From Kineococcus rhizosphaerae (lineage in GTDB: Bacteria; Actinomycetota; Actinomycetes; Actinomycetales; Kineococcaceae), in the NCBI RefSeq assembly GCF_003002055.1, contig NZ_PVZF01000001.1, positions 372,001-436,000 of the forward strand: a stretch of DNA of 64,000 bases, written 5' to 3'. Made by a program: the position numbers and the translations under genes. Under the pieces are notes generated by a model. The model did not search any database and was not told the origin of the DNA. It worked only from the letters and a program-made list of their open reading frames with translations. Of the stretch, positions 1 to 64,000 are shown piece by piece (positions within the stretch are counted from its first letter, which is position 1; every line of letters starts with the position of its first letter).

Positions 1-1
1 C

Positions 2-43
2 ACCGACGTCGGCACCGACACCACCACCGACGCCCGGCACTGA
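2..43 (+). CDS. Possible 3' end of a gene that begins before the window
   Basis: The second reading frame is open from the left edge to a TGA at 41-43 and reads TDVGTDTTTDARH. It is a short Thr/Asp-rich tail with no recognisable domain, so it may be the C-terminus of an upstream gene or chance. Nothing about function can be said. Confidence 0.25.
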   Translation, partial: TDVGTDTTTDARH

Positions 44-97
44 CACCGGCCGACCTGCGCGACGCCCGCCTCCGCCGTCCGGGGGTGGGCGTTGCGC

Positions 98-150
98 CGT
101 CCGGGTGCGATGCCCCCCCGGGGGCTCAGGTGCCCCCCGGGGCGGCCCGA
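98..150. other. C/G homopolymer-rich spacer, possible weak terminator
   Basis: Two near-identical blocks (TGCCCCCCCGGGGG and TGCCCCCCGGGGC) follow one another between 110 and 143. Each is self-complementary and could fold into a short GC hairpin between the partial upstream frame and the DUF1059 gene. There is no T-run, so a terminator role is only a guess. Confidence 0.25.
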
Positions 151-213
151 GGACGGTGTGAGGGCGGGGGAAGCACCCTTCTCGAGCAACGGGACCCGGA
201 CAGGAGCACCACC

Positions 214-390
214 GTGAAGAAGTTCACCTGCGGCGACGTCGTGGCCGGCTGCTCACGCACCTTCGAAGCACCCGACAGCGACGCCATCCTGGCCCAGGTC
301 AGCGGCCACGCCCGCTTCGACCACGGCCTGGTCGACGTCCCGGCCGAGCTCGTCGGGCAGGTGCTGCTGGCCATCCGCGAGGCGGCCTGA
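214..390 (+). CDS. DUF1059 small protein
   Basis: A 58-residue protein with the DUF1059 pattern: KKFTCGDVVAGC near the N-terminus, a central acidic segment, and ILAQVSGHARFDHG with conserved histidines. Members of this family are short soluble proteins of unknown role, and the Cys/His pattern could bind a metal. GTG at 214 is chosen because AGGAG lies 7-11 nt upstream and because family members begin with the MK-F-CGD segment; longer upstream frames lack this support. The downstream membrane-protein gene is co-directional after 54 nt. Confidence 0.8.
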   Translation: MKKFTCGDVVAGCSRTFEAPDSDAILAQVSGHARFDHGLVDVPAELVGQVLLAIREAA

Positions 391-444
391 CCCCCGGCGC
401 ACCCCGTCCCGACCCGCCGTGGCCGCCCGTGGTCCACTGACCGC

Positions 445-759
445 GTGGACTCCCCGCTGCTGGTCGCCGCCACCGCGAGCTACGCCGCGAACTGCACCCT
501 GGGGGCGGCGGTCGCCCTGCACCTGGTGGACAGCTCGGGCTGGCGCTGGGTGCACCACGCCGTCTACGTCGCCACGGGGTCGCTGACCGCCCTGGCCGGG
601 GTGGACCTGCTGCGCCGCCGGCCCGCGGCGTTCCGGCGGCTGCTGCCCGTGGCCGCCCCGCTGCTGGCCATCCCCGCGCTGCCGGCCCGCTCGCGCTGGC
701 ACCCGGTGCTGGCGGCCACCGCGGCGCCCGCCTACGTCCTGGCCCTGCGGGCGGCGTGA
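445..759 (+). CDS. Small integral membrane protein, unknown function
   Basis: A 104-residue hydrophobic protein with about three to four predicted membrane segments (around residues 5-28, 36-52, 65-80 and 88-102), separated by an Arg-rich loop ([12 protein letters not shown]). No known family is recognised. Its TGA stop overlaps the ATG of the nitroreductase gene (TGATG), so the two are probably translated together. The GTG start at 445 has no clear ribosome binding site. Confidence 0.65.
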
Positions 760-1553
760 TGGAACTGCGCGACGCGATCGCCGCCCGGCGCACCACCAAC
801 GGCGCGTTCCTGCCCGACCCGGTCAGCCCCGAGCACCAGCGCACCCTGGTCGAGGTCGCCGGCCGCGCCCCCTCGCAGCTGAACAGCCAGCCGTGGCGCT
901 TCGTCCTGGTCGAGTCGCGCGAGACCATCGAGCAGGTCGCCCGGATCAGCGGCGCGTCGATGACGACGGCCATGGGCAACGGCACGTTCTTCGAGCGCTA
1001 CAAGCGCTACTTCCGGTTCTCGGCCGAGGAGATGGCCCGCACCGGGACCGGGATGCTGTTCGACAAGCTGCCCGCCCCGCTGCGTCCCTTCAGCCGCAGC
1101 GTGTTCACCCGTCGCGGGCAGTTCGCGATGAACCTGCTGCGCGTGCCCCGCACGCTGGGCCGGCAGAACCGCGAACTGGTCGCGGGGTCGCCCTTGCTGA
1201 TGGGCGTCATGCTCGACCGGGCCGAGTACCGTCCCGGGCAGTTGTCGTCGTTCTACTCCCTGTTCTCCATGGGGGCGGCGATGGAGAACGTGTGGCTGAC
1301 GACGACCGAGCTGGGCCTGGGCATCCAGTTCATCAGCTTCCCCATGGAGGTCCCCGGCGCCTGGGAGCAGATCGTGCGGCTGCTCGCCGTCCCCGACGAC
1401 CTGGAGCTGATGGCGGTCTACCGCATCGGGTACGTGCCGCCCACCGCGCGCCGGCCGGTCATCGACTGGACGAGTTCGCAACGGCGCGCGATCTCCGACT
1501 ACGTCTTCCGGGAGACCTGCCGCACCCCCCAGGAGGGCTGGGACGGTCGCTGA
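759..1553 (+). CDS. Nitroreductase-family FMN oxidoreductase
   Basis: A 264-residue protein that begins [17 protein letters not shown] and continues with [15 protein letters not shown], the usual FMN-phosphate and ring-binding N-terminal pattern of the nitroreductase fold. The C-terminal half has [16 protein letters not shown], matching the conserved C-terminal FMN segment. Such enzymes reduce nitro-aromatics, quinones or enones with NAD(P)H; the substrate cannot be read from sequence. The central insertion (residues about 75-160) is longer than in compact family members. ATG at 759 is preferred over GTG at 756 because it gives a TGATG coupling with the preceding gene. Confidence 0.85.
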
Positions 1554-1575
1554 GCCCGGTCCCTACGATGGTGGC

Positions 1576-2544
1576 GTGACCGACTCCCCGATCGACCCGG
1601 CCCCGTTCTTCCTCGACTGCGACACCGGCATCGACGACGCCATGGCCATCGGCTGGCTCGTCGCCTCCCCGGGGGTCGACCTGGTCGGCGTCTCGACCGT
1701 CAGCGGGAACCTCGACGCCGCCGGCGGGGCCCGCAACACCCTGGACCTGCTGGCCCTGCTGGGCCGGCCCGACGTCCCCGTCAGCGTCGGCGCGCACGAC
1801 TTCCTCGACCACCCGTACTCCGGGGGCGCCCCCGAGGTCCACGGCGTCAACGGCATCGGCGAGGTGCGGCTGCCGCGCGCGGCGGCCGAGCCGACGGGCC
1901 TGTCCGGTGCGCAGGCCATCGTCGAGGCGGCCCACGCGCACACCGGGCGGCTGCGGCTGCTGGCCATCGGGCCGTTCACGAACGTCGCCCTGGCCCTCGA
2001 CCTCGAACCGCGCCTGCCCGAGCTCGTCGCGGAGTTCACCGTGATGGGCGGGGCCGCGATGGCCCCGGGGAACGTCTCGGCCCTGGCCGAGGCGAACGTC
2101 GCCAACGACCCCGTCGCCGCGCACCGGGTGTTCACCGCGGGTTTCCGGCTGACGATGATCGGCCTGGACGTCACGATGCGGCACGTCTTCGAGGAGTCGC
2201 ACCGGCAGGCGCTGCTGGCCGTCGGAACCCCCGGGGCGACGGCCATCGCGCAGATGCTGGAGTTCTACTACGGGTTCTACGCCCAGCGCTTCGGCCGCCC
2301 CTGCGCCGTGCTGCACGACCCGCTGGCCGCCGCCGTCGCCACCGGGGACGTCGAGCCGGCTCTCGCCCCGACGGTTCCCGTCGTCGTCGACCACACCGAC
2401 GGCCCGGGCCGGGGGCAGACGATCGCGGACCTGCGCGACCTGTACCAGGGTTTCCCGACCGCCTACCCCGGCGGCACCCGGGTCGCGCTGGAGATCCCCG
2501 GCGACTTCGCCGGCCTGCTGCTGGAACGCCTGTCGCGGTTGTGA
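1576..2544 (+). CDS. Inosine/uridine-preferring nucleoside hydrolase
   Basis: A 322-residue protein with the DCDTGIDDA motif at residues 14-22, the calcium-binding DxDxGxDD signature of the family. It also has VSGN (the NSGN-like loop), a GPFTNVALAL segment and a late HDPLAAAVA motif carrying the conserved His-Asp pair. It would cleave the N-glycosidic bond of ribonucleosides for salvage in the cytoplasm. Length is normal for the family. A TACGAT hexamer at 1564-1569 ends 6 nt before the GTG and no Shine-Dalgarno is visible, so the mRNA is probably leaderless. Confidence 0.9.
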   Translation: MTDSPIDPAPFFLDCDTGIDDAMAIGWLVASPGVDLVGVSTVSGNLDAAGGARNTLDLLALLGRPDVPVSVGAHDFLDHPYSGGAPEVHGVNGIGEVRLPRAAAEPTGLSGAQAIVEAAHAHTGRLRLLAIGPFTNVALALDLEPRLPELVAEFTVMGGAAMAPGNVSALAEANVANDPVAAHRVFTAGFRLTMIGLDVTMRHVFEESHRQALLAVGTPGATAIAQMLEFYYGFYAQRFGRPCAVLHDPLAAAVATGDVEPALAPTVPVVVDHTDGPGRGQTIADLRDLYQGFPTAYPGGTRVALEIPGDFAGLLLERLSRL

Positions 2545-2587
2545 AACCCGTTGGCGCCCGGCCGCTTCGGCGACCTACCCTCACTGG

Positions 2588-3409
2588 GTGATCAGACACC
2601 CCCACGCCGGTGAGGACGCGCGACGACTGGCCGAGGCCGGCACCGTCCTGCTGACCCAGGTCGGCAGCGGGGTCCACGGCACGGCGATCGACGGGCAGGA
2701 CGACCGCGACGAGCTCGGGTTGTGCCTGGAACCGGTCGAGTTCGTCACCGGCCTGGCCCGGGTCCGCACCCCCGGCGGGCGGGAGATCGCGTTCGAGCAG
2801 TACGAGCTGCACACCGCGTGGTCGCGGTCGCGGGGGCTGGCCGAACCGTCCGGCCCCGGCGACCTCGACGTCGTGGTCTACAGCGCCCGCAAGTGGGCCC
2901 GGCTGGCCGTCGCGGGGAACCCGACGGTCCTGCTGCCCCTGTGGGTCCCCGACACCGAGGTGGTGCGGGTCACCGCCGCGGGGCGGGAACTGCGGGCGCA
3001 GGCCGAGCGGTTCGCCAGCCGCACGGCCGGCCGGCGGTTCCTGGGGTACCTGCGCTCCCAGCGCGACGCGTTCGCCGCGCGCCGCACCCGGGCCCGGGCC
3101 GCCTCGCGCGACGGGGGCGCGGCCTACGACGCCAAGCGGGCCACCCACGCCCTGCGGCTGGGCCTGCAGGGTCTGGAGCTGCTGCGCAGCGGGCGGGTCA
3201 CGCTGCCCGTCCCGGCCCCCGAGCTCGCCGAGCTGCGCCAGGTCCGGCGGGGGGAGTGGGACCGGCGCCACGTCGAGGCCTGGATCGCCGAACTGGAGGC
3301 CGACCTGGCCGCGGCCGTGGAGGTCGCCGACCTGCCCGAGCAGGCCGACCGGGCCTGGGTCGACGCCTGGCTGACCCGCTCGCACCAGGAGTTCTGGGCC
3401 GCGCGGTGA
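2588..3409 (+). CDS. Predicted nucleotidyltransferase (COG3541/YcgL type)
   Basis: A 273-residue protein of the DNA-polymerase-beta-like nucleotidyltransferase superfamily. QVGSGVHGTAIDGQDDRDEL at residues 24-43 matches the GSxxxG...D-x-D pattern; the second acidic motif is probably the DVVVY segment near residue 95. The helical C-terminal half (KRATHALRLGLQGLELL) resembles YcgL-like proteins, whose substrate is unknown. TACCCT at 2576-2581 lies 6 nt before GTG with no ribosome binding site, again suggesting a leaderless message. Confidence 0.75.
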   Translation: MIRHPHAGEDARRLAEAGTVLLTQVGSGVHGTAIDGQDDRDELGLCLEPVEFVTGLARVRTPGGREIAFEQYELHTAWSRSRGLAEPSGPGDLDVVVYSARKWARLAVAGNPTVLLPLWVPDTEVVRVTAAGRELRAQAERFASRTAGRRFLGYLRSQRDAFAARRTRARAASRDGGAAYDAKRATHALRLGLQGLELLRSGRVTLPVPAPELAELRQVRRGEWDRRHVEAWIAELEADLAAAVEVADLPEQADRAWVDAWLTRSHQEFWAAR

Positions 3410-3440
3410 ACCGCAGGCCCACCCCGCTCGTTGGGCGGGC

Positions 3441-4238
3441 ATGGGCAGGAGCGTGCGCGACGCCGGGGTCGCGCTGGGTGTGTCGGTCCTCGTCTGCGTG
3501 GCGCTGGCCTCCTACGCCGGCCTGGCGCTGGCGCAGGGGGCCGCGGCGATCGCGGGCGTGGGCCTGGTGGCCTGCGCCGCGGTCGCCGTGGCGTCCCGGC
3601 GCGACCGCTGGTCCGGGCCGGCCGACCGGGTGACCCTGGCCCGCACGGTCCTGGTCGGGGGGTGCGCCACCGTGGCGGTGATGTCCCTGGGCGGGCTCCT
3701 CGGGCCCCGGCCGTGGTGGCTGGTGGGCCTGGCCCTGCCCGCCCTGCTCCTCGACGGGCTCGACGGCTACGTCGCGCGCCGCACGGGTACCGCGACCGCG
3801 GCCGGCGCCCGACTGGACATGGAGGTCGACGCGGCGCTGATCCTCGTGCTGTCCCTGGTCGCCGCCCGCAGCCAGGGCCCGTGGGTGCTGGCCATCGGCC
3901 TCATGCGCTACGCCTACGTGGCCGCGGGTCTGCGGTGGGCGTGGTTGCAGCGCAGTCCCCGGCCGCGGTTCTCGCGCAAGGTCATCGCCGTCGTCCAGGC
4001 CGTCGCGCTCCTGCTGGCCCTGACCCCGCTCGTCCCGCTGCCCCTGGCCACGACGGCCCTGGCCCTGGCGCTGGCGTCGCTCGTGTTCTCCTTCGCCCGG
4101 GACGTGCTGTCACTGCGGCGCGAGGCGGTCGACCGTCATCGTCCAGCCCTCGCGGATGCCCAGGCTGAACCAGTGCTCGACCTGGGCCTCGTCGAGCCGG
4201 TCGGACAGGGCGAGGGTGGCCGTCATGCGCGTCCCTGA
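3441..4238 (+). CDS. CDP-alcohol phosphatidyltransferase family membrane protein
   Basis: A 265-residue, mostly hydrophobic protein. The catalytic signature D-G-x2-A-R-x8-G-x3-D-x3-D is present as DGLDGYVARR followed by GARLDMEVDA near residues 98-123. Family members transfer a phosphate-alcohol headgroup from a CDP-alcohol to an acceptor in the membrane; the acceptor is not evident. The natural-looking end is around SFARDVLSLRR. About 40 further hydrophilic residues are encoded by antisense DNA of the convergent SRPBCC gene (129-nt overlap, 4110-4238), so this tail is probably a read-through extension after loss of an earlier stop. Confidence 0.85.
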   Translation: MGRSVRDAGVALGVSVLVCVALASYAGLALAQGAAAIAGVGLVACAAVAVASRRDRWSGPADRVTLARTVLVGGCATVAVMSLGGLLGPRPWWLVGLALPALLLDGLDGYVARRTGTATAAGARLDMEVDAALILVLSLVAARSQGPWVLAIGLMRYAYVAAGLRWAWLQRSPRPRFSRKVIAVVQAVALLLALTPLVPLPLATTALALALASLVFSFARDVLSLRREAVDRHRPALADAQAEPVLDLGLVEPVGQGEGGRHARP

Positions 4239-4643
4239 CCCGGTCGCGGAGGTGGTGGGCTCGAAGCGCAGCGAGACCAGCGGGACGGCGTCGAGGTCGT
4301 CCGGGTCCAGGTCGGGCCACCCGCCGGGGGCGCCCCAGTGGAACTCCAGGCGGTGCGGGGGTTCGACGAGGCGGTACAGCCCACCCGTGGCGTAGCGGCG
4401 GCCGTCGGGTCCCTCCTGCAGGGTGAGCCGCCAGAAACCCCCCGGGCGCAGGTCGACGGTGGGTTCGGACTGCGCCGCAGGCAGTCCGGAGAACCACTCG
4501 AGCTGCTCGGGGTCGGTCCAGGCGGCGAACACGCGCTGCGGTTCGACCGGGTACTCGCGCACGAGCTCGATGCTGCGGGCCGTGGGCGCGGGGGTCCGGG
4601 TGGGGTTCTGGGTGGAGTTCTGGGTGGAGTTCTGCGTGGTCAC
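4110..4643 (-). CDS. SRPBCC (AHSA1-like) domain protein
   Basis: A 177-residue protein of the START/Bet v1-like SRPBCC fold: IELVREYPVEPQRVFAAWTDPE at the start of the domain and EHWFSLGIREGWTMTVDRLA at the end, both typical of AHSA1-type members. The first 18 residues are an NSTQ-rich tail coded by a 12-bp tandem repeat. It starts at GTG 4643, behind GAAGGAG, and overlaps the ArsR stop by 4 nt. ArsR-SRPBCC pairs are common in actinobacteria, but the ligand is unknown. Its 3' end runs through the convergent phosphatidyltransferase gene. Confidence 0.88.
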   Translation of the reverse strand: MTTQNSTQNSTQNPTRTPAPTARSIELVREYPVEPQRVFAAWTDPEQLEWFSGLPAAQSEPTVDLRPGGFWRLTLQEGPDGRRYATGGLYRLVEPPHRLEFHWGAPGGWPDLDPDDLDAVPLVSLRFEPTTSATGSGTRMTATLALSDRLDEAQVEHWFSLGIREGWTMTVDRLAPQ

Positions 4644-4996
4644 GTCGTCTCCTTCGGCGATCGATCGCTGGGGTTCTCGGCGGGTTCCTCGGAGAGGTGC
4701 TCGGCGAGCCGGTCGAACCGGTCCGCGAAGAACCGGCGGTAGTCGTCCATCCAGGTGTCGACCTCGCGCAACGGGTCGGCGACGAGCCGGCACGGCCGCC
4801 ACTGCGCCTGTCGCGTCTTGACGACCAGACCGGCCTGCTCGAGGACCTTCAGGTGCCGGGAGATGGCCGGCAGCGTCAGCTCGTGCGGAGCCGCGAGTTC
4901 GTTGACGGTCGCCTCCCCGTGCCGCAGGTGGGCCAGCAGGGCCCGGCGGGTCGGGTCGGCCAGGGCAGCGAACGTGGCGCTGAGGTGATCTTGCAC
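4640..4996 (-). CDS. ArsR-family winged-helix repressor
   Basis: A 118-residue protein with FAALADPTRRALLAHLRHGE followed by the recognition helix LTLPAISRHLKVLEQAGLV, the standard ArsR/SmtB architecture. No CxCxxC metal site is seen, so it belongs to the non-metal group usually found with SRPBCC partners. It is the first gene of a two-gene operon whose stop overlaps the next start (GTGA). It probably represses its own operon. A candidate promoter upstream on the minus strand is TTGACG, then 18 nt, then TGTACT (about 5026-5055). Confidence 0.9.
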   Translation of the reverse strand: MQDHLSATFAALADPTRRALLAHLRHGEATVNELAAPHELTLPAISRHLKVLEQAGLVVKTRQAQWRPCRLVADPLREVDTWMDDYRRFFADRFDRLAEHLSEEPAENPSDRSPKETT

Positions 4997-5053
4997 TTGA
5001 GCAACCTCGCAATCAACGACTGCGACAAGTACAGACCCCGACGGGGCGGACCG

Positions 5054-5797
5054 TCAAGAGGAGACGACGAACCAGGCCGTGGCCTCGACCTCGAAGCCGT
5101 CCGCGGGCACGAGCTCGGCGCACCGGTGGCGCAGCGCCTCCCGCTGCTCGGCGTCCAGCGCAGCGACGAAGTCACCGACCGGCCCGATCCCCAGCTCGTA
5201 CGTCCGCCACCACTCCTCGAACCCCGAGTAGGCGGCCGACACGGTCAGCTCGTCGTCGACGACGGGGGCGAGCCCCGCGGCCCGGAACATCCGGGCGAGG
5301 TCCCCGCGCGTGCCGCCGGCCCAGCCGGCCTCGCCGGGGTGGGACGGGTCGAGGTCGCGCACGGCGCGCCAGAACAGCTCCAGCGGGCTGCGCTGCCCGC
5401 CGAAGTCCCAGAACGAGGCGGCCACCCGGCCACCCACCCGGGCCATCTCGCGCAGACCGGCGACGGGGTCGGGCACGAACGCGACGACGAGCTGGGCCAG
5501 GACCAGGTCGAACTCGCCGTCGGCGAAGGGCAGCGCCTGCGCACCGGCCTGGCGGACGTCGACGCCCGGCAGCCGCGTCGCGGCCGCGGCGACGAACCCC
5601 GGCGACGGGTCGACCGCCGCGACCGCGCCCGCACCGAGACGGGCTACGAGCTCGCTCGTCAAGGCCCCCGGCCCGCACCCGACGTCGAGGACGCGCGTCC
5701 CCGGCGCCGGCGCCAGCCGTTCCACCGTCAGGTGCGCCAGCGGGGCCGAGAACCGCCCCATGAACCGGTCGTAGTGCCCCGCCACGTCGAAGGCCAT
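5054..5797 (-). CDS. Class I SAM-dependent methyltransferase
   Basis: A 247-residue protein with motif I RVLDVGCGPGALTSEL, the acidic post-I residue in AAVDPSPGFV, motif II FDLVLAQLVVAFVPDP and the RVGGRVAASFWD motif III strand. This is the UbiE/Methyltransf_11 type fold. The substrate is unknown. ATG 5797 (MAFDVAGHYDRFMGRF) is chosen because the preceding frame is low-complexity Arg/Pro. The downstream ArsR gene points the same way after 57 nt. Confidence 0.87.
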   Translation of the reverse strand: MAFDVAGHYDRFMGRFSAPLAHLTVERLAPAPGTRVLDVGCGPGALTSELVARLGAGAVAAVDPSPGFVAAAATRLPGVDVRQAGAQALPFADGEFDLVLAQLVVAFVPDPVAGLREMARVGGRVAASFWDFGGQRSPLELFWRAVRDLDPSHPGEAGWAGGTRGDLARMFRAAGLAPVVDDELTVSAAYSGFEEWWRTYELGIGPVGDFVAALDAEQREALRHRCAELVPADGFEVEATAWFVVSS

Positions 5798-5837
5798 GTC
5801 CGGGCACGCTACTCGCGCGGCGGCGCCCGGAACAGGC

Positions 5838-7130
5838 TCACCCCAGCGCCTCGTGCAGGAACTCCAGCGTCGGCTCCGTGGTGGCGTGCACGGCACCGGC
5901 CCGCCCCAGGGTGCCCACCAGCGCGGGCAGTGGCGGCAGGAACAGCGGGGCGTCGGTGAACGTCAGGTGCGAGGCGCCGTCGACGGTCACGACGCGGGCG
6001 TCGGGGGACTCCGCCACCGCGTCGCGCACCGCCGCGGCGTACCGCCGGTCGTTCGCGGTGTTCTGCGTCCCGCGACCGGCCACGAGCACCATGACCGGGA
6101 CGGTGGGCCGGGCCCGCGTCCGGGGGAGGCCGTCGAGGTCGATCGCGGCGTCGACGCGCGGGTCGTCGGCGGCGGCCCGCAGCGCCGTCGCCCCGCCGAG
6201 GGAGTGGCCCGTCGCGGCGACGCGCGTCAGGTCCAGGTGCCCGGCGAGCAGCCCCCCGCCGCCGTGGCGTCGGGCCAGTTCGTCCAGGGCGGAACCGAAC
6301 TGGCGGGCGCGGACGCGGACCTGCTCGTCGGCCTGCGCCTGGTCCTGCGCGTCGTCGCCGGAACTCCGCACCAGCGAGCCGGTGGCGACGCCGTCGGCGG
6401 CGACCTGCACGGCGGAGTCGAACGGGTGGTCGAGGGCGACGACCACGTACCCGTGGGCGGCCAGTTCCGTGGCCCACGCCGTGTTCTGCCGGCGGACGCT
6501 GACGTCGCCGGGGGAGAAGAGCACCACCGGGAACCCGCCCGGCGCCACGGCGGCCTCCGGCACGGCCCGGGCGCGGGCGACCTCGACGTCGTGCAGGAGG
6601 AACCGCGGCGCCCCGAACGTCCGGGCCAGCGCGCCGGTGACCTCGCGGGCCTCGGCGCCGTCGCGGCCCGCGTACCGTCCCGCGCCCCCAGCGGCCGACG
6701 CCGCGGGGTACCAGACCTGCGCCACGATCGTGTGCTGCCCCCGCAGCGTCGGGCCCTGCCACTGCAGTTCCGTCGTCCCGACGGGGTGCGGGCCGGTGGG
6801 GACCGGCAGGCGCAGCGGCGGGAAGGCCCAGACGGCTCCGGTCCCGGCGGCGATGGCGAGCGCCGCCGCCAGCGCCACGACCACCGACGGTGCCCGCCGC
6901 CGGCCCAGCCGCACCACGAGGGTGGCCAGGGCACCGCCGAGGACGACCGGCAGCAGCTGCCAGCGCGGACCCGCCGGCCCGCACGCCACCACGGCGCCCA
7001 GGACCAGCGACGCGACCGCCGCCAGGGCCGGTCCGCGCGGCGGGCGCCGGGTCGGGACCGTGAGGAGGGCCAGCACGAGGCAGGCGGCGGCGCCCACGAC
7101 GGCGACCGCGGAACCGGCGGTGACGATCAC
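5838..7130 (-). CDS. Membrane-anchored alpha/beta hydrolase (PAF-acetylhydrolase/dienelactone-hydrolase-like)
   Basis: A 430-residue protein. Residues 1-120 hold about four membrane segments and the rest is an alpha/beta hydrolase. The nucleophile elbow is AATGHSLGGATAL, an earlier oxyanion strand reads FPVVLFSPG, and the likely catalytic His is in VDGASHLTFTDAP near the C-terminus. The architecture resembles membrane-tethered lipase/PAF-AH-like proteins of actinobacteria. GTG 7130 is selected because the hydrophobic segment begins right after it, whereas the upstream frame is Arg/Pro-rich noise. Confidence 0.82.
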   Translation of the reverse strand: MIVTAGSAVAVVGAAACLVLALLTVPTRRPPRGPALAAVASLVLGAVVACGPAGPRWQLLPVVLGGALATLVVRLGRRRAPSVVVALAAALAIAAGTGAVWAFPPLRLPVPTGPHPVGTTELQWQGPTLRGQHTIVAQVWYPAASAAGGAGRYAGRDGAEAREVTGALARTFGAPRFLLHDVEVARARAVPEAAVAPGGFPVVLFSPGDVSVRRQNTAWATELAAHGYVVVALDHPFDSAVQVAADGVATGSLVRSSGDDAQDQAQADEQVRVRARQFGSALDELARRHGGGGLLAGHLDLTRVAATGHSLGGATALRAAADDPRVDAAIDLDGLPRTRARPTVPVMVLVAGRGTQNTANDRRYAAAVRDAVAESPDARVVTVDGASHLTFTDAPLFLPPLPALVGTLGRAGAVHATTEPTLEFLHEALG

Positions 7131-7605
7131 CCGGTGATCCTGTCGCCGCGCGGCACGGCCGTCGTCCACCCGTGCTCCGATCCGCGGGTCGTCCCGGCGA
7201 GGGAGCCGGCGCCCTCGGCACGAGGGCGCGTCGAGGAGGTGGTGCGGCTTCGAGCGGTGCTCGGGAGCGGACCCGGTCGACGACCTGCCGGCGCTGGACC
7301 GGGCCGCAGTTCCGGGAGGAGTCAGGGTTCTCCGCGCTGCGCGCGGTGGGCCGGCGCACCACCCTGGGGTGGCTGGTCGTCGAGGCGCGTCCGCGCGCAC
7401 GCCCGGACGGCCGGCAGGAGTTCGCGACGGGCGTGGGCACCGGGCCGACGACCCGCTGCGTGGTGGACGGTCCTCGAGGAAGGGGCGAACGTGAACGCGC
7501 CACTGGAACGGCCGATGGACCCGGGTGACCCGCCGGACCCTCGGCCGGCCGGGTGAGCGGGGTTTCGACCTCCGATCCGCGTCGTCCCCGGGCCGCAGGC
7601 GCGGT
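7131..7605. other. 475-nt spacer, no supported gene
   Basis: Open frames exist on both strands but they are Arg/Gly/Pro-rich, lack ribosome binding sites and match no family. The gap separates the hydrolase start from the monooxygenase stop, both on the minus strand, so it should contain the hydrolase promoter and the 3' end of the monooxygenase message. No strong hairpin was identified. Confidence 0.4.
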
Positions 7606-8817
7606 TCACGTCGCGGCCGGGCGCGCGACCTCGATCGCGGGGAGGTCCTGGTCGGTGGTGGCCACGCGCGTGATCCTCGCGATCAGCGGGCGCAGGGGCC
7701 GGGAGGTCAGCGCCCTGTCCAGCACGCGGCGGGTGGAGACCCCGAGCCGGGTCCGGGGGTAGGCGACGTCGACGATGCCGCGGGGCAGGCCCTGCACGTC
7801 GTCGACCAGGGGCCGCATCCACTCCCCGTAGCGGTCCAGGGCGGTGGACGTGCTGTCCGCCGTGGACAGGTGGGCGGCCAGGACGTAGCCGCCCACCAGG
7901 GCCAGGGAGGCGCCCCCACCACCCATCGGGGTGACGCACCAGGCCGCGTCACCGACCAGGACGACGCGGCCGGTGTGCCAGGTGGCCATCCTGATCTGCG
8001 TGAGGTCGTCGACGTAGACGTCGTCGGAGGTCTCGAAACCGTCCAGGACCCGGGGGGCCTCCCAGCCGGCGTCGGCGAACACCTCGCGCAACCGCTGCTG
8101 CGCCCGGGGGCGGGGGAGGTCGACGAGACCGGGGAGGACGTCGCTGCGGGCGGCGAGGATGGCGCGCGTGGTGCCGTGGGGGTCGGGGCGCAGGTGCACC
8201 TGGCGTCCGCCGGTGGTGGTCAGCCAGCGCCACCGGTCGTCGTCGGTGGCGGTGCGGGCGATGGTGCCGAAGGCCATGGTGACGCCGAGTTCGCGGCGCT
8301 CTACCCGGCCGGCGAACACGCGGTCGCGCGTCGTGGAGCGCACGCCCTCGGCGACGACGAGCAGGTCCGCCGGCAACCGGTCGCCGGTGGTCGTGGTCAC
8401 GACCAGGGGGCCGGTGTCGTCGAGCACGTCGGCCACGCTCTGCCCGTACCGGACGTCGACCTCGGGGGAGAGGGCCTCCAGCAGGGTGCGGGCGAGGTCC
8501 CCGCGCAGCACCTCCAGCTCGGCGGTGGCCCCGTCGGGACCGTCGGAGGGCAGTTCGGCGGTGACCCGGCCCCGTTCGTCGACCAGCACGGTGCCGGTCT
8601 CGGTCGTGTTGCGGGCCCGGACGGCCTCCACCAGACCCATCTCGGCCAGCACGTCGCGCGCCACACCGCGCACGTCGACGTTCTGGCCGCCGTCGCGGAA
8701 GGCGGCGGCGCGTTCGAGGACGGTGACCCGCCACCCGGTGCGCTGCAGCCAGTACGCGGCGGACAGGCCGGCGATGCTGGCTCCGGAGACGACGGCGGTT
8801 CGGGCAGGCTCGAGCAC
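7606..8817 (-). CDS. FAD-dependent monooxygenase (PHBH/TetX-like)
   Basis: A 403-residue flavoprotein with the N-terminal GxGxxG-type fingerprint VVSGASIAGLSAAYWLQRTG and ERAAAFRDGG. It also has the conserved GD motif in GRVVLVGDAAWCVTPMGGGG, which contacts the flavin ribityl chain. This is the FAD_binding_3 group that hydroxylates aromatic or antibiotic-like substrates; the substrate is unknown. It is divergent from a MarR regulator across 67 nt that contain inverted repeats, so substrate-induced expression through that MarR protein is likely. Confidence 0.9.
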   Translation of the reverse strand: MLEPARTAVVSGASIAGLSAAYWLQRTGWRVTVLERAAAFRDGGQNVDVRGVARDVLAEMGLVEAVRARNTTETGTVLVDERGRVTAELPSDGPDGATAELEVLRGDLARTLLEALSPEVDVRYGQSVADVLDDTGPLVVTTTTGDRLPADLLVVAEGVRSTTRDRVFAGRVERRELGVTMAFGTIARTATDDDRWRWLTTTGGRQVHLRPDPHGTTRAILAARSDVLPGLVDLPRPRAQQRLREVFADAGWEAPRVLDGFETSDDVYVDDLTQIRMATWHTGRVVLVGDAAWCVTPMGGGGASLALVGGYVLAAHLSTADSTSTALDRYGEWMRPLVDDVQGLPRGIVDVAYPRTRLGVSTRRVLDRALTSRPLRPLIARITRVATTDQDLPAIEVARPAAT

Positions 8818-8830
8818 GGCGGTCTCCTCT

Positions 8831-8869
8831 ACAGTGGTTTCTGACTACTTGGAGAAGTTACTTCACTGT
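8831..8869. promoter_or_regulatory. Candidate MarR operator between divergent genes
   Basis: Two nested inverted repeats sit in the divergent spacer: ACAGTG (8831-8836) with CACTGT (8864-8869), and TACTT-GGAG-AAGTTA around 8846-8860 (ACTT 8847-8850, AAGT 8855-8858). The area is AT-rich compared with its surroundings and should contain both promoters. A MarR dimer binding here could control both genes. This is inference from symmetry and position. Confidence 0.55.
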
Positions 8870-8884
8870 GGAGGAAGTCGCTCG

Positions 8885-9382
8885 ATGGAGACACCGCCGA
8901 CCGATCCGCTCACCGAGGCCTGGAGCCCCGCGCAGGTCGCGGTGATGGAAGGCCTGCAGGAGTGGCTGGTCGGCGCCACCGAACTGCACCACCACCTGGC
9001 CGGCTGGACGGGCCTGCCCACCTCGGACGCGAACGCGCTCGGTCAGGTGGTCTGGGCCGCCGAGAGCGGGACACCGCTGTCCCCGGCGCAGCTGTCGCGG
9101 CGGCTGGGGATGACGTCGGGGGCGACGACCGTCCTGCTCGACCGCCTCGAACGGGCCGGCTTCGTCGTGCGCAGTCGTGAGAGCACGGACCGGCGGCGGG
9201 TGACGGTGCGCCCGAGCACGAAGGGCCGGGAGGAGGCGCGGGCGTTCCTGGCGTTCGCCGGCACTGAGATCGCCGCGGCGACCCGTTCGAGCGACGAGCA
9301 GGAACTGCGCATGGTGATCGCCTTCCTGTCGCGCATGAGCGCCGCGGTGCGCGTGGCCAACGGCAGGTTGTCGAGCCGCTGA
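8885..9382 (+). CDS. MarR-family regulator
   Basis: A 165-residue protein with the MarR winged helix: LSPAQLSRRLGMTSGATTVLLDRLERAGFV as the recognition region and SRESTDRRRVTVRPS as the wing (conserved D-x-R-R). ATG 8885 follows GGAGGAAG. It is divergent from the FAD monooxygenase and probably represses it and itself. Confidence 0.9.
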   Translation: METPPTDPLTEAWSPAQVAVMEGLQEWLVGATELHHHLAGWTGLPTSDANALGQVVWAAESGTPLSPAQLSRRLGMTSGATTVLLDRLERAGFVVRSRESTDRRRVTVRPSTKGREEARAFLAFAGTEIAAATRSSDEQELRMVIAFLSRMSAAVRVANGRLSSR

Positions 9383-9384
9383 GG

Positions 9385-9401
9385 TGGTCCAGGGCGGACC
9401 A
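9385..9401 (+). terminator. Weak hairpin after marR-like gene
   Basis: TGGTCC (9385-9390), a 5-nt loop and GGACCA (9396-9401) lie immediately after the MarR stop. The stem is short and lacks a T-run, so support is low. Confidence 0.3.
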
Positions 9402-9647
9402 GGAACCGGGAGGACGTCGGCGAGCTGAGCGTGGCGGTGATAGCCGGGGAGGAGGAGCGGCATCGCGGACGGGGCGTCCCCGACCGGAGCGCTCCCTCAC
9501 CGTGGCCACCGGTTCCCGTTCCCACACGGTGCTCGCCACAGCACGTGTCCGCTGCGGGAAGGGACGGGCCGCAGCCCGACCCGGCCCAGCCCGCAGTGGT
9601 CGGTCCCCCTCCGGTGGAAGGGATCTCCCGATCGGCGCCGCGGCGGG

Positions 9648-9932
9648 TCAGCCCTTGGGGATGTGTTCGGCCGCGAACCCCTGCGCTGTCGGCGTGACCT
9701 GCCAGACGCGCACGTCGCGGCCTCCGCCGTCTGGTCCCTGCTTCTCGTGCACCAGCGCCTTGTCGTCCTCGACCCTCCCGAACCCGACGACGTCGTGCTC
9801 GTGAGGTCCGTGGCTGGCGTGGAAGGAGGTCTCGCCTTCGAAGTCCTCGAGCTCGGCCGCGGGACGTCCGCGCACCTCGTCGACGGAGTACTCCCGGCCC
9901 GACACGACCGGTTCTTCGCGCAACTCGCCCAT
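9648..9932 (-). CDS. Hypothetical acidic/His-rich small protein
   Basis: A 94-residue protein containing HASHGPHEHDVVGFGRVEDD and a C-terminal VTPTAQGFAAEHIPKG. The His cluster might bind a metal but no family is recognised. The start ATG 9932 has GGGAG about 10 nt upstream, and GC3 bias is strong in this frame, which supports it being coding. It is isolated, with spacers of 265 and 340 nt on either side. Confidence 0.5.
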   Translation of the reverse strand: MGELREEPVVSGREYSVDEVRGRPAAELEDFEGETSFHASHGPHEHDVVGFGRVEDDKALVHEKQGPDGGGRDVRVWQVTPTAQGFAAEHIPKG

Positions 9933-10272
9933 GGTCTTGAGCTCCCGCCGTGGGTGGTGACCCCCGGTGTTCCGGCGGTCCTCTGCAGTGTGCCCTGCAA
10001 CGCCGCTGAGCGGTACCCCACCGGCTGCGACGTGCAGGAGTGACCTGACGGATCGGTGGACGCCGGACGGCTGGAGGGAGAACGGCAGAGGCAGCCGCTC
10101 ATGGCATCGGGGTGCACGAGGTCGGCGGGACAGCGGGTGGTGGCGGTCGACGTGCCGCCGGGAGGGTCTGCACGCGCGACCTCACCACCGCTGCGGACGG
10201 GACGAGAGACCGGACCGGAGCGGCGGTCGGCCCGGCACTGTCGGGGTGCCGGGACGACCGCGCGGGCTGGCG
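9933..10272. other. 340-nt spacer, nothing recognised
   Basis: No gene is supported here. It contains the upstream region of the 94-residue minus-strand gene and the 3' flank of the ferritin-like gene. Short frames are Arg/Gly-rich and match nothing. Confidence 0.4.
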
Positions 10273-11250
10273 TCAGTGCGCGTCGGAGGAGCGGATGTCG
10301 CCGTTCACGCCCTGGGGGAAGAACCCGCCCTTGTTCGTCTTGCCCGGGTTGAGGAAGACGACGTTGAGCACCTGACCGAAGGTCCGCGAGTAGGCCACGC
10401 CGTTCGCGTCGCCCGGGGCGACGATGGTGCTCCCGTTCGGGCCGTCGACGCCCTGGTCGAGGTCGGTGGGTCCGTCCAGGGAGTCACGGGCGTTCGAGAT
10501 GGCGTCGGCCGCGGGGCCCTGACCCCGCGCCACGAGCGTGGTCCGGATGGTCGCGGCGTGGTAGGCCTCGAACGCCAGGATGCCGGCCGCGGCGTCGAGG
10601 TAGGTCTTGTTGCTGATGAGCGGCGCTGCTCCCTTGTAGGCGGTGACGCCGACGTCCTCGAACAGGAACGCGCCGAGCAGGAAGCTGCTCTCGTCGGCGA
10701 AGGGGTTGAACTTCTGGCCGGGTTTGACGAGACCCGCCGCCGTCGCGGCGGCGGTGAAGGAACCCACGAGGTCGATGGTGGGTCGCGCCACCTTCACGGT
10801 GCCCAGCGCGGCGCGCAGGAACTTCACGTGGGCGACCTCGTCGCGGGCGATGTCCTCCGCGATCTTGCGGATCGACGGAGTGGCGAAGCGGACCTTCGCC
10901 CCACCGTTCACGGCACCGGTGTTGTAGTTGCCGTCGATGTCACCGGCCGCGAGGCCGTGACCGAACGCGGCCCAGGAGTAGAACTCCGCCTCGAGGTACT
11001 CGAGGTTCAGGGCGAAGTTCAAGATGGTGGCGTCCGAGATGAGTTCACCGTTGGCCGTCTGGCCGTTCGGCTGGGCCGAGCTGGGCGGGTTGCTGTCGGC
11101 GAAGGCGGACGAGGCACCGCCGGTGCCCACGGCGGCGGCCCCCGCGACGCCGAGTCCGGCCAGGCCGGCGGTGCGCAGGAAGTTGCGACGGTCGCTGTCG
11201 GTCTCGGCACTGCGATCGATCATGGTCTTGACAAGCTTGTTTCCGAACAC
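10273..11250 (-). CDS. Tat-exported ferritin-like (desiccation-related type) protein
   Basis: A 325-residue secreted protein. Residues 14-45 form a Tat signal (DRRNFLRTAGLAGLGVAGAA, ending ASSAFA). The mature part is a ferritin-like four-helix domain with LEYLEAEFYSWAAFG and EDIARDEVAHVKFLRAAL, whose Glu and E..H residues are typical di-iron ligands, and a second E..H pair in LAFEAYHAA. It resembles the Ferritin_2 / plant PCC13-62 desiccation-related family. GTG 11250 is chosen for the strong GGAGGAACC just upstream. Export as a folded metalloprotein to the cell envelope is inferred from the twin arginine. Its upstream spacer is unusually AT-rich. Confidence 0.88.
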   Translation of the reverse strand: MFGNKLVKTMIDRSAETDSDRRNFLRTAGLAGLGVAGAAAVGTGGASSAFADSNPPSSAQPNGQTANGELISDATILNFALNLEYLEAEFYSWAAFGHGLAAGDIDGNYNTGAVNGGAKVRFATPSIRKIAEDIARDEVAHVKFLRAALGTVKVARPTIDLVGSFTAAATAAGLVKPGQKFNPFADESSFLLGAFLFEDVGVTAYKGAAPLISNKTYLDAAAGILAFEAYHAATIRTTLVARGQGPAADAISNARDSLDGPTDLDQGVDGPNGSTIVAPGDANGVAYSRTFGQVLNVVFLNPGKTNKGGFFPQGVNGDIRSSDAH

Positions 11251-11653
11251 GGTTCCTCCGTCAATCGGGTGGGTCGCGTGAGCTCGGTCGTGGTGTCTCG
11301 TCGTGGCGGCACCGGACCGTCGTGTCGGCCGGCCTCGTGCGCCGGTCGAGGAACGTTCGACGCACTGGGCCGAATGGATTGCCCACCGGTGGAAGTTCAT
11401 GCGGTTGAGCAGAAAAAACTACACTCCGTGTTTGATTATGACTGATTGTCGATACGACCTCGGTGGCGCGGCGTTCGAATACCTCGAGGTTCTCGACCGG
11501 CACGGTTCGAGCTGGACATGCCCGCTCAGTGGGGACCCCTGCCCGCTGGTCCGCACGACCGGGAAGTCGTCGACATCCTGGTTCGTACCTCGAACGCGTG
11601 CAGGACGCGGGGACTGGTTCGGTTCCGCTCGGTCCCGTGCAGGTGCGGGCGTC
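11251..11653. other. Spacer with an AT-rich promoter-like segment
   Basis: About 400 nt without a supported gene. Bases 11409-11458 are strikingly AT-rich (A-runs and TTTGATTATGACTGATTG), unlike the flanks. This is a plausible promoter for the ferritin-like gene on the minus strand; CATAAT on that strand is a possible -10. The left part abuts the broken SRAP gene. Confidence 0.45.
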
Positions 11654-12070
11654 TCAAGTGGCCGGGGTCAGCAGGTCCGGGCTGTTGTTCGGGGGGGGAT
11701 TCGACCGCGGTGGACACCTCGTAGGTGGGCGATCTCGGCTCGGGCAGGGCGTCGAGGACCTGTTGGACGAGATCGAGGTCGGTGAGGGTGGGGTCCGGCC
11801 AGTGGTCGTGCATGTCGGGGGGGGCACGATGGCGGGGGAGCGGTCGTGGATGCGGCCCCGGGTGTCGCTGGTCCGGGTGGTCAGGACGGTGGACGTCCAC
11901 AGCCAGCGGTCGGGGTCGTCTTCGTCCTCGGCGGGATGGGGCCACAGCTCGTAGAGGCCGGCGAAGGCTAGGACGTCGTCGTGCGGAACCCGTTCGAGGA
12001 CGACGCGGGCGTCCTGGGTGGGGGCGACGTCGTAGGAGGACGGCAGCGGGTCGCCGACGAGGAGGTGACG
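11654..12070 (-). pseudogene. Broken SOS-response-associated peptidase (SRAP/YedK/HMCES) gene
   Basis: Conceptual translation on the minus strand gives VGDPLPSSYDVAPTQDARVV, LAFAGLYELWPHPAEDEDDP, RWLWTSTVLTTRTSDT and RGRIHDRSPAIVPP, then after a frame change DMHDHW and EPRSPTYEVSTAV, then after another NNSPDLLTPAT and a stop at 11654. All are hallmark blocks of SRAP proteins, which crosslink to abasic sites in ssDNA. Missing are the N-terminal MCGRYA block with catalytic Cys2 and about 80 central residues, including the NAR and DGYYEW blocks. Both frame changes fall in 8-nt poly-C tracts (11817-11824 and 11691-11698). It is clearly a remnant. Confidence 0.82.
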
Positions 12071-12103
12071 TCGTTCCGGCCTCCCCGCCGGCTCTCACCA
12101 CCC

Positions 12104-12766
12104 CTACGAGCGGTCCTGCGGCACACCGCCGGTGAAGCCTCGGCGGCGCAGTTCGTCGAGGATGCGCCGGGCGTTGTCGGCCGGTGCCGTCCGGGTGGTG
12201 TCGACGTGGACGACCTCGGCCGGCGGTGGCTGGTACAGGTCCGTGGTCAGGGTGTACCGGCGGTAGCCCTCCGGGTCCGCTCCCTTCCGCAGAGCAACCC
12301 GGTCGGGGTTGTCGATCCGGCTCACCTGCTCGTCGATCTGGCAGGTGAGCATCACCGCGAGGAACAGCGAGCCCCGGCGTCGCGCGAGGGACCGGTAGAC
12401 GTCGTAGTCCGCCGCTGCGGTCGGGCCGTCCTCGATGACGTTGGTGAAGACGTAGCTGGTGGTGGCAGGGGCGAGGTCCTCGATGGTGCGGACGACGGCG
12501 TCCCGGATGGGGACGACGTAGTCCCAGATCGCCGCGGGGAGGGGTTCGACGCCGTCCCACCGGAAGAGTTCGAGCACGGGGCGGTGGATCAGGGCGTTGT
12601 CGACCAGGACACCGTCGATCTGCTGGGCGAGGTGGCCTCCGACGGTCCGTTTGCCCATGCCGGGGTAGCCGAGCACGAAGACGACGCAGGTGTCGAAGGT
12701 GCCGGCGGTCGGGCCGGCGGCGGAGGCCTGACCGCTCGGGGGCGGGGGTGTGGAAGGAGGGTTCAC
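12104..12766 (-). CDS. P-loop kinase-like ATP-binding protein
   Basis: A 220-residue protein with Walker A FVLGYPGMGKRTVGGHLAQQ near residues 25-45, then alternating strands such as GVLVDNALIHRP, SYVFTNVIEDGP and GSLFLAVMLTC. The fold resembles shikimate/gluconate-kinase-like small-molecule kinases, but the substrate is unknown. GTG 12766 is chosen because AGGAAG lies about 9 nt upstream; an in-frame GTG at 12808 would add a Ser/Pro stretch. Its 3' end is 34 nt from the broken SRAP gene. Confidence 0.75.
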   Translation of the reverse strand: MNPPSTPPPPSGQASAAGPTAGTFDTCVVFVLGYPGMGKRTVGGHLAQQIDGVLVDNALIHRPVLELFRWDGVEPLPAAIWDYVVPIRDAVVRTIEDLAPATTSYVFTNVIEDGPTAAADYDVYRSLARRRGSLFLAVMLTCQIDEQVSRIDNPDRVALRKGADPEGYRRYTLTTDLYQPPPAEVVHVDTTRTAPADNARRILDELRRRGFTGGVPQDRS

Positions 12767-13312
12767 GGGGCTGCTTCCTGCTGGAGGGCTCGAGGAGGAG
12801 CCGGCCACCTCGTGGTGGTCGGCGTCTGACCGCCCGGCGTCGGGCGGCTGTCCTCAGCGGGTGCGCGCGGCGGGGAAGCATTCCACGGATCGAACGTAGC
12901 GGGTTCTCTTCACCTGGTCAGCCCCTGCGACGAGGCCACCGGGCCACGACCGACCGGGTGGCAGGTCCCGTCGGAACCCCGCCGGGTGCACCTGCGCTGC
13001 GTCACGACGGGGAGTGCGACTGTTCCACGCGTCCCCGTCCGGTTCCGCCGGTGAGGAGACCCTCGCGTACCTGCGGCGGAACTCCGTCGCCCTTCGGCCA
13101 GGACTTCTCGCACGTGCGGGCACTTACCGGTACACCGTGTCCTGGAGTCGCCCTGCAAGTACCAGGACCCGACGGCACGGGTGGTGGCGTCCGGGGACGT
13201 GGTCGTGCCCCAGGACCTCAGCGTCTCGGGCCGACCGGGACGTGCGAGGGGGTGGAACACCTGCAGCCCCGCCCGTTTTCGGCGCGCACGAGTTCGTGCT
13301 CCGAGATGCGGG
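12767..13312. other. 546-nt spacer, no supported gene
   Basis: Frames on both strands have mixed, low-quality composition (many Arg, Ser and Thr) and less consistent third-position GC than real neighbours. This could be decayed coding DNA, but no domain could be recognised. Confidence 0.35.
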
Positions 13313-13903
13313 TCAGGCCGTGCTGCTCAGCAGGTACCGCTCGTCGGTGATGTCCTTGCCCCAGTAGGACGCCTCGGGCAGCATCCGCACCTGCACCTGT
13401 TCACGGTGCCGGCGGACGAGGGCCTCGCCGTCGGCCGCGCTCACCCCGGCGCCGGTGGACCAGCGGCCTTCCACCAGCAGCAGCCGCCCGCCGGGGGCGA
13501 GCAGCCTGGTCCAGGTGCCGAGCACCTCACCGGGGTCCTCGAACGCCCACAGGACGTGACGGGCCAGGACGACGTCCACCGAGCCGTCCTCCACGGGCGG
13601 GGCGGCGGCGTCGGCGACGCTGAAGCGGGCCGGGACACCGGCCGCGGCGGCTTTGGCGCGGGCGGCGTCGATCATCCGCGGTGACAGGTCGACGCCGTGG
13701 GCGTCGTGGCCGACCCCGGCCAGCAGCACGGACAGGCTGCCGGTGCCGCAGCCGAGGTCGGCCACCCGTGCTGCCGGTGGCACGAGCGGGAGCAGGAGGT
13801 CGGCCCACGCCTGCCGCACCGCCGGGTCGCGCAGGCCGTGGTCGGCTTCGTCGTCGAAGGTGGCCGCCTGCTCGTCCCAGTACCGGCGGGTCTCATCGCT
13901 CAT
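13313..13903 (-). CDS. Class I SAM-dependent methyltransferase
   Basis: A 196-residue protein with MSDETRRYWDEQAATFDDEA (typical N-cap), motif I RVADLGCGTGSLSVLLAGVG, HGVDLSPRMIDAARAKA (post-I Asp) and DVVLARHVLWAFEDPGEVL. It is compact and similar to Methyltransf_11/25 proteins that act on small molecules. The substrate is unknown. It belongs to a loose group of modifying enzymes between 12 and 18 kb. Confidence 0.88.
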   Translation of the reverse strand: MSDETRRYWDEQAATFDDEADHGLRDPAVRQAWADLLLPLVPPAARVADLGCGTGSLSVLLAGVGHDAHGVDLSPRMIDAARAKAAAAGVPARFSVADAAAPPVEDGSVDVVLARHVLWAFEDPGEVLGTWTRLLAPGGRLLLVEGRWSTGAGVSAADGEALVRRHREQVQVRMLPEASYWGKDITDERYLLSSTA

Positions 13904-14051
13904 CGCGGCAGTCTGTCGGAAGGCACCGACACCGCTGTCGCGTCGATCGGTGCGGACCGGTGGGACCGGAACTCGCTCACGGCGGGGGAACGGGCCGTCC
14001 GGACCAGCCTCGTCCGGCAGGATGGGTGGGCGTACCCGTCGCGGGACGGGG

Positions 14052-14828
14052 TCAGGGATCCAGCAGGTGCCGGTGGGTCTGGCTCCAGCGGATCCGCTCC
14101 GCCAGCTCCTCGAGGTGGCCCTCGCGCACCCACCGCTGCTGCGGCTGCACCCCGCGCCGGGCCAGCTCGGCGACCGCGTCGATGGTGCGCTGCTGGCGGG
14201 CGATGACCGCGTCGACCAGGACCTGGACGGCTGGCGGTTCGTCCCAGCCGTACGCCTGCAGGAACCGACGCAGCCGCCGGGGCCGGTCCGGTGGTGCGGT
14301 GAACCCGTGCCAGCGCACGGCCTGCTCGTCGCTGCGGAAGGGTACGAGGTGCTCCAGGGCGTAGGCGACGTCGTCGATCGCGGGACCGGGGTGGGCGAAG
14401 TCCCAGTCGAACAGTCCGGCGGCCCGACCGTTGCGCCACGCCATGTTCCACGGGCCGGGGTCGCCGTGGCAGACGACGTCCGCGGGTGTCGTCGCCGGAG
14501 CGCCCCAGGTGGCGTCCGGTGCGGGGAGGTGGTCACGGCTGGCGTCGTGCACGGTGCGCAGGAGTCGCGCTGCGGAGACGAGCCCGGCCTCGCCGGCCTG
14601 GTGCGGCCAGCAGTCCGCACCTGCCTGCCCCGGCAGGAAGGTGACGGTCTCGGTGCCGCCGTCGATGCCGACCGGCCGGGGGACCAGGTCCGGTAGGCGG
14701 TCGTGCAGGTGGACGAGCAGCCGGTGCACGGTCGAGGTCCACGGTTGCACCGGCCGGTGCACGAGGCCGTCACGCACCTCGACACCCCGGTCATCGGCTC
14801 CGGTCACCGGCTCACTGTGACGCAGCAC
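14052..14828 (-). CDS. Aminoglycoside-phosphotransferase-family protein
   Basis: A 258-residue protein with the APH/choline-kinase active-site motif VVCHGDPGPWNMAW (Brenner motif HxDxxxxN) and the metal-binding LFDWDFAHPGPAIDDVAYAL. N-lobe features are weak, and the nucleotide loop is not obvious. The substrate may be an aminoglycoside, macrolide, amino alcohol or sugar. GTG 14828 is a choice; GTG 14807 is also possible, and neither has a convincing ribosome binding site. A nucleotidyltransferase gene runs divergently from 14912. Confidence 0.82.
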   Translation of the reverse strand: MLRHSEPVTGADDRGVEVRDGLVHRPVQPWTSTVHRLLVHLHDRLPDLVPRPVGIDGGTETVTFLPGQAGADCWPHQAGEAGLVSAARLLRTVHDASRDHLPAPDATWGAPATTPADVVCHGDPGPWNMAWRNGRAAGLFDWDFAHPGPAIDDVAYALEHLVPFRSDEQAVRWHGFTAPPDRPRRLRRFLQAYGWDEPPAVQVLVDAVIARQQRTIDAVAELARRGVQPQQRWVREGHLEELAERIRWSQTHRHLLDP

Positions 14829-14911
14829 CAAGGGTCCGCGCAGTCGACAGGACGACGCACGAGTCGGCGACGGATCGGGTGCGGAAGAAGACCGGTCACG
14901 GGAACGGCACC

Positions 14912-15595
14912 ATGACCGTCCGGGCGCCTCACAGCTCGACGGTGCGCCAGGCTGTCCTGGTGAGCGACGAGCTGGGGTCGTGGTCGCCGCTGGATCCCGA
15001 CGAGGTGGCCCGCCTGCTGCACGGTGCTGAGGTGCCCTGGTGGATCGCCGGTGGCTGGGCGATCGACCTGCACCTGGGACGACAGACCCGCCCGCACGAG
15101 GACGTCGACGTCCTGGTGCTGCGCCCGCACCTGCCCAGGCTGCGCGAGCAACTCGCCGGGTGGGACCTGCACGCCGCCGACCCACCCGGCACGTTGCGGC
15201 CCTGGCCGGTCGACGAGGAGTTGCCGCCCGGCGTGCACGACGTCTGGTGCCGACCCGCACCGGCCGCGGACTGGTGCCTGCAGCTGATGGTCGACGACCT
15301 CGCCGACGGCGCTGGTGGCGGTGAGGGGGAGTGGGTGTACCGGCGGGATCCACGGGTCCACCGTCCCTGGCGCACGCTGAGCGGTCCCGCCTCCGACGCG
15401 CAGCGGGCCGTCCTGGCCCCGGAGGTGCAGCTGTTCCACAAGAGCGCCGACCCGCGAACGAAGGACGAGGACGACTTCGCCCTCACAGTCGGGGAGTTGG
15501 ACGGCCCACGCCGTGCCTGGCTGATCGAGGCCCTCCAGCTGACCGACACCAGACACCCGTGGATCGGGCAGCTGCAGAGTGCCGCGTCGGTGTGA
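14912..15595 (+). CDS. Aminoglycoside/lincosamide-adenylyltransferase-like nucleotidyltransferase
   Basis: A 227-residue protein with WWIAGGWAIDLHLGRQTRPH followed by EDVDVLVLR near residues 43-72. This is the GGxA(I/L)D...H.D.D pattern of small nucleotidyltransferases such as LinB/ANT(2'')-like proteins. The rest includes LFHKSADPRTKDEDDFALT, which is usual in this subgroup. It could modify an antibiotic or an unknown metabolite; resistance is not shown by sequence alone. The start ATG 14912 is the first ATG; a later GTG near 14960 is possible. Confidence 0.82.
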   Translation: MTVRAPHSSTVRQAVLVSDELGSWSPLDPDEVARLLHGAEVPWWIAGGWAIDLHLGRQTRPHEDVDVLVLRPHLPRLREQLAGWDLHAADPPGTLRPWPVDEELPPGVHDVWCRPAPAADWCLQLMVDDLADGAGGGEGEWVYRRDPRVHRPWRTLSGPASDAQRAVLAPEVQLFHKSADPRTKDEDDFALTVGELDGPRRAWLIEALQLTDTRHPWIGQLQSAASV

Positions 15596-15679
15596 CCTCA
15601 CGGGCGAGGGCGTGATTCCGACCGTCGTGGCGGTCTGGACAGCTCGCTCCAGGCCGAGGCGCGCTGGTTGCATGCTGCC

Positions 15680-16432
15680 GTGACTGATCGAGACGTCGTC
15701 GCCGAGTGGGCGCGCCGGTTCTGCGAACCGACCGTGGGCTGGTCGTTCGCCGCCTTCGAGGGGAGCGTCAGCAGCCAGGACCCACCGTGGTCGTACAGCG
15801 ACCTGGCCCGCCGGCTCCTGCCTGCAGCCCGGTCGGCGTTGGACCTCGGGACCGGTGGGGGCGAGCAGCTCCTGGGCCTGGTCGACGTCCTGCCACCTGA
15901 CACGCACGCCACCGAGGGGTGGGCGCCGAACGTCACCATCGCTCGGGAGGCTCTGGCACCCGCGGGCATCGACGTCCGCGCGCACAGCGCGGAGCGGGGT
16001 GAGCAGTTGCCGTACCGGGCGGGCCGTTTCGACGTCGTGATGTCGCGGCACGCCGCCTACGACGCCACCGACGTCGCCCGGGTTCTGCGCCCTGGCGGGG
16101 TCTTCCTGACCCAGCAGGTCGACGGACGCAACCTGGCGGACCTGGCCGCCGTCTTCGGTACCGATCCGGCGTACCCCGACACGATGCTGCCCGTGTGCGC
16201 ACGAAAGGCCCAGGACGCCGGCCTGCGCGTCGAGAGGGCGCAGGAGTGGAGCGGGCCGATCCGGTTCGCGGACGTGGCCACGCTGCTGTCGTACCTGCGG
16301 ATGATGCCGTGGCAGCTTCCGGTGGACTTCACCGTTGAGCGGTACGCGTCGCAACTGCTGCAGCTCGAGCGGCGGGCTGAGCCACTGGTCTTCACCGAGG
16401 TCCGCTTCCTGCTGATCGCCCGACGCGACTGA
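15680..16432 (+). CDS. Class I SAM-dependent methyltransferase
   Basis: A 250-residue protein with motif I ARSALDLGTGGGEQLLGLVD, a post-I Glu (THATEGWAPNVTIAREAL), RFDVVMSRHAAYDATDVARV and LRPGGVFLTQQVDGRNLADL. This arrangement is found in many actinobacterial metabolite methyltransferases. GTG 15680 is chosen; a TTG four codons upstream is an alternative. It lies between the nucleotidyltransferase and the GrpB gene, all co-directional. Confidence 0.87.
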   Translation: MTDRDVVAEWARRFCEPTVGWSFAAFEGSVSSQDPPWSYSDLARRLLPAARSALDLGTGGGEQLLGLVDVLPPDTHATEGWAPNVTIAREALAPAGIDVRAHSAERGEQLPYRAGRFDVVMSRHAAYDATDVARVLRPGGVFLTQQVDGRNLADLAAVFGTDPAYPDTMLPVCARKAQDAGLRVERAQEWSGPIRFADVATLLSYLRMMPWQLPVDFTVERYASQLLQLERRAEPLVFTEVRFLLIARRD

Positions 16433-16453
16433 CGCGGCATCGGCCGGTGAGGT

Positions 16454-16498
16454 GCCGAGCCGCGAGACACCGAGCCACGAGACACCGGGCCGTGAGGC
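16454..16498 (+). repeat. Three imperfect 15-bp tandem units
   Basis: GCCGAGCCGCGAGAC, ACCGAGCCACGAGAC and ACCGGGCCGTGAGGC follow head to tail just before the GrpB promoter region. The degree of drift suggests an old slippage array; no function is evident. Confidence 0.75.
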
Positions 16499-16521
16499 GC
16501 CGGGATCGCTACCGTCACCTC

Positions 16522-17115
16522 GTGCCCGGACCTGCGGTGCTGCAGCCCTACGACCCCGACTGGCCGATCCGTGCAGCCCGGCTGCTCACCGCCGTGCAGC
16601 AGGTGCTGGCGCCGCTCGAGGTCGCCGAAGCCTTCGACCACATCGGCTCCACGTCGGTGCCCGGGCTGGCGGCCAAGGCCTACCTCGACCTGCAGGTGCT
16701 CGTCAGGGAGCTTCCCGAACCGAGCGTCGTCGACGACGCCCTCGCCGCGGCCGGTTTCGTTCCCGCGGTCGGCGCCCGCCCGGACTCCCCGGGGGTCCAC
16801 CGCGACATCCCGCGTGGTTCGCAGGTCGTGCCTGCCGGCGTGTGGCGCAAGCGCCTGTTCGTCCACGACATCGACGGGCCGGGAGCGGCGATCCTGCACG
16901 TGCGACTGAGCGCCTCGCCGTGGGGCAGGTACACGGTGTGGTTCCGCGACTGGCTGCGCGCCCACCCGCAAGCCCGGGACAGCTACGCCGACTTCAAGGC
17001 CACGGCTGCTGCCGAGCACGCCGGTGATGCCGACTTCGACGACTACACCCGCGCCAAGACCGCGTTCTTCGACCGGGTGCAGGAGGAGTTCGAGGCGTGG
17101 GGACGTCGGACGTGA
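16522..17115 (+). CDS. GrpB-family nucleotidyltransferase-like protein
   Basis: A 197-residue protein with FDHIGSTSVPGLAAKAYLDL (the GSTxxPGxxxKxxxD signature), HVRLSASPWGRYTVWFRDWL and a late AEFDDYTRAK-like segment (DADFDDYTRAKTAFF). GrpB/DUF4269-type proteins have a nucleotidyltransferase fold but no settled biochemical role. GTG 16522 is preceded at 6 nt by TACCGT (16510-16515) and no ribosome binding site, which points to leaderless expression. This fixes the start despite a longer open frame upstream. Confidence 0.85.
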   Translation: MPGPAVLQPYDPDWPIRAARLLTAVQQVLAPLEVAEAFDHIGSTSVPGLAAKAYLDLQVLVRELPEPSVVDDALAAAGFVPAVGARPDSPGVHRDIPRGSQVVPAGVWRKRLFVHDIDGPGAAILHVRLSASPWGRYTVWFRDWLRAHPQARDSYADFKATAAAEHAGDADFDDYTRAKTAFFDRVQEEFEAWGRRT

Positions 17116-17144
17116 GGTGGTCGCGTCATCAGGCCGAGTGCTGC

Positions 17145-17156
17145 GCAACGCGTTGC
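17145..17156. promoter_or_regulatory. 12-bp perfect palindrome in convergent spacer
   Basis: GCAACGCGTTGC reads identically on both strands. It lies in the 64-nt gap between the convergent GrpB and DUF3626 genes. It could be a protein-binding site, but the hairpin has no loop and no T-run, so it is unlikely to be a terminator. Confidence 0.4.
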
Positions 17157-17179
17157 ACGAAAAGAACGTCGTCCGGTGG

Positions 17180-18046
17180 TCAGGCGGGGGAGCCGAAGCG
17201 GGCGGTGCAGTGCCAGACGCGCTTGAGGATCTGCTCGTCCTCGCGGCCCGCGCGGGCGGCGTCACCGATGACGCGTGGGGTCACGGCGCCGTCGACGGCG
17301 ATGCGTGCGGCGGCCTCGACGACGTGCTCGCCGCGGTAGTCGGGGTGCTGGGAGAGGACGTCGAGGGTGGTGGCGAAACCGGGGTGCCACTCCAGGTCCA
17401 CGCCGAGGTGGTCCCACAGCCGTCGGGCGTCGGCTTCGACGTCGCTGCCGCGGTAACAGGGATCCAGCACGAGGGCTTCGACATCGCGCTCGAAACGGAC
17501 ACCGCCGTGGACGTGGGCTTCGACGTAGTCGTCCAGGGGGTCGACGGCGCCGGCGGCGGTGTCCGCGTCGGCCAGGTCGGTCAGGCTCATGTGCTCGGCG
17601 GTGCCCAGGTGCACCGGGTCGAAGACGCTGTCGGGGTAGCAGAAGGTGGCGCGCACCAGGGTCGCCGCCCTCAGGCGCAGGTGGGCGGAGCCGAAACGGG
17701 GGGAGCCACCGGTGGGGCGGTGGCGGTGGTTCAGCGAGCCGTAGACCGGACGGGCCCGGGGCGGCGCGGTGTCGTAGGCACCGGCGAACAGGCGTGATTC
17801 CCAGTGCCAGCGGTCCCCGCCGGGGCGGGCGCTCAGGCCGCCGTTGCTGGTGCCGGTCTCGAACTGGGAGCGGTAGCGCCCGTCGCCGGCCATGGCTCGC
17901 AGGATCGGAACCCCGGCGGTCAACCGGTCGGGGTGGAAGTGCACGGTGATCCGCCACGTGGGGTCGACGGGACCGCCGTCGGCGTACCGGGTGACGTGGC
18001 CGATGGCTCGCTGGGCTGGTGTCGCGGCGGACGGGACACGGGTCAC
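17180..18046 (-). CDS. DUF3626 family protein
   Basis: A 288-residue protein matching DUF3626: RITVHFHPDRLTAGVPILRA, YRSQFETGTSNGGLSARPGG, YGSLNHRHRPTGGSPRFGSA and HLRLRAATLVRATFCYPDS. The conserved HFHPDR and E-GxSNGG blocks look like a catalytic pocket, but no activity is established. It is upstream (by strand) of no obvious partner. The GTG start at 18046 faces the 735-nt repeat-rich spacer. Confidence 0.85.
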   Translation of the reverse strand: MTRVPSAATPAQRAIGHVTRYADGGPVDPTWRITVHFHPDRLTAGVPILRAMAGDGRYRSQFETGTSNGGLSARPGGDRWHWESRLFAGAYDTAPPRARPVYGSLNHRHRPTGGSPRFGSAHLRLRAATLVRATFCYPDSVFDPVHLGTAEHMSLTDLADADTAAGAVDPLDDYVEAHVHGGVRFERDVEALVLDPCYRGSDVEADARRLWDHLGVDLEWHPGFATTLDVLSQHPDYRGEHVVEAAARIAVDGAVTPRVIGDAARAGREDEQILKRVWHCTARFGSPA

Positions 18047-18331
18047 GTGCTCAGCGTGCCTGACCGCTCTGTCCTGGAGGTCAGTCCCGCATCCCTGTTG
18101 AGACAGGGAGCTGAGACGCCGGGAAGCATCAGACGAGACACGGGAACGAGTGCGTGGGGCTGGGAAGATTCAGGTGAGACAGGACGACAGCGAACGGGGC
18201 GACGGGGAGAAGTGAGACCGTCTTAATGTCATAATGAAGATTATCGGCGTACCCGACAGGGCCCGATCCGCCACCGAACGGACCCCGTCGGGCACGTCAC
18301 CGTGCCCGACTGAGCGACAGCGTCGACCCCT

Positions 18332-18616
18332 CGGTGCCGATCGTCGACACCGCTGGGCGAACGGTTCCGACCGACCCGCGCCGACACGTCTGCACCCGAC
18401 GCGTCCGACGACGGGTCGCCGTTCCCGGACGACGAACCGGTGACCAACCACCGGCGACACGTCGCCCACGAACCGCCGGTCCGCCGGTCCGCCGGTCCGC
18501 CGGTCCGCCGACCACGTCACGCCCGTGTCGCGTCTCGACATCGCCACCCGCCGGGCGCCGGCTGATCCGGTTCGCCGTCGTCGGCCCAGCGGTGCCGATC
18601 ATCGGCACCGCTGGGC
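18332..18616. repeat. 27-bp element in two copies (18332-18358 and 18590-18616)
   Basis: Both copies match CGGTGCCGATC-n-TCG-n-CACCGCTGGGC with only two differences in 27 positions. The second copy forms most of the 45-bp palindrome; the first has lost part of the left arm symmetry. The copies are 258 bp apart. Confidence 0.8.
18473..18510 (+). repeat. 8-bp tandem array CCGCCGGT x4 plus a partial unit
   Basis: Four identical CCGCCGGT units run from 18473 to 18504, followed by a diverging CCGCCGAC. It is non-coding and probably a slippage product. Confidence 0.85.
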
Positions 18617-18622
18617 CGACGA
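18578..18622. repeat. 45-bp perfect palindrome (22-bp arms, 1-nt centre)
   Basis: Arms 18578-18599 and 18601-18622 are perfectly complementary around a single C at 18600 (core GGTGCCGAT-C-ATCGGCACC). No T-run follows. The length and perfection exceed an ordinary terminator. It could be a recombinase-binding, REP-like or cruciform-forming element. Confidence 0.85.
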
Positions 18623-18745
18623 TCCGAAACCCGCACCTCCCAGCTGCCACCGCAGCGCCGGGTGCACCTGAACTCCGCATAACGACGAATATGCGGGCGA
18701 AACTCACCCAACTCCCCCAGACACGTTGCGCTGCAACTGTTCCGC

Positions 18746-18775
18746 TTGACACGAATCCCCCGTCTCCCCTACCGT
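18746..18775 (+). promoter_or_regulatory. Promoter of the first tyrosine recombinase (leaderless)
   Basis: TTGACA at 18746-18751, an 18-nt spacer and TACCGT at 18770-18775; the ATG follows after 6 nt. The transcript would start at or next to the start codon. Confidence 0.7.
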
Positions 18776-18781
18776 CTAGCC

Positions 18782-19798
18782 ATGACTCCCCCGTCGTCCG
18801 GGGTTCCCGAGGTCGTCACCTCCTCGACGCCGCTGCTCGCCGCTCTGAGCGCCTACGACGTCGCCCGGCTCCCCCGCAAGGAATCCCCCCACACCACCGA
18901 CGCCCGCCGGCGCGACGTCGCGGCGCTGCTGCCCCGGCTGCAGCGCACCGACGGCGCCGAACTCCTCGTCGCCGACCTGACGGTCCGCGCGCTGCGCACG
19001 GCCTTCGCCGACTTCTCCCTCGACCACGCCCGCAGTTCCATCGCGCGGTGCTGGTCGACGTGGAACGGGTTCTGCTCGTTCCTGCTGGCCGAGGACGCGC
19101 TGGCGGGCAACCCGATGGGGGGCGTGCAGCGGCCGCGACCCGAACGCCACGGCCCCAAACCCCTGCGCGGCGAACGCACCGCCGAGCTCCTGCTGACCTC
19201 CGTCGCGACGCGACGGCCGGGGGCCCGCGACCCGTGGCCCGAGCGGGACCTGGCGGTCGTGGCGACGTTGCTGGTCAGCGGGATCCGCAGCGCCGAACTG
19301 CTCGGCCTGCGGGTGGGCGACCTGGCCGGTGCCGCCGGGGACCACCGGCTGCACGTCCTGGGCAAGGGCAACGCCGAACGCAGCGTCCCGGTCGAGGCGA
19401 CGCTGGCCGAGGTGCTGGGCAACTACCTCGCCTCCCGCCGGGCCCGGTTCGCCCGCCCTGCGACGCTGCCGCTGGACGCGCCCATGTTCGTCGACACCCG
19501 CGGCCGGGCCCTGACGCGCGACCAGCTGCAGTACCTGGTGCGGCAGGCCTACCGGACCGCCGGCGTCCACGACCGGGTCGCGCGCGGAGCCCTCGTGCAC
19601 GCCCTGCGGCACACCTTCGCCACCGAGGTCGTGGCCGCCGGAGCCAGCGCCGTGGAGGTCATGCGCCTGCTGGGGCACCAGAGCCTGACGACGTCGCAGC
19701 AGTACATCGACGTCGCCGCGCAGGAGCTGCGCTCGGCGGCCGCGGCCAACCGCGCCTACGCCGCGCTGCGCGACGTGCGCGAACGCGCTGACGCGTAG
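18782..19798 (+). CDS. XerC/XerD-like tyrosine recombinase, apparently intact
   Basis: A 338-residue protein with an N-terminal SAM-like core-binding domain (about residues 20-115) and a C-terminal catalytic domain. Catalytic residues are visible: Arg in LLVSGIRSAELLGLRVGDL, Lys in HVLGKGNAER, HALRHTFAT (His and second Arg), His in LLGHQSLTTSQQYI, and the Tyr nucleophile 9 residues after that His. It could act in dif-type resolution or integrate an element. It is preceded by palindromic repeats and not by phage genes. The start is fixed by the adjacent leaderless promoter. Confidence 0.9.
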   Translation: MTPPSSGVPEVVTSSTPLLAALSAYDVARLPRKESPHTTDARRRDVAALLPRLQRTDGAELLVADLTVRALRTAFADFSLDHARSSIARCWSTWNGFCSFLLAEDALAGNPMGGVQRPRPERHGPKPLRGERTAELLLTSVATRRPGARDPWPERDLAVVATLLVSGIRSAELLGLRVGDLAGAAGDHRLHVLGKGNAERSVPVEATLAEVLGNYLASRRARFARPATLPLDAPMFVDTRGRALTRDQLQYLVRQAYRTAGVHDRVARGALVHALRHTFATEVVAAGASAVEVMRLLGHQSLTTSQQYIDVAAQELRSAAAANRAYAALRDVRERADA

Positions 19799-19809
19799 CG
19801 GCGAGGCTC

Positions 19810-20328
19810 GTGCCAGAATCGACCCGGAAGATCTCCGAGCTGAACGGGACGGTCATGGCCACCACGCGGCGGACGTACTGCGCGAACAAGATGCCCTGGC
19901 CGGCGGGCAACCACCGCAGCCTCGAACGCTTCCTCGACGAGGCCGAGCGCGCCGAGACGATCGACATCGTCGCCGACCACCCCGCGGCCGCCACGAAGCT
20001 GGCGTTCGCCCCCTACAGCCTGGACGCGGCCACGGTGGGCACGATCCTGCGCTACGCCGAGTCCCAGGAACAGGGCCTGGCCTTCCCGCAGGCCTGGGCG
20101 CGCTGGCAGGAGGTCACCGACGGGCAGTTCAGCGACGTCGCCGAGTCCGCGGAGGCCTTCGCCGACTTCGCGCAGTCGCTGTCCCCGGAGCACTGGGACA
20201 CCCGTGACGGTGAGCCCGTCGCCGACGTCCTCGTCGCGTTCGTCGACGCCGCCGCCGCCGGCCGCGCACAGGGCACCAGCCCCCGCGAGGCCGTCGACGC
20301 CCTCACCGGCGTGACCACCGAGGCCTGA
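19810..20328 (+). CDS. Hypothetical protein, unknown function
   Basis: A 172-residue protein (157 if ATG 19855, MATTRRTYCANKMPWPAG, is the start, which looks more natural). It is rich in Ala, Glu and Asp and predicted helical, with YCANKMPWPAGNHRSLERFL near its start. No family is recognised. It lies 11 nt after the recombinase and is probably co-transcribed with it. It is convergent with the Zn-motif protein. Confidence 0.6.
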   Translation: MPESTRKISELNGTVMATTRRTYCANKMPWPAGNHRSLERFLDEAERAETIDIVADHPAAATKLAFAPYSLDAATVGTILRYAESQEQGLAFPQAWARWQEVTDGQFSDVAESAEAFADFAQSLSPEHWDTRDGEPVADVLVAFVDAAAAGRAQGTSPREAVDALTGVTTEA

Positions 20329-20345
20329 GCCCTCCCGGGGCCGGG

Positions 20346-20669
20346 TCAGCCCCGGCGCTCGCGCTGGTAGCCGGTCCACGCCCGCGTGCAGCGCGGGCAG
20401 CGGCACCCCAGGTTGCGGTAGCCGTTGGCGCTGCCGTGCCGCGGGTCGGCCGGGTCGGTGAGGAACCGGGCGGCACGCTCGGCGGCCGACGCGCGCTCGG
20501 TGGCCACCCCCAGTCCGAGCTCGGCCCGCCACACCCGGATCGTGGGGTGCGAGACCCCCAGCAGCCGCCCCGCCTCCTGCTGCGGCAGGTCGGCCGTGGC
20601 CCGCACGGCGTCCTCCCAGCTGGCGTGCCCGCTGCGGCGGGCGACCTCCTCGCGGTCGTGACGTGGCAC
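20346..20669 (-). CDS. Small HTH protein with a C-terminal CRCxxC motif
   Basis: A 107-residue protein. Residues about 25-52 form a helix-turn-helix (QQEAGRLLGVSHPTIRVWRA). The C-terminus is HGSANGYRNLGCRCPRCTRA, a short HG..Y....GCRC..C module often seen in actinobacterial mobile-element and phage-associated small proteins and likely to bind zinc. A DNA-binding role is inferred. TAGCGT (20676-20681 on the minus strand) lies 6 nt before GTG, suggesting leaderless expression. Confidence 0.7.
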   Translation of the reverse strand: MPRHDREEVARRSGHASWEDAVRATADLPQQEAGRLLGVSHPTIRVWRAELGLGVATERASAAERAARFLTDPADPRHGSANGYRNLGCRCPRCTRAWTGYQRERRG

Positions 20670-20712
20670 GCCGCCACGCTACGGCAGGCGACCTGGACGC
20701 CGGGACCCCGGC

Positions 20713-20778
20713 AGCCTGGACTGAACAGCCTGGACTTCGCAGTCCGAACTTGACAGTCCCGACTGACGTTCTTACGGT
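20713..20778 (+). promoter_or_regulatory. marR promoter and operator array
   Basis: A consensus-grade promoter, TTGACA (20750-20755), 17 nt and TACGGT (20773-20778), ends 6 nt before the GTG of the MarR gene. Upstream are two direct copies of AGCCTGGACT separated by 4 nt, and GGACT/AGTCC inverted pairs, one of which overlaps the -35 region (CAGTCC follows TTGACA). This fits an autorepressed marR-MFS operon. Confidence 0.75.
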
Positions 20779-20784
20779 CGCACC

Positions 20785-21246
20785 GTGCCGACCGAGGGAC
20801 CCCCGCCGTCGCGCGACGCGCCGTCCGACGCCGTGCGCGCCGCCCACGACCTGCGCGTCCTGCTCAGCCGCCTGCGCCGTCGCCTCCTGGAGGTCCAGGG
20901 CTCCGACGACCTGCCCGCCGGCGCGATCTCGGTCCTGCTGCGCCTGGACAAGGACGGCCCCAGCACCGCCGCGGCCCTGGCCGCCGCCGAACGCATCCGT
21001 CCCCAGTCCACGGCGGCCACGATCGCCGCCCTCCAGGAGCAGGGCCTGGTGGACCGCCGGCCCGACCCCGACGACGGCCGGCGCCTGCTCGTGGACCTCA
21101 CCGCCGCCGGCCGCGACCGCGTCGCCGGCGACCGCGCGGCCCGCGGGGCGTGGCTGACGCAGGCCTTCCAGACCCGCTACAGCGACGGCGAACGCGCCGA
21201 GGTCGTCCGGGCCCTGGCCCTGCTGGAGAGGTTGCTGGCCGAGTGA
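20785..21246 (+). CDS. MarR-family regulator of the adjacent MFS pump
   Basis: A 153-residue winged-helix protein: AAALAAAERIRPQSTAATIA as recognition region, LVDRRPDPDDGRRLLVDLTA as wing with the conserved DDGR. It overlaps the MFS gene by 4 nt (GTGA) in an operon. It is probably leaderless. Repression of its own operon and relief by a pump substrate is the expected logic. Confidence 0.9.
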   Translation: MPTEGPPPSRDAPSDAVRAAHDLRVLLSRLRRRLLEVQGSDDLPAGAISVLLRLDKDGPSTAAALAAAERIRPQSTAATIAALQEQGLVDRRPDPDDGRRLLVDLTAAGRDRVAGDRAARGAWLTQAFQTRYSDGERAEVVRALALLERLLAE

Positions 21247-22625
21247 GGGCCCTCACGAAGGACCCCGCCCGCCAGGACCCGGCCCGCTTCGACCGACGGC
21301 TCTACCCGCCGATGGTCCTCGGGTCGATCCTGAACCCGATCAACTCCTCGATGATCGCCGTCTCCCTGGTCCCCATCGCCCGGGACTTCGGGGTCAGCGC
21401 CGCCGCGACCGCCTGGCTCGTCTCGGGCCTGTACCTGGCGACGTCCATCGGCCAGCCCGTCGTGGGCCGCCTCGTCGACGCCTTCGGCGCCCGCCGCGTC
21501 TTCCTCGTCGGCACGTCCCTGGCCGGCGTCGCCGGGCTCATGGGCCTGTTCGCCCAGGACCTGGCGACCCTCGTCGCCGCACGCGTCGTCCTGGGGCTCG
21601 CCACCTGCGCCGGGTACCCCTCCTCGATGCACCTCATCCGCCGCGAGGCCCGCCGCACCGGCCGCGACAGCCCCGCCGCGGCCCTGACCGTGCTGTCGTT
21701 GTCCGCGCAGACGATGTCCGTCGTCGGGCCCACGTTCGGGGGTTTCCTCGTCGGGGCCGCGGGCTGGCGCGCGGTGTTCTCCGTCAACATCCCCCTCGCC
21801 CTGGCCTGCCTCGTCCTCGGAGCCCTGTTCCTGCCGAAGGAGCGACCCGCCCGCTCCGGGCCCCTGCGCCTGGACGTCGCCGGCATGGGACTGTTCGCCG
21901 CCGCGATCGTCGCCTTCCTGCTGTTCCTGCTCGAACCCGCTGCGGCCCACTGGTACCTGCTCGCGGTCGCCGGGGCCTGCCTCGCCGGGTTCGTGGTCCG
22001 GGAACTGCGCACCGAGGCCCCGTTCGTCGACCTGCACGTCCTGCGCTCGACGCCGGCGCTGTCGCTGACGTACCTGCGCCAGTTCCTCTCCGGGGTGTTC
22101 GGGTACTCCTTCCTGTACGGCTTCACCCAGTGGCTCGAGGCCGGCGCCGGGTTCTCCGCCGAACGCACCGGCCTGCTGCTGCTGCCGATGTCGCTGCTGG
22201 CGATCGTCGTCACCGCCCTCACCGGCCGCCGCGCCGGGATCCGCGGCAAGCTGCACGTCGGCGCCGCCGGGCAGCTCCTGGCCGCCGCCCTCATGCTCGT
22301 GTGCCACGCGGACAGCCCCGTGCTGCTCCTGGTCGCCGTCTCCCTGGCCGTGGGCGTCCCGCAGGGCCTGCTGAACCTGGCCAACCAGAACGCCCTGTAC
22401 GCCGCGGCTCCCCCCGAACGCACCGCCAGCTCCGCCGGCCTGCTGCGGACCTTCTTCTACCTCGGCGCGATCGTCTCCTCCGCCGCGAACGGGCTGCTGC
22501 TGGCCGGACCCGACCCCACCGCGGGCATGCACGACATGGCCACGGCCCTGCTCGCCGTCGCGCTCGCGTTCACCGCGCTCACCGTCGCCGACCGCAGCCT
22601 GCGGCGCCCGCACCCCGGCCGCTAA
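21243..22625 (+). CDS. MFS drug-efflux transporter
   Basis: A 460-residue membrane protein with at least 12 hydrophobic segments. Family signatures include the loop 2-3 motif GRLVDAFGARRVFLVG (motif A, G-x-L-x-D-x-x-G-x-R) and ARVVLGLATCAGYPSSMHLI in TM4, with LSAQTMSVVGPTFGGFLVG resembling motif C of drug/H+ antiporters. It probably exports a toxic compound sensed by the upstream MarR protein. GTG 21243 is chosen by its 4-nt overlap. Confidence 0.88.
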   Translation: MRALTKDPARQDPARFDRRLYPPMVLGSILNPINSSMIAVSLVPIARDFGVSAAATAWLVSGLYLATSIGQPVVGRLVDAFGARRVFLVGTSLAGVAGLMGLFAQDLATLVAARVVLGLATCAGYPSSMHLIRREARRTGRDSPAAALTVLSLSAQTMSVVGPTFGGFLVGAAGWRAVFSVNIPLALACLVLGALFLPKERPARSGPLRLDVAGMGLFAAAIVAFLLFLLEPAAAHWYLLAVAGACLAGFVVRELRTEAPFVDLHVLRSTPALSLTYLRQFLSGVFGYSFLYGFTQWLEAGAGFSAERTGLLLLPMSLLAIVVTALTGRRAGIRGKLHVGAAGQLLAAALMLVCHADSPVLLLVAVSLAVGVPQGLLNLANQNALYAAAPPERTASSAGLLRTFFYLGAIVSSAANGLLLAGPDPTAGMHDMATALLAVALAFTALTVADRSLRRPHPGR

Positions 22626-22635
22626 CCTCGCCCGG

Positions 22636-23157
22636 GTGGACCTGCCCGAGGTGAGCCTGCGGCTGTGGCGGCCCGAGGACGCGCCGCGGCTGTTCGACCT
22701 GCTGCGCCGCCCGGAGGTGACCCGCTGGTTCGGGGAGTCCTCCCGCGCCCCGCTGACCCACCTCGAGCAGGCCCTGCAGCGCATCGAGCAGTGGGCCCTG
22801 ACCTTCGACGGCCACCTCGGCACCTGGGCCGTGCTCGCCCCCGACCGCGCCGACCCCGTCGGCAGCGTCCTGCTCTTCGGCGCCCCCCACGCCCTGCACG
22901 GCGAGGTCGAGGTCGGCTGGTACCTGCACCCCGACGCCCAGGGCCACGGCTACGCCGCCGCGGCCGCCGCCCTGGCCGTGCGGGGCGCCTTCGCCGCCGG
23001 CCACCACGAGGTGTGGGCCCTGACCCACCCGGACAACCACCGCAGCCGCGCCACCGCCGGCCGCGCCGGCATGCGCGACCTCGGCGTCGTCGACGGCCTC
23101 TGGCACGACGGCACCTCGCAGCTGTTCGTCGCCGAACGCACCGACGACGACGGGTGA
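22636..23157 (+). CDS. GNAT N-acetyltransferase (RimJ/RimL-like)
   Basis: A 173-residue protein beginning LRLWRPEDAPRLFDLL, with the acetyl-CoA pyrophosphate loop VGWYLHPDAQGHGYAAAAAA (Q-x-x-G-x-G/A) and a late HPDNHRSRATAGRAGM segment typical of the RimJ/RimL group. It acetylates an unknown amine or protein N-terminus. It starts 10 nt after the MFS stop and is convergent with the M20 peptidase, 13 nt apart. Confidence 0.87.
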   Translation: MDLPEVSLRLWRPEDAPRLFDLLRRPEVTRWFGESSRAPLTHLEQALQRIEQWALTFDGHLGTWAVLAPDRADPVGSVLLFGAPHALHGEVEVGWYLHPDAQGHGYAAAAAALAVRGAFAAGHHEVWALTHPDNHRSRATAGRAGMRDLGVVDGLWHDGTSQLFVAERTDDDG

Positions 23158-23170
23158 CCGCCCGGCAGGC

Positions 23171-24508
23171 TCAGCAGGTCGCGACGAACCGCTGCAGCAC
23201 CCGCACCCCGAACTCCAGCGCGTCCACCGGAACCCGCTCGTCGATCCCGTGGAACATCCCCGCGAAGTCCATCCCCGCCGGCAACCGCAACGGCGCGAAC
23301 CCGTACCCGCGGATCCCCAGGTGCGAGAACGACTTGTTGTCCGTACCCCCCGACAGGCAGTACGGCAGCACCTTCGCCCCCGGGTCCTCCGCCTCCAGCG
23401 CCGCCCGCATCCGGTCCACCAACGGCGCCGCGAACTCCGTCTCCAGCGCCACCGACTCGTTCACGACCTCCACGTCGACGCGCTCACCGGCCAGCTCCCG
23501 GATCGTGGCCATCAACTCCTCCTGCCGCCCCGGCAGGAACCGCGTGTCGATCAGGGCGCTCGCCGTCCCCGGGATCACGTTGTGCTTGTACCCCGCGTCC
23601 AGCACCGTCGGGTTCGACGTGTTCTGCAGCGTCGCCCCCACCCACCGCGCCGTCGTACCCAGCGTGGCCAGCAGCGCCGACGGGTCGTCCTCGTCGAAGC
23701 GGACCCCGGTGATCTCCGAGACCCCCTCCAGGAACTGGCGCACCGTGGCGGTGTACTCCAGCGGCCAGGTGTGCTCACCGATGCGCGTGACCGCCGCGCA
23801 CAACCGCGTCACCGCGTTGTCGGTGCCGACCTGCGAACCGTGACCGGCCCGCCCGTGCGCCACCAACCGCAACCACGCCAGGCCCTTCTCCGCCGTCTGC
23901 AGCAGGTAGGTGCGCTGACCGTCCAGGTCGACCGAGAAACCCCCGACCTCGCTGACGGCCTCGGTGACCCCCTCGAACAGGTCCGCGCGGTTGTCCACCA
24001 GCCACTGCGCGCCCTGCACGCCCGCGGCCTCCTCGTCGGCCAGGAACGCGAACACGAGGTTCCGCGGCGGCCTGGTGCCCGTGCGCGCCATGTCGCGCAG
24101 GACCGCCAGCAGCATGGCGTCCATGTCCTTCATGTCCACCGCGCCGCGGCCCCACAGGCACCCGTCGGCGATCTCCCCCGCGAACGGGTCGACCTTCCAG
24201 TCCGCCGCCTGCGCCGGCACCACGTCCAGGTGCCCGTGCAGCAGCAGCGCCCCGCGCTCGGCCGTGCCCCGCTCGTCGCCGGGGACCCGCACGACCACGT
24301 TGCCGCGGCGGGGGAAACCCTCCACGTACTCCGGCTGCAGACCCACCTCGTGCAGCAGCTCCATGACGTGCTCGGCCGCCACCCGCTCCCCCGGACCCGA
24401 CCCGTCGCCGTAGTTCGAGGTGTCGATCCGCAGCAGGTCGCGACACAGGTCGACGACCTCGGCCTCGGCCGCGCGGGAGGGCTGTCCGGTGCTGGTCTCG
24501 GCGCTCAC
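23171..24508 (-). CDS. M20-family metallopeptidase (ArgE/DapE/CPG2-like)
   Basis: A 445-residue protein with metal-binding LLLHGHLDVVPA (His, Asp-x), GRGAVDMKD (bridging Asp) and FLADEEAAG (catalytic Glu-Glu), plus a dimerisation lid about residues 190-310 and HGSQ. It hydrolyses a peptide or N-acyl amino acid. GTG 24508 lies 7 nt after TACGGT (24516-24521 on the minus strand) with no ribosome binding site. This gives a divergent arrangement with the GntR gene. Confidence 0.9.
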   Translation of the reverse strand: MSAETSTGQPSRAAEAEVVDLCRDLLRIDTSNYGDGSGPGERVAAEHVMELLHEVGLQPEYVEGFPRRGNVVVRVPGDERGTAERGALLLHGHLDVVPAQAADWKVDPFAGEIADGCLWGRGAVDMKDMDAMLLAVLRDMARTGTRPPRNLVFAFLADEEAAGVQGAQWLVDNRADLFEGVTEAVSEVGGFSVDLDGQRTYLLQTAEKGLAWLRLVAHGRAGHGSQVGTDNAVTRLCAAVTRIGEHTWPLEYTATVRQFLEGVSEITGVRFDEDDPSALLATLGTTARWVGATLQNTSNPTVLDAGYKHNVIPGTASALIDTRFLPGRQEELMATIRELAGERVDVEVVNESVALETEFAAPLVDRMRAALEAEDPGAKVLPYCLSGGTDNKSFSHLGIRGYGFAPLRLPAGMDFAGMFHGIDERVPVDALEFGVRVLQRFVATC

Positions 24509-24559
24509 CCGGGCTACCGTACTCGGGGCGTCCGCCGCCTCCGGTAGCGTCCCCGTCCC

Positions 24560-25216
24560 ATGGACGACTCCTCGGTGACGGCTCCCCTCGGGGTCACGGA
24601 CACCGTGCACGACGCGATCCTCGAACTCCTCATGAACCGCGGCCTCGAACCCGGCCTGCCCCTGCGCACCCAGCCCCTCGCCGCCCGCCTCGGCGTCTCG
24701 GCCACCCCCGTGCGCGAGGCGCTCGCCCGCCTGGAGGGCTCCGGGCTCGTCGTCCGCAGCGCCCGACGCGGCTACCGCGCCGCCCCGCTGCTGTCGCCCG
24801 AGGAGCTCGCCCAGCTCGTCGACGTCCGCCTCCTGGTCGAGCCCGGCAACGCCGAACGCGCCTGCGCCCGCGCCGACGACGCGTTCGTCGCCCGCCTGCA
24901 CGCCGCCGTCGACGAGCAGCGCCACGCCCCCACCGGCCCCGGCTACAGCGGCTTCAAGCACTACCTCGAAGCCGACTGGTCCTTCCACGAGCTGCTCGCC
25001 GCCGGCACCGGCAACCCGTTCATCGTCCGGACCCTGGACTCCTTCCGCGGATTCGTGCAGCGTCTGCACCAAGTCGAGGAACGGGTGAGCGATGCGCACG
25101 AGAGCGTGGCCGAGCACGAGGCGATCGTGCGCGCCTTCGAACGCCGCGACCCCGCTGCGGCCGCCGAGGCCATGCGCCGGCACCTGCAGGGGGTGCTCGA
25201 CCGGGCCGTCGGGTGA
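24560..25216 (+). CDS. GntR-family (FadR/FCD) regulator of the erythrulose-type operon
   Basis: A 218-residue protein with a winged helix (LAARLGVSATPVREALARLE) followed by an FCD ligand domain. Its likely metal-binding residues are Asp in EADWSFHELL, His in AEHEAIVRAF and His in MRRHLQGVL. FCD regulators bind carboxylates or sugar acids, so the operon inducer may be a sugar acid. It precedes the five-gene operon by 92 nt, and a palindromic site lies between. Confidence 0.9.
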   Translation: MDDSSVTAPLGVTDTVHDAILELLMNRGLEPGLPLRTQPLAARLGVSATPVREALARLEGSGLVVRSARRGYRAAPLLSPEELAQLVDVRLLVEPGNAERACARADDAFVARLHAAVDEQRHAPTGPGYSGFKHYLEADWSFHELLAAGTGNPFIVRTLDSFRGFVQRLHQVEERVSDAHESVAEHEAIVRAFERRDPAAAAEAMRRHLQGVLDRAVG

Positions 25217-25245
25217 GCACCCGGGTGAACACCCGGTGACGGCGC

Positions 25246-25274
25246 TCGCCAACGGACGATATTTTCTATAGAAT
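25246..25274 (+). promoter_or_regulatory. Operon promoter with a 10-bp palindromic operator
   Basis: TTCTATAGAA (25264-25273) is a perfect palindrome in an AT-rich patch. It overlaps the likely -10 TAGAAT (25269-25274), with TCGCCA 17 nt upstream as a weak -35. The GntR/FCD protein encoded just upstream is the obvious candidate binder. A good ribosome binding site (AGGAGAGAG) precedes the first operon gene. Confidence 0.65.
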
Positions 25275-25308
25275 CCTACGGACGACGACGATCTCAGGAG
25301 AGAGCAAC

Positions 25309-26310
25309 GTGAGCGACGACGCGAACGGCACCACCCGGGTGTTCGACGGGTTCCCCGACGTCCTGACCCGCCAGAACTGGCCGATCACCGTGCCGATGAT
25401 GCCCCACCCGCACGTCCTGAAGGACGGCACGACGGTGCAGGAGCAGTCCGCCGAGGGCTGGGCGCAGACCCTGGAGGTCATGACCGACGCGGGCTACACC
25501 TGCATCGACCCGACCGACACGTGGATCCGCATCGCGGACCTGTCCCCCGAGCGGCTGCAGGAGTTCGCCCGCACCGTGCGCGGCGCCGGGCTGCAGATCC
25601 CCGCGTTCTCCACCTCGCGCCGCTCGGTCATGGACCACGAGAAGGCCGACGAGAACCTCGCCTACTCCCACCGCGCCATCGACGCCTGCGCCGCGATCGG
25701 CATCCCCGTCGTCAACTTCGGCTTCATGCGCGGCTTCACCCCCGCCCAGGCCAAGGCCCTGTGGTTCTGGCTCGAACCGGGCTACTCCGACGACTTCTCC
25801 GACGACGTCCGCACCGTCGCCGTCGGCAAGATCAAGGAACTGGCCAAGCACGCCCAGGAGGTCGGCGTCCAGATCGCCCTGGAGATGTACGAGGACACCT
25901 ACCTCGGCACCGCCGACGGCATGGTCCAGTTCGTCCAGGACGTCGGGTACGACAACGTCGGCCTGAACCCCGACTTCGGGAACATCCTGCGCCTGCACCG
26001 CGAGGTCGAACCGTGGGAGGAGATCGCCGCCAAGACGTTCCCCTACACGAACTACTGGCACCTGAAGAACTACTACCGCGACGAGGAACCCACCACCGGG
26101 TCCGTCCGCACCCACCCGGCCCCCCTGGAGTTCGGGACCATCAACTACCGCAAGGCCATCGGCATGGCGATCGAGGCGGGTTTCCGCGGCGCGTTCTGCG
26201 TGGAACACTACGGCGGCGACAGCATCAGCGTGGGCGCCACCAACCGCGAGTACATCCGCCGGGTCCTGCCGAAGACCGTTGCCCACCAGCCGTTCCACAG
26301 CCAGCACTGA
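25309..26310 (+). CDS. Xylose-isomerase-like TIM-barrel sugar isomerase/epimerase
   Basis: A 333-residue protein of the AP_endonuc_2 / IolE-like TIM-barrel family. Probable metal ligands are Glu in QIALEMYED, Asp in VGLNPDFGN, His in NYWHLKNYY and Glu in FCVEHYGGD, in the usual order. Such proteins isomerise, epimerise, dehydrate or, in some pathways, decarboxylate keto-sugar acids. As the first gene of the operon it probably acts early on the substrate. Its exact reaction cannot be read from the sequence. Confidence 0.85.
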   Translation: MSDDANGTTRVFDGFPDVLTRQNWPITVPMMPHPHVLKDGTTVQEQSAEGWAQTLEVMTDAGYTCIDPTDTWIRIADLSPERLQEFARTVRGAGLQIPAFSTSRRSVMDHEKADENLAYSHRAIDACAAIGIPVVNFGFMRGFTPAQAKALWFWLEPGYSDDFSDDVRTVAVGKIKELAKHAQEVGVQIALEMYEDTYLGTADGMVQFVQDVGYDNVGLNPDFGNILRLHREVEPWEEIAAKTFPYTNYWHLKNYYRDEEPTTGSVRTHPAPLEFGTINYRKAIGMAIEAGFRGAFCVEHYGGDSISVGATNREYIRRVLPKTVAHQPFHSQH

Positions 26311-26332
26311 GCGATCGAAGGAGACCGTTCGC

Positions 26333-28042
26333 ATGACGAAGATCTTCGGTGACCCGTCCGAGTTCGTCGACGACTCCGTGGCGGGGTTCGTCGACCTGTA
26401 CTCGCACTACGTCCAGCCCGTCCCGCACGGGGTGATCCGCTCGACCGCCACGCCCGAGGGCAAGGTCGCGGTCATCGCCGGCGGCGGGTCGGGGCACTAC
26501 CCGGCCTTCGCCGGGTACGTCGGGCCGGGCCTGGCCGACGGGGCGGTGTGCGGGAACGTGTTCGCCTCGCCGTCCACCCGCTGGGTGTACGACGTGGCCA
26601 AGGCCGCCAACCGCGGCGGCGGCGTCGTCCTGGGCTTCGGCAACTACGCCGGGGACATCCTCAACTTCGGCCTGGCCGCCGAGCGGCTGCGCGCCGAGGG
26701 CATCCCGGCCGAACTGCTCGTCGTCACCGACGACGTCGCCAGCGAGGGTCAGGGTGCCAACGGTCAGCGTCGCGGCATCGCCGGTGACGTCGTCGCCTTC
26801 AAGATCGCCGGCGCGGCGGCCGAGGCGGGCTACGACTTCGACGGCGTCGTGCGCGTGGCCCGCCACGCCAACGACGTCACCCGCTCCATGGGCATCGCCT
26901 TCGCCGGCTGCACCCTTCCCGGTGAGACCGAACCCCTGTTCACCGTCACGCCCGGGCACATGGGCGTCGGGCTCGGCATCCACGGCGAGCCGGGCATCTC
27001 CGAGGAACCCATCGGCACCCCGGTCGAGATCGCCGACCTGCTGGTCGAGAAGGTCCTGGCCGGCAAGCCCGAGGGAACTACGGACGGCGGCAAGATCGCG
27101 GTCCTGGTCAACGGTCTCGGCTCGACCAAGTACGAGGAGCTGTTCCTGCTCTACGTGCCGATCGCGGCGCGCCTGCGCGAGGCCGGCTACGAGATCGTCG
27201 CCCCGCAGGTCGGCGAACTGGTCACCTCCCTGGACATGGCGGGCTGCTCGCTGACCGTCACGTGGCTGGACGACGAGCTCGAGAAGCTGTGGACCGACCC
27301 GGCGCAGTGCCCGGCCCTGTCCGTCGGCACCACGATCGAGACGACCCCGGCCCCGACGTACGAGGTGCCCGAGGACGAGGTCGCCGACTACACCGGCACC
27401 CCCACCGAGGCCAACGAGTCCGGCCAGCAGGTCGCCTCGCTGATCGAGGCCGTCCGCGACGTCCTGAAGGACGCCGAGGCCGAGCTCGGCCGCATCGACG
27501 CCATCGCCGGTGACGGCGACCACGGCACGGGCATGGTCAACGGCTCCGTCGCCGCCGCGCAGGCCGCCCGTGCCGCGGCCGACGCCGGGGCCGGGGCGGG
27601 CTCCACGCTGGCCGCGGCCGGCGGGGCGTGGGCCGACCGCGCCGGTGGCACCTCCGGGGTCATCTGGGGCGTCCTGCTGCACGCCTTCGCCGACCAGCTC
27701 GGCGACGAGGGCAAGCCGACCGCCGAGCAGGTCGCCGCCGGGGCCACCGCCAGCGTCGAAGCCGTCCAGCGCCTGGCCGGGGCCCGCGTCGGCAACAAGA
27801 CGATGGTCGACGCCCAGGTCCCCTTCGCCGAGACCCTCGCCGAGCGCGTGGGCGCCGGCGACGACCTGAAGACCGCGTTCACCACCGCCGCGCAGGCCGC
27901 GACGGCGGCGGCGGAGGCCACCAAGGACCTGCGCCCGCAGATCGGCCGGGCCCGCCCGCTGGCCGAGCGCTCCCTGGGCCACCCCGACGCCGGTGCGGTC
28001 TCCCTCGCGCTGGTGACGCGCACCGTCGCCGACGAGCTCTGA
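26333..28042 (+). CDS. lerK: DhaK-DhaL fusion kinase, L-erythrulose 1-kinase type
   Basis: A 569-residue single-chain dihydroxyacetone-kinase-family enzyme. The DhaK domain (about 1-330) carries the substrate-binding His in [16 protein letters not shown]. The DhaL domain (about 365-569) carries the Mg-ATP motif [11 protein letters not shown]. Classical Dha kinases give dihydroxyacetone phosphate, but the neighbouring RpiB- and TIM-type isomerases match the LerK-DerI-LerI set described for erythritol/threitol use in Mycolicibacterium smegmatis. L-erythrulose (or a related C4 ketose) is therefore the likely substrate. ATG 26333 follows AAGGAGA. The acidic linker 350-365 is normal. Confidence 0.85.
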
Positions 28043-28058
28043 GAGAAGAGGAACAGTC

Positions 28059-28559
28059 ATGACTGATCTGCAGTGGCGTGTGGTGCTGGCCGCCGATGAG
28101 GCCGGTGTCTCGTACAAGGATGCGATCAAGGCGGACCTGCTGAAGGACCCGCGGGTCAAGGAGGTCCTGGACGTCGGGGTGAACTCCGACACCGACAAGA
28201 CGGCCTACCCGCACGTGGCGGTGGCCGGGGCGCGCAAGATCGCCGCCGGCGAGGCCGACCGCGGCATCTTCGTCTGCGGCACCGGCATCGGCGTGGCCAT
28301 CAGCGCCAACAAGGTCCCCGGCATCCGCGCCTCGGTGGCGCACGACTCCTTCTCGGTGGAGCGTCTGGTGCTGTCCAACAACGGTCAGGTGCTGACCCTG
28401 GGTGAGCGCGTCATCGGCAAGGAGCTGGCGCGCCGGCTGGCGAAGGAGTTCCTGGACTACGTCTTCGACGAGTCCAGCGCTTCGGCGGCCAAGGTCGACG
28501 CCATCACCGGGTACGAGACCGGGACGGAGGGGGAGGCAGGTACCGTCGGGTCCTGCTGA
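28059..28559 (+). CDS. derI: RpiB-type sugar-phosphate isomerase, probable D-erythrulose 4-phosphate isomerase
   Basis: A 166-residue LacA/RpiB-fold protein. The active-site Cys lies in [20 protein letters not shown] and the phosphate-handling segment in [14 protein letters not shown]. By operon context it would convert D-erythrulose 4-phosphate to D-erythrose 4-phosphate, which enters the pentose phosphate pathway. A plain ribose-5-phosphate isomerase role is the alternative. Start ATG 28059 follows GAAGAGGAA, 16 nt after the kinase stop. Confidence 0.83.
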
Positions 28560-28586
28560 ACCTTCTACCCCGGGAGCCCACGCACC

Positions 28587-29360
28587 ATGACCACCCGCCC
28601 GCGCCCGCTCGTCGGGGTCAGCCTGAAGATGTACTTCTCCCTGGCCCGGACCAAGAGCTACCTCACCGACGTGGCGAGGCTCGGTCCGGTGGTCGCGCAG
28701 GCGGACCTGGACGCGTTCGTCATCCCCGACTTCCTCACCGTCACCACCGCCATCGACCTGCTGCGCGGCACGGGGATCGGAGTCGGGGCCCAGGACGCCT
28801 CCTGGGAGGACTTCGGCGCGCTCACCGGCGAGGTCTCCCCCGCCGCGCTGCGCGAAGCCGGGGTGCGGTTCGTCGAGATCGGGCACGCCGAACGCCGCCG
28901 CATGTTCGCCGAGGACGACATCGTCACGGCGCGCAAGGCGGCGGCCGCCGCCCGCAACGGCCTGGTCCCGCTCGTCTGCATCGGTGAGAACGTCCGCATC
29001 GACGTCGCCGACGCGGCCCGCACCACCATCAGCCAGGTCCTGGCCGCGCTCGAGGACGTCCCGTCCGAGGCCGAGGTCGCGATCGGCTACGAACCCAACT
29101 GGGCGATCGGGCAGACCGAACCGGCCCCGCCCGAGCACGTCGTCGGCGTCACCACCCGTCTGCGCGACGCGCTGTCGCACCGCTCCGGGCTCACCCGCAT
29201 CCTCTACGGAGGCAGCGCGGGCCCCGGCATGTTCACCGACGTCGCCGAAGGCGTCGACGGCCTGTTCCTGGGCCGCTTCGCCCACGACGTCGCCAACTTC
29301 CAGGCCGTGATCGAGGAGATCGCGGCCCACCCGCTCAACCGAGCGGGCAACCCCTCGTAG
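28587..29360 (+). CDS. lerI: Triosephosphate-isomerase paralogue, probable L-erythrulose 1-phosphate isomerase
   Basis: A 257-residue TIM with all catalytic residues: Lys in GVSLKMYF, His in FVEIGHAERR, Glu in AIGYEPNWAIG, and the phosphate-binding LYGGSAGPG. The N-terminus GVSLKMYFS differs from housekeeping TpiA (GNWKMN), as is typical of the EryH/LerI branch. It probably interconverts L-erythrulose 1-phosphate and D-erythrulose 4-phosphate. It sits between the RpiB-type gene and the dehydrogenase, with short gaps. Confidence 0.85.
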   Translation: MTTRPRPLVGVSLKMYFSLARTKSYLTDVARLGPVVAQADLDAFVIPDFLTVTTAIDLLRGTGIGVGAQDASWEDFGALTGEVSPAALREAGVRFVEIGHAERRRMFAEDDIVTARKAAAAARNGLVPLVCIGENVRIDVADAARTTISQVLAALEDVPSEAEVAIGYEPNWAIGQTEPAPPEHVVGVTTRLRDALSHRSGLTRILYGGSAGPGMFTDVAEGVDGLFLGRFAHDVANFQAVIEEIAAHPLNRAGNPS

Positions 29361-29368
29361 GAGACCCC

Positions 29369-30346
29369 GTGCCCACCGCACCGCGCACCGACAAGATCAC
29401 CAAGGTCGCCCAGATCGGCACCGGCTACATGGGCGGCGGCATCGCCCAGTCCCTGGCCCTCGCCGGCAACGACGTCTGGCTCGCCGACGCCGACCAGGAG
29501 TCGACCCAGCGCAACTACGAACGCCTCCTGAAGGAGTCCGAGCTCTTCGAGGCGCAGGGCCTGTTCGCGCCCGGCAGCACCGAGGTCCTCAAGGCCAAGT
29601 TCCACCCGGCCGCCTCCATCGAGGAAGCCGTCGCCGACGTCCACTTCGTCGAGGAAGCCGTCTTCGAGGACCCCGCCGTCAAGAAGGACGTCCTCTCGCG
29701 CGTCGAGAAGGCCGTCACCCCCGGCACCATCATCGGCACCAACACCTCCACCATCCCGGTCAAGGTGCTCGCCGAGGCGTTCGAGGACGCGTCCCTGTTC
29801 CTCACCGTGCACTTCTCCAACCCCGCGCCCTTCATCCCCGGCGTGGAGCTCGTCACCGGTGAAGCCACCGACCCGGCCGTCCTGCCCCTCATCGACGACC
29901 TGCTCACCCGCGCCGGCCGCCGCGGCGCCCAGGTAAAGGACGTCCCCGGCTTCGTCCTGAACCGCCTGCAGTACGTCCTGCTCAAGGAAGCCATGTCCGT
30001 CGTCGACGAAGGGGTCGCCACCCCCGCCGACGTCGACACCATCGTCTCCACGACCTTCGGCTTCCGCCTGCCCTTCTTCGGGCCCTTCGCGATCGCCGAC
30101 ATGGCCGGCCTCGACGTCTACGCCAAGGGCTTCAAGGTCCTCGAGGGCCACTTCGGTGAGCGCCTGTCCGCCCCCGCCAACCTCACCGCCCTCGTCGAGG
30201 CCGGCAAGTTCGGCACCAAGACCGGCTCCGGCTTCCTCGAGCTCGACCCCGAGAAGCTCGCCGCCCTCATCGACTACCGCAACAAGGCGTACAAGAAGAT
30301 GCAGGAGCTGCTCGACGAGCTCGGGCCCTCGCCCCTCGCCGAGTGA
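29369..30346 (+). CDS. 3-hydroxyacyl-CoA-dehydrogenase-family NAD enzyme, possibly a sugar-acid 3-dehydrogenase
   Basis: A 325-residue protein with the Rossmann motif VAQIGTGYMGGGIAQSLALA (GxGxMGxGIA), the substrate strand NTSTIPVKVL, catalytic-type HFSNPAPFIPGVE (His-x-FNP) and a helical C-terminal domain with PGFVLNRLQYVL. The family includes 3-hydroxybutyryl-CoA dehydrogenase but also L-gulonate 3-dehydrogenase and carnitine dehydrogenase. In this sugar operon a beta-oxidation of a hydroxy sugar acid is more likely than fatty-acid chemistry. GTG 29369 has GTAGGAG upstream, 8 nt after the previous stop. Confidence 0.83.
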   Translation: MPTAPRTDKITKVAQIGTGYMGGGIAQSLALAGNDVWLADADQESTQRNYERLLKESELFEAQGLFAPGSTEVLKAKFHPAASIEEAVADVHFVEEAVFEDPAVKKDVLSRVEKAVTPGTIIGTNTSTIPVKVLAEAFEDASLFLTVHFSNPAPFIPGVELVTGEATDPAVLPLIDDLLTRAGRRGAQVKDVPGFVLNRLQYVLLKEAMSVVDEGVATPADVDTIVSTTFGFRLPFFGPFAIADMAGLDVYAKGFKVLEGHFGERLSAPANLTALVEAGKFGTKTGSGFLELDPEKLAALIDYRNKAYKKMQELLDELGPSPLAE

Positions 30347-30365
30347 CCTGAACCCAGCTCACCCC

Positions 30366-30400
30366 ACGCCCGGGCGCCGCGGATCGCGGCGCCCGGGCGT
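30366..30400 (+). terminator. Strong hairpin ending the sugar operon
   Basis: Arms 30366-30381 and 30385-30400 are 16-bp perfect complements around a 3-nt GAT loop. There is no long T-run, as is common in very GC-rich actinobacteria. It lies between the convergent dehydrogenase and VOC genes, so it may serve both. Confidence 0.85.
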
Positions 30401-30431
30401 CCTGCGTCCCGGGCCCGTCAGCCCGAGCCCG

Positions 30432-30893
30432 TCAGTCCAGGCAGAACTCGTTGCCCTCCGGGTCGGCCAGCACCAGGTGCCCCGACTCCAGCGGCGGCGC
30501 CGGCGCGCACCGCGCCAGCACCCGTGCCCCCGCCGCGACGAGCCGCGCGGCCTCGGCCTCCAGGGCGGCCATCCGCTCGGCCCCCGCCAGCCCCGGTGCC
30601 GCCCGCACGTCCAGGTGCACCCGGTTCTTCGCGACCTTCGGCTCCGGCACCCGTTGGAAGTAGATCCGCGGCCCCACCCCCTCGGGGTCCACCACCGCCG
30701 ACGCGTCGCCGTGCCGCTCCGCGGGGACCCCCCACGCCGCCAGCGCCTCCGGCCACGAGGCGAAGGGAGCCGGGGGCGGCTGCACCACGTACCCCAGCAC
30801 CTGCGCCCAGAACCCGGCCATCCGCGCCGGGTCCGCGCAGTCGAACGTCACCTGGAACCGTCTGCTCGTCGTCTCGTCCACGACCCCGAGCAT
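30432..30893 (-). CDS. VOC-superfamily (glyoxalase-like) protein
   Basis: A 153-residue protein with two beta-alpha-beta-beta modules: FQVTFDCADPARMAGFWAQV at the start and HLVLADPEGNEFCLD at the end, the Glyoxalase_6 pattern. An internal RVHLDVRA segment supplies the likely metal His. Substrate unknown. It is divergent from the WYL regulator, which may control it. Confidence 0.87.
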   Translation of the reverse strand: MLGVVDETTSRRFQVTFDCADPARMAGFWAQVLGYVVQPPPAPFASWPEALAAWGVPAERHGDASAVVDPEGVGPRIYFQRVPEPKVAKNRVHLDVRAAPGLAGAERMAALEAEAARLVAAGARVLARCAPAPPLESGHLVLADPEGNEFCLD

Positions 30894-30943
30894 CGTCCAC
30901 GACCCGGACAGCTGCGGTCCGCGATCCGTGCCACGCTCACCCC

Positions 30944-31912
30944 GTGAGCGCCGAAGGCACCACCGAACGCGTCCTGCGCCTCCTCGGGCTCCTGCAGCAC
31001 CGCCCCCGCTGGACCGCCGCCGACCTCGCCGCCGAGCTCGGCGTCACCGACCGCTGCGTCCGCCGCGACGTCGCACGCCTGCGCACCCTCGGCTACCCCG
31101 TCCACGCCGTCCCCGGCGCCGGTGGCGGCTACCAGCTCGGAGCCGGTACGCGCCTGCCACCCCTGCTCCTGGACGAGGAGGAGACCGTGGCCACCGCCGT
31201 CGCCCTGCGGCTGGCCGCCGGCGCCGGCATCGCCGGAGCCGGCGACGCCGCCCTGCGCGCCCTCACCAAGCTCGACCAGGTCATGCCCCCCGCCCTGCGC
31301 CACCGCGTGCGCGCCGTCCACGACGCCACCGACACCCTCCACGCCCCCGGCCGGACCACCGAGGTCGACCCCGAACTGCTCGCCACGCTCGCCCGGGCCT
31401 GCCGCGACACCGTCCGCGTCCGCTTCACCCACTCCCGCACCCCCGACGGGCCGCGCACCGAACGGACCGTCGAACCGCTGCGCCTGGTCACCACCGGCCA
31501 GCGCTGGTACCTCGTCGCCTACGACCTCGACCGCGCCGACTGGCGGACCTTCCGCCTGGACCGCGTCCAGGACACCGACGTCACCACCTGGCGGTTCCAC
31601 CCCCGCGACCACCCCGACCCCGTCACCCTCGTCCAGGACGCCCTCACCGTCACCCCCTACCGGCTGAGCGCGCGCATCCGCGTCCACGCCCCCGTCGAGC
31701 AGGTCCGCGACCTCGTCCCCGAGACCGTCGGCCGCGTCGAACCCGACGGTCCCGAGCACTGCCTGCTCCTCGTCGCCGCCGACGACCCCGCCTGGATCGT
31801 CGCCCACACCGCCCGCCTCGGCCTGCCCGCCGAGTTCCTCGAACCCGCCGAGCTGCGCGCCGCCGCCGCCCGCACCCTCGCCCACCTCACCGTCACCGAC
31901 CAGCACCCCTGA
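30944..31912 (+). CDS. WYL-domain transcriptional regulator (DeoR/HTH_11 type)
   Basis: A 322-residue protein with an N-terminal winged helix (WTAADLAAELGVTDRCVRRD), GGGYQLGAGTRLPPLLLDEEE typical of the linker, and a WYL domain (RWYLVAYDLDRADWRTFRLD). A C-terminal WCX-like extension follows. WYL domains sense nucleic-acid or nucleotide ligands in several systems. It is divergent from the VOC gene; GTG 30944 gives the natural N-terminus. Confidence 0.9.
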   Translation: MSAEGTTERVLRLLGLLQHRPRWTAADLAAELGVTDRCVRRDVARLRTLGYPVHAVPGAGGGYQLGAGTRLPPLLLDEEETVATAVALRLAAGAGIAGAGDAALRALTKLDQVMPPALRHRVRAVHDATDTLHAPGRTTEVDPELLATLARACRDTVRVRFTHSRTPDGPRTERTVEPLRLVTTGQRWYLVAYDLDRADWRTFRLDRVQDTDVTTWRFHPRDHPDPVTLVQDALTVTPYRLSARIRVHAPVEQVRDLVPETVGRVEPDGPEHCLLLVAADDPAWIVAHTARLGLPAEFLEPAELRAAAARTLAHLTVTDQHP

Positions 31913-32052
31913 CCCGCCCCACCCGTCACGCACCGTCGCCCGGCCCTGTCGCGACGCACCGACGCGTGCGCCAAACGGGCACACTCCGCACCCGAGCGTG
32001 CACTGTGCGGGTAACCTCACCCCTGGTCAGTGTTTCGTCCGGGGGGATAGCA

Positions 32053-33264
32053 ATGGTGACGACCAGCGGGTACGAGGTCGAGCGGATCGAGATCAGCTCA
32101 CTCACCCCACAGCAACGCAACGAGTGGGACACGCTCCACGGCCGGCAGACCGGCGTGAGCAACCCCTTCACCAGTTCCGACTGGGTCCTGGAGTGGTACC
32201 GCAGCTACGTGCCCGAGCCCGCCCGGCAGCACCTGCTGTGGATCCGGGACACCAACGGGGCGCTCGCGGGCGTCGCCCCCTTCTACGAGCAGACCGTGGG
32301 CCCCCGCCGGCTGCCCGTCGGCCGCCGCCTCGTCCTCGTCGGCTACGGCCTCGGCACCGCCCTCGAACTGCCGCAGGTGCTCACCACCACCGCCGACGCC
32401 CGCGCCGTCCACCAGGCCGTCGTCCGCTGGACCCGCGACGCCGGCGCCGACTGGTCCGAGGTCTCCATCGCCCGCGACCAGGCGTGGTTCGAACCCGGCT
32501 GGGTCGAGGACACCACCGCCGAAGCACCGCACTACAGCCACCGCGCAGCCCGCGCCTGCGTCGTCCTGCCCCTCACCGGAACCTGGGACGAGATGCGCGG
32601 CGGCCTCAAGCGCAACCTCAAGGAGAGCCTGCGCCGCAGCCGCAACCGGCTCACCAAGAGCGGCCGCAGCTGGCACGTCCGGACCCTCGAGGGGTCCGAG
32701 GTCGACGAGACCGCCGTCCACCGGTTCTTCGCCCTGCACTCCGCCCGCGCCGGTTTCGACGGCACCACCTCCAGCCACCCGGACGTCTACGCCGACGCCA
32801 CCCGCCGCGACATGCTCGTCCGCCTCGTGCCGAAACTGGCCCAGGCCAAGGAGGCCAGCCTCGTCGAACTCGTCGTCGACGACCAGGTCGTGGCCGTCCA
32901 GCTCGCCCTGCACTCCGCCGGCACCTCCTACGTGCACTCCTCCGGCCTGAACCCCGAGTACTGGGAGTTCTCCGCCGTCACCCTCCTGCAGGCCGAACTC
33001 GTCCAGGCCGCCATCACCCGCGGGGACCGGTACGTGAACTTCTCCCCCGGCCCCAACGTCGCCAAGATGCGCTGGAGCGAGACCGTGCACGTCGTCGACG
33101 ACTTCGCCTACGCCACCGGGGGGCGCACCGCCGGGCTGCGGTTCCTCGCCTTCTCCCAGCTGTCCGCCGTCAAGCAGTACCGGCACGCCGTGTCCGTCGC
33201 CCGCGCCAACAGCCCCGCCCCGAAACCCACCCCCGGCTCCGGCTCCCAGGGCTCACCCAGCTGA
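32053..33264 (+). CDS. CelD/FemAB-like GNAT acetyltransferase
   Basis: A 403-residue two-lobed protein. NPFTSSDWVLEWYRSYV near residue 40 and a central MRGGLKRNLKESLRRSRNRL, with EASLVELVVDDQVVAVQLAL and NFSPGPNVAKMRWSE later, match the CelD/BcsL acetyltransferase (GNAT_6) family. These are linked to exopolysaccharide or envelope modification, and the substrate is unknown. The Pro/Ser-rich tail (last 20 residues) is disordered. It is possibly co-transcribed with nothing; the next gene has its own leaderless promoter-like hexamer. Confidence 0.85.
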   Translation: MVTTSGYEVERIEISSLTPQQRNEWDTLHGRQTGVSNPFTSSDWVLEWYRSYVPEPARQHLLWIRDTNGALAGVAPFYEQTVGPRRLPVGRRLVLVGYGLGTALELPQVLTTTADARAVHQAVVRWTRDAGADWSEVSIARDQAWFEPGWVEDTTAEAPHYSHRAARACVVLPLTGTWDEMRGGLKRNLKESLRRSRNRLTKSGRSWHVRTLEGSEVDETAVHRFFALHSARAGFDGTTSSHPDVYADATRRDMLVRLVPKLAQAKEASLVELVVDDQVVAVQLALHSAGTSYVHSSGLNPEYWEFSAVTLLQAELVQAAITRGDRYVNFSPGPNVAKMRWSETVHVVDDFAYATGGRTAGLRFLAFSQLSAVKQYRHAVSVARANSPAPKPTPGSGSQGSPS

Positions 33265-33281
33265 CCCACTAGGCTCGGCGG

Positions 33282-34070
33282 ATGGCCGAGCAGGTGTCGT
33301 TCCTCAGCTCGACCGGCCACCGGCTGGCCGGTCTCCTCGACGTCCCCGAGGGCCCGGTGCGCGGCTGGGGCGTCTTCGCCCACGGCTTCACCCTGGGCAA
33401 GGACTCCCCCGCCGCCGCCCGCATCTGCAAGGGGCTGGCCGAGGAGGGCATCGGCATGCTCCGCTTCGACAACCTCGGCCTCGGCGGCTCCGAGGGCGAC
33501 TGGGGCGACGGGTCCTTCACGCACAAGGTCGACGACACCGTCCTCGCCGCGGCGCACCTGGCCGAGCGGGGAACTCCCGCGGCTCTGCTCGTGGGGCACT
33601 CCTTCGGCGGCGCGGCCGTCCTCGCCGCCGCCGGCCGGATCCCCGGGCTGCAGGCCGTCGTCAGCGTCGGCGCCCCCTCCGAACCCCGCCACGTCGAGCA
33701 CAACTACGACGCCCTCGTCGACCGCGTCCTCGCCGACGGCCACGCCGAGTGGCTGGTCGGCGGACGCGCCCTGACCCTCAAACGCGCCTTCATCGAGGAC
33801 GTCCGCGCCGCCGACCTCAAGCAGCACGTGCGGCACCTCACCGTCCCGCTGCTCGTCATGCACTCGCCCACCGACTCCACCGTCAACGTCGAGAACGCCA
33901 GCGCCATCTTCCGCGCCGCCCCCCACCCGCGCAGCTTCATCTCCCTCGAAGGCTCCGACCACCTGCTCACCGCCCGCGGGCAGGCTCGCCGCGCCGCCCG
34001 GATCATCAGCGCCTGGGCCGACCAGTACCTCACCGCACCAGAGCGAACCTCCGCGCCACCCGGTCCGTGA
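33282..34070 (+). CDS. Alpha/beta hydrolase (esterase/YfhR-like)
   Basis: A 262-residue hydrolase with oxyanion strand GWGVFAHGFTLGKDS, nucleophile elbow LLVGHSFGGAAVLAAAG, Asp in VMHSPTDSTV and His in EGSDHLLT. It probably cleaves esters in the cytoplasm; members are sometimes fused to OsmC, but not here. TAGGCT at 33270-33275 ends 6 nt before the ATG. Its last 41 nt overlap the convergent kinase gene. Confidence 0.9.
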   Translation: MAEQVSFLSSTGHRLAGLLDVPEGPVRGWGVFAHGFTLGKDSPAAARICKGLAEEGIGMLRFDNLGLGGSEGDWGDGSFTHKVDDTVLAAAHLAERGTPAALLVGHSFGGAAVLAAAGRIPGLQAVVSVGAPSEPRHVEHNYDALVDRVLADGHAEWLVGGRALTLKRAFIEDVRAADLKQHVRHLTVPLLVMHSPTDSTVNVENASAIFRAAPHPRSFISLEGSDHLLTARGQARRAARIISAWADQYLTAPERTSAPPGP

Positions 34071-34656
34071 GCTGCGCCAGGGACGACGTGCCGTCCACCA
34101 CGAGACCCCGCGACCCGGCCTCGGCCGCCAACCGCCGCGTGAACGCCGCGTCCCGCACGAGCAGGTTCTCCAGCGCCCGCTCCGGATCGCTCGTGCGCCC
34201 CGCGATCGTGAACTCCGAACCCCGGGCCCGGAAGGCGGCCCGTCGGAAAGCCGGCGTGGGCAGCAACCACACCGCATCCGCCCCCGACGCGAGGGGACGC
34301 ACCAGGGCGGGCAGCAACCGGAAGCCCTCGACCACCACCACCCGGTCCGCAGGCCGGGCCAGCAGATCCTGCACGACGAGGTCGAAACCCTCCCCCGCGA
34401 ACCAGTGGAACGTCTCCAGCATCGCCTGCGGCGCCCGCAGCACCCACCGCTCGTCGAGCGACATCGCCAGGAACCGGTGGAGCAGGGGCGCCGCGTCCGC
34501 GTCCAGCCGCGCCGCGTGCTCGGCCATCGAGTCGTCGGTGGAACAGACGTCGACGTCGTACCGGCGGGCCAGCTCGGCCGCCACGGACGACTTGCCCGCC
34601 CCCGAGCCGCCGCCGAGCCAGCGCACGTGCGCCAACCGTGCCGCCAACTCGTCCAC
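34030..34656 (-). CDS. P-loop ATPase/kinase-like protein
   Basis: A 208-residue protein with Walker A RWLGGGSGAGKSSVAAELA at residues about 12-30, DVCSTDDSMAEHA and VVVVEGFRLLPALV (Walker-B-like). It resembles uridine/cytidylate-kinase-like proteins of unknown substrate. GTG 34656 is preferred since TAGCGT (34664-34669) lies 7 nt upstream; a GTG three codons earlier sits inside that hexamer's spacer. Its 3' end overlaps the hydrolase gene by 41 nt. Confidence 0.8.
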   Translation of the reverse strand: MDELAARLAHVRWLGGGSGAGKSSVAAELARRYDVDVCSTDDSMAEHAARLDADAAPLLHRFLAMSLDERWVLRAPQAMLETFHWFAGEGFDLVVQDLLARPADRVVVVEGFRLLPALVRPLASGADAVWLLPTPAFRRAAFRARGSEFTIAGRTSDPERALENLLVRDAAFTRRLAAEAGSRGLVVDGTSSLAQLTDRVARRFALVR

Positions 34657-34774
34657 GCCGGGCACGCTACCCGCCGGACGCGCACGGAGAGCCGCTGGAC
34701 CGAGCCGGTGAACCGACCCGGTCCCCGTCTCGTGTCACCCCTGCACACCGCACCCGACCGCTCCGGAGGCCCCC

Positions 34775-35254
34775 GTGGACGACCCGACGCCCCACCACCC
34801 GCTCGCCCGCGCCGTCCTGACGCGCCGACGGGCCCTGGCCGCCGGTGGCGGCACGCTCGGAGCCGGTGCCGTGCTCGCCGCCTGCGGCAGCGACGAGACG
34901 ACCACCACCCCCGGCGCCGCAGGCAGCAGCAGCTCGGACGCCTCCACCGGTGCGGGCACCCCGGGGCAGCTCACCCCGCTCGCCGACGTCCCCGTCGGCT
35001 CCGGGATCGTGGTCCAGAACGCCGACGGAGCCGCGGTCGTCGTCGTCCAGCCCGAGGCGGGCCAGGTGGCGGCCTTCAGCGGCCTGTGCACCCACCAGGG
35101 GTGCGCCGTGGCGGTGAAGGACTCCGAGCTCGACTGCCCCTGCCACGGGTCCCGCTTCGAACTGTTCACGGGCAAGGTCCTGAAGGGTCCGGCGACCGAA
35201 CCCCTCAAGGCCGTCGACGTGAAGGTCGACGGGGACGCGGTCGTCCAAGCCTGA
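34775..35254 (+). CDS. Tat/lipoprotein Rieske [2Fe-2S] protein
   Basis: A 159-residue exported protein. Residues 15-37 form a twin-arginine-type signal ([18 protein letters not shown]) ending in a lipobox-like LAAC. A Ser/Thr/Gly linker follows, and then a small Rieske domain with CTHQGC and CPCHGSRF, which supply the Cys-His and Cys-His cluster ligands. It is probably an envelope-anchored electron carrier. It is not in a cytochrome bc operon, so its partner is unknown. It starts at GTG 34775 and ends just before a terminator. Confidence 0.88.
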
Positions 35255-35260
35255 GGACCA

Positions 35261-35290
35261 CCCGGCCGCCTCCGCCTCGAGGCGGCCGGG
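35261..35290. terminator. Hairpin between Rieske gene and ilvD
   Basis: Arms 35261-35271 and 35280-35290 (CCCGGCCGCCT / AGGCGGCCGGG) with an 8-nt loop, between convergent genes; probably bidirectional. Confidence 0.8.
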
Positions 35291-35298
35291 CCGGGCCT

Positions 35299-37158
35299 TC
35301 AGCGCCGGTGCGTGCGTTCGGGCACCCTGCGCACCGCCCCCGTGGACGCCGACGTCGCCATCGCGGCGTAGGCGCGCAGCGCGGCCGTCAGCGGGCGGTC
35401 GCGCTGCAGCGGCTCCCAGGGCCGCTCGGAGGACTCCATCTTGGCGCGGCGCTCGGCGAGCACCTCGTCGTCGACGCGCAGGTGCAGACCGCGGGTCTCG
35501 ACGTCGATCTCGATCCGGTCCCCGTCCTCGACGAGCCCGATGAGGCCACCGGCCCACGCCTCGGGCGACACGTGCCCGATCGAGATGCCGCTGGAACCCC
35601 CCGAGAACCGCCCGTCGGTGACGAGGGCGCAGACCTTGCCCAGGCCCCGGCCCTTGATGAACGACGTCGGGTGCAGCATCTCCTGCATCCCCGGCCCACC
35701 AGCCGGTCCCTCGTAGCGGATCACCACGACGTGCCCGGGCTTCACGGCACCGGACAGGATGCCCGTGACCGCGTCCTCCTGGGACTCGAAGACGATCGCC
35801 TCGCCCTCGAAGTGGAACAGCGACGGGTCGATGCCCGCCGTCTTGACGACCGCCCCCTCGGCCGCGAGGTTCCCCTCCAGGACGGCCAGCCCGCCGTCGA
35901 CGGTGTAGGCGTGCGCGAGGTCGCGCACGCACCCGTCCTCGGCGTCCAGGTCCAGGGAGTTCCACCGGTTCTGCGTCGAGAACGCCTCCGTGGTGCGGAC
36001 ACCGCCCGGCGCGGCGTGGAACAGCTCCACGGCCACGTCGCTCGGGTTCTCGGCGCGCACGTCCCACGCGGACAGCCACGACGCGAGGTCGGGCGAGTGG
36101 ACCGTGCGCACCGACTCGTCGAGCAGTCCCGCGCGCCACAGCTCGCCGAGGATCGCGGGGATCCCCCCGGCCCGGTGCATGTCCTCCATGTGGAAGTCGG
36201 AGTTCGGGGCGACCTTCGACAGGCACGGGACACGACGGCTGATCGCGTCGATGTCGGCGAGGGTGAAGTCGAGCTCGGCCTCCTGGGCGGCGCCCAGGAT
36301 GTGCAGGACGGTGTTCGTCGACCCGCCCATCGCCACGTCGAGCGCCATGGCGTTCGAGAAGGCGGCCCGGTTGGCGATGCTGCGCGGCAGGACCGACTCG
36401 TCGTCCCCGTCGTAGTACTGCCTGGCCAGTTCCACGATCAGCGATCCGGCCCGCAGGAACAGGTCTCTGCGCGCGGCGTGCGTGGCCAGCGTGGACCCGT
36501 TGCCGGGCAGCGACAGTCCGAGGGCCTCGGTGAGGCAGTTCATGGAGTTCGCGGTGAACATCCCCGAGCAGGACCCGCAGGTCGGGCACGCGGAGCGTTC
36601 GACGGCGTCGAGGCCGTCCTGGGTGACCTGTTCCGAGGCCGACGCCGCGATCGCGGTGATGAGGTCGGTCGGGGCGTGGGCGACCCCGTCCACCACGACC
36701 GCCTTGCCGGCCTCCATCGGCCCCCCGGAGACGAAGACGACGGGGATGTTCAGCCGCAGGGCCGCCATCAGCATGCCCGGGGTGATCTTGTCGCAGTTGG
36801 AGATGCAGACCAGGGCGTCGGCCTGGTGGGCGTTCACCATGTACTCGACGGAGTCGGCGATGAGCTCGCGGCTCGGCAGCGAGTACAGCATCCCCGAGTG
36901 CCCCATCGCGATGCCGTCGTCGACGGCGATGGTGTTGAACTCCTTCGAGACCCCACCGGCCTCGGCGATCGCCCCGGCGACGAGGTCGCCCATGTCCTTC
37001 AGGTGCACGTGCCCGGGCACGAACTGGGTGTAGGAGTTGGCGATCGCGACGATGGGTTTCCCGAAGTCGCCGTCGGTCATGCCGGTGGCACGCCACAACG
37101 CGCGGGCACCGGCCATGTTCCGGCCGTGGGTCGAGGTACGGGAACGCAACGCGGGCAC
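35299..37158 (-). CDS. ilvD: Dihydroxy-acid dehydratase
   Basis: A 619-residue IlvD/Edd-family enzyme that makes the 2-keto acid precursors of valine and isoleucine. Conserved blocks are [49 protein letters not shown] (cluster Cys residues), [11 protein letters not shown] and [14 protein letters not shown] 37158 ([18 protein letters not shown]) is chosen because GGAG lies 5-8 nt upstream and it matches the usual start of long-form IlvD. There are no other ilv genes nearby. Confidence 0.95.
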
Positions 37159-37487
37159 GACTGCTCCAGGTCTGCAGGGAGGGGTGGGTCTCGCACGGGA
37201 CACCGCGGCCGATGGGCCCGCGGACAGCGTCCCGCGCGAGCGGACGACTCCCCCGGCCCCGCAGGTGCGCGGGCGAGGACGTCGTCCCGTCGGCGGCCAC
37301 CGGAGTCGCGGTGGGACCAGCCTGCGCCCCCGGGTCCGTCACGGAGTTCACCGGGAGCGGAGTCAGGATAACCCGCGTCACTCGCCCCCTTCGTCGGGGC
37401 TGTTCTCGTCTGACGCTGTGGAGCAACTTCGCGAAAAATTGTTGCTATGACTTCCAGTAACAGATCTTCCCTTGCTAGAGTTGCCTC
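37159..37487. other. ilvD upstream region and AT-rich recombinase promoter region
   Basis: No gene is supported. The left two thirds are ordinary GC-rich leader DNA for ilvD. Bases 37420-37487 are AT-rich and contain AGCAAC/GTTGCT (13-nt spacer), TGTTGCT/AGTAACA (37440-37446 and 37456-37462, one mismatch) and the first copy of a short repeat described separately. No attenuator or T-box-like structure could be recognised. Confidence 0.5.
37447..37470 (+). repeat. Repeat copy 1 upstream of the second recombinase
   Basis: This 24-nt stretch shares TCCAGTAAC and GA-n-CTTC with the copies at 38625 and 43741 (17 of 24 identities to the copy at 38625). It lies 17 nt before the recombinase start and overlaps an inverted repeat with 7-bp arms and a 9-nt spacer. 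Confidence 0.55.
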
Positions 37488-38501
37488 GTGAGCGCCACCG
37501 GTCCCGACGAGGTCCCCGCGGAACTCGCTGCAGCCCTGCTCCCCCCGCTGGACCCCCCGCCGGTCTTCGACGCGGACACCCTCAGCACCTGGTTCGCCTC
37601 CCTCGACCCGGTGCGCCGCGGGGTGCGGGCACCCGGCACCTGGCGCGCCTACGCGGTCGACCTCGCGCACTTCGCCGAGTGGTGCGCACTGCACGACCTG
37701 CAGCCGCTGCCCGCGGCGGCCGAGACGGTGGCCGACTACCTCGTCGCGCACGTCGAGAAGCTGTCCGTCGCCACCCTGCAGCGCCGGCTGGCCGCGATCG
37801 CCGTGGCGCACGGCGTCATCGGGGTCCCCTCCCCCACCGACGGCGAGCACGTCGGCCTCGTGTGGCGGGGCTTGCGCCGCGTCCACGAGCCCGGACGCCG
37901 CCGCCGCCGGGTCGACGCGCTGGAGACCAGGAACCTCGCCGACCTGGTGGCCCCGCTGACCGACACCGTCATGGACCACCGCGACCGTGCGCTGCTGGTC
38001 CTGGGCTTCGCCGGGGCCCTGCGCCGCTCGGAACTGAGCGCCCTGGAGGTCGGCGACGTCGTGGTCGAGCCCGGCCGCCTGCTCCTGACGGTCCGCGCCG
38101 CGGGCGCCCGCGCCGAACGCGTCGTGGAACTGCCTCGCGGCAAGCGCCTGGAGACGTGTCCCGTGCGGTCGTGGCGCAAGTGGGCTGAGGTGGCCCGCCT
38201 CGCCGAGGGGCCAGCGTTCCGCCGGATGACCAAGGGCGGCAAGTCGTTGCGACCGGAGCGGCTCGGCGACCGCGGGGTCGCCGAGGTCGTCAAGCGCCGG
38301 ACCCTCGACGTGGGGCTGGACCCGAGCCTGTTCTCCGGGCACAGCCTGCGGGCCGGGTTCGTGACCTCCGCCGCCCGCGCCGGCGTCCCCGGGGTGTCCA
38401 TCGCCCGGCAGACCGGTCACCGGTCGGCGGCGGCCCTGGCGGCCTGCGTGCGCGAGGAGCGGCCGTTCCCGGGCAACCCCGCTGCCCACGTGGGTCTCTG
38501 A
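37488..38501 (+). CDS. Tyrosine-recombinase-family protein with the nucleophile Tyr replaced by Cys
   Basis: A 337-residue protein with a SAM-like N-terminal domain (about 30-130) and an integrase catalytic domain. Arg I lies in FAGALRRSELSALEVGD, His285 and Arg288 in SGHSLRAGF, and His311 in QTGHRSAAAL. The residue 9 positions after His311, where family members have the Tyr nucleophile, is Cys320 (TGC, 38445-38447), and no Tyr follows before the stop. All other catalytic residues look intact, so it is either recently inactivated by one A-to-G change or has altered chemistry. Copies of a short repeat lie on both sides. Confidence 0.85.
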   Translation: MSATGPDEVPAELAAALLPPLDPPPVFDADTLSTWFASLDPVRRGVRAPGTWRAYAVDLAHFAEWCALHDLQPLPAAAETVADYLVAHVEKLSVATLQRRLAAIAVAHGVIGVPSPTDGEHVGLVWRGLRRVHEPGRRRRRVDALETRNLADLVAPLTDTVMDHRDRALLVLGFAGALRRSELSALEVGDVVVEPGRLLLTVRAAGARAERVVELPRGKRLETCPVRSWRKWAEVARLAEGPAFRRMTKGGKSLRPERLGDRGVAEVVKRRTLDVGLDPSLFSGHSLRAGFVTSAARAGVPGVSIARQTGHRSAAALAACVREERPFPGNPAAHVGL

Positions 38502-38579
38502 GGCGGCCGGACGCGCTCGCGGCGACCACCAGTCACCGACCACGTGAGCCGTCGTCGTCGCCGATCGTCGTGAGCGGCT

Positions 38580-38592
38580 CCCCTGTCAGGGG
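38580..38592. terminator. Short hairpin after the second recombinase
   Basis: CCCCTG and CAGGGG flank a single T (38580-38592), 78 nt after the recombinase stop in a convergent spacer. It is short, and the terminator role is uncertain. Confidence 0.35.
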
Positions 38593-38624
38593 CGTTGTTC
38601 GTCCGCCTTGCGAAGTGTGCAAAG

Positions 38625-38648
38625 ATTGGCTCCAGTAACTGAACTTCT
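38625..38648 (+). repeat. Repeat copy 2 downstream of the second recombinase
   Basis: A 24-nt AT-rich stretch (core TCCAGTAACTGAACTTCT) that matches the copy at 43741-43764 at 22 of 24 positions. It lies in the spacer between the convergent recombinase and MoeB/ThiF genes. Confidence 0.75.
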
Positions 38649-38712
38649 GAAGATGTGAGTGGGTCACCTCCTGGGCACGGCGGATCAGGTCGGTCCGGCG
38701 GCCGGAGACGGG

Positions 38713-39774
38713 TCAGTCGACCGGTCCCCCGGCTGCGCACCAGGCCGCGAAGCCCCCGTCGAGGTGCACGACGTCGGTGCGCCCGGTGGCGAGCACGGCC
38801 CGCAGGGCCTGCGCGGAGCGGGATCCGCGCGCGCAGTGCAGGACCACCGGACCGTCGGGCAGGGCGGCGGGGTCGGCGAGGAGCTCCCCCAGCGGCAGGG
38901 TGAGCGAGCCCGGGATGAGTCCCCGGGCGCGTTCGTCCGGTTCCCGGACGTCGACCACGACCGCCCCGGGCCTGCTGAGCAGGTCGGCGACCGTCACCGT
39001 CGGCAGGTGCTCGGGTCCGGTGCGGCGGGGGTCGGGGCGCAGCGGGAGCTCGCGCCACGTCATGGCGAGGGCGTCGTGGACGAGGACGCGGCCGAGGAGC
39101 GGGCGGCCGGCACCCGTGAGCAGCTTGACGGCCTCGGTCACCATGACGGAGGCGACGGCGGCGCAGACGCCGCCGAGGACACCGGCCTCCCCGCAGCTGG
39201 GCACCGACCCCGGTGGCGGGGCCGTCGGGAAGAGGTCCCGGTACGTGGCCCCGGCCGGGTCGAAGACGCTGACGTGCCCGTCGAAGCGCAGGACCGCACC
39301 CCACACCCACGGCCGGCCGGCGGCGACGAGGGCGTCGTTGACGAGGTACCGGGTCTCGAAGGTGTCGGAGCCGTCCAGGACGAGGTCGTAGCCGGCGACG
39401 GTCCGGGCCGCGGAGGCGCTCGTGAGCCGTTCGCGATGGCGGACGACCGTGATCGCGGGGTCGAGCCGGGCCACGGCGTCCGCGGCGCTGTCGACCTTGG
39501 CCCGCCCGACGTCGCCCGTCCCGTGCAGGACCTGCCGCTGGAGGTTGGAGGCCTCCACGACGTCGTCGTCGACCACCCCGATCGTCCCGACCCCGGCCGC
39601 GGCGAGGTACAGCAGGGCCGGGGACCCCAGGCCCCCCGCCCCGACGACCAGGACCCGTGCGGCCAGCAGGCGGCGCTGGCCCAGCTCGCCGATCTCGGGC
39701 AGCAGCAGGTGCCGCGAGTAGCGCTCGCGCTGCGCGGGAGTCAGGTCCGGTCCCGGCTCGACCAGGGGCCTCAC
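38713..39774 (-). CDS. MoeB/ThiF-type adenylyltransferase with C-terminal rhodanese (MoeZ-like)
   Basis: A 353-residue E1-like enzyme. ERYSRHLLLPEIGELGQRRL and VLVVGAGGLGSPALLYLAAA (nucleotide loop) form the adenylation domain; SNLQRQVLHGTGDVGRAKVD carries the conserved Arg/Lys. A rhodanese domain follows (about 260-353) with the persulfide Cys in VVLHCARGSRSAQAL. It would adenylate and thiolate a ThiS/MoaD/CysO-like carrier protein for sulfur transfer. The two CxxC zinc pairs of classical MoeB are not obvious. It overlaps the upstream gene by 4 nt. Confidence 0.9.
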   Translation of the reverse strand: MRPLVEPGPDLTPAQRERYSRHLLLPEIGELGQRRLLAARVLVVGAGGLGSPALLYLAAAGVGTIGVVDDDVVEASNLQRQVLHGTGDVGRAKVDSAADAVARLDPAITVVRHRERLTSASAARTVAGYDLVLDGSDTFETRYLVNDALVAAGRPWVWGAVLRFDGHVSVFDPAGATYRDLFPTAPPPGSVPSCGEAGVLGGVCAAVASVMVTEAVKLLTGAGRPLLGRVLVHDALAMTWRELPLRPDPRRTGPEHLPTVTVADLLSRPGAVVVDVREPDERARGLIPGSLTLPLGELLADPAALPDGPVVLHCARGSRSAQALRAVLATGRTDVVHLDGGFAAWCAAGGPVD

Positions 39775-40580
39775 CGGGCCTGCTCCACCGCGGCGACCCG
39801 TTCGGCCGGGCTCGCCTGCCGTTCCAGGGCGGTGCGCAGCCGGTCGGCTCCGGCCGGTACCGCGAGGCTCACGGTCGCGGGTGCGCCACCCGTGAGCCGT
39901 CGCAGGGCACGGGCCGTCGCCTCCAGGACGCCGAGGACCTCGGGGGTCGTCAGCCGCTCCAGGGACCCGGCGGGCCCGTCCAGGGCCAGGCACCCGGTCA
40001 CCGCGGAGGTCTGCCCCGTGTCGTCGACGAGGGGGACGGCCACCACGACGGCGTACTTGCCCCGGACGAGGCGGAACTCCTCCGGGCTCAGCCCCTGGCG
40101 CTCCCCCGCCGCGTCGAGGGCGGTGACGTCGCGGGCCACGACGGCTCCCGTGGCCACGCACTCGCCGACGACCCCCTTGCCCGGGGCCCAGCGCACGCCG
40201 GAGGCGACCGGGCGGCGGCGGGCCCGGACCCGGTGCACGCGGGCCAGCCGGGCAGGCCCCCACCAGGGCCGCTCGAGGCGGTAACCGGCCAGGGCCAGGT
40301 CCCGGGGGTCGGTCCCCGTGGCGTCGACCACGGCCCACAGGGCGCCGGAGAGCAGGTCGTCGTAGAGCTCGCGCGTCGCGTCGACGCGCCGGCCCCGCAC
40401 GGAGGTGACCGCTTGCAGCGCAGCGGGGACGATCGCGAGAAGGGCGGCCAGGAGCACCAGGGTCACGACGACGGCGTCTCCCGGGGCCCAGACGGCCGTG
40501 CGGTCCAGCGCCAGCCCGGCGCCCACCACGGCCGCCAGGACGGCGACGGCCACGTCGATCCAGACCCGGTCACCCCTCAC
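39771..40580 (-). CDS. Membrane protein with a GAF-like domain
   Basis: A 269-residue protein with two N-terminal membrane segments (about residues 6-24 and 32-55) and a cytoplasmic domain. Its VRWAPGKGVVGECVATGAVV and YAVVVAVPLVDDTGQTSAV are typical of GAF domains. Ligand and output are unknown. It precedes and overlaps the MoeB-like gene (GTGA). GTG 40580 is favoured because TACGGT (40587-40592 on the minus strand) lies 6 nt upstream; in-frame GTG/ATG codons at 40628-40649 are alternatives. Confidence 0.65.
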   Translation of the reverse strand: MRGDRVWIDVAVAVLAAVVGAGLALDRTAVWAPGDAVVVTLVLLAALLAIVPAALQAVTSVRGRRVDATRELYDDLLSGALWAVVDATGTDPRDLALAGYRLERPWWGPARLARVHRVRARRRPVASGVRWAPGKGVVGECVATGAVVARDVTALDAAGERQGLSPEEFRLVRGKYAVVVAVPLVDDTGQTSAVTGCLALDGPAGSLERLTTPEVLGVLEATARALRRLTGGAPATVSLAVPAGADRLRTALERQASPAERVAAVEQAR

Positions 40581-40744
40581 GGCGTCACCGTAGACGGGGC
40601 TCCCGACACGGCCGACGTCGGTCGTCACTGGTTGCACCATCAACCACACGGTACGTTCGAGGCCTTACCGCACCCACGGCCCGCCCGCACCCCCGAGCGT
40701 GTCGGTGCGGTGGGACGACCGGCCCACCCCCCCTGGACCAGACG

Positions 40745-41776
40745 ATGGGACTGCCCTCCATGGACACGAACGACAGCCCCGCCCCCCGCACCCCCCGCCG
40801 ACGGGGCCTGCGCCCGCTCGGCGCAGCGGTGGCCCTCGCCCTCGGCGCAGCCGCCCTGACGGCCACCCCCGCCGTCGCCGCCTCCCCCGGCTCCGACCGC
40901 TCGCCCGGCTGGCTCTCGGGCCGCTCCGGCACCAGCCGCGGCGCAGCCGAGATCACCTCGACCTGGGCCGACGACGACTCCTCGGCCGTCTCCCTCGGCC
41001 AGCTCGCTCCCGGGGGCGAGCTCGGTTCCTGGTGCGGCTCCCTGGACCTCGCCGTGGGTGCCTTCACCTCCGGCACCTGGCGCGACGCCGCGGACGGCGG
41101 CCACGACGACCTCTGGCGCCGGTCCCTCACGGCCCTGCGGGAGAAGTGGACCGCGCTGCAGGACCGTTGCCGCGCCGCCGGCGACCCGACGCCCAACACC
41201 CTCTACGTGCGCTTCGCCCACGAGGCGAACGGCAACTGGTACGACTGGTCCATCCGGGACACCGACCCCGCGACCGTCAAGGCCGCGTGGGCCCGCTACA
41301 GCCGCTTGAAGGACGAGATCCTGCCGGGCGCCGAGCTCGTGATGTCCCTCAACCGGGAATCGCTGGGGATGTCCCGTCCCTGGACCGACTACTTCCCCGG
41401 CCGCGACGTCGTGGACGTCCTGGGGGTCGACTACTACAACCAGTACCCCTACGTCGCCTCCCAGGGGCAGTGGGACGCCTCCGTGGACGACACCTCCGGT
41501 GGCGGACCGCTGGGTCTGCAGGCGCACCTGGACTTCGCGCGGTCCGTGGGGCTGCCGCTGTCGGTGAACGAGTGGTCGGGCAACGCCGACGAGGGTGACT
41601 CCCCGGTGTTCGTCGAGAACATGCACCGCTTCTTCGCCACCCACGCCGGGGGCGGAGCCGGTGAGCTGCTCTACGAGGTGCAGTTCAACGTCGACCGCGA
41701 CGGCGGGCGATGGTCGCTGACCCCGGGTCGCACTCGGATGCCCCGCTCGGCACAGGCGTACGCCGACCTCTTCTGA
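40745..41776 (+). CDS. Secreted glycoside hydrolase, GH26-like (clan A TIM barrel)
   Basis: A 343-residue protein with a signal peptide (RRRGLRPLGAAVALALGAAALT, cleaved after AVA-A near residue 46). The acid/base Glu lies in YVRFAHEANGNWYDWS, which matches the HE-N-WY signature of GH26 mannanases and relatives. The probable nucleophile Glu is in LPLSVNEWSG. It would act on an extracellular mannan- or glucan-like polysaccharide, but the substrate is not determined. ATG 40760 is an alternative start. Confidence 0.82.
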   Translation: MGLPSMDTNDSPAPRTPRRRGLRPLGAAVALALGAAALTATPAVAASPGSDRSPGWLSGRSGTSRGAAEITSTWADDDSSAVSLGQLAPGGELGSWCGSLDLAVGAFTSGTWRDAADGGHDDLWRRSLTALREKWTALQDRCRAAGDPTPNTLYVRFAHEANGNWYDWSIRDTDPATVKAAWARYSRLKDEILPGAELVMSLNRESLGMSRPWTDYFPGRDVVDVLGVDYYNQYPYVASQGQWDASVDDTSGGGPLGLQAHLDFARSVGLPLSVNEWSGNADEGDSPVFVENMHRFFATHAGGGAGELLYEVQFNVDRDGGRWSLTPGRTRMPRSAQAYADLF

Positions 41777-41800
41777 GAGGGAGAGGACGGCGCTCGCCGG

Positions 41801-42022
41801 TCAGACCACCTCGCCGCCGACGGTGACGTAGGTGGCGTCGCCGGTGGGGGCCGGCGCACCCTGCGCGATGACGTCCTCGTCGAGCAGGGTGCGCACGGTC
41901 ACCGCGATGGACGCCTCGCTGGCGTGCAGGTGCTCGGCGAGGTTGCTGATCGTCGCCTCCGTCAACCGCGGGATGGCACCCGTGATCTCGACGGCGGCGA
42001 TCTCGGTCTGGTCGAGAGTCAC
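41801..42022 (-). CDS. Small winged-helix-like protein of unknown function
   Basis: A 73-residue acidic protein. TEATISNLAEHLHASEASIA followed by VTVRTLLDEDVIAQG has the spacing of a helix-turn-helix plus wing. The C-terminus TYVTVGGEVV looks like a closing strand. GTG 42022 has an excellent GAGGAG 6-11 nt upstream, so the gene is likely real despite its size. No partner gene is evident. Confidence 0.6.
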   Translation of the reverse strand: MTLDQTEIAAVEITGAIPRLTEATISNLAEHLHASEASIAVTVRTLLDEDVIAQGAPAPTGDATYVTVGGEVV

Positions 42023-42372
42023 GGCTGCTCCTCGGGGTGTGGTGGTGCACCGCTGGCGCGACGCTGCGGGCGGCTGCGTCGCTCGTTCGACGCGCGACCG
42101 GCCCCGGTGGTTCCCGCGCCCGCGGCGGCGCCGGACGGGTGTCGTGGGTCACGTCCGCGACGTGTCGCCGTCAGAGGTCCCGTGCGGTGAACCCGTTGCG
42201 GCGCAGGCTCGCGCTCTGCGACGTCTCTCGACGACGCGACCGTGCGGAGCCGACGAGTGACGCAGAGCGACGGATTGTCCACAGCCTCGGCCGTCCCGGG
42301 TTTCCCAGGTCGTCGCACCGTCAACTAACCTGCCCGGGCTCCTGCCGCCGAGGGAAAGACGATCCGCAGCCC
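42023..42372. other. 350-nt spacer between divergent genes
   Basis: No gene is supported. The segment should contain the promoters of the small HTH gene and of the carboxypeptidase; TAACCT (about 42326) is a possible -10 for the latter. No strong symmetric element was noted. Confidence 0.4.
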
Positions 42373-43491
42373 GTGCCCCCGCTCCTGCCGTCCCCGTCCC
42401 GTCGACGCACCACCGCCGCCACCTCCGTGGGCTTGGCCGCCCTGCTGCTCACCGTCGCCGCGCCGCAGGTCGCGCAGGCCGCTCCCCCCGCACCGGCCGC
42501 AACCACCGCGCAGGCGCCGGCCCCGACGCTGAGCGACGTCGCCGCGCGGGCCGCGGCGGCGCTGGAGGCCTACCAGCAGGCCGCGCAGGCCCAGACCGAC
42601 GCGCAGACCGCGGCCGACGCCGCGCAGGCGGACCTGGCCGTGGCCGACGCGGCCGTCGAGGCACGGCGCACCGAGCTCGGCACCTGGGCCTCGCAGGCGT
42701 ACCGGGGGACGACGGGCATGCACCAGCTGTCCACCGTCACGGCTCTGCTGGACCCGCAGACGACCCAGGACGTGGGGTGGACGCTCGCCGCCCTCGACCG
42801 CGTCAGCGGTGAGTACGAACGCGCCGTCGAGGCGAGCGAAGCCGCCCGACGGACACGCGCGACGGCTGCGGCCACGGCGGCGGCAGCCGTCGAGCAGGCC
42901 AGGACGAGCGCGGAGGCCGCCCTCGCGGCCAAGACGTCCGCCGAGGCGCTCGTCCAGCAGCAGCTCGTGGCCTACGCCGCGGCGCAGCGCACGTCCGCGG
43001 GTCTGGACGCGCTGACGCCGGACCCGGCCGTCGTCGAGCGCGCCCGCGAACGCCTGTCCACGACCGCGACCTGCACGGGCGCGACGTTGAGCGGGTACGC
43101 CAACGGCCTGCTGCCGGTGGAAGCGCTGTGCCCGCTGTACGGCGCCCCGGGCAAGGTCCTGCGCGCCGACGCGGCGCACGCCTTCGAAGGGCTGTCCCAG
43201 GCGTTCGAGGCGCAGTTCGGCGTACCGCTGGCGGTGACGGACGCCTACCGTTCGCTGGCCGAGCAGGTGGACGTGAAGGCCCGCAAGCCCGGGCTGGCGG
43301 CGGTGCCGGGCACGTCCCGGCACGGGCTGGGGCTGGCCGTCGACCTGGGGGGCGGCGTACAGGACGCGAACGCCGTGCAGCACCAGTGGCTGGACCGCAA
43401 CGCGGCGCTGTTCGGGTTCGTGAACCCGGCGTGGGCCCAGGGCTCCCCCGGGCCGTTCGAGCCGTGGCACTGGGAGTACGTGGCGCTCTGA
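42373..43491 (+). CDS. Secreted VanY-type D-alanyl-D-alanine carboxypeptidase with coiled-coil stalk
   Basis: A 372-residue protein with a signal peptide (TSVGLAALLLTVAAPQVAQA), an Ala/Gln-rich coiled-coil region (about 45-210) and a C-terminal peptidase M15B domain. The domain has TDAYRSLAEQ, SRHGLGLAVDLGG (Zn ligands His and Asp) and EPWHWEYVAL (final Zn His). It would trim peptidoglycan stem peptides outside the membrane; the coil may tether it in the envelope. The GTG 42373 start directly precedes the signal sequence. Confidence 0.9.
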   Translation: MPPLLPSPSRRRTTAATSVGLAALLLTVAAPQVAQAAPPAPAATTAQAPAPTLSDVAARAAAALEAYQQAAQAQTDAQTAADAAQADLAVADAAVEARRTELGTWASQAYRGTTGMHQLSTVTALLDPQTTQDVGWTLAALDRVSGEYERAVEASEAARRTRATAAATAAAAVEQARTSAEAALAAKTSAEALVQQQLVAYAAAQRTSAGLDALTPDPAVVERARERLSTTATCTGATLSGYANGLLPVEALCPLYGAPGKVLRADAAHAFEGLSQAFEAQFGVPLAVTDAYRSLAEQVDVKARKPGLAAVPGTSRHGLGLAVDLGGGVQDANAVQHQWLDRNAALFGFVNPAWAQGSPGPFEPWHWEYVAL

Positions 43492-43573
43492 GAACCCCTC
43501 GTGCGGCCCCGTCCTCCCCAGGTCGTCCGGGCAGGACCCTCGGGAACCCGAGTCCGCGAACGGTGGTGTCGTG

Positions 43574-43607
43574 GGTCGGTCAGGACGCGGAGCTTCCCTG
43601 ACCGACC
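43574..43607 (+). terminator. Hairpin after the carboxypeptidase gene
   Basis: GGTCGGTCAGG (43574-43584) and CCTGACCGACC (43597-43607) form an 11-bp perfect stem with a 12-nt loop, 83 nt after the stop. It is a reasonable rho-independent-like terminator for GC-rich DNA. Confidence 0.65.
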
Positions 43608-44141
43608 GTCGTCGGACGCTGCGGTCCGGGGCTGTCGTTCGTCGGCCCCCGAGGGGCGGATCCGGCGCCACCTCCCTGGTTGGGGCTTCACTTCGTTCTG
43701 ATCAGGCGAGCCACAGATCGCTGACCTCTACTTCTTCCTCATTGGCTCCGGTAAGTGAACTTCTATTGTTACCCACACCAGGAACCTGCGCCGCACCCTC
43801 TCGCACACGAGGCGCCGTCGAGCACCCGCGGGCGAGGTGACGGAAGCCGAACACAGCGAGGTCCCGCCCCGTCCCCACCGAACCTGCCCCGGTCGCCCGC
43901 CGGAGGAAGCGGTCGCGGCCGTCCCCCGCTGCCGTGCGGCGGCCGCGAGGCCCTGGCGGGCGACGCCGGAGGGCAGGTGTCGCGGCGGCGCGCACGGTCC
44001 ACCACCATCGGTGAACGCCTGTGCGACCGCGCCGACGCCGACCGCCTGACGTGGGGTGGACCGGCAGCCGGTGTCCCAGAGGGCCGTGAGAGGCGGAAGG
44101 CCTGTCCGGGGGGCGTCGACGCCGCCCGGCCGGTGAGGTGC
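43608..44141. other. Spacer containing the third repeat copy
   Basis: About 530 nt with no supported gene. It is AT-richer at 43730-43780. Apart from the repeat copy, GGTAA/TTACC brackets the segment 43750-43773. The right half has gene-like GC content, but its frames match nothing. Confidence 0.4.
43741..43764 (+). repeat. Repeat copy 3
   Basis: Identical to the copy at 38625-38648 at 22 of 24 positions (core TCCGGTAAGTGAACTTCT). It lies in an intergenic AT-rich patch 5.1 kb from copy 2. Flanking sequence is not shared, which argues against duplication of a larger segment. Confidence 0.75.
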
Positions 44142-44603
44142 TCAGGTGCGGAAGTCGATGGTGGCGCGGCCGCCGTTCTGCTCCAGGTAGCGACGGGCGC
44201 GGTCGTGCTGGCGCGGGCTCAGCAGCGGCTGCAGGGTTCCCGCCTCGTCCTCGACGTCGAAGCCCGCCAGGAACCGCACGTAGGCGATGTCGATGGGGCA
44301 CCCCTGCGGCAGCAGGCCGCTGTCGCGGTCGGCTGCGACCTGGGCGGCGAGCGCCGAGGACCCGATCTCGTCCAACGACGCGCTGTCGGTCAGTTCGAGC
44401 CCCGGGCCCAGCACCACGCCGAGGAAGGAGCGGTCGCTGACGGTCAGGGAGGCCAGGATGCGCGATTGGCGGGCTCGCGCCTCGCGGGCCAGCGCCGTGC
44501 CCGAGGCGTTCACCGCCTGCGCGAGGATCGGGCTGCTGGGGTCGCGCGTCGCCGAGGACAGGCCCAGCTCACCGGACGTGGCGGGTGAGGGAACGTTCAA
44601 CAC
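44142..44603 (-). CDS. Hypothetical protein, unknown function
   Basis: A 153-residue protein with SRILASLTVSDRSFLGVVLG and GCPIDIAYVRFLAGFDVEDE. It is probably soluble, mixed alpha/beta. No family is recognised. GTG 44603 has GGAGGAA about 9-15 nt upstream. Neighbouring spacers are long on both sides. Confidence 0.55.
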   Translation of the reverse strand: MLNVPSPATSGELGLSSATRDPSSPILAQAVNASGTALAREARARQSRILASLTVSDRSFLGVVLGPGLELTDSASLDEIGSSALAAQVAADRDSGLLPQGCPIDIAYVRFLAGFDVEDEAGTLQPLLSPRQHDRARRYLEQNGGRATIDFRT

Positions 44604-45226
44604 GTCGGTGTTCCTCCTGGGGCCAGCTCCGTGGCGGACGTGCGCGGACCAGTTCTCTTCGGCACATCACGGTGCGTGCTTGAGGTTGGGGTGGCCTGCG
44701 CTCCTGGGACCCCCGTGTCGGCCACGTCGTCACCGTCGGTGATGGAGGGCTCGACGTCAGCTGCCCGCGGACCGGATCGCCGGGCGGTGACCTCGCGAGG
44801 TACCGGCTGAGGCCGGGGGGCCTGCGGCGCGGGTTCCGCGGGGTTGCGAGCGCCTCTGGCGCTGAGCGGGGCGGGCGGTGCACGATGACCTCGATGATCC
44901 GGAGGTCCCGTCGGTGCGCCGTCAGGACGAGGGTCTGCCCTCGCGGCACGGCCGCGGTTCCAGCGCACGACGGTCAGGGACGGTGGACGGAGATGCTGCA
45001 GCCCGACCGCGAGGCACGTCCGGCGTGTGCGGGTCGTGGCGGTGACCGCCCTGCCGCGGTCGGGCTGCGGACTGCGTCGTGCCCAGCGCCGGACGTCGAG
45101 GGGGCTGCTCGTGCGGGCGTTGCGGTGCGCCGCGGCGTGGTGGGCGGCGCGGCGGGTGGCCGGGTCGCAGTGCGTGGTGCAGCTCTCTGCCCGTTCGCGG
45201 TGAGGCTCTCGGCGGTGTCCACCTCG
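44604..45226. other. 623-nt spacer, possibly decayed coding DNA
   Basis: No complete gene is supported. A short minus-strand stretch near 44890-44950 reads RGQTLVLTAHRRDLRIIEVI, which looks protein-like, but it is not continued in frame and matches no known family. The rest is Arg/Pro-rich noise in every frame. Confidence 0.3.
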
Positions 45227-45616
45227 ATGGCCACCTCGATGGCCATGTCGGTGAAGGCCGGCGCCCGGGTGGTGCGTGTCCGTCGTGCGCGCGTCGCGGC
45301 GACTGCCGTGTGCGCCCTGTTGTGGTCGCTGCTGGCGGTCGTGCAGGGCACGGCCCGCGGCAGCGGTACCTCGGCCGGGCAGCCTGCGGCGTTGACGGTC
45401 GCCACCGCGGTGCTCGTCCTGGTCGTCTCGGTGGTGCTGTGGCTGGCTGCCTTCGGCACCCCGGTCCCCGCCGTGGGGTTCGTCCTGACCGGGCTGGCGG
45501 TGGTGGTTCCGCTGCTGCTGGTCGCGGCGTTGCGCACGGGTCTGTGGGGGCGGGTCGGTGCGGTGGTCGGCGCCGGGGTCGAGGCAGGGCTGGGCGCCCT
45601 CGCGGGGGCGCGGTAG
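45227..45616 (+). CDS. Small membrane protein, unknown function
   Basis: A 129-residue protein with a basic N-terminus (VVRVRRARVAATA) and about three to four membrane segments, e.g. VLVLVVSVVLWLAAF and VGFVLTGLAVVVPLLLVAAL. No family is recognised. The start is uncertain: ATG 45227, 45239 and 45245 are all in frame within a small ATGGCCA repeat, and none has a clear ribosome binding site. Confidence 0.5.
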   Translation: MATSMAMSVKAGARVVRVRRARVAATAVCALLWSLLAVVQGTARGSGTSAGQPAALTVATAVLVLVVSVVLWLAAFGTPVPAVGFVLTGLAVVVPLLLVAALRTGLWGRVGAVVGAGVEAGLGALAGAR

Positions 45617-45815
45617 CCCCCTCGCCGGTCCGGGCGCAGCGCCCCGCGGACGGTTCGGGCGGGCGTCTCGGCGCGTGCTCGCGGCCGGCTCCTGCTCGTC
45701 GGCTCGTGGACGACGGCCGGGCTGTCGTCGGCACCTGACGCGGAAGTCCTCGTCGGCGAGCGCCACGTCGCGCAGGGACCGACGTGGCGGGGCGTTTCCC
45801 GGGCCGGGGTGCCGG

Positions 45816-46211
45816 TCAGTGCCCGGGATCCAGACCGAGGTGCCGGCGCAGGGTGGAGGTCAGGCGCTGAAGGTCGGCCAGCTCCTCCTCGGTGCAGGCG
45901 TCGAGGAACAGCTCCTGCACGGCCCGCAGGTGCGCTACGGAGCTGCGCCGGTACGCGGCCGCGCCGTCGTCGGTCAGCACCACGTCCGCGCCGCGGGGGT
46001 CGTCCTGCGCCTGTTCGCGGGTGATCAGCCTGCGTCGTTCCCTGCGTCCCCGGTGGTGCGAGAGGCGGCTGCGTTCCCGGTGGATCGTCGCGGCCAGGCT
46101 CGAGGGCCGCAGCCGGTGTTCCGGCGCCTCGTGGAGAGCCGGCAGCACCGGGTGGTCGCCCGGGGACAGCCCGGACTCCGACGAGAGGTCTACCCCCGTC
46201 CCGTGCAGCAC
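45816..46211 (-). CDS. MarR-like regulator, N-terminally short and possibly degraded
   Basis: A 131-residue protein that aligns with MarR proteins from GLSPGDHPVLPALHEAPEHR through SRLSHHRGRRERRRLITREQ and VVLTDDGAAAYRR. The first helix (about 25 residues) that normally precedes this is missing or unrecognisable, and several core positions carry unexpected Arg. It faces a fragment of a luciferase-like oxidoreductase, and both look like remnants of one former locus. GTG 46211 is only a plausible start. Confidence 0.55.
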   Translation of the reverse strand: MLHGTGVDLSSESGLSPGDHPVLPALHEAPEHRLRPSSLAATIHRERSRLSHHRGRRERRRLITREQAQDDPRGADVVLTDDGAAAYRRSSVAHLRAVQELFLDACTEEELADLQRLTSTLRRHLGLDPGH

Positions 46212-46384
46212 CCGCTGCCGGCGTCGGTCGGGGTCGGCGGCACCCCCCGCGTCCTTCGTCCGGGCCGGTCTGCCGGGTCTGCCCCTGGTGCTGGCCGTCG
46301 TCGGCGGTGAACCCCGCCGGTTCGCCCCGCTCATCGACCTCTGCCGCCGCACGAAACGCGTTCTCCCCCGGCTGGTTCGACACG

Positions 46385-46642
46385 ATGACCCCCATCGGAC
46401 GCGAGCGCGGTTCCCCCTCGCCCGGGCCGGGGCAGTTCGACGCCCAGACCGGTCCCGACGGGGCCTTCGTCGTCGGCGCCCCCGACACCGTCGCGGCGAA
46501 GCCGGCCCGGTTCTCCGACCAGCTCGGCGGCATCGACCGGATCTCGCTGCAGATGGCCGACCCCCTGACCTCGCACGCCGAACTCGTGCGCAGCAGCGAA
46601 CTGCTCGGCGACGACGTGGTCCCCCGGCTGACCGGCCTCTGA
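46385..46642 (+). pseudogene. C-terminal fragment of an LLM-class (luciferase-like) flavin oxidoreductase
   Basis: The 85-residue frame carries only the family C-terminus: TPIGRERG, GQFDAQTGPDGAFVVGAPDT, VAAKPARFSDQLGGIDRI and SLQMADPLTSHAELVRSSEL with LLGDDVVPRL. Complete members are about 340 residues, so roughly the first 250 codons, including the flavin-binding barrel, are gone. Upstream sequence has no matching continuation in any frame. It lies opposite the shortened MarR gene. Confidence 0.75.
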
Positions 46643-47044
46643 CGAGCGGTGATGCGGGCCTGCGGGCGCGCAGGGCTTGGAGCCGTGGGTCCTACCAGCG
46701 GGCGACGAGGGAGGCCTGCGGATCTCGCGGCTGCACCACCACGACCACGGGACGGGAGCGCGTCGGGATGGGGTGGCTGCCGCCTCACGAACGAGGGGGT
46801 GTTCCCCGTCACCGGACCCCGGGATGAGGGGCTGCACACGCTGGGTCGCAGGGCTCGCCGTCGGTGCCTGCCGGTGGTGCGCTGCGGTCTTCTCGTCCTC
46901 AGCGCTCCCGGGGCGGGTCCCGCTCGGCGGGCGGGTCCTCCGGGTGTCCCCGAGAACGATCGGGGAACTGGACGCGGTGAGGCCTGCGGTGGTGCTCCCG
47001 GGTCGTCCTTCGGACCTCGGAGGGTTCGACGCCACAATCGAAAA
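46643..47044. other. 402-nt spacer, nothing recognised
   Basis: Open frames are long only because of GC content; they lack family features and start signals. It contains the 3' flank of the oxidoreductase fragment and the tRNA terminator at its right edge. Confidence 0.4.
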
Positions 47045-47078
47045 AAGCCCCGACCTGCACGAATGCTGGTCGGGGCTT
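47045..47078 (-). terminator. Rho-independent terminator of the tRNA-Leu gene
   Basis: AAGCCCCGACC (47045-47055) and GGTCGGGGCTT (47068-47078) form an 11-bp stem with a 12-nt loop. Read on the minus strand, the stem is followed by a run of T (six A at 47041-47046 on the plus strand). It is 24 nt past the tRNA 3' end. Confidence 0.92.
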
Positions 47079-47101
47079 GTCTCGTCGCTGTCTCAACGAG
47101 T

Positions 47102-47185
47102 GTCCGAGGGGGGACTTGAACCCCCACCCACTATACGTGGACTAGCACCTCAAGCTAGCGCGTCTGCCTATTCCGCCACCCGGAC
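47102..47185 (-). tRNA. tRNA-Leu (anticodon GAG)
   Basis: An 84-nt class II tRNA read on the minus strand. The acceptor stem is GTCCGGG/CTCGGAC, with a D-arm, anticodon stem-loop CTAGC-TTGAGGT-GCTAG with GAG at positions 34-36, a long variable arm (around CCACGTATAGTGGG) and T-arm GGGGGTTCAAGTCCCCC. No CCA is encoded. It reads CUC/CUU leucine codons. Confidence 0.95.
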
Positions 47186-47320
47186 GAGTGGTGCTCGCCC
47201 GGGTGTTTCCTCCCGTGCGAACGAGGAAAACCCTAGCACGCCAGGGGGGTCGCCCATGCCACTGCTCCACCCGGGGGACGGCTCGTCGGGTCGGCGCGGC
47301 GGGGAGCCGATCCACACCGG

Positions 47321-48316
47321 GTGACTGACGCTCTGGTGCACCCCCTCCCCTCCGGCGACCCGACCGTCGCTGCGCGCGGCCTGGTCGAGGGGATCGAGCG
47401 GGTGGTGCGCGGCCGGCTGGCCGTGGTCGAGCTGCTCGTGACGGCTGTGCTCGCGCGCGGGCACGTGCTGATCGAGGACGTGCCCGGCACGGGCAAGACG
47501 ACGCTGGCGACGGCGTTCGCGGCGTCGGTGGGGGCGCGGTGCTCGCGGGTGCAGGCCACGGCGGACCTGCTGCCGGCGGACGTGACCGGTGCGGGCGTGT
47601 GGGACCCGGCCACGGGCGGGTTCCGCTTCGTGCCCGGGCCGGTGTTCGCGCCGGTGCTGCTGGTGGACGAGCTGAACCGCACGTCGCCGCGGACGCAGTC
47701 GGCGTTCCTGGAGGCGATGGAGGAGCGGGCGGTGACCGTGGACGGGGTGCGGCACCGGCTGCCGGACCCGTTCGTGCTGATCGCGACGCAGAACTCGGTG
47801 GAGCAGCACGGGACGTACCCGTTGCCCGAGGGGCAGCTGGACCGGTTCGCGGTGCGGCTGGTGCTGGGGCCGGTGGCCGAGGACGTGGAGCGCCAGGTGG
47901 TGCGCGAGCAGCTGGCGGGCAACCGTCCCGAGGCGCTGTCCCCCGTGCTGGACCTGGCGGGTCTACTGGACCTGCAGGAGGCGACGGCGGCCGTGCACGT
48001 GGCCGACGCGACGCTGGACCTGGCGGTGCGGCTGTGCCGGGCCACCCGCACGGACCCGCAGGTCCGTTCCGGGGCGGGCACGCGGGCGGTGCTGACCCTG
48101 GTGCGGTGCGCGCAGGGCCGGGCGGTCCTGGCCGGGCGCGACCACGTGCTGCCCGAGGACGTGCAGGCGCTGGTGGTGCCGGTGCTGGCGCACCGGCTGG
48201 TGCCCGGCGACGCGCACTCGCTGCTGGGTGAGGACGGGCCGGCGGCGCGGACGGTGGCCCAGGAGCGGCTCGCGGCGGGTCTCGTCCCCGCGGTCGCGGT
48301 GGACCTGCAGCGGTGA
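47321..48316 (+). CDS. MoxR-family AAA+ ATPase
   Basis: A 331-residue protein with Walker A LIEDVPGTGKTTLATAFA, Walker B PVLLVDELNRTSPRTQSAFL, sensor I FVLIATQNSVEQHGTYPLPE and an arginine-finger segment in GQLDRFAVRL. MoxR ATPases act as chaperones in the assembly or activation of envelope complexes with DUF58 and transglutaminase-like partners, exactly the two genes that follow. The operon is tightly coupled: its stop overlaps the DUF58 start by 4 nt. Confidence 0.93.
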   Translation: MTDALVHPLPSGDPTVAARGLVEGIERVVRGRLAVVELLVTAVLARGHVLIEDVPGTGKTTLATAFAASVGARCSRVQATADLLPADVTGAGVWDPATGGFRFVPGPVFAPVLLVDELNRTSPRTQSAFLEAMEERAVTVDGVRHRLPDPFVLIATQNSVEQHGTYPLPEGQLDRFAVRLVLGPVAEDVERQVVREQLAGNRPEALSPVLDLAGLLDLQEATAAVHVADATLDLAVRLCRATRTDPQVRSGAGTRAVLTLVRCAQGRAVLAGRDHVLPEDVQALVVPVLAHRLVPGDAHSLLGEDGPAARTVAQERLAAGLVPAVAVDLQR

Positions 48317-49368
48317 CCGAGCGCTTCCTGAGCGAGCTGGAGACGGAGCTGCCGGGGGGCCGGGGTCTGCGGTGGCGCCCGGTGCTGCTGGCGACGGCGG
48401 GGCCGGCGCTGCTGGTGCTGTCGTTCGGGGTCGGGAACCGGTGGCTGACGCTGGTCGGCTGCGCGCTGCTGGCCGCGGTGGCGACGGCGGTGGCGACGAT
48501 GCCGCCCTTCGGCCGGCTCGCGGTGGCGGTGCGGGTGCCCGCGCGGGCCCGGGTCGGCGAGGTCGTCGAGCACGTGGTGCGGGTGCGCAACACCGCGCAC
48601 CGCTCGTGCGCGGCGGTCGTGCTGCACCTGGGCGGCGACGGGTTCGCCCACGTGCACGTGGGTGTCCCGGCGCTGCGCGCCGGTGAGGCCGTCGAGCTGC
48701 GCGTGCCGCGGGAGGCGCTGGTGCGGGGCCTGAGCGCCGGGCCGGACGTGCTGGTGCAGGCCGCCGACGTCCTCGGGCTGCTGCTGCACCGCCGCCGGGC
48801 CCGGCTGGAGGCGCCCGTCGCGGTGCACCCGGCGCCGACGGCGGTGCCCGTGCTGCCGGTCCCGCCGGTGCGGGTGGGGTCGGACGACGTGGCGGGCCTG
48901 CGCCCGTTCCGGGCCGGTGACCGCGCGGCCTCGGTGCACTGGCGGGCGTCGGCGCGGCGCGGGCCGCTGTCGTCCCCGGCGGGTCCGTCGCTGGTGGTGC
49001 TCGAGCGGGAGGCCGAACCGCTGGGGCAGCTCGTCGTCGTCCTCGGCGGCGGTGAGCCCGAGGGGTTCGAGACGGTCCTGGGCGAGGTCGCGGCGTTGCT
49101 GCACGCCGAACGGGCCGCGGGCCGGCGCGTCGCGGTCCTGGACGGCGCCGGGCGGCCGGCGGAGGGCCCGCGGGCCCTGGACGTGCTCGCCGCGGCCTCA
49201 CCGGCCGGTGAGGCCGCGGTGGCGACCGCGCTCGCGAGCGCCGGCCGGGTGGCCGGTCGGGGTGGCCGGGTGGTGGTCGCGTCGGCGGCCGGGTGGTCGT
49301 GGGGTGCAGCGCAGGGTTCGTCGTCGGGTTCGTCGTCGGGTGTCTCGTCGGGGTGGGGGTCGTGGTGA
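48313..49368 (+). CDS. DUF58 membrane protein
   Basis: A 351-residue protein with two hydrophobic segments near residues 25-65 and a conserved RPFRAGDRAASVHWRASARR motif, the hallmark (GD..R.I.W..) of DUF58. A vWA-like fold follows. The last 20 residues are a Gly/Ser-rich tail (SSSGSSSGVSSG) created by short TCG-GGT-type repeats. It sits between the MoxR and TgpA genes, overlapping both by 4 nt. Confidence 0.9.
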   Translation: MTERFLSELETELPGGRGLRWRPVLLATAGPALLVLSFGVGNRWLTLVGCALLAAVATAVATMPPFGRLAVAVRVPARARVGEVVEHVVRVRNTAHRSCAAVVLHLGGDGFAHVHVGVPALRAGEAVELRVPREALVRGLSAGPDVLVQAADVLGLLLHRRRARLEAPVAVHPAPTAVPVLPVPPVRVGSDDVAGLRPFRAGDRAASVHWRASARRGPLSSPAGPSLVVLEREAEPLGQLVVVLGGGEPEGFETVLGEVAALLHAERAAGRRVAVLDGAGRPAEGPRALDVLAAASPAGEAAVATALASAGRVAGRGGRVVVASAAGWSWGAAQGSSSGSSSGVSSGWGSW

Positions 49369-51446
49369 GCTCGGTGCGCGGCGCGGGTCCGGACGCCCTG
49401 CTGGGTTCGCACGCGGTGTCGCGGGCGGCGCTGGGGTGCGCTGCGGTGGCGGTGGTGGCCTCGGTGCTGGGGCTGGCGGTGACCGGTGCGGCGCCGTGGG
49501 CGGTGGCGGGTTCGTCGGCGGTGGCGGTGGGTGCGGCGCTGCTCCTGCGGGGCTCGCGGGCGGGTGCGCAGCTGGTGGGTGCGCTGGGGGCGGTCGCGGC
49601 GCTGGTGTGGTTGCCGGGTCTGGTCGCCGGGCGCGGTGCGCTGGCGGTGTGGCCGGTGCTGGCGGTGGCGTTGGCGGTGCGGCAGTTCGCGGTGGTGCGC
49701 TCGGCGCGGGACGTGCGCTCGGTGCTGGGGTTGGCGGTGCTGGTGTCGCTGGCGGCGGCGGGGATCTCCCCGTCGGCGGGGCTGGTGGGCCCGGCGGCGC
49801 TGGTGTGGGTGTCGGCGTCGGCGGGGACGGCGTTCTCGGTGCCGCACCGGCCGGTGGACGCTGCGCTGGTGCGGCGGGTGGCCTCGGGGCTGGGCGTGGC
49901 GGCGGTGGTGGCGTCGGTGGTGTTCCTGCTGGTGCCGGCGCCGCAGGGTGGTGCCGTGGCCGGGTGGGCGTCCGCGGCGGCGTCCGGGTCCGGCGCGGCG
50001 GGGCGGGGCGCCGACGGGCAGGAGGCGGTGGCGCGCAGCGCGCAGGCGTACGCGGGGGGCACGCTGGACCTGTCCTCACGCGGGGAGCTGGCGGCCACGC
50101 CGCTGCTGCGGGTGCCGGCGGCCTCGCCGCAGCTGTGGCGGGCGGGGGTGCTGGACGTCTACGACGGCCGGACGTGGTCGGTGTCGGCTCCGCTGGGGCT
50201 GTGGACCCCGACGGCGACGGGCTGGGCCTCGGCGGTGGAGGACGGGGCGTCGGCGCGCGAGCGCACGGACCGGGTGGTCCCGCTCGGGTCCTACGACGCG
50301 GTGGTGAGCGCGGGGTCGCCGGTGGCGCTGCGGCCGGTCCCGTCGTCGTCGCAGGGACCGTTGTCGTTGCGGGACGACGGTTCCGGGGTTTCCCTGTCGT
50401 CGGCCGACGTGCCGTACGACGTGGTGTCGCGGCAGGTCCCGTCGCTGGAGTCGGACGTGGTGCGGGTGTCGGGGACGGCCGGCCCGCTGGAGCGGGAGCG
50501 GTGGGTGCAGCTGCCGGCGGACCTGCCGCGGCGGGTGCGGGACCTGGGCGTGGGGCTGGTCGCGTCGTCGGGGCCCACCGGGGCGCAGGACCCGGTGGCG
50601 GCGGCGCGCGCGGTGTCGGCGTACCTGCGCGAGCACGAGCGGTACGCGCTGGACGCCCCGGTGCCGCAGGAGGGTGCGGACGCGGTGGAGCGGTTCCTGT
50701 TCGTGGACCGGGTCGGGTTCTGCGAGCAGTTCGCGAGCGCGGAGGTGGTGCTGCTGCGCTCGGCGGGGGTCCCGGCGCGGTTGGTGACGGGGTTCTCCGG
50801 TGGGGCGCACGAGGGCGGGGAGCGGGTGCTGCGCGCGCAGGACGCGCACGCGTGGGTCGAGGTGTGGGTCCCGGGGACGGGGTGGGTCTCCTCGGACCCG
50901 ACGGCGGGGGCCGCGCTGGCCGGTGCCGGGTCGGGGTCGTGGTGGCAGCGGGCGTGGTCGTGGGTGCAGCGCAGCGTGTCGGCGGTGCTGGACTCGCCGG
51001 CGGCGCGGGCCTGGACCGCCGGGGGTGTGCTGGCCGGGGCCGCGCTGGTCGGCTGGTTCGCGTGGTGGTCGCCTCGTCGCCGGCGCCGGAGTCCGCAGCT
51101 GTCGCAGGTGCCGGTGGCGCGGCGCGGGGACGCGTCGGTGGTGGCGCTGCTGGTGGCGGTGGACGGTTTCGAGGCGGTGCTGGACCCGTCGCTGCGCCGC
51201 GGCGCCAGCGAGGGGGTCTCGTCGTGGCGCGAGCGGCTCGCCGGGGCCGGGCCGGCGGGGGTGCCGGGGCCGGTGTGGCAGGAGGCGCGGGGGGCTCTGT
51301 CGGTGCTGGAGCGGGTGTGCTTCGCGCGGGCGCTGCCGGCGCGGGGGGAACTGCAGCGGGCGCGCGAGGCGTTGGAGTCGGCGTCGGCGGCGGTCCTCGG
51401 CCTGCGGTCGGGTCCGGCGGCGAGCACAGTGTTCGTCGGCGGTTAA
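49365..51446 (+). CDS. TgpA-like transmembrane transglutaminase-fold protein
   Basis: A 693-residue protein. The first 190 residues carry about six or seven membrane helices. An extracytoplasmic region with a transglutaminase core follows; the catalytic Cys lies in DRVGFCEQFASAEVVLLRSA, the His in DAHAWVEVWVPGTGW and the Asp in VSSDPTAG. A further membrane segment (about 545-565) and a DUF4129-like cytoplasmic tail end the protein. Together with MoxR and DUF58 it forms a conserved envelope module of unresolved substrate. GTG 49365 overlaps the DUF58 stop. Confidence 0.9.
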   Translation: MSSVRGAGPDALLGSHAVSRAALGCAAVAVVASVLGLAVTGAAPWAVAGSSAVAVGAALLLRGSRAGAQLVGALGAVAALVWLPGLVAGRGALAVWPVLAVALAVRQFAVVRSARDVRSVLGLAVLVSLAAAGISPSAGLVGPAALVWVSASAGTAFSVPHRPVDAALVRRVASGLGVAAVVASVVFLLVPAPQGGAVAGWASAAASGSGAAGRGADGQEAVARSAQAYAGGTLDLSSRGELAATPLLRVPAASPQLWRAGVLDVYDGRTWSVSAPLGLWTPTATGWASAVEDGASARERTDRVVPLGSYDAVVSAGSPVALRPVPSSSQGPLSLRDDGSGVSLSSADVPYDVVSRQVPSLESDVVRVSGTAGPLERERWVQLPADLPRRVRDLGVGLVASSGPTGAQDPVAAARAVSAYLREHERYALDAPVPQEGADAVERFLFVDRVGFCEQFASAEVVLLRSAGVPARLVTGFSGGAHEGGERVLRAQDAHAWVEVWVPGTGWVSSDPTAGAALAGAGSGSWWQRAWSWVQRSVSAVLDSPAARAWTAGGVLAGAALVGWFAWWSPRRRRRSPQLSQVPVARRGDASVVALLVAVDGFEAVLDPSLRRGASEGVSSWRERLAGAGPAGVPGPVWQEARGALSVLERVCFARALPARGELQRAREALESASAAVLGLRSGPAASTVFVGG

Positions 51447-51490
51447 CCTGAGGTCCCGCCCGCGCGGCCAACGATAGATCGGGGAAGCCC

Positions 51491-52567
51491 TTGTTCGACC
51501 CTTCCAGCTCCGACGCTGCCTCCGCGCACCGCGTGGGGTCGCCCTTCCAGGGGAACTCGACGTTCGCCCCGGCCAACGCCGCGCTGTTGTCCATCTCGCA
51601 CGTCGAGGCGCCGGTGGTGGTGCCGTCCTCGCACTTCGACGAGGTGCTGGCCCCGACGCTGGAGCGGTTGCGGCTGCGGCCGGGGCTGCTGGAGAAGGTG
51701 GCCGGGGTCCGCGAGCGCCGGTGGTGGGCGCCGGGGCAGAAGGCCTCGGACGTGGCCGCCGAGTGCGGGGCGAAGGCGCTGTCGGAGGCGGGGGTCGACG
51801 CCTCGCAGGTCGGGATGGTGATCTCGACGACGGTGACGCGCCCGCACCTGGAGCCGGCGGTGGCCACGAGCGTGCACCACGGGATGGACCTGCCGACCTC
51901 GGCGCTGAACTTCGACATCGCCAACGCGTGCCTGGCGTGGGTGAACGGGGTGCAGGTGGCGTCGGCGATGATCGACGCGGGGATGGTCGAGTACGCCGTG
52001 GTCCTGGGCGCCGAGGACGTGCGCTCGATGCACGAGGGCACGGTGGCGCGGCTGCAGCGCGAGGGCATCACGCGCAAGGACTTCCTCAACGAGTTCGCGA
52101 CGATGACGCTGGGCTGCGGTGCGGCGGCGGCGGTCATCGGCCGGGCGGACCGGCACCCGGAGGGGCACCGGATCGTCGGCGGGGTCTCGCGGGCGGGCAC
52201 GGCCCACCACGAGCTGTGCATCGGGGACATGAACCACATGCGCACCGACGCCAAGCTGATGCTGACCGAGGGCATCGAGATCGTCGTGGACGCCTTCGAG
52301 GCCGGGGACGCGCTGTGGGGGTGGCGGGAGGCGAAGAAGTTCGTCATCCACCAGATCTCGCGGGTGCACACCGAGACGCTGGTGAGCCGGATCGGGGTGG
52401 ACCCGGCGAAGGTGCCGATGACGTTCCCGACGTGGGGCAACGTGGGTCCGATCTCGCTGCCGATGACGCTGGCGAAGTCGGCGCCGGAGTTCTCCCCCGG
52501 CGACAAGGTCATGGCGATGGGCGTGGGCTCGGGGCTGAACACGGCGATGCTCGAGCTGGCGTGGTGA
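51491..52567 (+). CDS. oleA: OleA, long-chain acyl-CoA condensing thiolase
   Basis: A 358-residue thiolase-superfamily enzyme that joins two fatty acyl-CoAs head to head to a 2-alkyl-3-keto acid, the first step of long-chain olefin synthesis. Glu121 in TRPHLEPAVA is the counterpart of the known OleA base, and Cys147 in DIANACLAWVNG is the nucleophile. His in KFVIHQISRV and Asn in TWGNVGPISLP complete the active site. It starts at TTG 51491 behind GGGGAAG, an uncommon start that may limit expression. It overlaps oleBC by 4 nt. Confidence 0.93.
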   Translation: MFDPSSSDAASAHRVGSPFQGNSTFAPANAALLSISHVEAPVVVPSSHFDEVLAPTLERLRLRPGLLEKVAGVRERRWWAPGQKASDVAAECGAKALSEAGVDASQVGMVISTTVTRPHLEPAVATSVHHGMDLPTSALNFDIANACLAWVNGVQVASAMIDAGMVEYAVVLGAEDVRSMHEGTVARLQREGITRKDFLNEFATMTLGCGAAAAVIGRADRHPEGHRIVGGVSRAGTAHHELCIGDMNHMRTDAKLMLTEGIEIVVDAFEAGDALWGWREAKKFVIHQISRVHTETLVSRIGVDPAKVPMTFPTWGNVGPISLPMTLAKSAPEFSPGDKVMAMGVGSGLNTAMLELAW

Positions 52568-55239
52568 GCGCGGCCCTCCCCGACACCTCCTCCCCCTCCC
52601 CCGCGGTGGTCCTGCCCGCGGTGCGTCCGCCGGCGGACCTGCCGGGCTGGGACCCGCGGTGGTCGCGGCTGGTGCGGGCGCGCGACCACGCCGGGGTGGA
52701 GCGCACGTGGCACGTGCTGGACACCGCCCCCGGGGCCGGGGACGGCGACGTGGTCGGCACGTTGCTGTGCGTGCACGGCAACCCGACGTGGTCGTACCTG
52801 TGGCGGCACCTGGCGAGCGCGGCGTCGGCGGTGCAGCTGGGCTGGCGCGTGGTGGCGGTGGACCAGCTGGAGATGGGGTTCTCCGAGCGCACGGGCACGA
52901 CCCGGCGCCTGGCGCAGCGCGTCGAGGACCTGGCCGGTCTGGTCGAGGCGCTGGCGCTGTCGGGCAAGGTCGTGGCCGTCGGTCACGACTGGGGCGGGAT
53001 CGTCGTGTCGGGCTGGGCGGCGACGCACCCGACGTCGGTGGACGTCACCGGCCTGGTCGTGGCGAACACGGCGGCGAGCTGGCCGGCGGACGCGGGCGCG
53101 CCGGGGGTGCTGAAGGCGGTCCTGGCGCCGGGGGTGCGGCGGTGGGCGACGTCGGGCTCGGAGGCGTTCTTGCGCACGACGCTGGCGTTGCCGCGACCGG
53201 CGCTGCCGGCGGCGGTGAAGGCGGCGTACCGCTCGCCGTACTCCTCCAAGGCCGAGCGGGCGGGCATCGACGCGTTCGTGGCGGATGTGCCGGTGGGTGC
53301 GCAGCACCCGAGCCGGGCGGCGCTGGACGCGGTGAGCGCCGGGATCGGCCGGCTGGCCGCGGCGGGGGTCCCGACGCTGGTGGCGTGGGGCCCGCGGGAC
53401 CCGGTGTTCGGCGAGTGGTTCCTGCGGGACTGGCGCGCGCGGGTGCCGCACGCGGACGTGCACCGCTTCGAGGGCGCCTCGCACCTGACGCCGGAGGACC
53501 CGGGGTTCGCGGACCTGGTGCTGCGCTGGCTGGACGCGCGCGTCCTGGACCCGGGGGTCGGTCAGGACGCCGGCGCCGCGCCCGCCCCCGGGCCGGACGT
53601 GCCGCCGATGTGGGCGGCGTTGCGGCAGCGCTCGGGCGACGCGCGGGTCGCCGACGGTCCGGCCGTGGTGGAGATGCGCCCGGACGGGTCGTCGCGGGCG
53701 GTGTCGTGGGGGCTGCTGGCCCGGCGCACCGAGGAGCTCGCGGCGGGGTTCGCCGCGCGCGGGGTGCGCGCCGGGCAGCGGGTGTCGCTGCTGGTGCCGC
53801 CGGGCGCGGACCTGACCGCGGCGCTGTACGCGCTGCTGCGCCTGGGGGCGGTGGCGGTCGTGGCCGACGCCGGGCTGGGGGTGCGCGGGCTCTCGCGCGC
53901 GGTCACCGGCGCCGGGGTGGACTGGGTCGTGGGTGTGCCGAAGGCGCTGCTGGCGGCGCGGGCGCTGCGCTGGCCCGGGCAGCGGGTCGCCGTCGCCGAG
54001 CTCGTCGCGATCGCCGAGCAGGGCGCGGCGCGGCTGGCCGCGGGGACCGCGCTGCCCGCCGAACCGGGGCCGCAGGCCGAGGGGGCCGTGCTGTTCACGT
54101 CGGGCTCGACGGGACCGGCGAAGGGGGTCGTGTACACCCACGGCCAGCTCGCGCAGCTGGCGCAGGCCATGGGCCGGGTCATCCGGATCGGGCCGGGGCA
54201 GCCGCTGGTGTCGGCGTTCGCGCCGTTCGCGCTGTTCGGGCCCGCGCTGGGAGCCACGTGCGTGGTGCCGGCGATGGACGTCACGAAGCCGGCGACCTTG
54301 ACGGCGAGCGCCCTGGCGGACGCGGTCGCGGCGGCGGCGGCGACGTCGGTGTTCCTGTCCCCGGCGGCGGTGGTGAACGTGCTGGCCACCGCCGGCGGCC
54401 TCGACGGGGCGCAGCGCGCGGCGCTGGGCACAGTGACGACCCTGCTGTCGGCGGGGGCGCCGGTGCCGACGCCGCTGCTGCAGCGGGTGCGTGAGCTGAT
54501 GCCGCTGGCCGACCCGCGGACCCCGTACGGGGCCACGGAGGTGCTGCCGGCCACGGACGTGGGCCTGTCGGACATCCTCGACGCCGGTGAGGGTGAGGGG
54601 ATCTGCGTGGGCCGGCCCGTGGAGGGCGTCACGGTGGCCCTGGCGCCGCTGGACGCCGACGGCCGGGCCGGGGCGGAGCTGCTGACGACCCCGGGGGTCG
54701 TGGGTGAGGTCGTCGTCGGCGGTGAGCACGTCAAGGACCACTACGACCAGTTGTGGGGCACGCAGGCCGCCAGCGTCGACGTGCGGCCCTCGGCCACGCT
54801 GCTGGGTGCGGTGCGTGCTGGGCGCTGGCACCGCACGGGTGACGTCGGGCACCTCGACGAGCGGGGCCGGGTGTGGATCGAGGGGCGTCTGGCGCACGTG
54901 GTGACCACCGCCGGGGAGGTCGTGACCCCGGTGGGTCCCGAGCAGCGCGCCGAGCGCGTGGCGGGCATCGCGCGGGCCGCGTTCGTGGGGATCGGCCCGC
55001 GCGCCGCGTGCCAGTTCGCGGTGGTGGCCGAGGCGAGCGATCCGGTGCGCCGGACCACGGTCGCCGATCCGGTGCTGGCGCAGGCGGTGCGGGTGGCCAC
55101 GGGCCGCAACCTGGCCGCGGTGCTGCTGGTGCCGGCGCTGCCGACGGACGTGCGGCACAACTCCAAGATCGACCGGGTCCGGGTCCAGGCGTGGGCCGAG
55201 CGGGCCCTGGCGGGCGAGAGGGCCGGGAGGCTGGCGTGA
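52564..55239 (+). CDS. oleBC: OleBC fusion: beta-lactone decarboxylase plus beta-lactone synthetase
   Basis: An 891-residue two-domain protein. Residues about 15-335 are OleB, a haloalkane-dehalogenase-like alpha/beta hydrolase with VHGNPTWSYLWRHL, the Asp nucleophile in AVGHDWGGIVVSGW and His in FEGASHLTPEDPG. Residues about 360-891 are OleC, an AMP-binding enzyme with LFTSGSTGPAKGVVYTHGQL, PYGATEVLPAT and a C-terminal NSKIDR lysine. OleC closes the beta-hydroxy acid to a beta-lactone and OleB removes CO2 to give the cis-olefin. The single-chain fusion is the form known in actinobacteria. Confidence 0.93.
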   Translation: MSAALPDTSSPSPAVVLPAVRPPADLPGWDPRWSRLVRARDHAGVERTWHVLDTAPGAGDGDVVGTLLCVHGNPTWSYLWRHLASAASAVQLGWRVVAVDQLEMGFSERTGTTRRLAQRVEDLAGLVEALALSGKVVAVGHDWGGIVVSGWAATHPTSVDVTGLVVANTAASWPADAGAPGVLKAVLAPGVRRWATSGSEAFLRTTLALPRPALPAAVKAAYRSPYSSKAERAGIDAFVADVPVGAQHPSRAALDAVSAGIGRLAAAGVPTLVAWGPRDPVFGEWFLRDWRARVPHADVHRFEGASHLTPEDPGFADLVLRWLDARVLDPGVGQDAGAAPAPGPDVPPMWAALRQRSGDARVADGPAVVEMRPDGSSRAVSWGLLARRTEELAAGFAARGVRAGQRVSLLVPPGADLTAALYALLRLGAVAVVADAGLGVRGLSRAVTGAGVDWVVGVPKALLAARALRWPGQRVAVAELVAIAEQGAARLAAGTALPAEPGPQAEGAVLFTSGSTGPAKGVVYTHGQLAQLAQAMGRVIRIGPGQPLVSAFAPFALFGPALGATCVVPAMDVTKPATLTASALADAVAAAAATSVFLSPAAVVNVLATAGGLDGAQRAALGTVTTLLSAGAPVPTPLLQRVRELMPLADPRTPYGATEVLPATDVGLSDILDAGEGEGICVGRPVEGVTVALAPLDADGRAGAELLTTPGVVGEVVVGGEHVKDHYDQLWGTQAASVDVRPSATLLGAVRAGRWHRTGDVGHLDERGRVWIEGRLAHVVTTAGEVVTPVGPEQRAERVAGIARAAFVGIGPRAACQFAVVAEASDPVRRTTVADPVLAQAVRVATGRNLAAVLLVPALPTDVRHNSKIDRVRVQAWAERALAGERAGRLA

Positions 55240-56213
55240 GGGTGCTCGTGACCGGGGCCAGCGGGATGCTGGGCCGCGAGACGGCGCGCGCGTTCGCCGC
55301 GCGCGGGGACCGGGTGCGCCTGCTGCAGCGCCGGCCCGCGGGGCTGGCGGGGTTCGAGGAGGTCCTGGGCTCGGTCACCGACCCCGACGCGTGCGCGCGG
55401 GCCGTGGCGGGGATCGACGCCGTCGTGCACCTGGCCGCGAAGGTGTCGGTCACCGGTCCGCACCCGGAGTACGTCGCCACGAACGTCGACGGCACCGCGA
55501 ACCTGCTCGAGGCCGCCCGGGCCGCGGGCGTGCAGCGGTTCGTCATGGTGTCCTCCCCCTCGGTCGCGCACGCCGGGTCGGCGCTGGTGGGGGTGGGCAC
55601 CACCGCGGCCGACCCCGACGCCGCGCACGGGTCGTACGCGCAGACCAAGGCGCGGGCCGAGCTGCTGGCCCTGGGCGCCGACGCGCCCGGGTTCGCGGTG
55701 TGCGCGGTCCGCCCGCACATCGTCCTGGGTCCCGGTGACACGCAGCTGGTCCAGCGGATCGCCGACCGGGCCCGGGCGGGCCGGTTGCCGCTGCTGGACG
55801 ACGGCACGGCCCTGATCGACACCACGTACGTCGACAACGCCGTGGACGCCCTGGTGGCGGCCCTGGACCGGTGCATCGACGAGGGGGTGCACGGGGAGGC
55901 GTTCGTGGTGACCAACGGCGAGCCGCGCACCGTGGCGGAGGTCTTCGCGCGCATCTGCGCCGCGGCGGGTGTCGCGGCACCGACGCGGCGGGTCCCGTCG
56001 GCGGCCGCCAAGGTCGCCGGCGGTCTCGTCGAACGCGTCTGGACCCGTTTCGCGCTGCCCGACGAGCCGCCGATGACGCGGTTCCTGGCCGAGCAGCTGT
56101 CCACGGCGCACTGGTTCGACGTCTCCCGCACGCGGCAGCGGCTGGGCTGGTCCCCGCGGGTGCCGCTGGACGAGGGCTTCAGCCGCCTCGCCGGAGGGTT
56201 CGCCGCCCGTTAG
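55236..56213 (+). CDS. oleD: OleD, NADPH-dependent 2-alkyl-3-keto acid reductase
   Basis: A 325-residue extended short-chain dehydrogenase with the Rossmann motif MRVLVTGASGMLGRETARAF, VVHLAAKVSV, and the Tyr/Lys pair in HGSYAQTKARAEL. It reduces the OleA product to the 3-hydroxy acid used by OleC. It overlaps oleBC by 4 nt, so oleA-oleBC-oleD is one translationally coupled unit. Confidence 0.92.
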   Translation: MRVLVTGASGMLGRETARAFAARGDRVRLLQRRPAGLAGFEEVLGSVTDPDACARAVAGIDAVVHLAAKVSVTGPHPEYVATNVDGTANLLEAARAAGVQRFVMVSSPSVAHAGSALVGVGTTAADPDAAHGSYAQTKARAELLALGADAPGFAVCAVRPHIVLGPGDTQLVQRIADRARAGRLPLLDDGTALIDTTYVDNAVDALVAALDRCIDEGVHGEAFVVTNGEPRTVAEVFARICAAAGVAAPTRRVPSAAAKVAGGLVERVWTRFALPDEPPMTRFLAEQLSTAHWFDVSRTRQRLGWSPRVPLDEGFSRLAGGFAAR

Positions 56214-56223
56214 GGTCGAGCAG

Positions 56224-57459
56224 GTGATCAACGGGCCGGCCCTGACCCGGGCGCAGCGCACGCAGCGGCGGGCACGACGGGTCGAGGAGGCCCGCCGCGA
56301 CCTCGTCGACCTGCGCGGGGACCTCGCACCCCGTCCCGGCGAGCACGGCCTGCACCGGGCCGCGCGCGTGGAGGACGCCGTCAAGGGCCTGGCCGGGTCC
56401 CGGTTGCGCCGGCGCGGGTACCACGCCCGGGCCCTGGCCTACCCCGGGTACGGCGGTCCCGGCTGGGTGCGCGTGTTCGGCCGGGTCCTGCTGGGCCGGG
56501 AGGACACCCGTGAGGAGAGCGCGCGCGACCAGGACCGCACCCTGCGCGGGTGGCGCAACTTCCTGACCGTCCCCGTCGCCGGGGCCGAGGTCACCGTCCG
56601 CATCGGCGGGCAGGAGCGGCTGGTGCGGACCAACCGCGAGGGCTACGTCGACGAACGCGTCGACATCGACCTGCCCCCCGGGGTCCACGAGGTCGTCCTG
56701 ACCGTCGGGCCCGAGGCGCCGCAGGGGGCCGAGCTGCCGCCCGAGGTCGAGCTCGTGGAGGACGACACCGAGGGCGGGGCGGAGATCCCGGCGGCGAACG
56801 CGGTGCGGCACAGCGGGTCCGCGCGCATCGTGGTCGTCGGTCCGGACCCGGTGACCGGGTTGCTGTCCGACATCGACGACACGGTCGTGGTGACCCGCCT
56901 GCCGCGGCCGCTGGTGGCGGCGTGGAACTCCTTCGTCCTGGACGAACGGGCCCGGGTGCCGGTGAACGGGATGGCCGAGCTGTACCGGCAGGTGGTGGCC
57001 GAGAACCCCGGCGCGCCCGTGCTGTACCTGTCCACCGGGGCGTGGAACGTGGCCCCCACGCTGTCGCGGTTCCTGCAGCGCTCCGGCTACCCCGAGGGCC
57101 CGATGCTGCTCACGGACTGGGGCCCGACGAACACGGGCTGGTTCCGCGACGGCGCCGCCCACAAGCGCGAGTCCCTGGCGCGGCTGGCGCGCGAGCTGCC
57201 GCAGGTGCGCTGGCTGCTGGTCGGCGACGACGGCCAGCACGACCCCCGCACCTACGCCGAGTTCCTCGCCGCCGCCCCCGAGCGGGTCGCCGGCGTCGGC
57301 ATCCGGCGCCTGACCCCGGCCGAGCAGCTCCTGGCCGGGGGGCACCCGCTGTCGGCCCCGGCCACGCCGGAGCACTCCCCCGTGCCGTGGGTCACCGGTG
57401 ACGACGGCTACGAGATCCTGCACCGCTGGTACCGCGCCGGCGTCCTGCGCGCACCCTGA
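56224..57459 (+). CDS. App1/DUF2183-family phosphatase
   Basis: A 411-residue protein with an N-terminal beta-rich region (about 100-190) and a HAD-like phosphatase domain. The latter carries DxDxT as LLSDIDDTVVVTRLP near residue 220, LYLSTGAWNVAPTLSRFL and LLVGDDGQHDPRTY. Yeast App1 is a phosphatidate phosphatase; bacterial members are poorly characterised but a lipid phosphatase role fits its place after the ole genes. It begins 10 nt after oleD, so it may belong to the same transcript. A strong hairpin follows. Confidence 0.87.
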   Translation: MINGPALTRAQRTQRRARRVEEARRDLVDLRGDLAPRPGEHGLHRAARVEDAVKGLAGSRLRRRGYHARALAYPGYGGPGWVRVFGRVLLGREDTREESARDQDRTLRGWRNFLTVPVAGAEVTVRIGGQERLVRTNREGYVDERVDIDLPPGVHEVVLTVGPEAPQGAELPPEVELVEDDTEGGAEIPAANAVRHSGSARIVVVGPDPVTGLLSDIDDTVVVTRLPRPLVAAWNSFVLDERARVPVNGMAELYRQVVAENPGAPVLYLSTGAWNVAPTLSRFLQRSGYPEGPMLLTDWGPTNTGWFRDGAAHKRESLARLARELPQVRWLLVGDDGQHDPRTYAEFLAAAPERVAGVGIRRLTPAEQLLAGGHPLSAPATPEHSPVPWVTGDDGYEILHRWYRAGVLRAP

Positions 57460-57490
57460 GCCGCCCCCGCGGGCACGGGTGCTGGACGCG

Positions 57491-57525
57491 CGAAGGCCCC
57501 CGTCCGGACCGGACGGGGGCCTTCG
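57491..57525. terminator. Bidirectional hairpin between App1 gene and the small peptide gene
   Basis: Arms 57491-57506 and 57510-57525 form a perfect 16-bp stem around GAC. The stem ends CGAAGG/CCTTCG, giving short A and T edges on both strands. It ends the ole-App1 transcript and the convergent peptide gene. Confidence 0.9.
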
Positions 57526-57551
57526 GCCGGCGAGGCCGGATCAGAGCCGGG

Positions 57552-57647
57552 TCAGAGCTGGGTGCGGCGCGGGTTGGCGACCGTGGTCAGCTCGGCGGCC
57601 TCGCGCACGTCGATGACGACGTTCTCGGTGGTGGTGTTCTCGTCCAT
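57552..57647 (-). CDS. 31-residue acidic peptide gene
   Basis: A very short gene with a near-ideal ribosome binding site (GGAGGT, 5 nt before ATG 57647) and a terminator 27 nt beyond its stop, which argues that it is translated. The product starts MDENTTTENVVIDVREAAEL and ends ANPRRTQL: an acidic Asn/Thr-rich head, a short amphipathic VIDVREAAEL segment and a basic tail. It resembles a RiPP leader plus core in layout, but no modifying enzyme is nearby and no family is recognised. It could also be a regulatory micropeptide. Confidence 0.6.
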   Translation of the reverse strand: MDENTTTENVVIDVREAAELTTVANPRRTQL

Positions 57648-57822
57648 GTCAGACCTCCAGGAGTTCGGACGGTTGCCGGTGCTTCGACCGCAGACGACGT
57701 TGTCCTCACCTGTCGGTGAAGGGTCTCGCTCAGGGTAACGAGCACCCGCCGCAGGGGGGATCCCCAGGTACGGCCGAACGGGCGTGACCTTCATCACCCC
57801 GCTCGGACCGGGCCCGGTGGGC

Positions 57823-59610
57823 TCAGTCGACCCGCCAGCAGGCCCGGCCGGCGGCCTTGGCCCGGTACATCGCGCGGTCCGCGGCCCGCAGCAGGTCGTC
57901 GGCGGCCGCCGCGCCGTCGGTGCGGGCCGCGCCCACGCTGGCCGTGACGGTGACCGTGCGGGCCCCCAGGTCGACGGGGATGGTGATCCGCTCGCACACC
58001 CGGGCCGCGATCGCGGCCAGCGCCTGCGCGTCGGGCACGTCCTCGCAGACCAGCACGAACTCGTCCCCACCGATGCGCGCGGCGGTGTCCCCGGCGCGCA
58101 GCAGCGAGCGCAGGCGGTCGGCGACGTCGCGCAGCAGGGTGTCGCCGGCGGCGTGCCCGAGGGTGTCGTTGACCTCCTTGAAGTGGTCGAGGTCGACGAA
58201 CAGCACCGCGCACCCGCCGCCGCGGCGCTGGGTGCGCGCCAGGGCCGTGCCGAGCCGGTCCTCGGCCCGGGCGCGGTTGGGCAGCCCGGTCAGCGGGTCG
58301 TGCAGCGCCGCGTGCTCCAACTGCTCGGCCTCGCGCTTGCGGGCGGTGATGTCCTCGACGAAGGCCAGGAACGCCGGCTCCCCCGTGCTGGTGGACGTCA
58401 GCGACACGGTGATCTGCGCCCACACCACCCGGCCGCTGGGCAGCTCGTAGCGCCGTTCGCGGTGCACGACCTCCTCGGTGCCCTCGACCAGCGCGGACAG
58501 CTGCGCGTCCGCCAGGGCCTGGGCGTCCTGGCCGGCGGCGAGCTCGGCCTCGGAGGGCACCGGGTCGACGACGTCGGCCGCCAGGGCCCCGACGAGCTCG
58601 GCCGGGTCCCGCTCGAGGAACGTGCACAACGCGACGTTGACCTCGTGGACCCAGCCCTCCAGGCCGAACAGCAGCATCCCGACCGGGCCGCGGGCGAAGA
58701 TCTCGTGGAAGCGGCGTTCGGAGCCGGCCAGGGCGTCCATCGTGGTGATGGTCTCGGTGAGGTCCTGGGCGATGCCCACGACCCGCAGCGGGGCGCCGGC
58801 GACGGTCCGGTCCGAGACGGTGGAACGGGTGTGCACCCACGACTCCTCACCGTGCCCGCCCAGGACGCGGTAGGTGCACTCGACGATCTCGCCGGGTGCG
58901 GCGTGGCGCAGGGCCTGCACGGCGCGCGCGACGACCGGGACGTCGTCGGGGTGCACGGGCGCGGTCGGCGCGTCGCGCTCGACGGGCGGCAGCCCGAGCA
59001 GCGACCCGGCGCCGGTGTTCGTCCACTCCACCACCGACTGCCCGAGGTGGATGCGGTAGATGGTGTCGGGACTGGCCGCGATGACGGCCTCCTGCCGGGC
59101 CAGCAGTGTGCGCAGGTTCGCGGCCGCGGCCCGGTCGGTGGTGACGTCGTGGACCAGCAGGACCACTCCCCCCGTCCCGTCGGGGCTCAGGCGCACCTGG
59201 GCGACCAGCAGCTGACCGTCGGCGCGGGCGAGGTCGACGTCCACGTCCAGGTGCACCCCGGGGTGGGTCCCGGGGTGCTTCTCGGAGTGCTGAGCCTCCT
59301 GCAGGTGCTGCACGACGGCCAGCAGGTCCGCACCCGACGGCGCGGCGGCCGACAACGACGGCCTCAGGGCGGGGTCCAGCACCGTCCGCTCGTCCCCGGC
59401 GTCCAGGCTCAGCCCCAGCCACCAGCCCAGCCGGTCCAGGCCGACCAGGGCGGCGCGGGGTTCGCCGAGCACCCGGGCCAGGCCGGCGGTGGCGTGGCTC
59501 GTGCGTCCCTGCGCGTCGATCAGGAGCAGGGCCACGCCGGCGTTCTCCACGGCCGAGGCCAACCGGTCCGCGGGCAGGACCTCCGACGTGCCGACCCGCG
59601 CTGCCGCCAT
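57823..59610 (-). CDS. PAS-GGDEF diguanylate cyclase
   Basis: A 595-residue soluble protein with about three PAS-like modules (residues 15-160, 165-285 and 295-420; for example AVIAASPDTIYRIHLGQSVV and RRFHEIFARGPVGMLLFGLE). A GGDEF domain follows: HDPLTGLPNRARAEDRLGTA, FVDLDHFKEVNDTLGHAAGD and the active-site RIGGDEFVLV. All catalytic residues look intact, and no EAL domain follows. It would make cyclic di-GMP in response to a PAS-sensed signal. ATG 59610 follows GGAGG. A PilZ-domain receptor gene lies 0.8 kb upstream on the same strand, next to csrA and flagellar genes. Confidence 0.92.
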   Translation of the reverse strand: MAAARVGTSEVLPADRLASAVENAGVALLLIDAQGRTSHATAGLARVLGEPRAALVGLDRLGWWLGLSLDAGDERTVLDPALRPSLSAAAPSGADLLAVVQHLQEAQHSEKHPGTHPGVHLDVDVDLARADGQLLVAQVRLSPDGTGGVVLLVHDVTTDRAAAANLRTLLARQEAVIAASPDTIYRIHLGQSVVEWTNTGAGSLLGLPPVERDAPTAPVHPDDVPVVARAVQALRHAAPGEIVECTYRVLGGHGEESWVHTRSTVSDRTVAGAPLRVVGIAQDLTETITTMDALAGSERRFHEIFARGPVGMLLFGLEGWVHEVNVALCTFLERDPAELVGALAADVVDPVPSEAELAAGQDAQALADAQLSALVEGTEEVVHRERRYELPSGRVVWAQITVSLTSTSTGEPAFLAFVEDITARKREAEQLEHAALHDPLTGLPNRARAEDRLGTALARTQRRGGGCAVLFVDLDHFKEVNDTLGHAAGDTLLRDVADRLRSLLRAGDTAARIGGDEFVLVCEDVPDAQALAAIAARVCERITIPVDLGARTVTVTASVGAARTDGAAAADDLLRAADRAMYRAKAAGRACWRVD

Positions 59611-59757
59611 CGTCGTCCTCCACCGTTCGTCCGCTGCGACGGCCGCACGCTCCCGCGCGGCTCCTGCAGGTGGTCTCGGACCGGCGGCGGGGGTCCTTGA
59701 GGCCCGTGGGGCTGAACAGGTGAGACGTGCCCGCCGGTGGCTGCGGGCGGGACCGAC

Positions 59758-60009
59758 TTACGGGGTGGTCTCCGGGGCACCGGCGCGGCGCACGATCCCC
59801 TGCAGGGCGGAGATGGCCTCCTCGGAGGCCGCGGCGGCGGCGATGTTGGACTCGCGCACGGCCTCGTAGACCTCCTGGCGGTGGACCTGGACGTCCCTCG
59901 GGGCGTCGATCCCGACCCGGACCACGTCCCCCCGCACCTCGAGGACGCGCACCACGACCTCGTCGCCGATGACGACGGACTCCCCGGCCTTGCGGGTCAG
60001 GACCAGCAT
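59758..60009 (-). CDS. csrA: CsrA/RsmA translational regulator
   Basis: An 83-residue protein starting [20 protein letters not shown], with [20 protein letters not shown], the conserved RNA-binding core. The C-terminal tail (about 25 residues, Ala/Glu-rich) is longer than in E. coli CsrA. CsrA dimers bind GGA motifs in mRNA leaders, and next to flagellar genes the usual target is flagellin mRNA. TACACT (60016-60021 on the minus strand) is 6 nt before ATG, so csrA itself seems leaderless and beyond CsrA-type autoregulation through a leader. Confidence 0.95.
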
Positions 60010-60149
60010 GCGACCAGTGTAGGTGACGAACCGTGTCCAGCCATGTCGTTCGCGTTACAGATGTGGCGGGTGGCCGAGGACGCGGCGACGCCCGCCCCCA
60101 CCTGGGAGGACGGGCGTCGGCAGCGGGCGTCGGCAGGCGCGGACGGGGT

Positions 60150-60392
60150 TCAGAGGTCCCCGCGGCGGCGGCCGGCGACGGGTCCGGTCTCGGCCTCCTC
60201 CGGCGCCGGGTGGGCGGCCTGCTCCTGGTAGGGACGCACGACCCGGCGCAGGACCTGAGCGGCGACCGCGGTCACCACCAGCGCCAGGACCAGGTGCAGC
60301 AGCGCGGTGTCGACCTCACCGGTACCGCGCACCGCGGCCAGGATGGAGGGTGCCGACAGCACCAGGCTGACGGCCAGCACGATCGCGGTCAT
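60150..60392 (-). CDS. Small two-TM membrane protein in the flagellar block
   Basis: An 80-residue protein with two membrane helices (about 4-20 and 31-48) and a charged cytoplasmic tail (YQEQAAHPAPEEAETGPVAG). No family is recognised. Its ATG overlaps the stop of the PilZ gene by 4 nt, so it is co-translated with it and may modulate motility. Confidence 0.7.
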   Translation of the reverse strand: MTAIVLAVSLVLSAPSILAAVRGTGEVDTALLHLVLALVVTAVAAQVLRRVVRPYQEQAAHPAPEEAETGPVAGRRRGDL

Positions 60393-61120
60393 CGGTCGCC
60401 TCCACGGCGTTGGCGGATCTGGGTCTGCATCACGTAGCGGCGCAACCGGTCGGCGGCGGGCACCGGGTCGCTGAAGGCGACGACGACCTCGAGGTGGCCG
60501 GGGTCGAGGGCGTTCAGGGAGCGGACGATCTGCCCCGGCTGGTCGACGGGGTACCCGTCCAGGTCGAAGTGGACCCGGGCCAGCCGGCCCAGCCGCATCC
60601 AGCTGCCGGCCGGCACCGACAGGGCCGAGCCGCCTTCGGACAGGTCGACCAGCTGGGCGAGCACAACGGGTTCGTCCTCGGCGCCGTCCGGGCCGGGCTC
60701 GGCGGCCAGCGGGTCACCGGCGACGGGCACGATCCTCGCCGGCCCCAGGGCCGGGACACGGGCGTAGCGGCGTCGCTGTTCGACGACGACGTCGCTGCAC
60801 GGGGCCAGCTCCCAGGCCGGCACCCGGCGGCGCACGACCTCGGCGATCAGGAACTCCTGCCGGCTCTGCCCGCGCTGACCGGCCCAGCAGACCGAGACGG
60901 CCAGTCCGGGCGCCACGACCTGCAGGTCGCCGCGGAAGCTGGGGGCGGCGACCACCAGACCGGCCTCGGAGGTGTCCTCCACGCGGGTCGGGACCCGCAC
61001 GAGGTCACCTCCGAGGAGGTCGGGCAGCTGCACCTCCACCCACACCCGGTCGTTCAGGCCGGGCCAGTGCGCCGGGGCGGGACGGGTCAGGGCCGAACCG
61101 GCGGTGGCACGTCTGGCCAT
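60389..61120 (-). CDS. YcgR-like PilZ-domain cyclic di-GMP receptor
   Basis: A 243-residue protein with an N-terminal YcgR-N-like beta domain (about 20-110) and a C-terminal PilZ domain. The cyclic di-GMP-binding motifs are VEQRRRYARVPA (RxxxR) and LVDLSEGGSALSV (D/N-x-S-x-x-G). It probably brakes or tunes the flagellar motor when bound to the messenger. Immediate neighbours are the FlhF-like gene upstream and a small membrane protein downstream. Confidence 0.9.
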   Translation of the reverse strand: MARRATAGSALTRPAPAHWPGLNDRVWVEVQLPDLLGGDLVRVPTRVEDTSEAGLVVAAPSFRGDLQVVAPGLAVSVCWAGQRGQSRQEFLIAEVVRRRVPAWELAPCSDVVVEQRRRYARVPALGPARIVPVAGDPLAAEPGPDGAEDEPVVLAQLVDLSEGGSALSVPAGSWMRLGRLARVHFDLDGYPVDQPGQIVRSLNALDPGHLEVVVAFSDPVPAADRLRRYVMQTQIRQRRGGDR

Positions 61121-61171
61121 CGGCGCTCGTTCTCCGGGATCTGTGCGACGGTCACGGGCAGAGGGCGGGGA

Positions 61172-63541
61172 TCAGCGCAGGCCGGGGTCGCCGGCGGCGT
61201 CGAGCAGCAGCCCCGCCCAGGCGCCGGAGGTCGCCGGACGGCCGTCGAGGAAGCCGACGGGGACGTCCAGGGACAGCACGTCCAGCGGGTCCGGGCTCTC
61301 GGCGGCGCGGTGCACGGCCAGGCGACGGGCCGGCAGGCCGACGCCGTCCAGAGCGCGCAGCAGGCTGGCCACGGCGTGGCTGCGGCGGGTGGCGTCGACG
61401 CACACGACGACGGAGGCGGCGCCGACCTCGGCGGCCATGCGGGCCGCGCGCTCGGCGTCGGCGCCGGTCGGACGGGCCGGGATGGCCACGGTCAACGGTG
61501 CGCTCCAGCGACGGGCCTGCTCCTGACGGGCGGGCAGCTCGTCGGCGGTGACCGTGTTCTGCACGTCGGCGCGGCCCAGCACCAGGGGCGCCTCCGAGCC
61601 GACCTCGTCGGCGACCAGCAGCGCGGCCGCGACCACCGCGTCGGCCTCGCCGATCACGACGACCAGTTCACCGGCCCCGACGCGCAGCGGCGCGGGGACG
61701 TCGATGTCGCGGGCCAGGCGCAGCACGTCACCGGTGTCCTGCGGCTCGCGGTACGACACGCGGGAGGGCGCCTGACGCTCACTGTAGGTGGACACGGGTT
61801 CACGGTAAGTCAGATCCATGGTCATCGCCTCGTTGTCGTTCGCGCTTCGGTCGGTTGCACGTTCTGCTCCACGCTCGGGGAGGCGCTCGCGCTGGGGCTG
61901 GCTGCGCGCGACGCGCTCCTCCTGGCGCTCGTAGTCCTGCGGCGCGTACGGCTGCTCGTAGGTCTGCTCGTAGGTCTGCTCGAGAGCGTCGTAGTCGTGG
62001 GCCCACTCACGGCGGTCGGTCTCGAACCGGTCGCCGAACTGGTCACCGAACTGGTCGGCGAACTGGTCCTCGACGGCCGCGGGGCGGCGCAGTTCCGGAC
62101 GACGGGCGGGGCCGCGGCCCTGGGCGGTCGCGCCGTTGGGAGCACCGAACTGATCGGACACGCGTTCCTCCGGAGTGCGAGCGGGACGTGCCTCGGGACG
62201 GCCCTGACGAGGACGGACGGGGCGGTCCGAGGTCGTCACGGAGCGTACATCAGCCGTTACTCCAGTCGCAGGGGTTCGCGTGGCGCCCGACCGCATCGAG
62301 GCCATCGTCCGCGCGAAGGAGTCGCTCTCGGTCGAGATCGGCCGGTGCGGGCGCACCGCGCGCACCTCGCGCACCTCGCGCACGGGGGCCTGCTGGCCGG
62401 CGGCGAACATCGCCCCGAGGCGGTCGGTGCCCTCGGCGGCGTCGGCCGCGGCCAGGACGTCACCCAGCGAGCGGGGCGCGGCCTGCTCCATGCGCTCGGC
62501 CTGCCGGCGGCGGACCTCGGCGGTCCGCTGCGCCCGCTGACGCTCGGCGTGGGCGCGCTCGGCCTGCTGACGCTCGGCCTGCTGACGCTGGATCAACTGC
62601 TGCTGCATCCGCTCCTCTTCCAGGGCTCGTTCTGCGGCCTCGCGCTCGCGGGCGGCACGCTCGACCTCGGCGCGCTCGCGGGCGGCGCGCTCGGCCTCGG
62701 CACGCTCGGCCAGCACACGCTCGGCCTCGGCACGCTCGGCCAGCACACGCTCGGCCTCGGCACGCTCGGCCTCGGCGCGCCGGCGTTCGGCGAGCTCGAC
62801 CTCCGCACGCTCAGCCTCGGCACGCTCAGCCTCAGCCTGCTCGATCTCGGCCTGCGCCTGCTCCAGCAGGTCGTCCTCGAAGGCGACGACGGCCTGCTCG
62901 GCCGCCTCCTGCGAGGTCGGCTCGGCTTGAGCGGTGTCACCCGTTTGCGCGATCACGACGGGGTACTCGGCATCCGCGGCCGGAACCTTGAGCCCGCCCT
63001 GCGCGGCGCCCTCACCGGTCGTCGGCGCGGTCGTCGGCCCGGTGGCCGACCCCGAGGCGCGCAGCACCTCCAGCAGCCCGGCACGGGCGGCTTCGAACTC
63101 GTGCGCCTGCTCGTCGGCGGCGACCTCACCGGCGACCTCACCGGCGAGCGCCGGGGCGCTCGGGGCGCTCGGGGCGCTCGAGGTGTCGGGACCGGTGGCG
63201 CTGCGGGCGGTGCTCTCGGCGGCGTCGGCGGCGGCGAGCAGGGCCTCGAAGTCGAGGGCCTCGCGCTGCTCCAGGCCGTCGGTGGCGGTGGTGGGGTCGG
63301 GCAAGGACTCTCCCGTGGAGTGGTCGGTGCGGGTTTCGGGGCCGGTCTCGGTGCCGGTGGGGGCGCCGGCGCCGTCCATCTCGACGGTCACCTCGTAGCG
63401 CTCCTTGCTGAAGAAGCCGGCGACGCCTCCGGAGCGGATGCGCTCGGCGCGCACGACGCGCGCGGCGCTGCCGTGCTGCTCGCGCACGGAGTTCAGGAGT
63501 TCCTGCAGGTCAGAGCCTTCAAGAAGCAAGTGCATGGACAC
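61172..63541 (-). CDS. FlhF-like protein with a long coiled coil and a degenerate nucleotide site
   Basis: A 789-residue protein. The N-terminus (GSAARVVRAERIRSGGVAGF followed by FSKERYEVTVE) resembles the start of FlhF. Residues about 220-370 are a Glu/Arg/Ala heptad-rich coil (AERVLAERAE repeats). The C-terminal 220 residues resemble an SRP-GTPase domain in layout, but where the P-loop should be it reads ELVVVIGEADAVVAAALLVA, without GxxxxGKT. It follows flhA with a 23-nt overlap, the usual flhF position. Loss of GTP binding is inferred. ATG 63535 is an alternative start. Confidence 0.65.
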   Translation of the reverse strand: MSMHLLLEGSDLQELLNSVREQHGSAARVVRAERIRSGGVAGFFSKERYEVTVEMDGAGAPTGTETGPETRTDHSTGESLPDPTTATDGLEQREALDFEALLAAADAAESTARSATGPDTSSAPSAPSAPALAGEVAGEVAADEQAHEFEAARAGLLEVLRASGSATGPTTAPTTGEGAAQGGLKVPAADAEYPVVIAQTGDTAQAEPTSQEAAEQAVVAFEDDLLEQAQAEIEQAEAERAEAERAEVELAERRRAEAERAEAERVLAERAEAERVLAERAEAERAARERAEVERAAREREAAERALEEERMQQQLIQRQQAERQQAERAHAERQRAQRTAEVRRRQAERMEQAAPRSLGDVLAAADAAEGTDRLGAMFAAGQQAPVREVREVRAVRPHRPISTESDSFARTMASMRSGATRTPATGVTADVRSVTTSDRPVRPRQGRPEARPARTPEERVSDQFGAPNGATAQGRGPARRPELRRPAAVEDQFADQFGDQFGDRFETDRREWAHDYDALEQTYEQTYEQPYAPQDYERQEERVARSQPQRERLPERGAERATDRSANDNEAMTMDLTYREPVSTYSERQAPSRVSYREPQDTGDVLRLARDIDVPAPLRVGAGELVVVIGEADAVVAAALLVADEVGSEAPLVLGRADVQNTVTADELPARQEQARRWSAPLTVAIPARPTGADAERAARMAAEVGAASVVVCVDATRRSHAVASLLRALDGVGLPARRLAVHRAAESPDPLDVLSLDVPVGFLDGRPATSGAWAGLLLDAAGDPGLR
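62701..62760 (-). repeat. Two identical 30-bp units inside the FlhF-like gene
   Basis: Bases 62701-62730 and 62731-62760 are identical, and a partial third unit follows. In the protein they give two exact copies of a 10-residue AERVLAERAE-type unit of the coiled coil. The array is likely to vary in length between strains. Confidence 0.9.
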
Positions 63542-64000
63542 CGCTCACCGATCCAACCGTCTCGATCCGGGGGTGGTTGCTCACGTCGTCGTAGGACAGG
63601 ACGTGCAGGCGGCCCACGGCCACCTTCAGCAGGCGGCGCAGCGGGGCGCGCAGCGGGGGTGCGCACACCAGGACCGCGCTGATGCCCTGCCCTTCGGCAC
63701 GTTCGAGGCAGGAACTTGAGCCGGTCACCAGGTGCTCGGCGGTCAGGGCGTCCAGGGCGAGGCTGGCGCCGATCTCCCCGGGGCGCAGGGAGTCGGCCAG
63801 CTGCTGCTCCAGGAGCGGGTCCAGGGTGATGACGTGCAGGACGCCGTCCTGCTCGTGGACGGCCGCCACGGCCGGGCCCAGGGCGCGGCGGGAGGCCTCC
63901 ACGAGCCCGTCGAGGTCGGAACCGGCCTTGGCGCGCAGGGACAGCGCCTCGAAGATGCGCGCCAGGTCCCGGATCGGGACGGCCTCGTCGAGCATGGCCT
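63519..64000 (-). CDS. flhA: FlhA, flagellar export gate protein, C-terminal part (runs off the window)
   Basis: The last 160 residues of FlhA: MLDEAVPIRDLARIFEALSL, LVTGSSSCLERAEGQGISAV, APLRRLLKVAVGRLHVLSYD and IETVGSVSGV. This is the cytoplasmic docking domain that binds chaperone-substrate complexes. The frame is open through the right edge, so the N-terminal membrane part lies outside. Its stop at 63519 overlaps the FlhF-like gene by 23 nt. Confidence 0.92.
   Translation of the reverse strand, partial: AMLDEAVPIRDLARIFEALSLRAKAGSDLDGLVEASRRALGPAVAAVHEQDGVLHVITLDPLLEQQLADSLRPGEIGASLALDALTAEHLVTGSSSCLERAEGQGISAVLVCAPPLRAPLRRLLKVAVGRLHVLSYDDVSNHPRIETVGSVSGVHALAS

Follow-up and report, generated by a model that had tools for sequence, protein, structure and literature searches.

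The Cys gene and its locus

The window analysed here is a stretch of 64,000 nucleotides (C1:372001-436000) from a 5.6-Mb genome of Kineococcus, the genus to which the radiation-resistant K. radiotolerans belongs; the genome is labelled G000 below. We identified in it an open reading frame on the forward strand (37488-38501, GTG start) whose 337-amino-acid product has a tyrosine-recombinase fold, as indicated by Pfam, an AlphaFold (AF2) model and six orthologues. The Pfam scan revealed two domains, PF00589 (Phage_integrase) and PF02899 (SAM-like). At the position of the catalytic tyrosine (Cre Y324), the sequence and the orthologue alignment place a cysteine, Cys320, encoded by TGC at 38445-38447 on the forward strand; we refer to this gene and its product as the Cys gene and the Cys protein. 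As the original prediction had stated, the cysteine lies nine residues after H311, and no tyrosine follows it.

The original prediction also held that all other catalytic positions are present, which is correct for four residues and incorrect for a fifth. Alignments to relatives and to Cre identify R179 (38022-38024; Cre R173), H285-x-x-R288 (38340-38351; Cre H289 and R292) and H311 (38418-38420; Cre W315), all on the forward strand and all invariant across the seven orthologous Cys proteins. The catalytic lysine of the beta-hairpin is missing. Nearly all relatives carry an S-K-T-D-Q hairpin, and HMMER, in an alignment with Cre, matches its Lys to K201. The Cys protein instead has RAAGARAER as its hairpin, and the profile alignment of the relatives places Gly206 (38103-38105, forward strand) at the lysine position. 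The Cys protein scored 41 and 35 bits against the XerC and XerD models, whose curated cut-offs are 335 and 330 bits.

The Cys gene is followed by a ThiF/MoeB-rhodanese gene (moeB; 38713-39774, reverse strand), recognized by locus comparison and Pfam. This neighbour is conserved, as the two genes lie side by side or close together in six genomes of a close clade. On the other side, locus comparison revealed ilvD, encoding dihydroxy-acid dehydratase (35299-37080, reverse strand), an arrangement shared by the window with G006 and G007. The locus has kept the Cys gene in G005 and G001 too, but its ilvD is broken or missing there; ilvD of G005 is fragmented (L070:5761-7075), and the best ilvD match of G001 lies elsewhere, at 67% identity. 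G005 also carries a copper-related cluster (DyP peroxidase, PCuAC, CopC and PepSY_TM; L070:8222-13951) between the Cys gene and a downstream copy of the motif described below, at a point where the window has about 124 bp. We considered the possibility that the Cys gene is a mobile element in the window and rejected it, given the constant place by moeB in the six genomes and a gene tree that fits the species tree. By these comparisons, the gene has passed down vertically and kept a single location within the close clade. Further along, ARAGORN reported a 97-nt tRNA-Arg(tcg) at 40058-40154 on the reverse strand, possibly a false call, within a predicted open reading frame (39771-40649).

Orthologues, ancestry and fold

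Orthologues of the Cys gene were found in G006, G005, G001, G007 and G003 at 75-87% identity and in G011 at 56%, with the codon TGC in all. A cysteine thus occupies position 320 in 7/7 members of this orthologous group, which spans two GTDB genera of the Kineococcaceae (56-87% identity). As the codon recurs in seven independent genomes, it is attributable neither to chance nor to sequencing error. The nearest relatives with a tyrosine are a Kineococcus homologue in G010 (54%) and a paralogue on contig C24 of the window genome (48%), both with the codon TAC. We also examined about 70 further relatives drawn from samples of the order, class and phylum and from viral contigs, a few of whose alignments stop short of residue 320. 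All those with a readable C-terminus have the tyrosine and nearly all have the lysine; among them we found no other case of a cysteine at the catalytic tyrosine position. In the comparison with close homologues that the original prediction had called for, cysteine is confined to the orthologues.

All seven Cys sequences cluster together in the phylogenetic tree (84/74), with G010 branching next and then the C24 paralogue, consistent with a single origin of the cysteine. The lysine is absent both from the Cys clade and from its sister G010. Since G010 lacks the lysine and has the tyrosine, loss of the lysine probably preceded the change from tyrosine to cysteine.

Among the six closest copies dN/dS ranges from 0.09 to 0.49, with 0.49 in one pair and values of 0.30 or below in the rest; these are approximate, having been calculated by NG86 at high GC. 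The identity of the Cys gene to its orthologues is about that of the neighbouring moeB. Together with the vertical inheritance beside moeB, these values rule out a freshly dead gene. By these sequence measures, the Cys codon is real and old and the gene is under purifying selection.

The AF2 model, built from 16 sequences, has a mean pLDDT of 85, and a Foldseek search with it returned Cre first (E 1e-14). A profile search against solved structures likewise placed Cre closest (4e-36). The two-domain Cre/Xer fold is thus predicted to be kept, with Cre of phage P1 as the closest solved structure by both sequence profile and fold. The two proteins differ at the residues discussed here, as Cre has K201 and Y324 whereas the Cys protein has G206 and C320. 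A K201A mutant of Cre has no catalytic activity, yet its sites are still synapsed, and Lys201 is likely the general acid (PMC4381057).

The C24 paralogue lies on a plasmid-like contig, among plasmid-type genes such as one for a ParA-like ATPase. It belongs to the same subfamily as the Cys protein and shares its C-terminal motif NPAA(K/H)VGL, but it has both the SKTDQ lysine and the tyrosine, which the Cys protein lacks. We consider it the useful comparison, rather than the paralogue within the window (18746-19798) on which the original prediction had relied to validate the alignment; the latter does carry a tyrosine nine residues after the histidine, but it resembles XerC and is only distantly related to the Cys protein (about 27% identity). 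An open reading frame made of repeated LGEGAHIDGGLxL-type units lies upstream of the C24 paralogue (L076:1-792). We also noted a widespread tyrosine-bearing subfamily of the class (family f36, L084-L112), whose sequence IMRQGRWRS has, like Cre, Trp in the place of H311, and a probably decayed relative with an in-frame TAG within the recombinase match (L012, G026:C286).

A single-protein search of genome contigs gave no match, and an alignment-based query returned three named Kineococcus loci. A search of one literature collection found no relevant report on a cysteine replacing the catalytic tyrosine, nor on the K. radiotolerans gene.

A 22-bp motif upstream of the Cys gene and corA

Alignment of the regions upstream of the orthologues revealed a common stretch similar to TTGGCTCCRGTAACTGAACTTC (22 bp). 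In the window, a degenerate copy in the promoter region of the Cys gene itself (37448-37469, forward strand) aligns with the copies of G006, G005, G001 and G007, has 0 mismatches to a relaxed 16-mer and is a candidate binding site. A -10-like TAGAGT (37476-37481, forward strand) stands 6 nt before the GTG start, and this sequence and the orthologue alignment suggest a leaderless-type promoter. In 5/5 readable loci (G000, G006, G005, G001 and G007) the motif stands a short way ahead of the gene start; the locus of G003 is unreadable upstream, as its contig ends within the gene. In several genomes the motif directly adjoins a TAnnnT that precedes the start codon by about 6 nt, which resembles a leaderless promoter.

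We identified two more copies in the window, both on the forward strand. One, with 0 mismatches, lies between the Cys gene and moeB (38626-38647) and has an orthologous copy in G005; the other, found by a motif scan of the window, is intergenic and has 1 mismatch (43742-43763). Both are away from obvious promoters, and the number expected by shuffles is 0.00.

Across 12 genomes of the family, the 22-mer at up to 3 mismatches has 10 matches, located only in G000, G006, G005 and G001, and a reversed-pattern control has 0. The relaxed 16-mer with 0 mismatches is present in each of the six close-clade genomes that carry the gene (in G001 by its corA copy) and was not found in G002, G004, G008, G009, G010 or G011. 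Outside the family, a search of 384 genomes gave only five matches to the 22-mer, each with 3 mismatches, and likewise five to the reversed control. The motif was not found in the relatives K. xinjiangensis and TRM81007. We also searched G007, G010 and G011 for any motif common to the regions upstream of the gene and upstream of corA; none stood clearly above shuffles in this ungapped test, which also misses the degenerate window copy.

Recombinase core sites usually consist of two inverted arms of 11-13 bp and a spacer of 6-8 bp (PMC3212892). The dyad symmetry of the motif is not significant, as 60/500 column shuffles were as good. We therefore do not favour the motif as a core site with inverted arms, and treat it as a candidate site of the Cys protein.

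A further site of the motif is the divergent region ahead of corA (Pfam CorA), where G000, G006, G005 and G001 carry it at a shared position. The corresponding site of G003 is weak, with 7 mismatches to the 22-mer and 0 to the 16-mer. The motif is therefore upstream of corA in 5/6 gene-bearing genomes of the close clade, one of them weak, and the sixth, G007, has the gene and no corA site. None of the four Kineococcus genomes without the Cys gene has the corA motif; genomes without it mostly have a shorter region upstream of corA. One of the four, G008, is the sister of the window genome (93/92, in a tree of corA, a phosphatase and a third neighbour) and has neither the Cys gene nor the corA site. 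Its empty site reflects a deletion from about window position 37373 to the moeB stop. Excision between motif copies was considered as the cause of this gene loss and rejected, as the deletion extends beyond both copies. Co-occurrence of gene and motif was assessed over the 12 family genomes, which contain one clear independent co-loss. A test on independent pairs comprised only 2 pairs, too few for significance; in most pairings both agreed with the expected direction.

Possible roles of the Cys protein

Tyrosine recombinases that act as DNA-binding regulators are known from the phage repressor MrpR and from Crypton-derived animal genes. Given the analyses presented above, we propose, with a probability of roughly 0.6, that the Cys protein is domesticated, Cre-like and non-cleaving, and that it binds the motif to regulate its own gene and corA. 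It would descend from a chromosomal Cre-like recombinase by domestication; the two residues that carry out the reaction are lost (Lys to Gly, Tyr to Cys), whereas the phosphate pocket (R-H-R-H) and, by prediction, the Cre/Xer fold persist. That the lysine and tyrosine are gone and the pocket is not suggests a protein that binds DNA but leaves it uncut. The protein may thus bind the non-palindromic 22-bp motif without cleaving it and, through the copies at both genes, may control itself and the metal-ion transporter gene corA. Conservation of the cysteine across species and the motif before both genes make a DNA-binding regulator more probable than a broken enzyme or a new cutting enzyme. Of the three alternatives named in the original prediction, a non-cleaving DNA-binding member is the best supported, as the lysine and tyrosine are lost, R/H/R/H is kept and the motif is present only with the gene. 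We infer the link between protein and motif from co-occurrence and position only. Counting against a regulator are the missing corA site of G007, the extra copies off promoters and the K. xinjiangensis and TRM81007 relatives without the motif, and the retention of R/H/R/H would be compatible with an active enzyme as well.

The working mode may resemble that of MrpR (YopR), the master repressor of the Bacillus phage SPbeta, which has the tyrosine-recombinase fold but no recombinase function, binds the recurring intergenic element SPBRE and regulates genes (PMC10516654). As judged computationally, the Cys protein likewise combines this fold with lost recombinase residues and a recurring DNA element at promoters. 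The two have lost different residues: MrpR kept Lys169 and Tyr304 and lost Arg/His (PMC10516654), whereas the Cys protein lost the lysine and tyrosine and kept R/H/R/H. Furthermore, MrpR is prophage-borne, whereas the Cys gene is chromosomal and syntenic. The profile search did not recover kinship with MrpR, as 8A0A is absent from its 25 PDB matches at E ≤ 0.001. A second parallel is offered by the Crypton-derived DUF3504 proteins ZMYM2/3/4, QRICH1, KCTD1 and WOC, which are domesticated and have lost the catalytic tyrosine, many being transcription regulators (PMC3212892). These are eukaryotic and most have also lost several of R-H-R (PMC3212892), in contrast to the bacterial Cys protein with its R/H/R/H, in which the Pfam scan found only the two domains named above and no DUF3504 domain.

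The authors of the MrpR study suspected a wider recruitment of recombinases as regulators (PMC10516654). If our proposal is correct, the Cys protein would be a chromosomal bacterial case, in which the change from tyrosine to cysteine is conserved, a tyrosine-bearing sister exists, the lysine is lost in both and a candidate operator lies by corA. The steps of domestication would then be visible within one genus, in a directly testable example.

The original prediction had also raised the possibility that the enzyme has just died. An integrase inactivated not long ago and on its way to becoming a pseudogene would agree with TGC being one transition from TAC, but we give this reading almost no credence: the cysteine is found in seven genomes of two GTDB genera, with intact frames, low dN/dS (0.09-0.49 in the six closest) and a single origin on the tree, and the conserved location and moeB-like identity point the same way. 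The third alternative was a cysteine nucleophile, which to our knowledge would be the first for the tyrosine-recombinase fold. Cys320 would then attack the 22-bp motif copies through a cysteinyl-DNA covalent intermediate, without the usual lysine general acid; the copies would be recombination sites and the copper-related cluster of G005 mobile cargo. The strict conservation of R/H/R/H and Cys fits such an enzyme, as do the direct motif copies on either side of the gene in the window (at 37448 and at 38626) and of the gene plus cargo in G005. We nevertheless regard it as very unlikely, chiefly because the lysine, the general acid in Cre, is lost too. In addition, the motif lacks the significant dyad of recombinase core sites, the G008 deletion is not bounded by motif copies and the gene is inherited vertically at one place in the close clade.

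A less distant alternative to the proposed regulator is a non-cleaving pseudo-recombinase kept for another purpose, as a partner subunit of an active recombinase or in chromosome architecture, with the motif serving as operator for a different, unrelated transcription factor by which both genes happen to be controlled. A partner role is conceivable because an active-looking paralogue with the tyrosine exists on contig C24, and an unrelated factor would be in keeping with the few genomes on which the co-occurrence of gene and motif rests. The absence of the corA motif from all four gene-less Kineococcus genomes, including the close sister G008, speaks against an unrelated factor, and we hold this alternative to be unlikely, though the most serious of those considered. 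It is improbable, to a greater degree, that the motif is a promoter or a small hitch-hiking repeat carried by chance and unrelated to the regulation of either protein. The two window copies away from clear promoters would suit such an element, but beyond the copies listed above the motif was not found elsewhere in those genomes, and in several species it precedes two unrelated genes in the same orientation and at comparable positions, with 0-3 mismatches.
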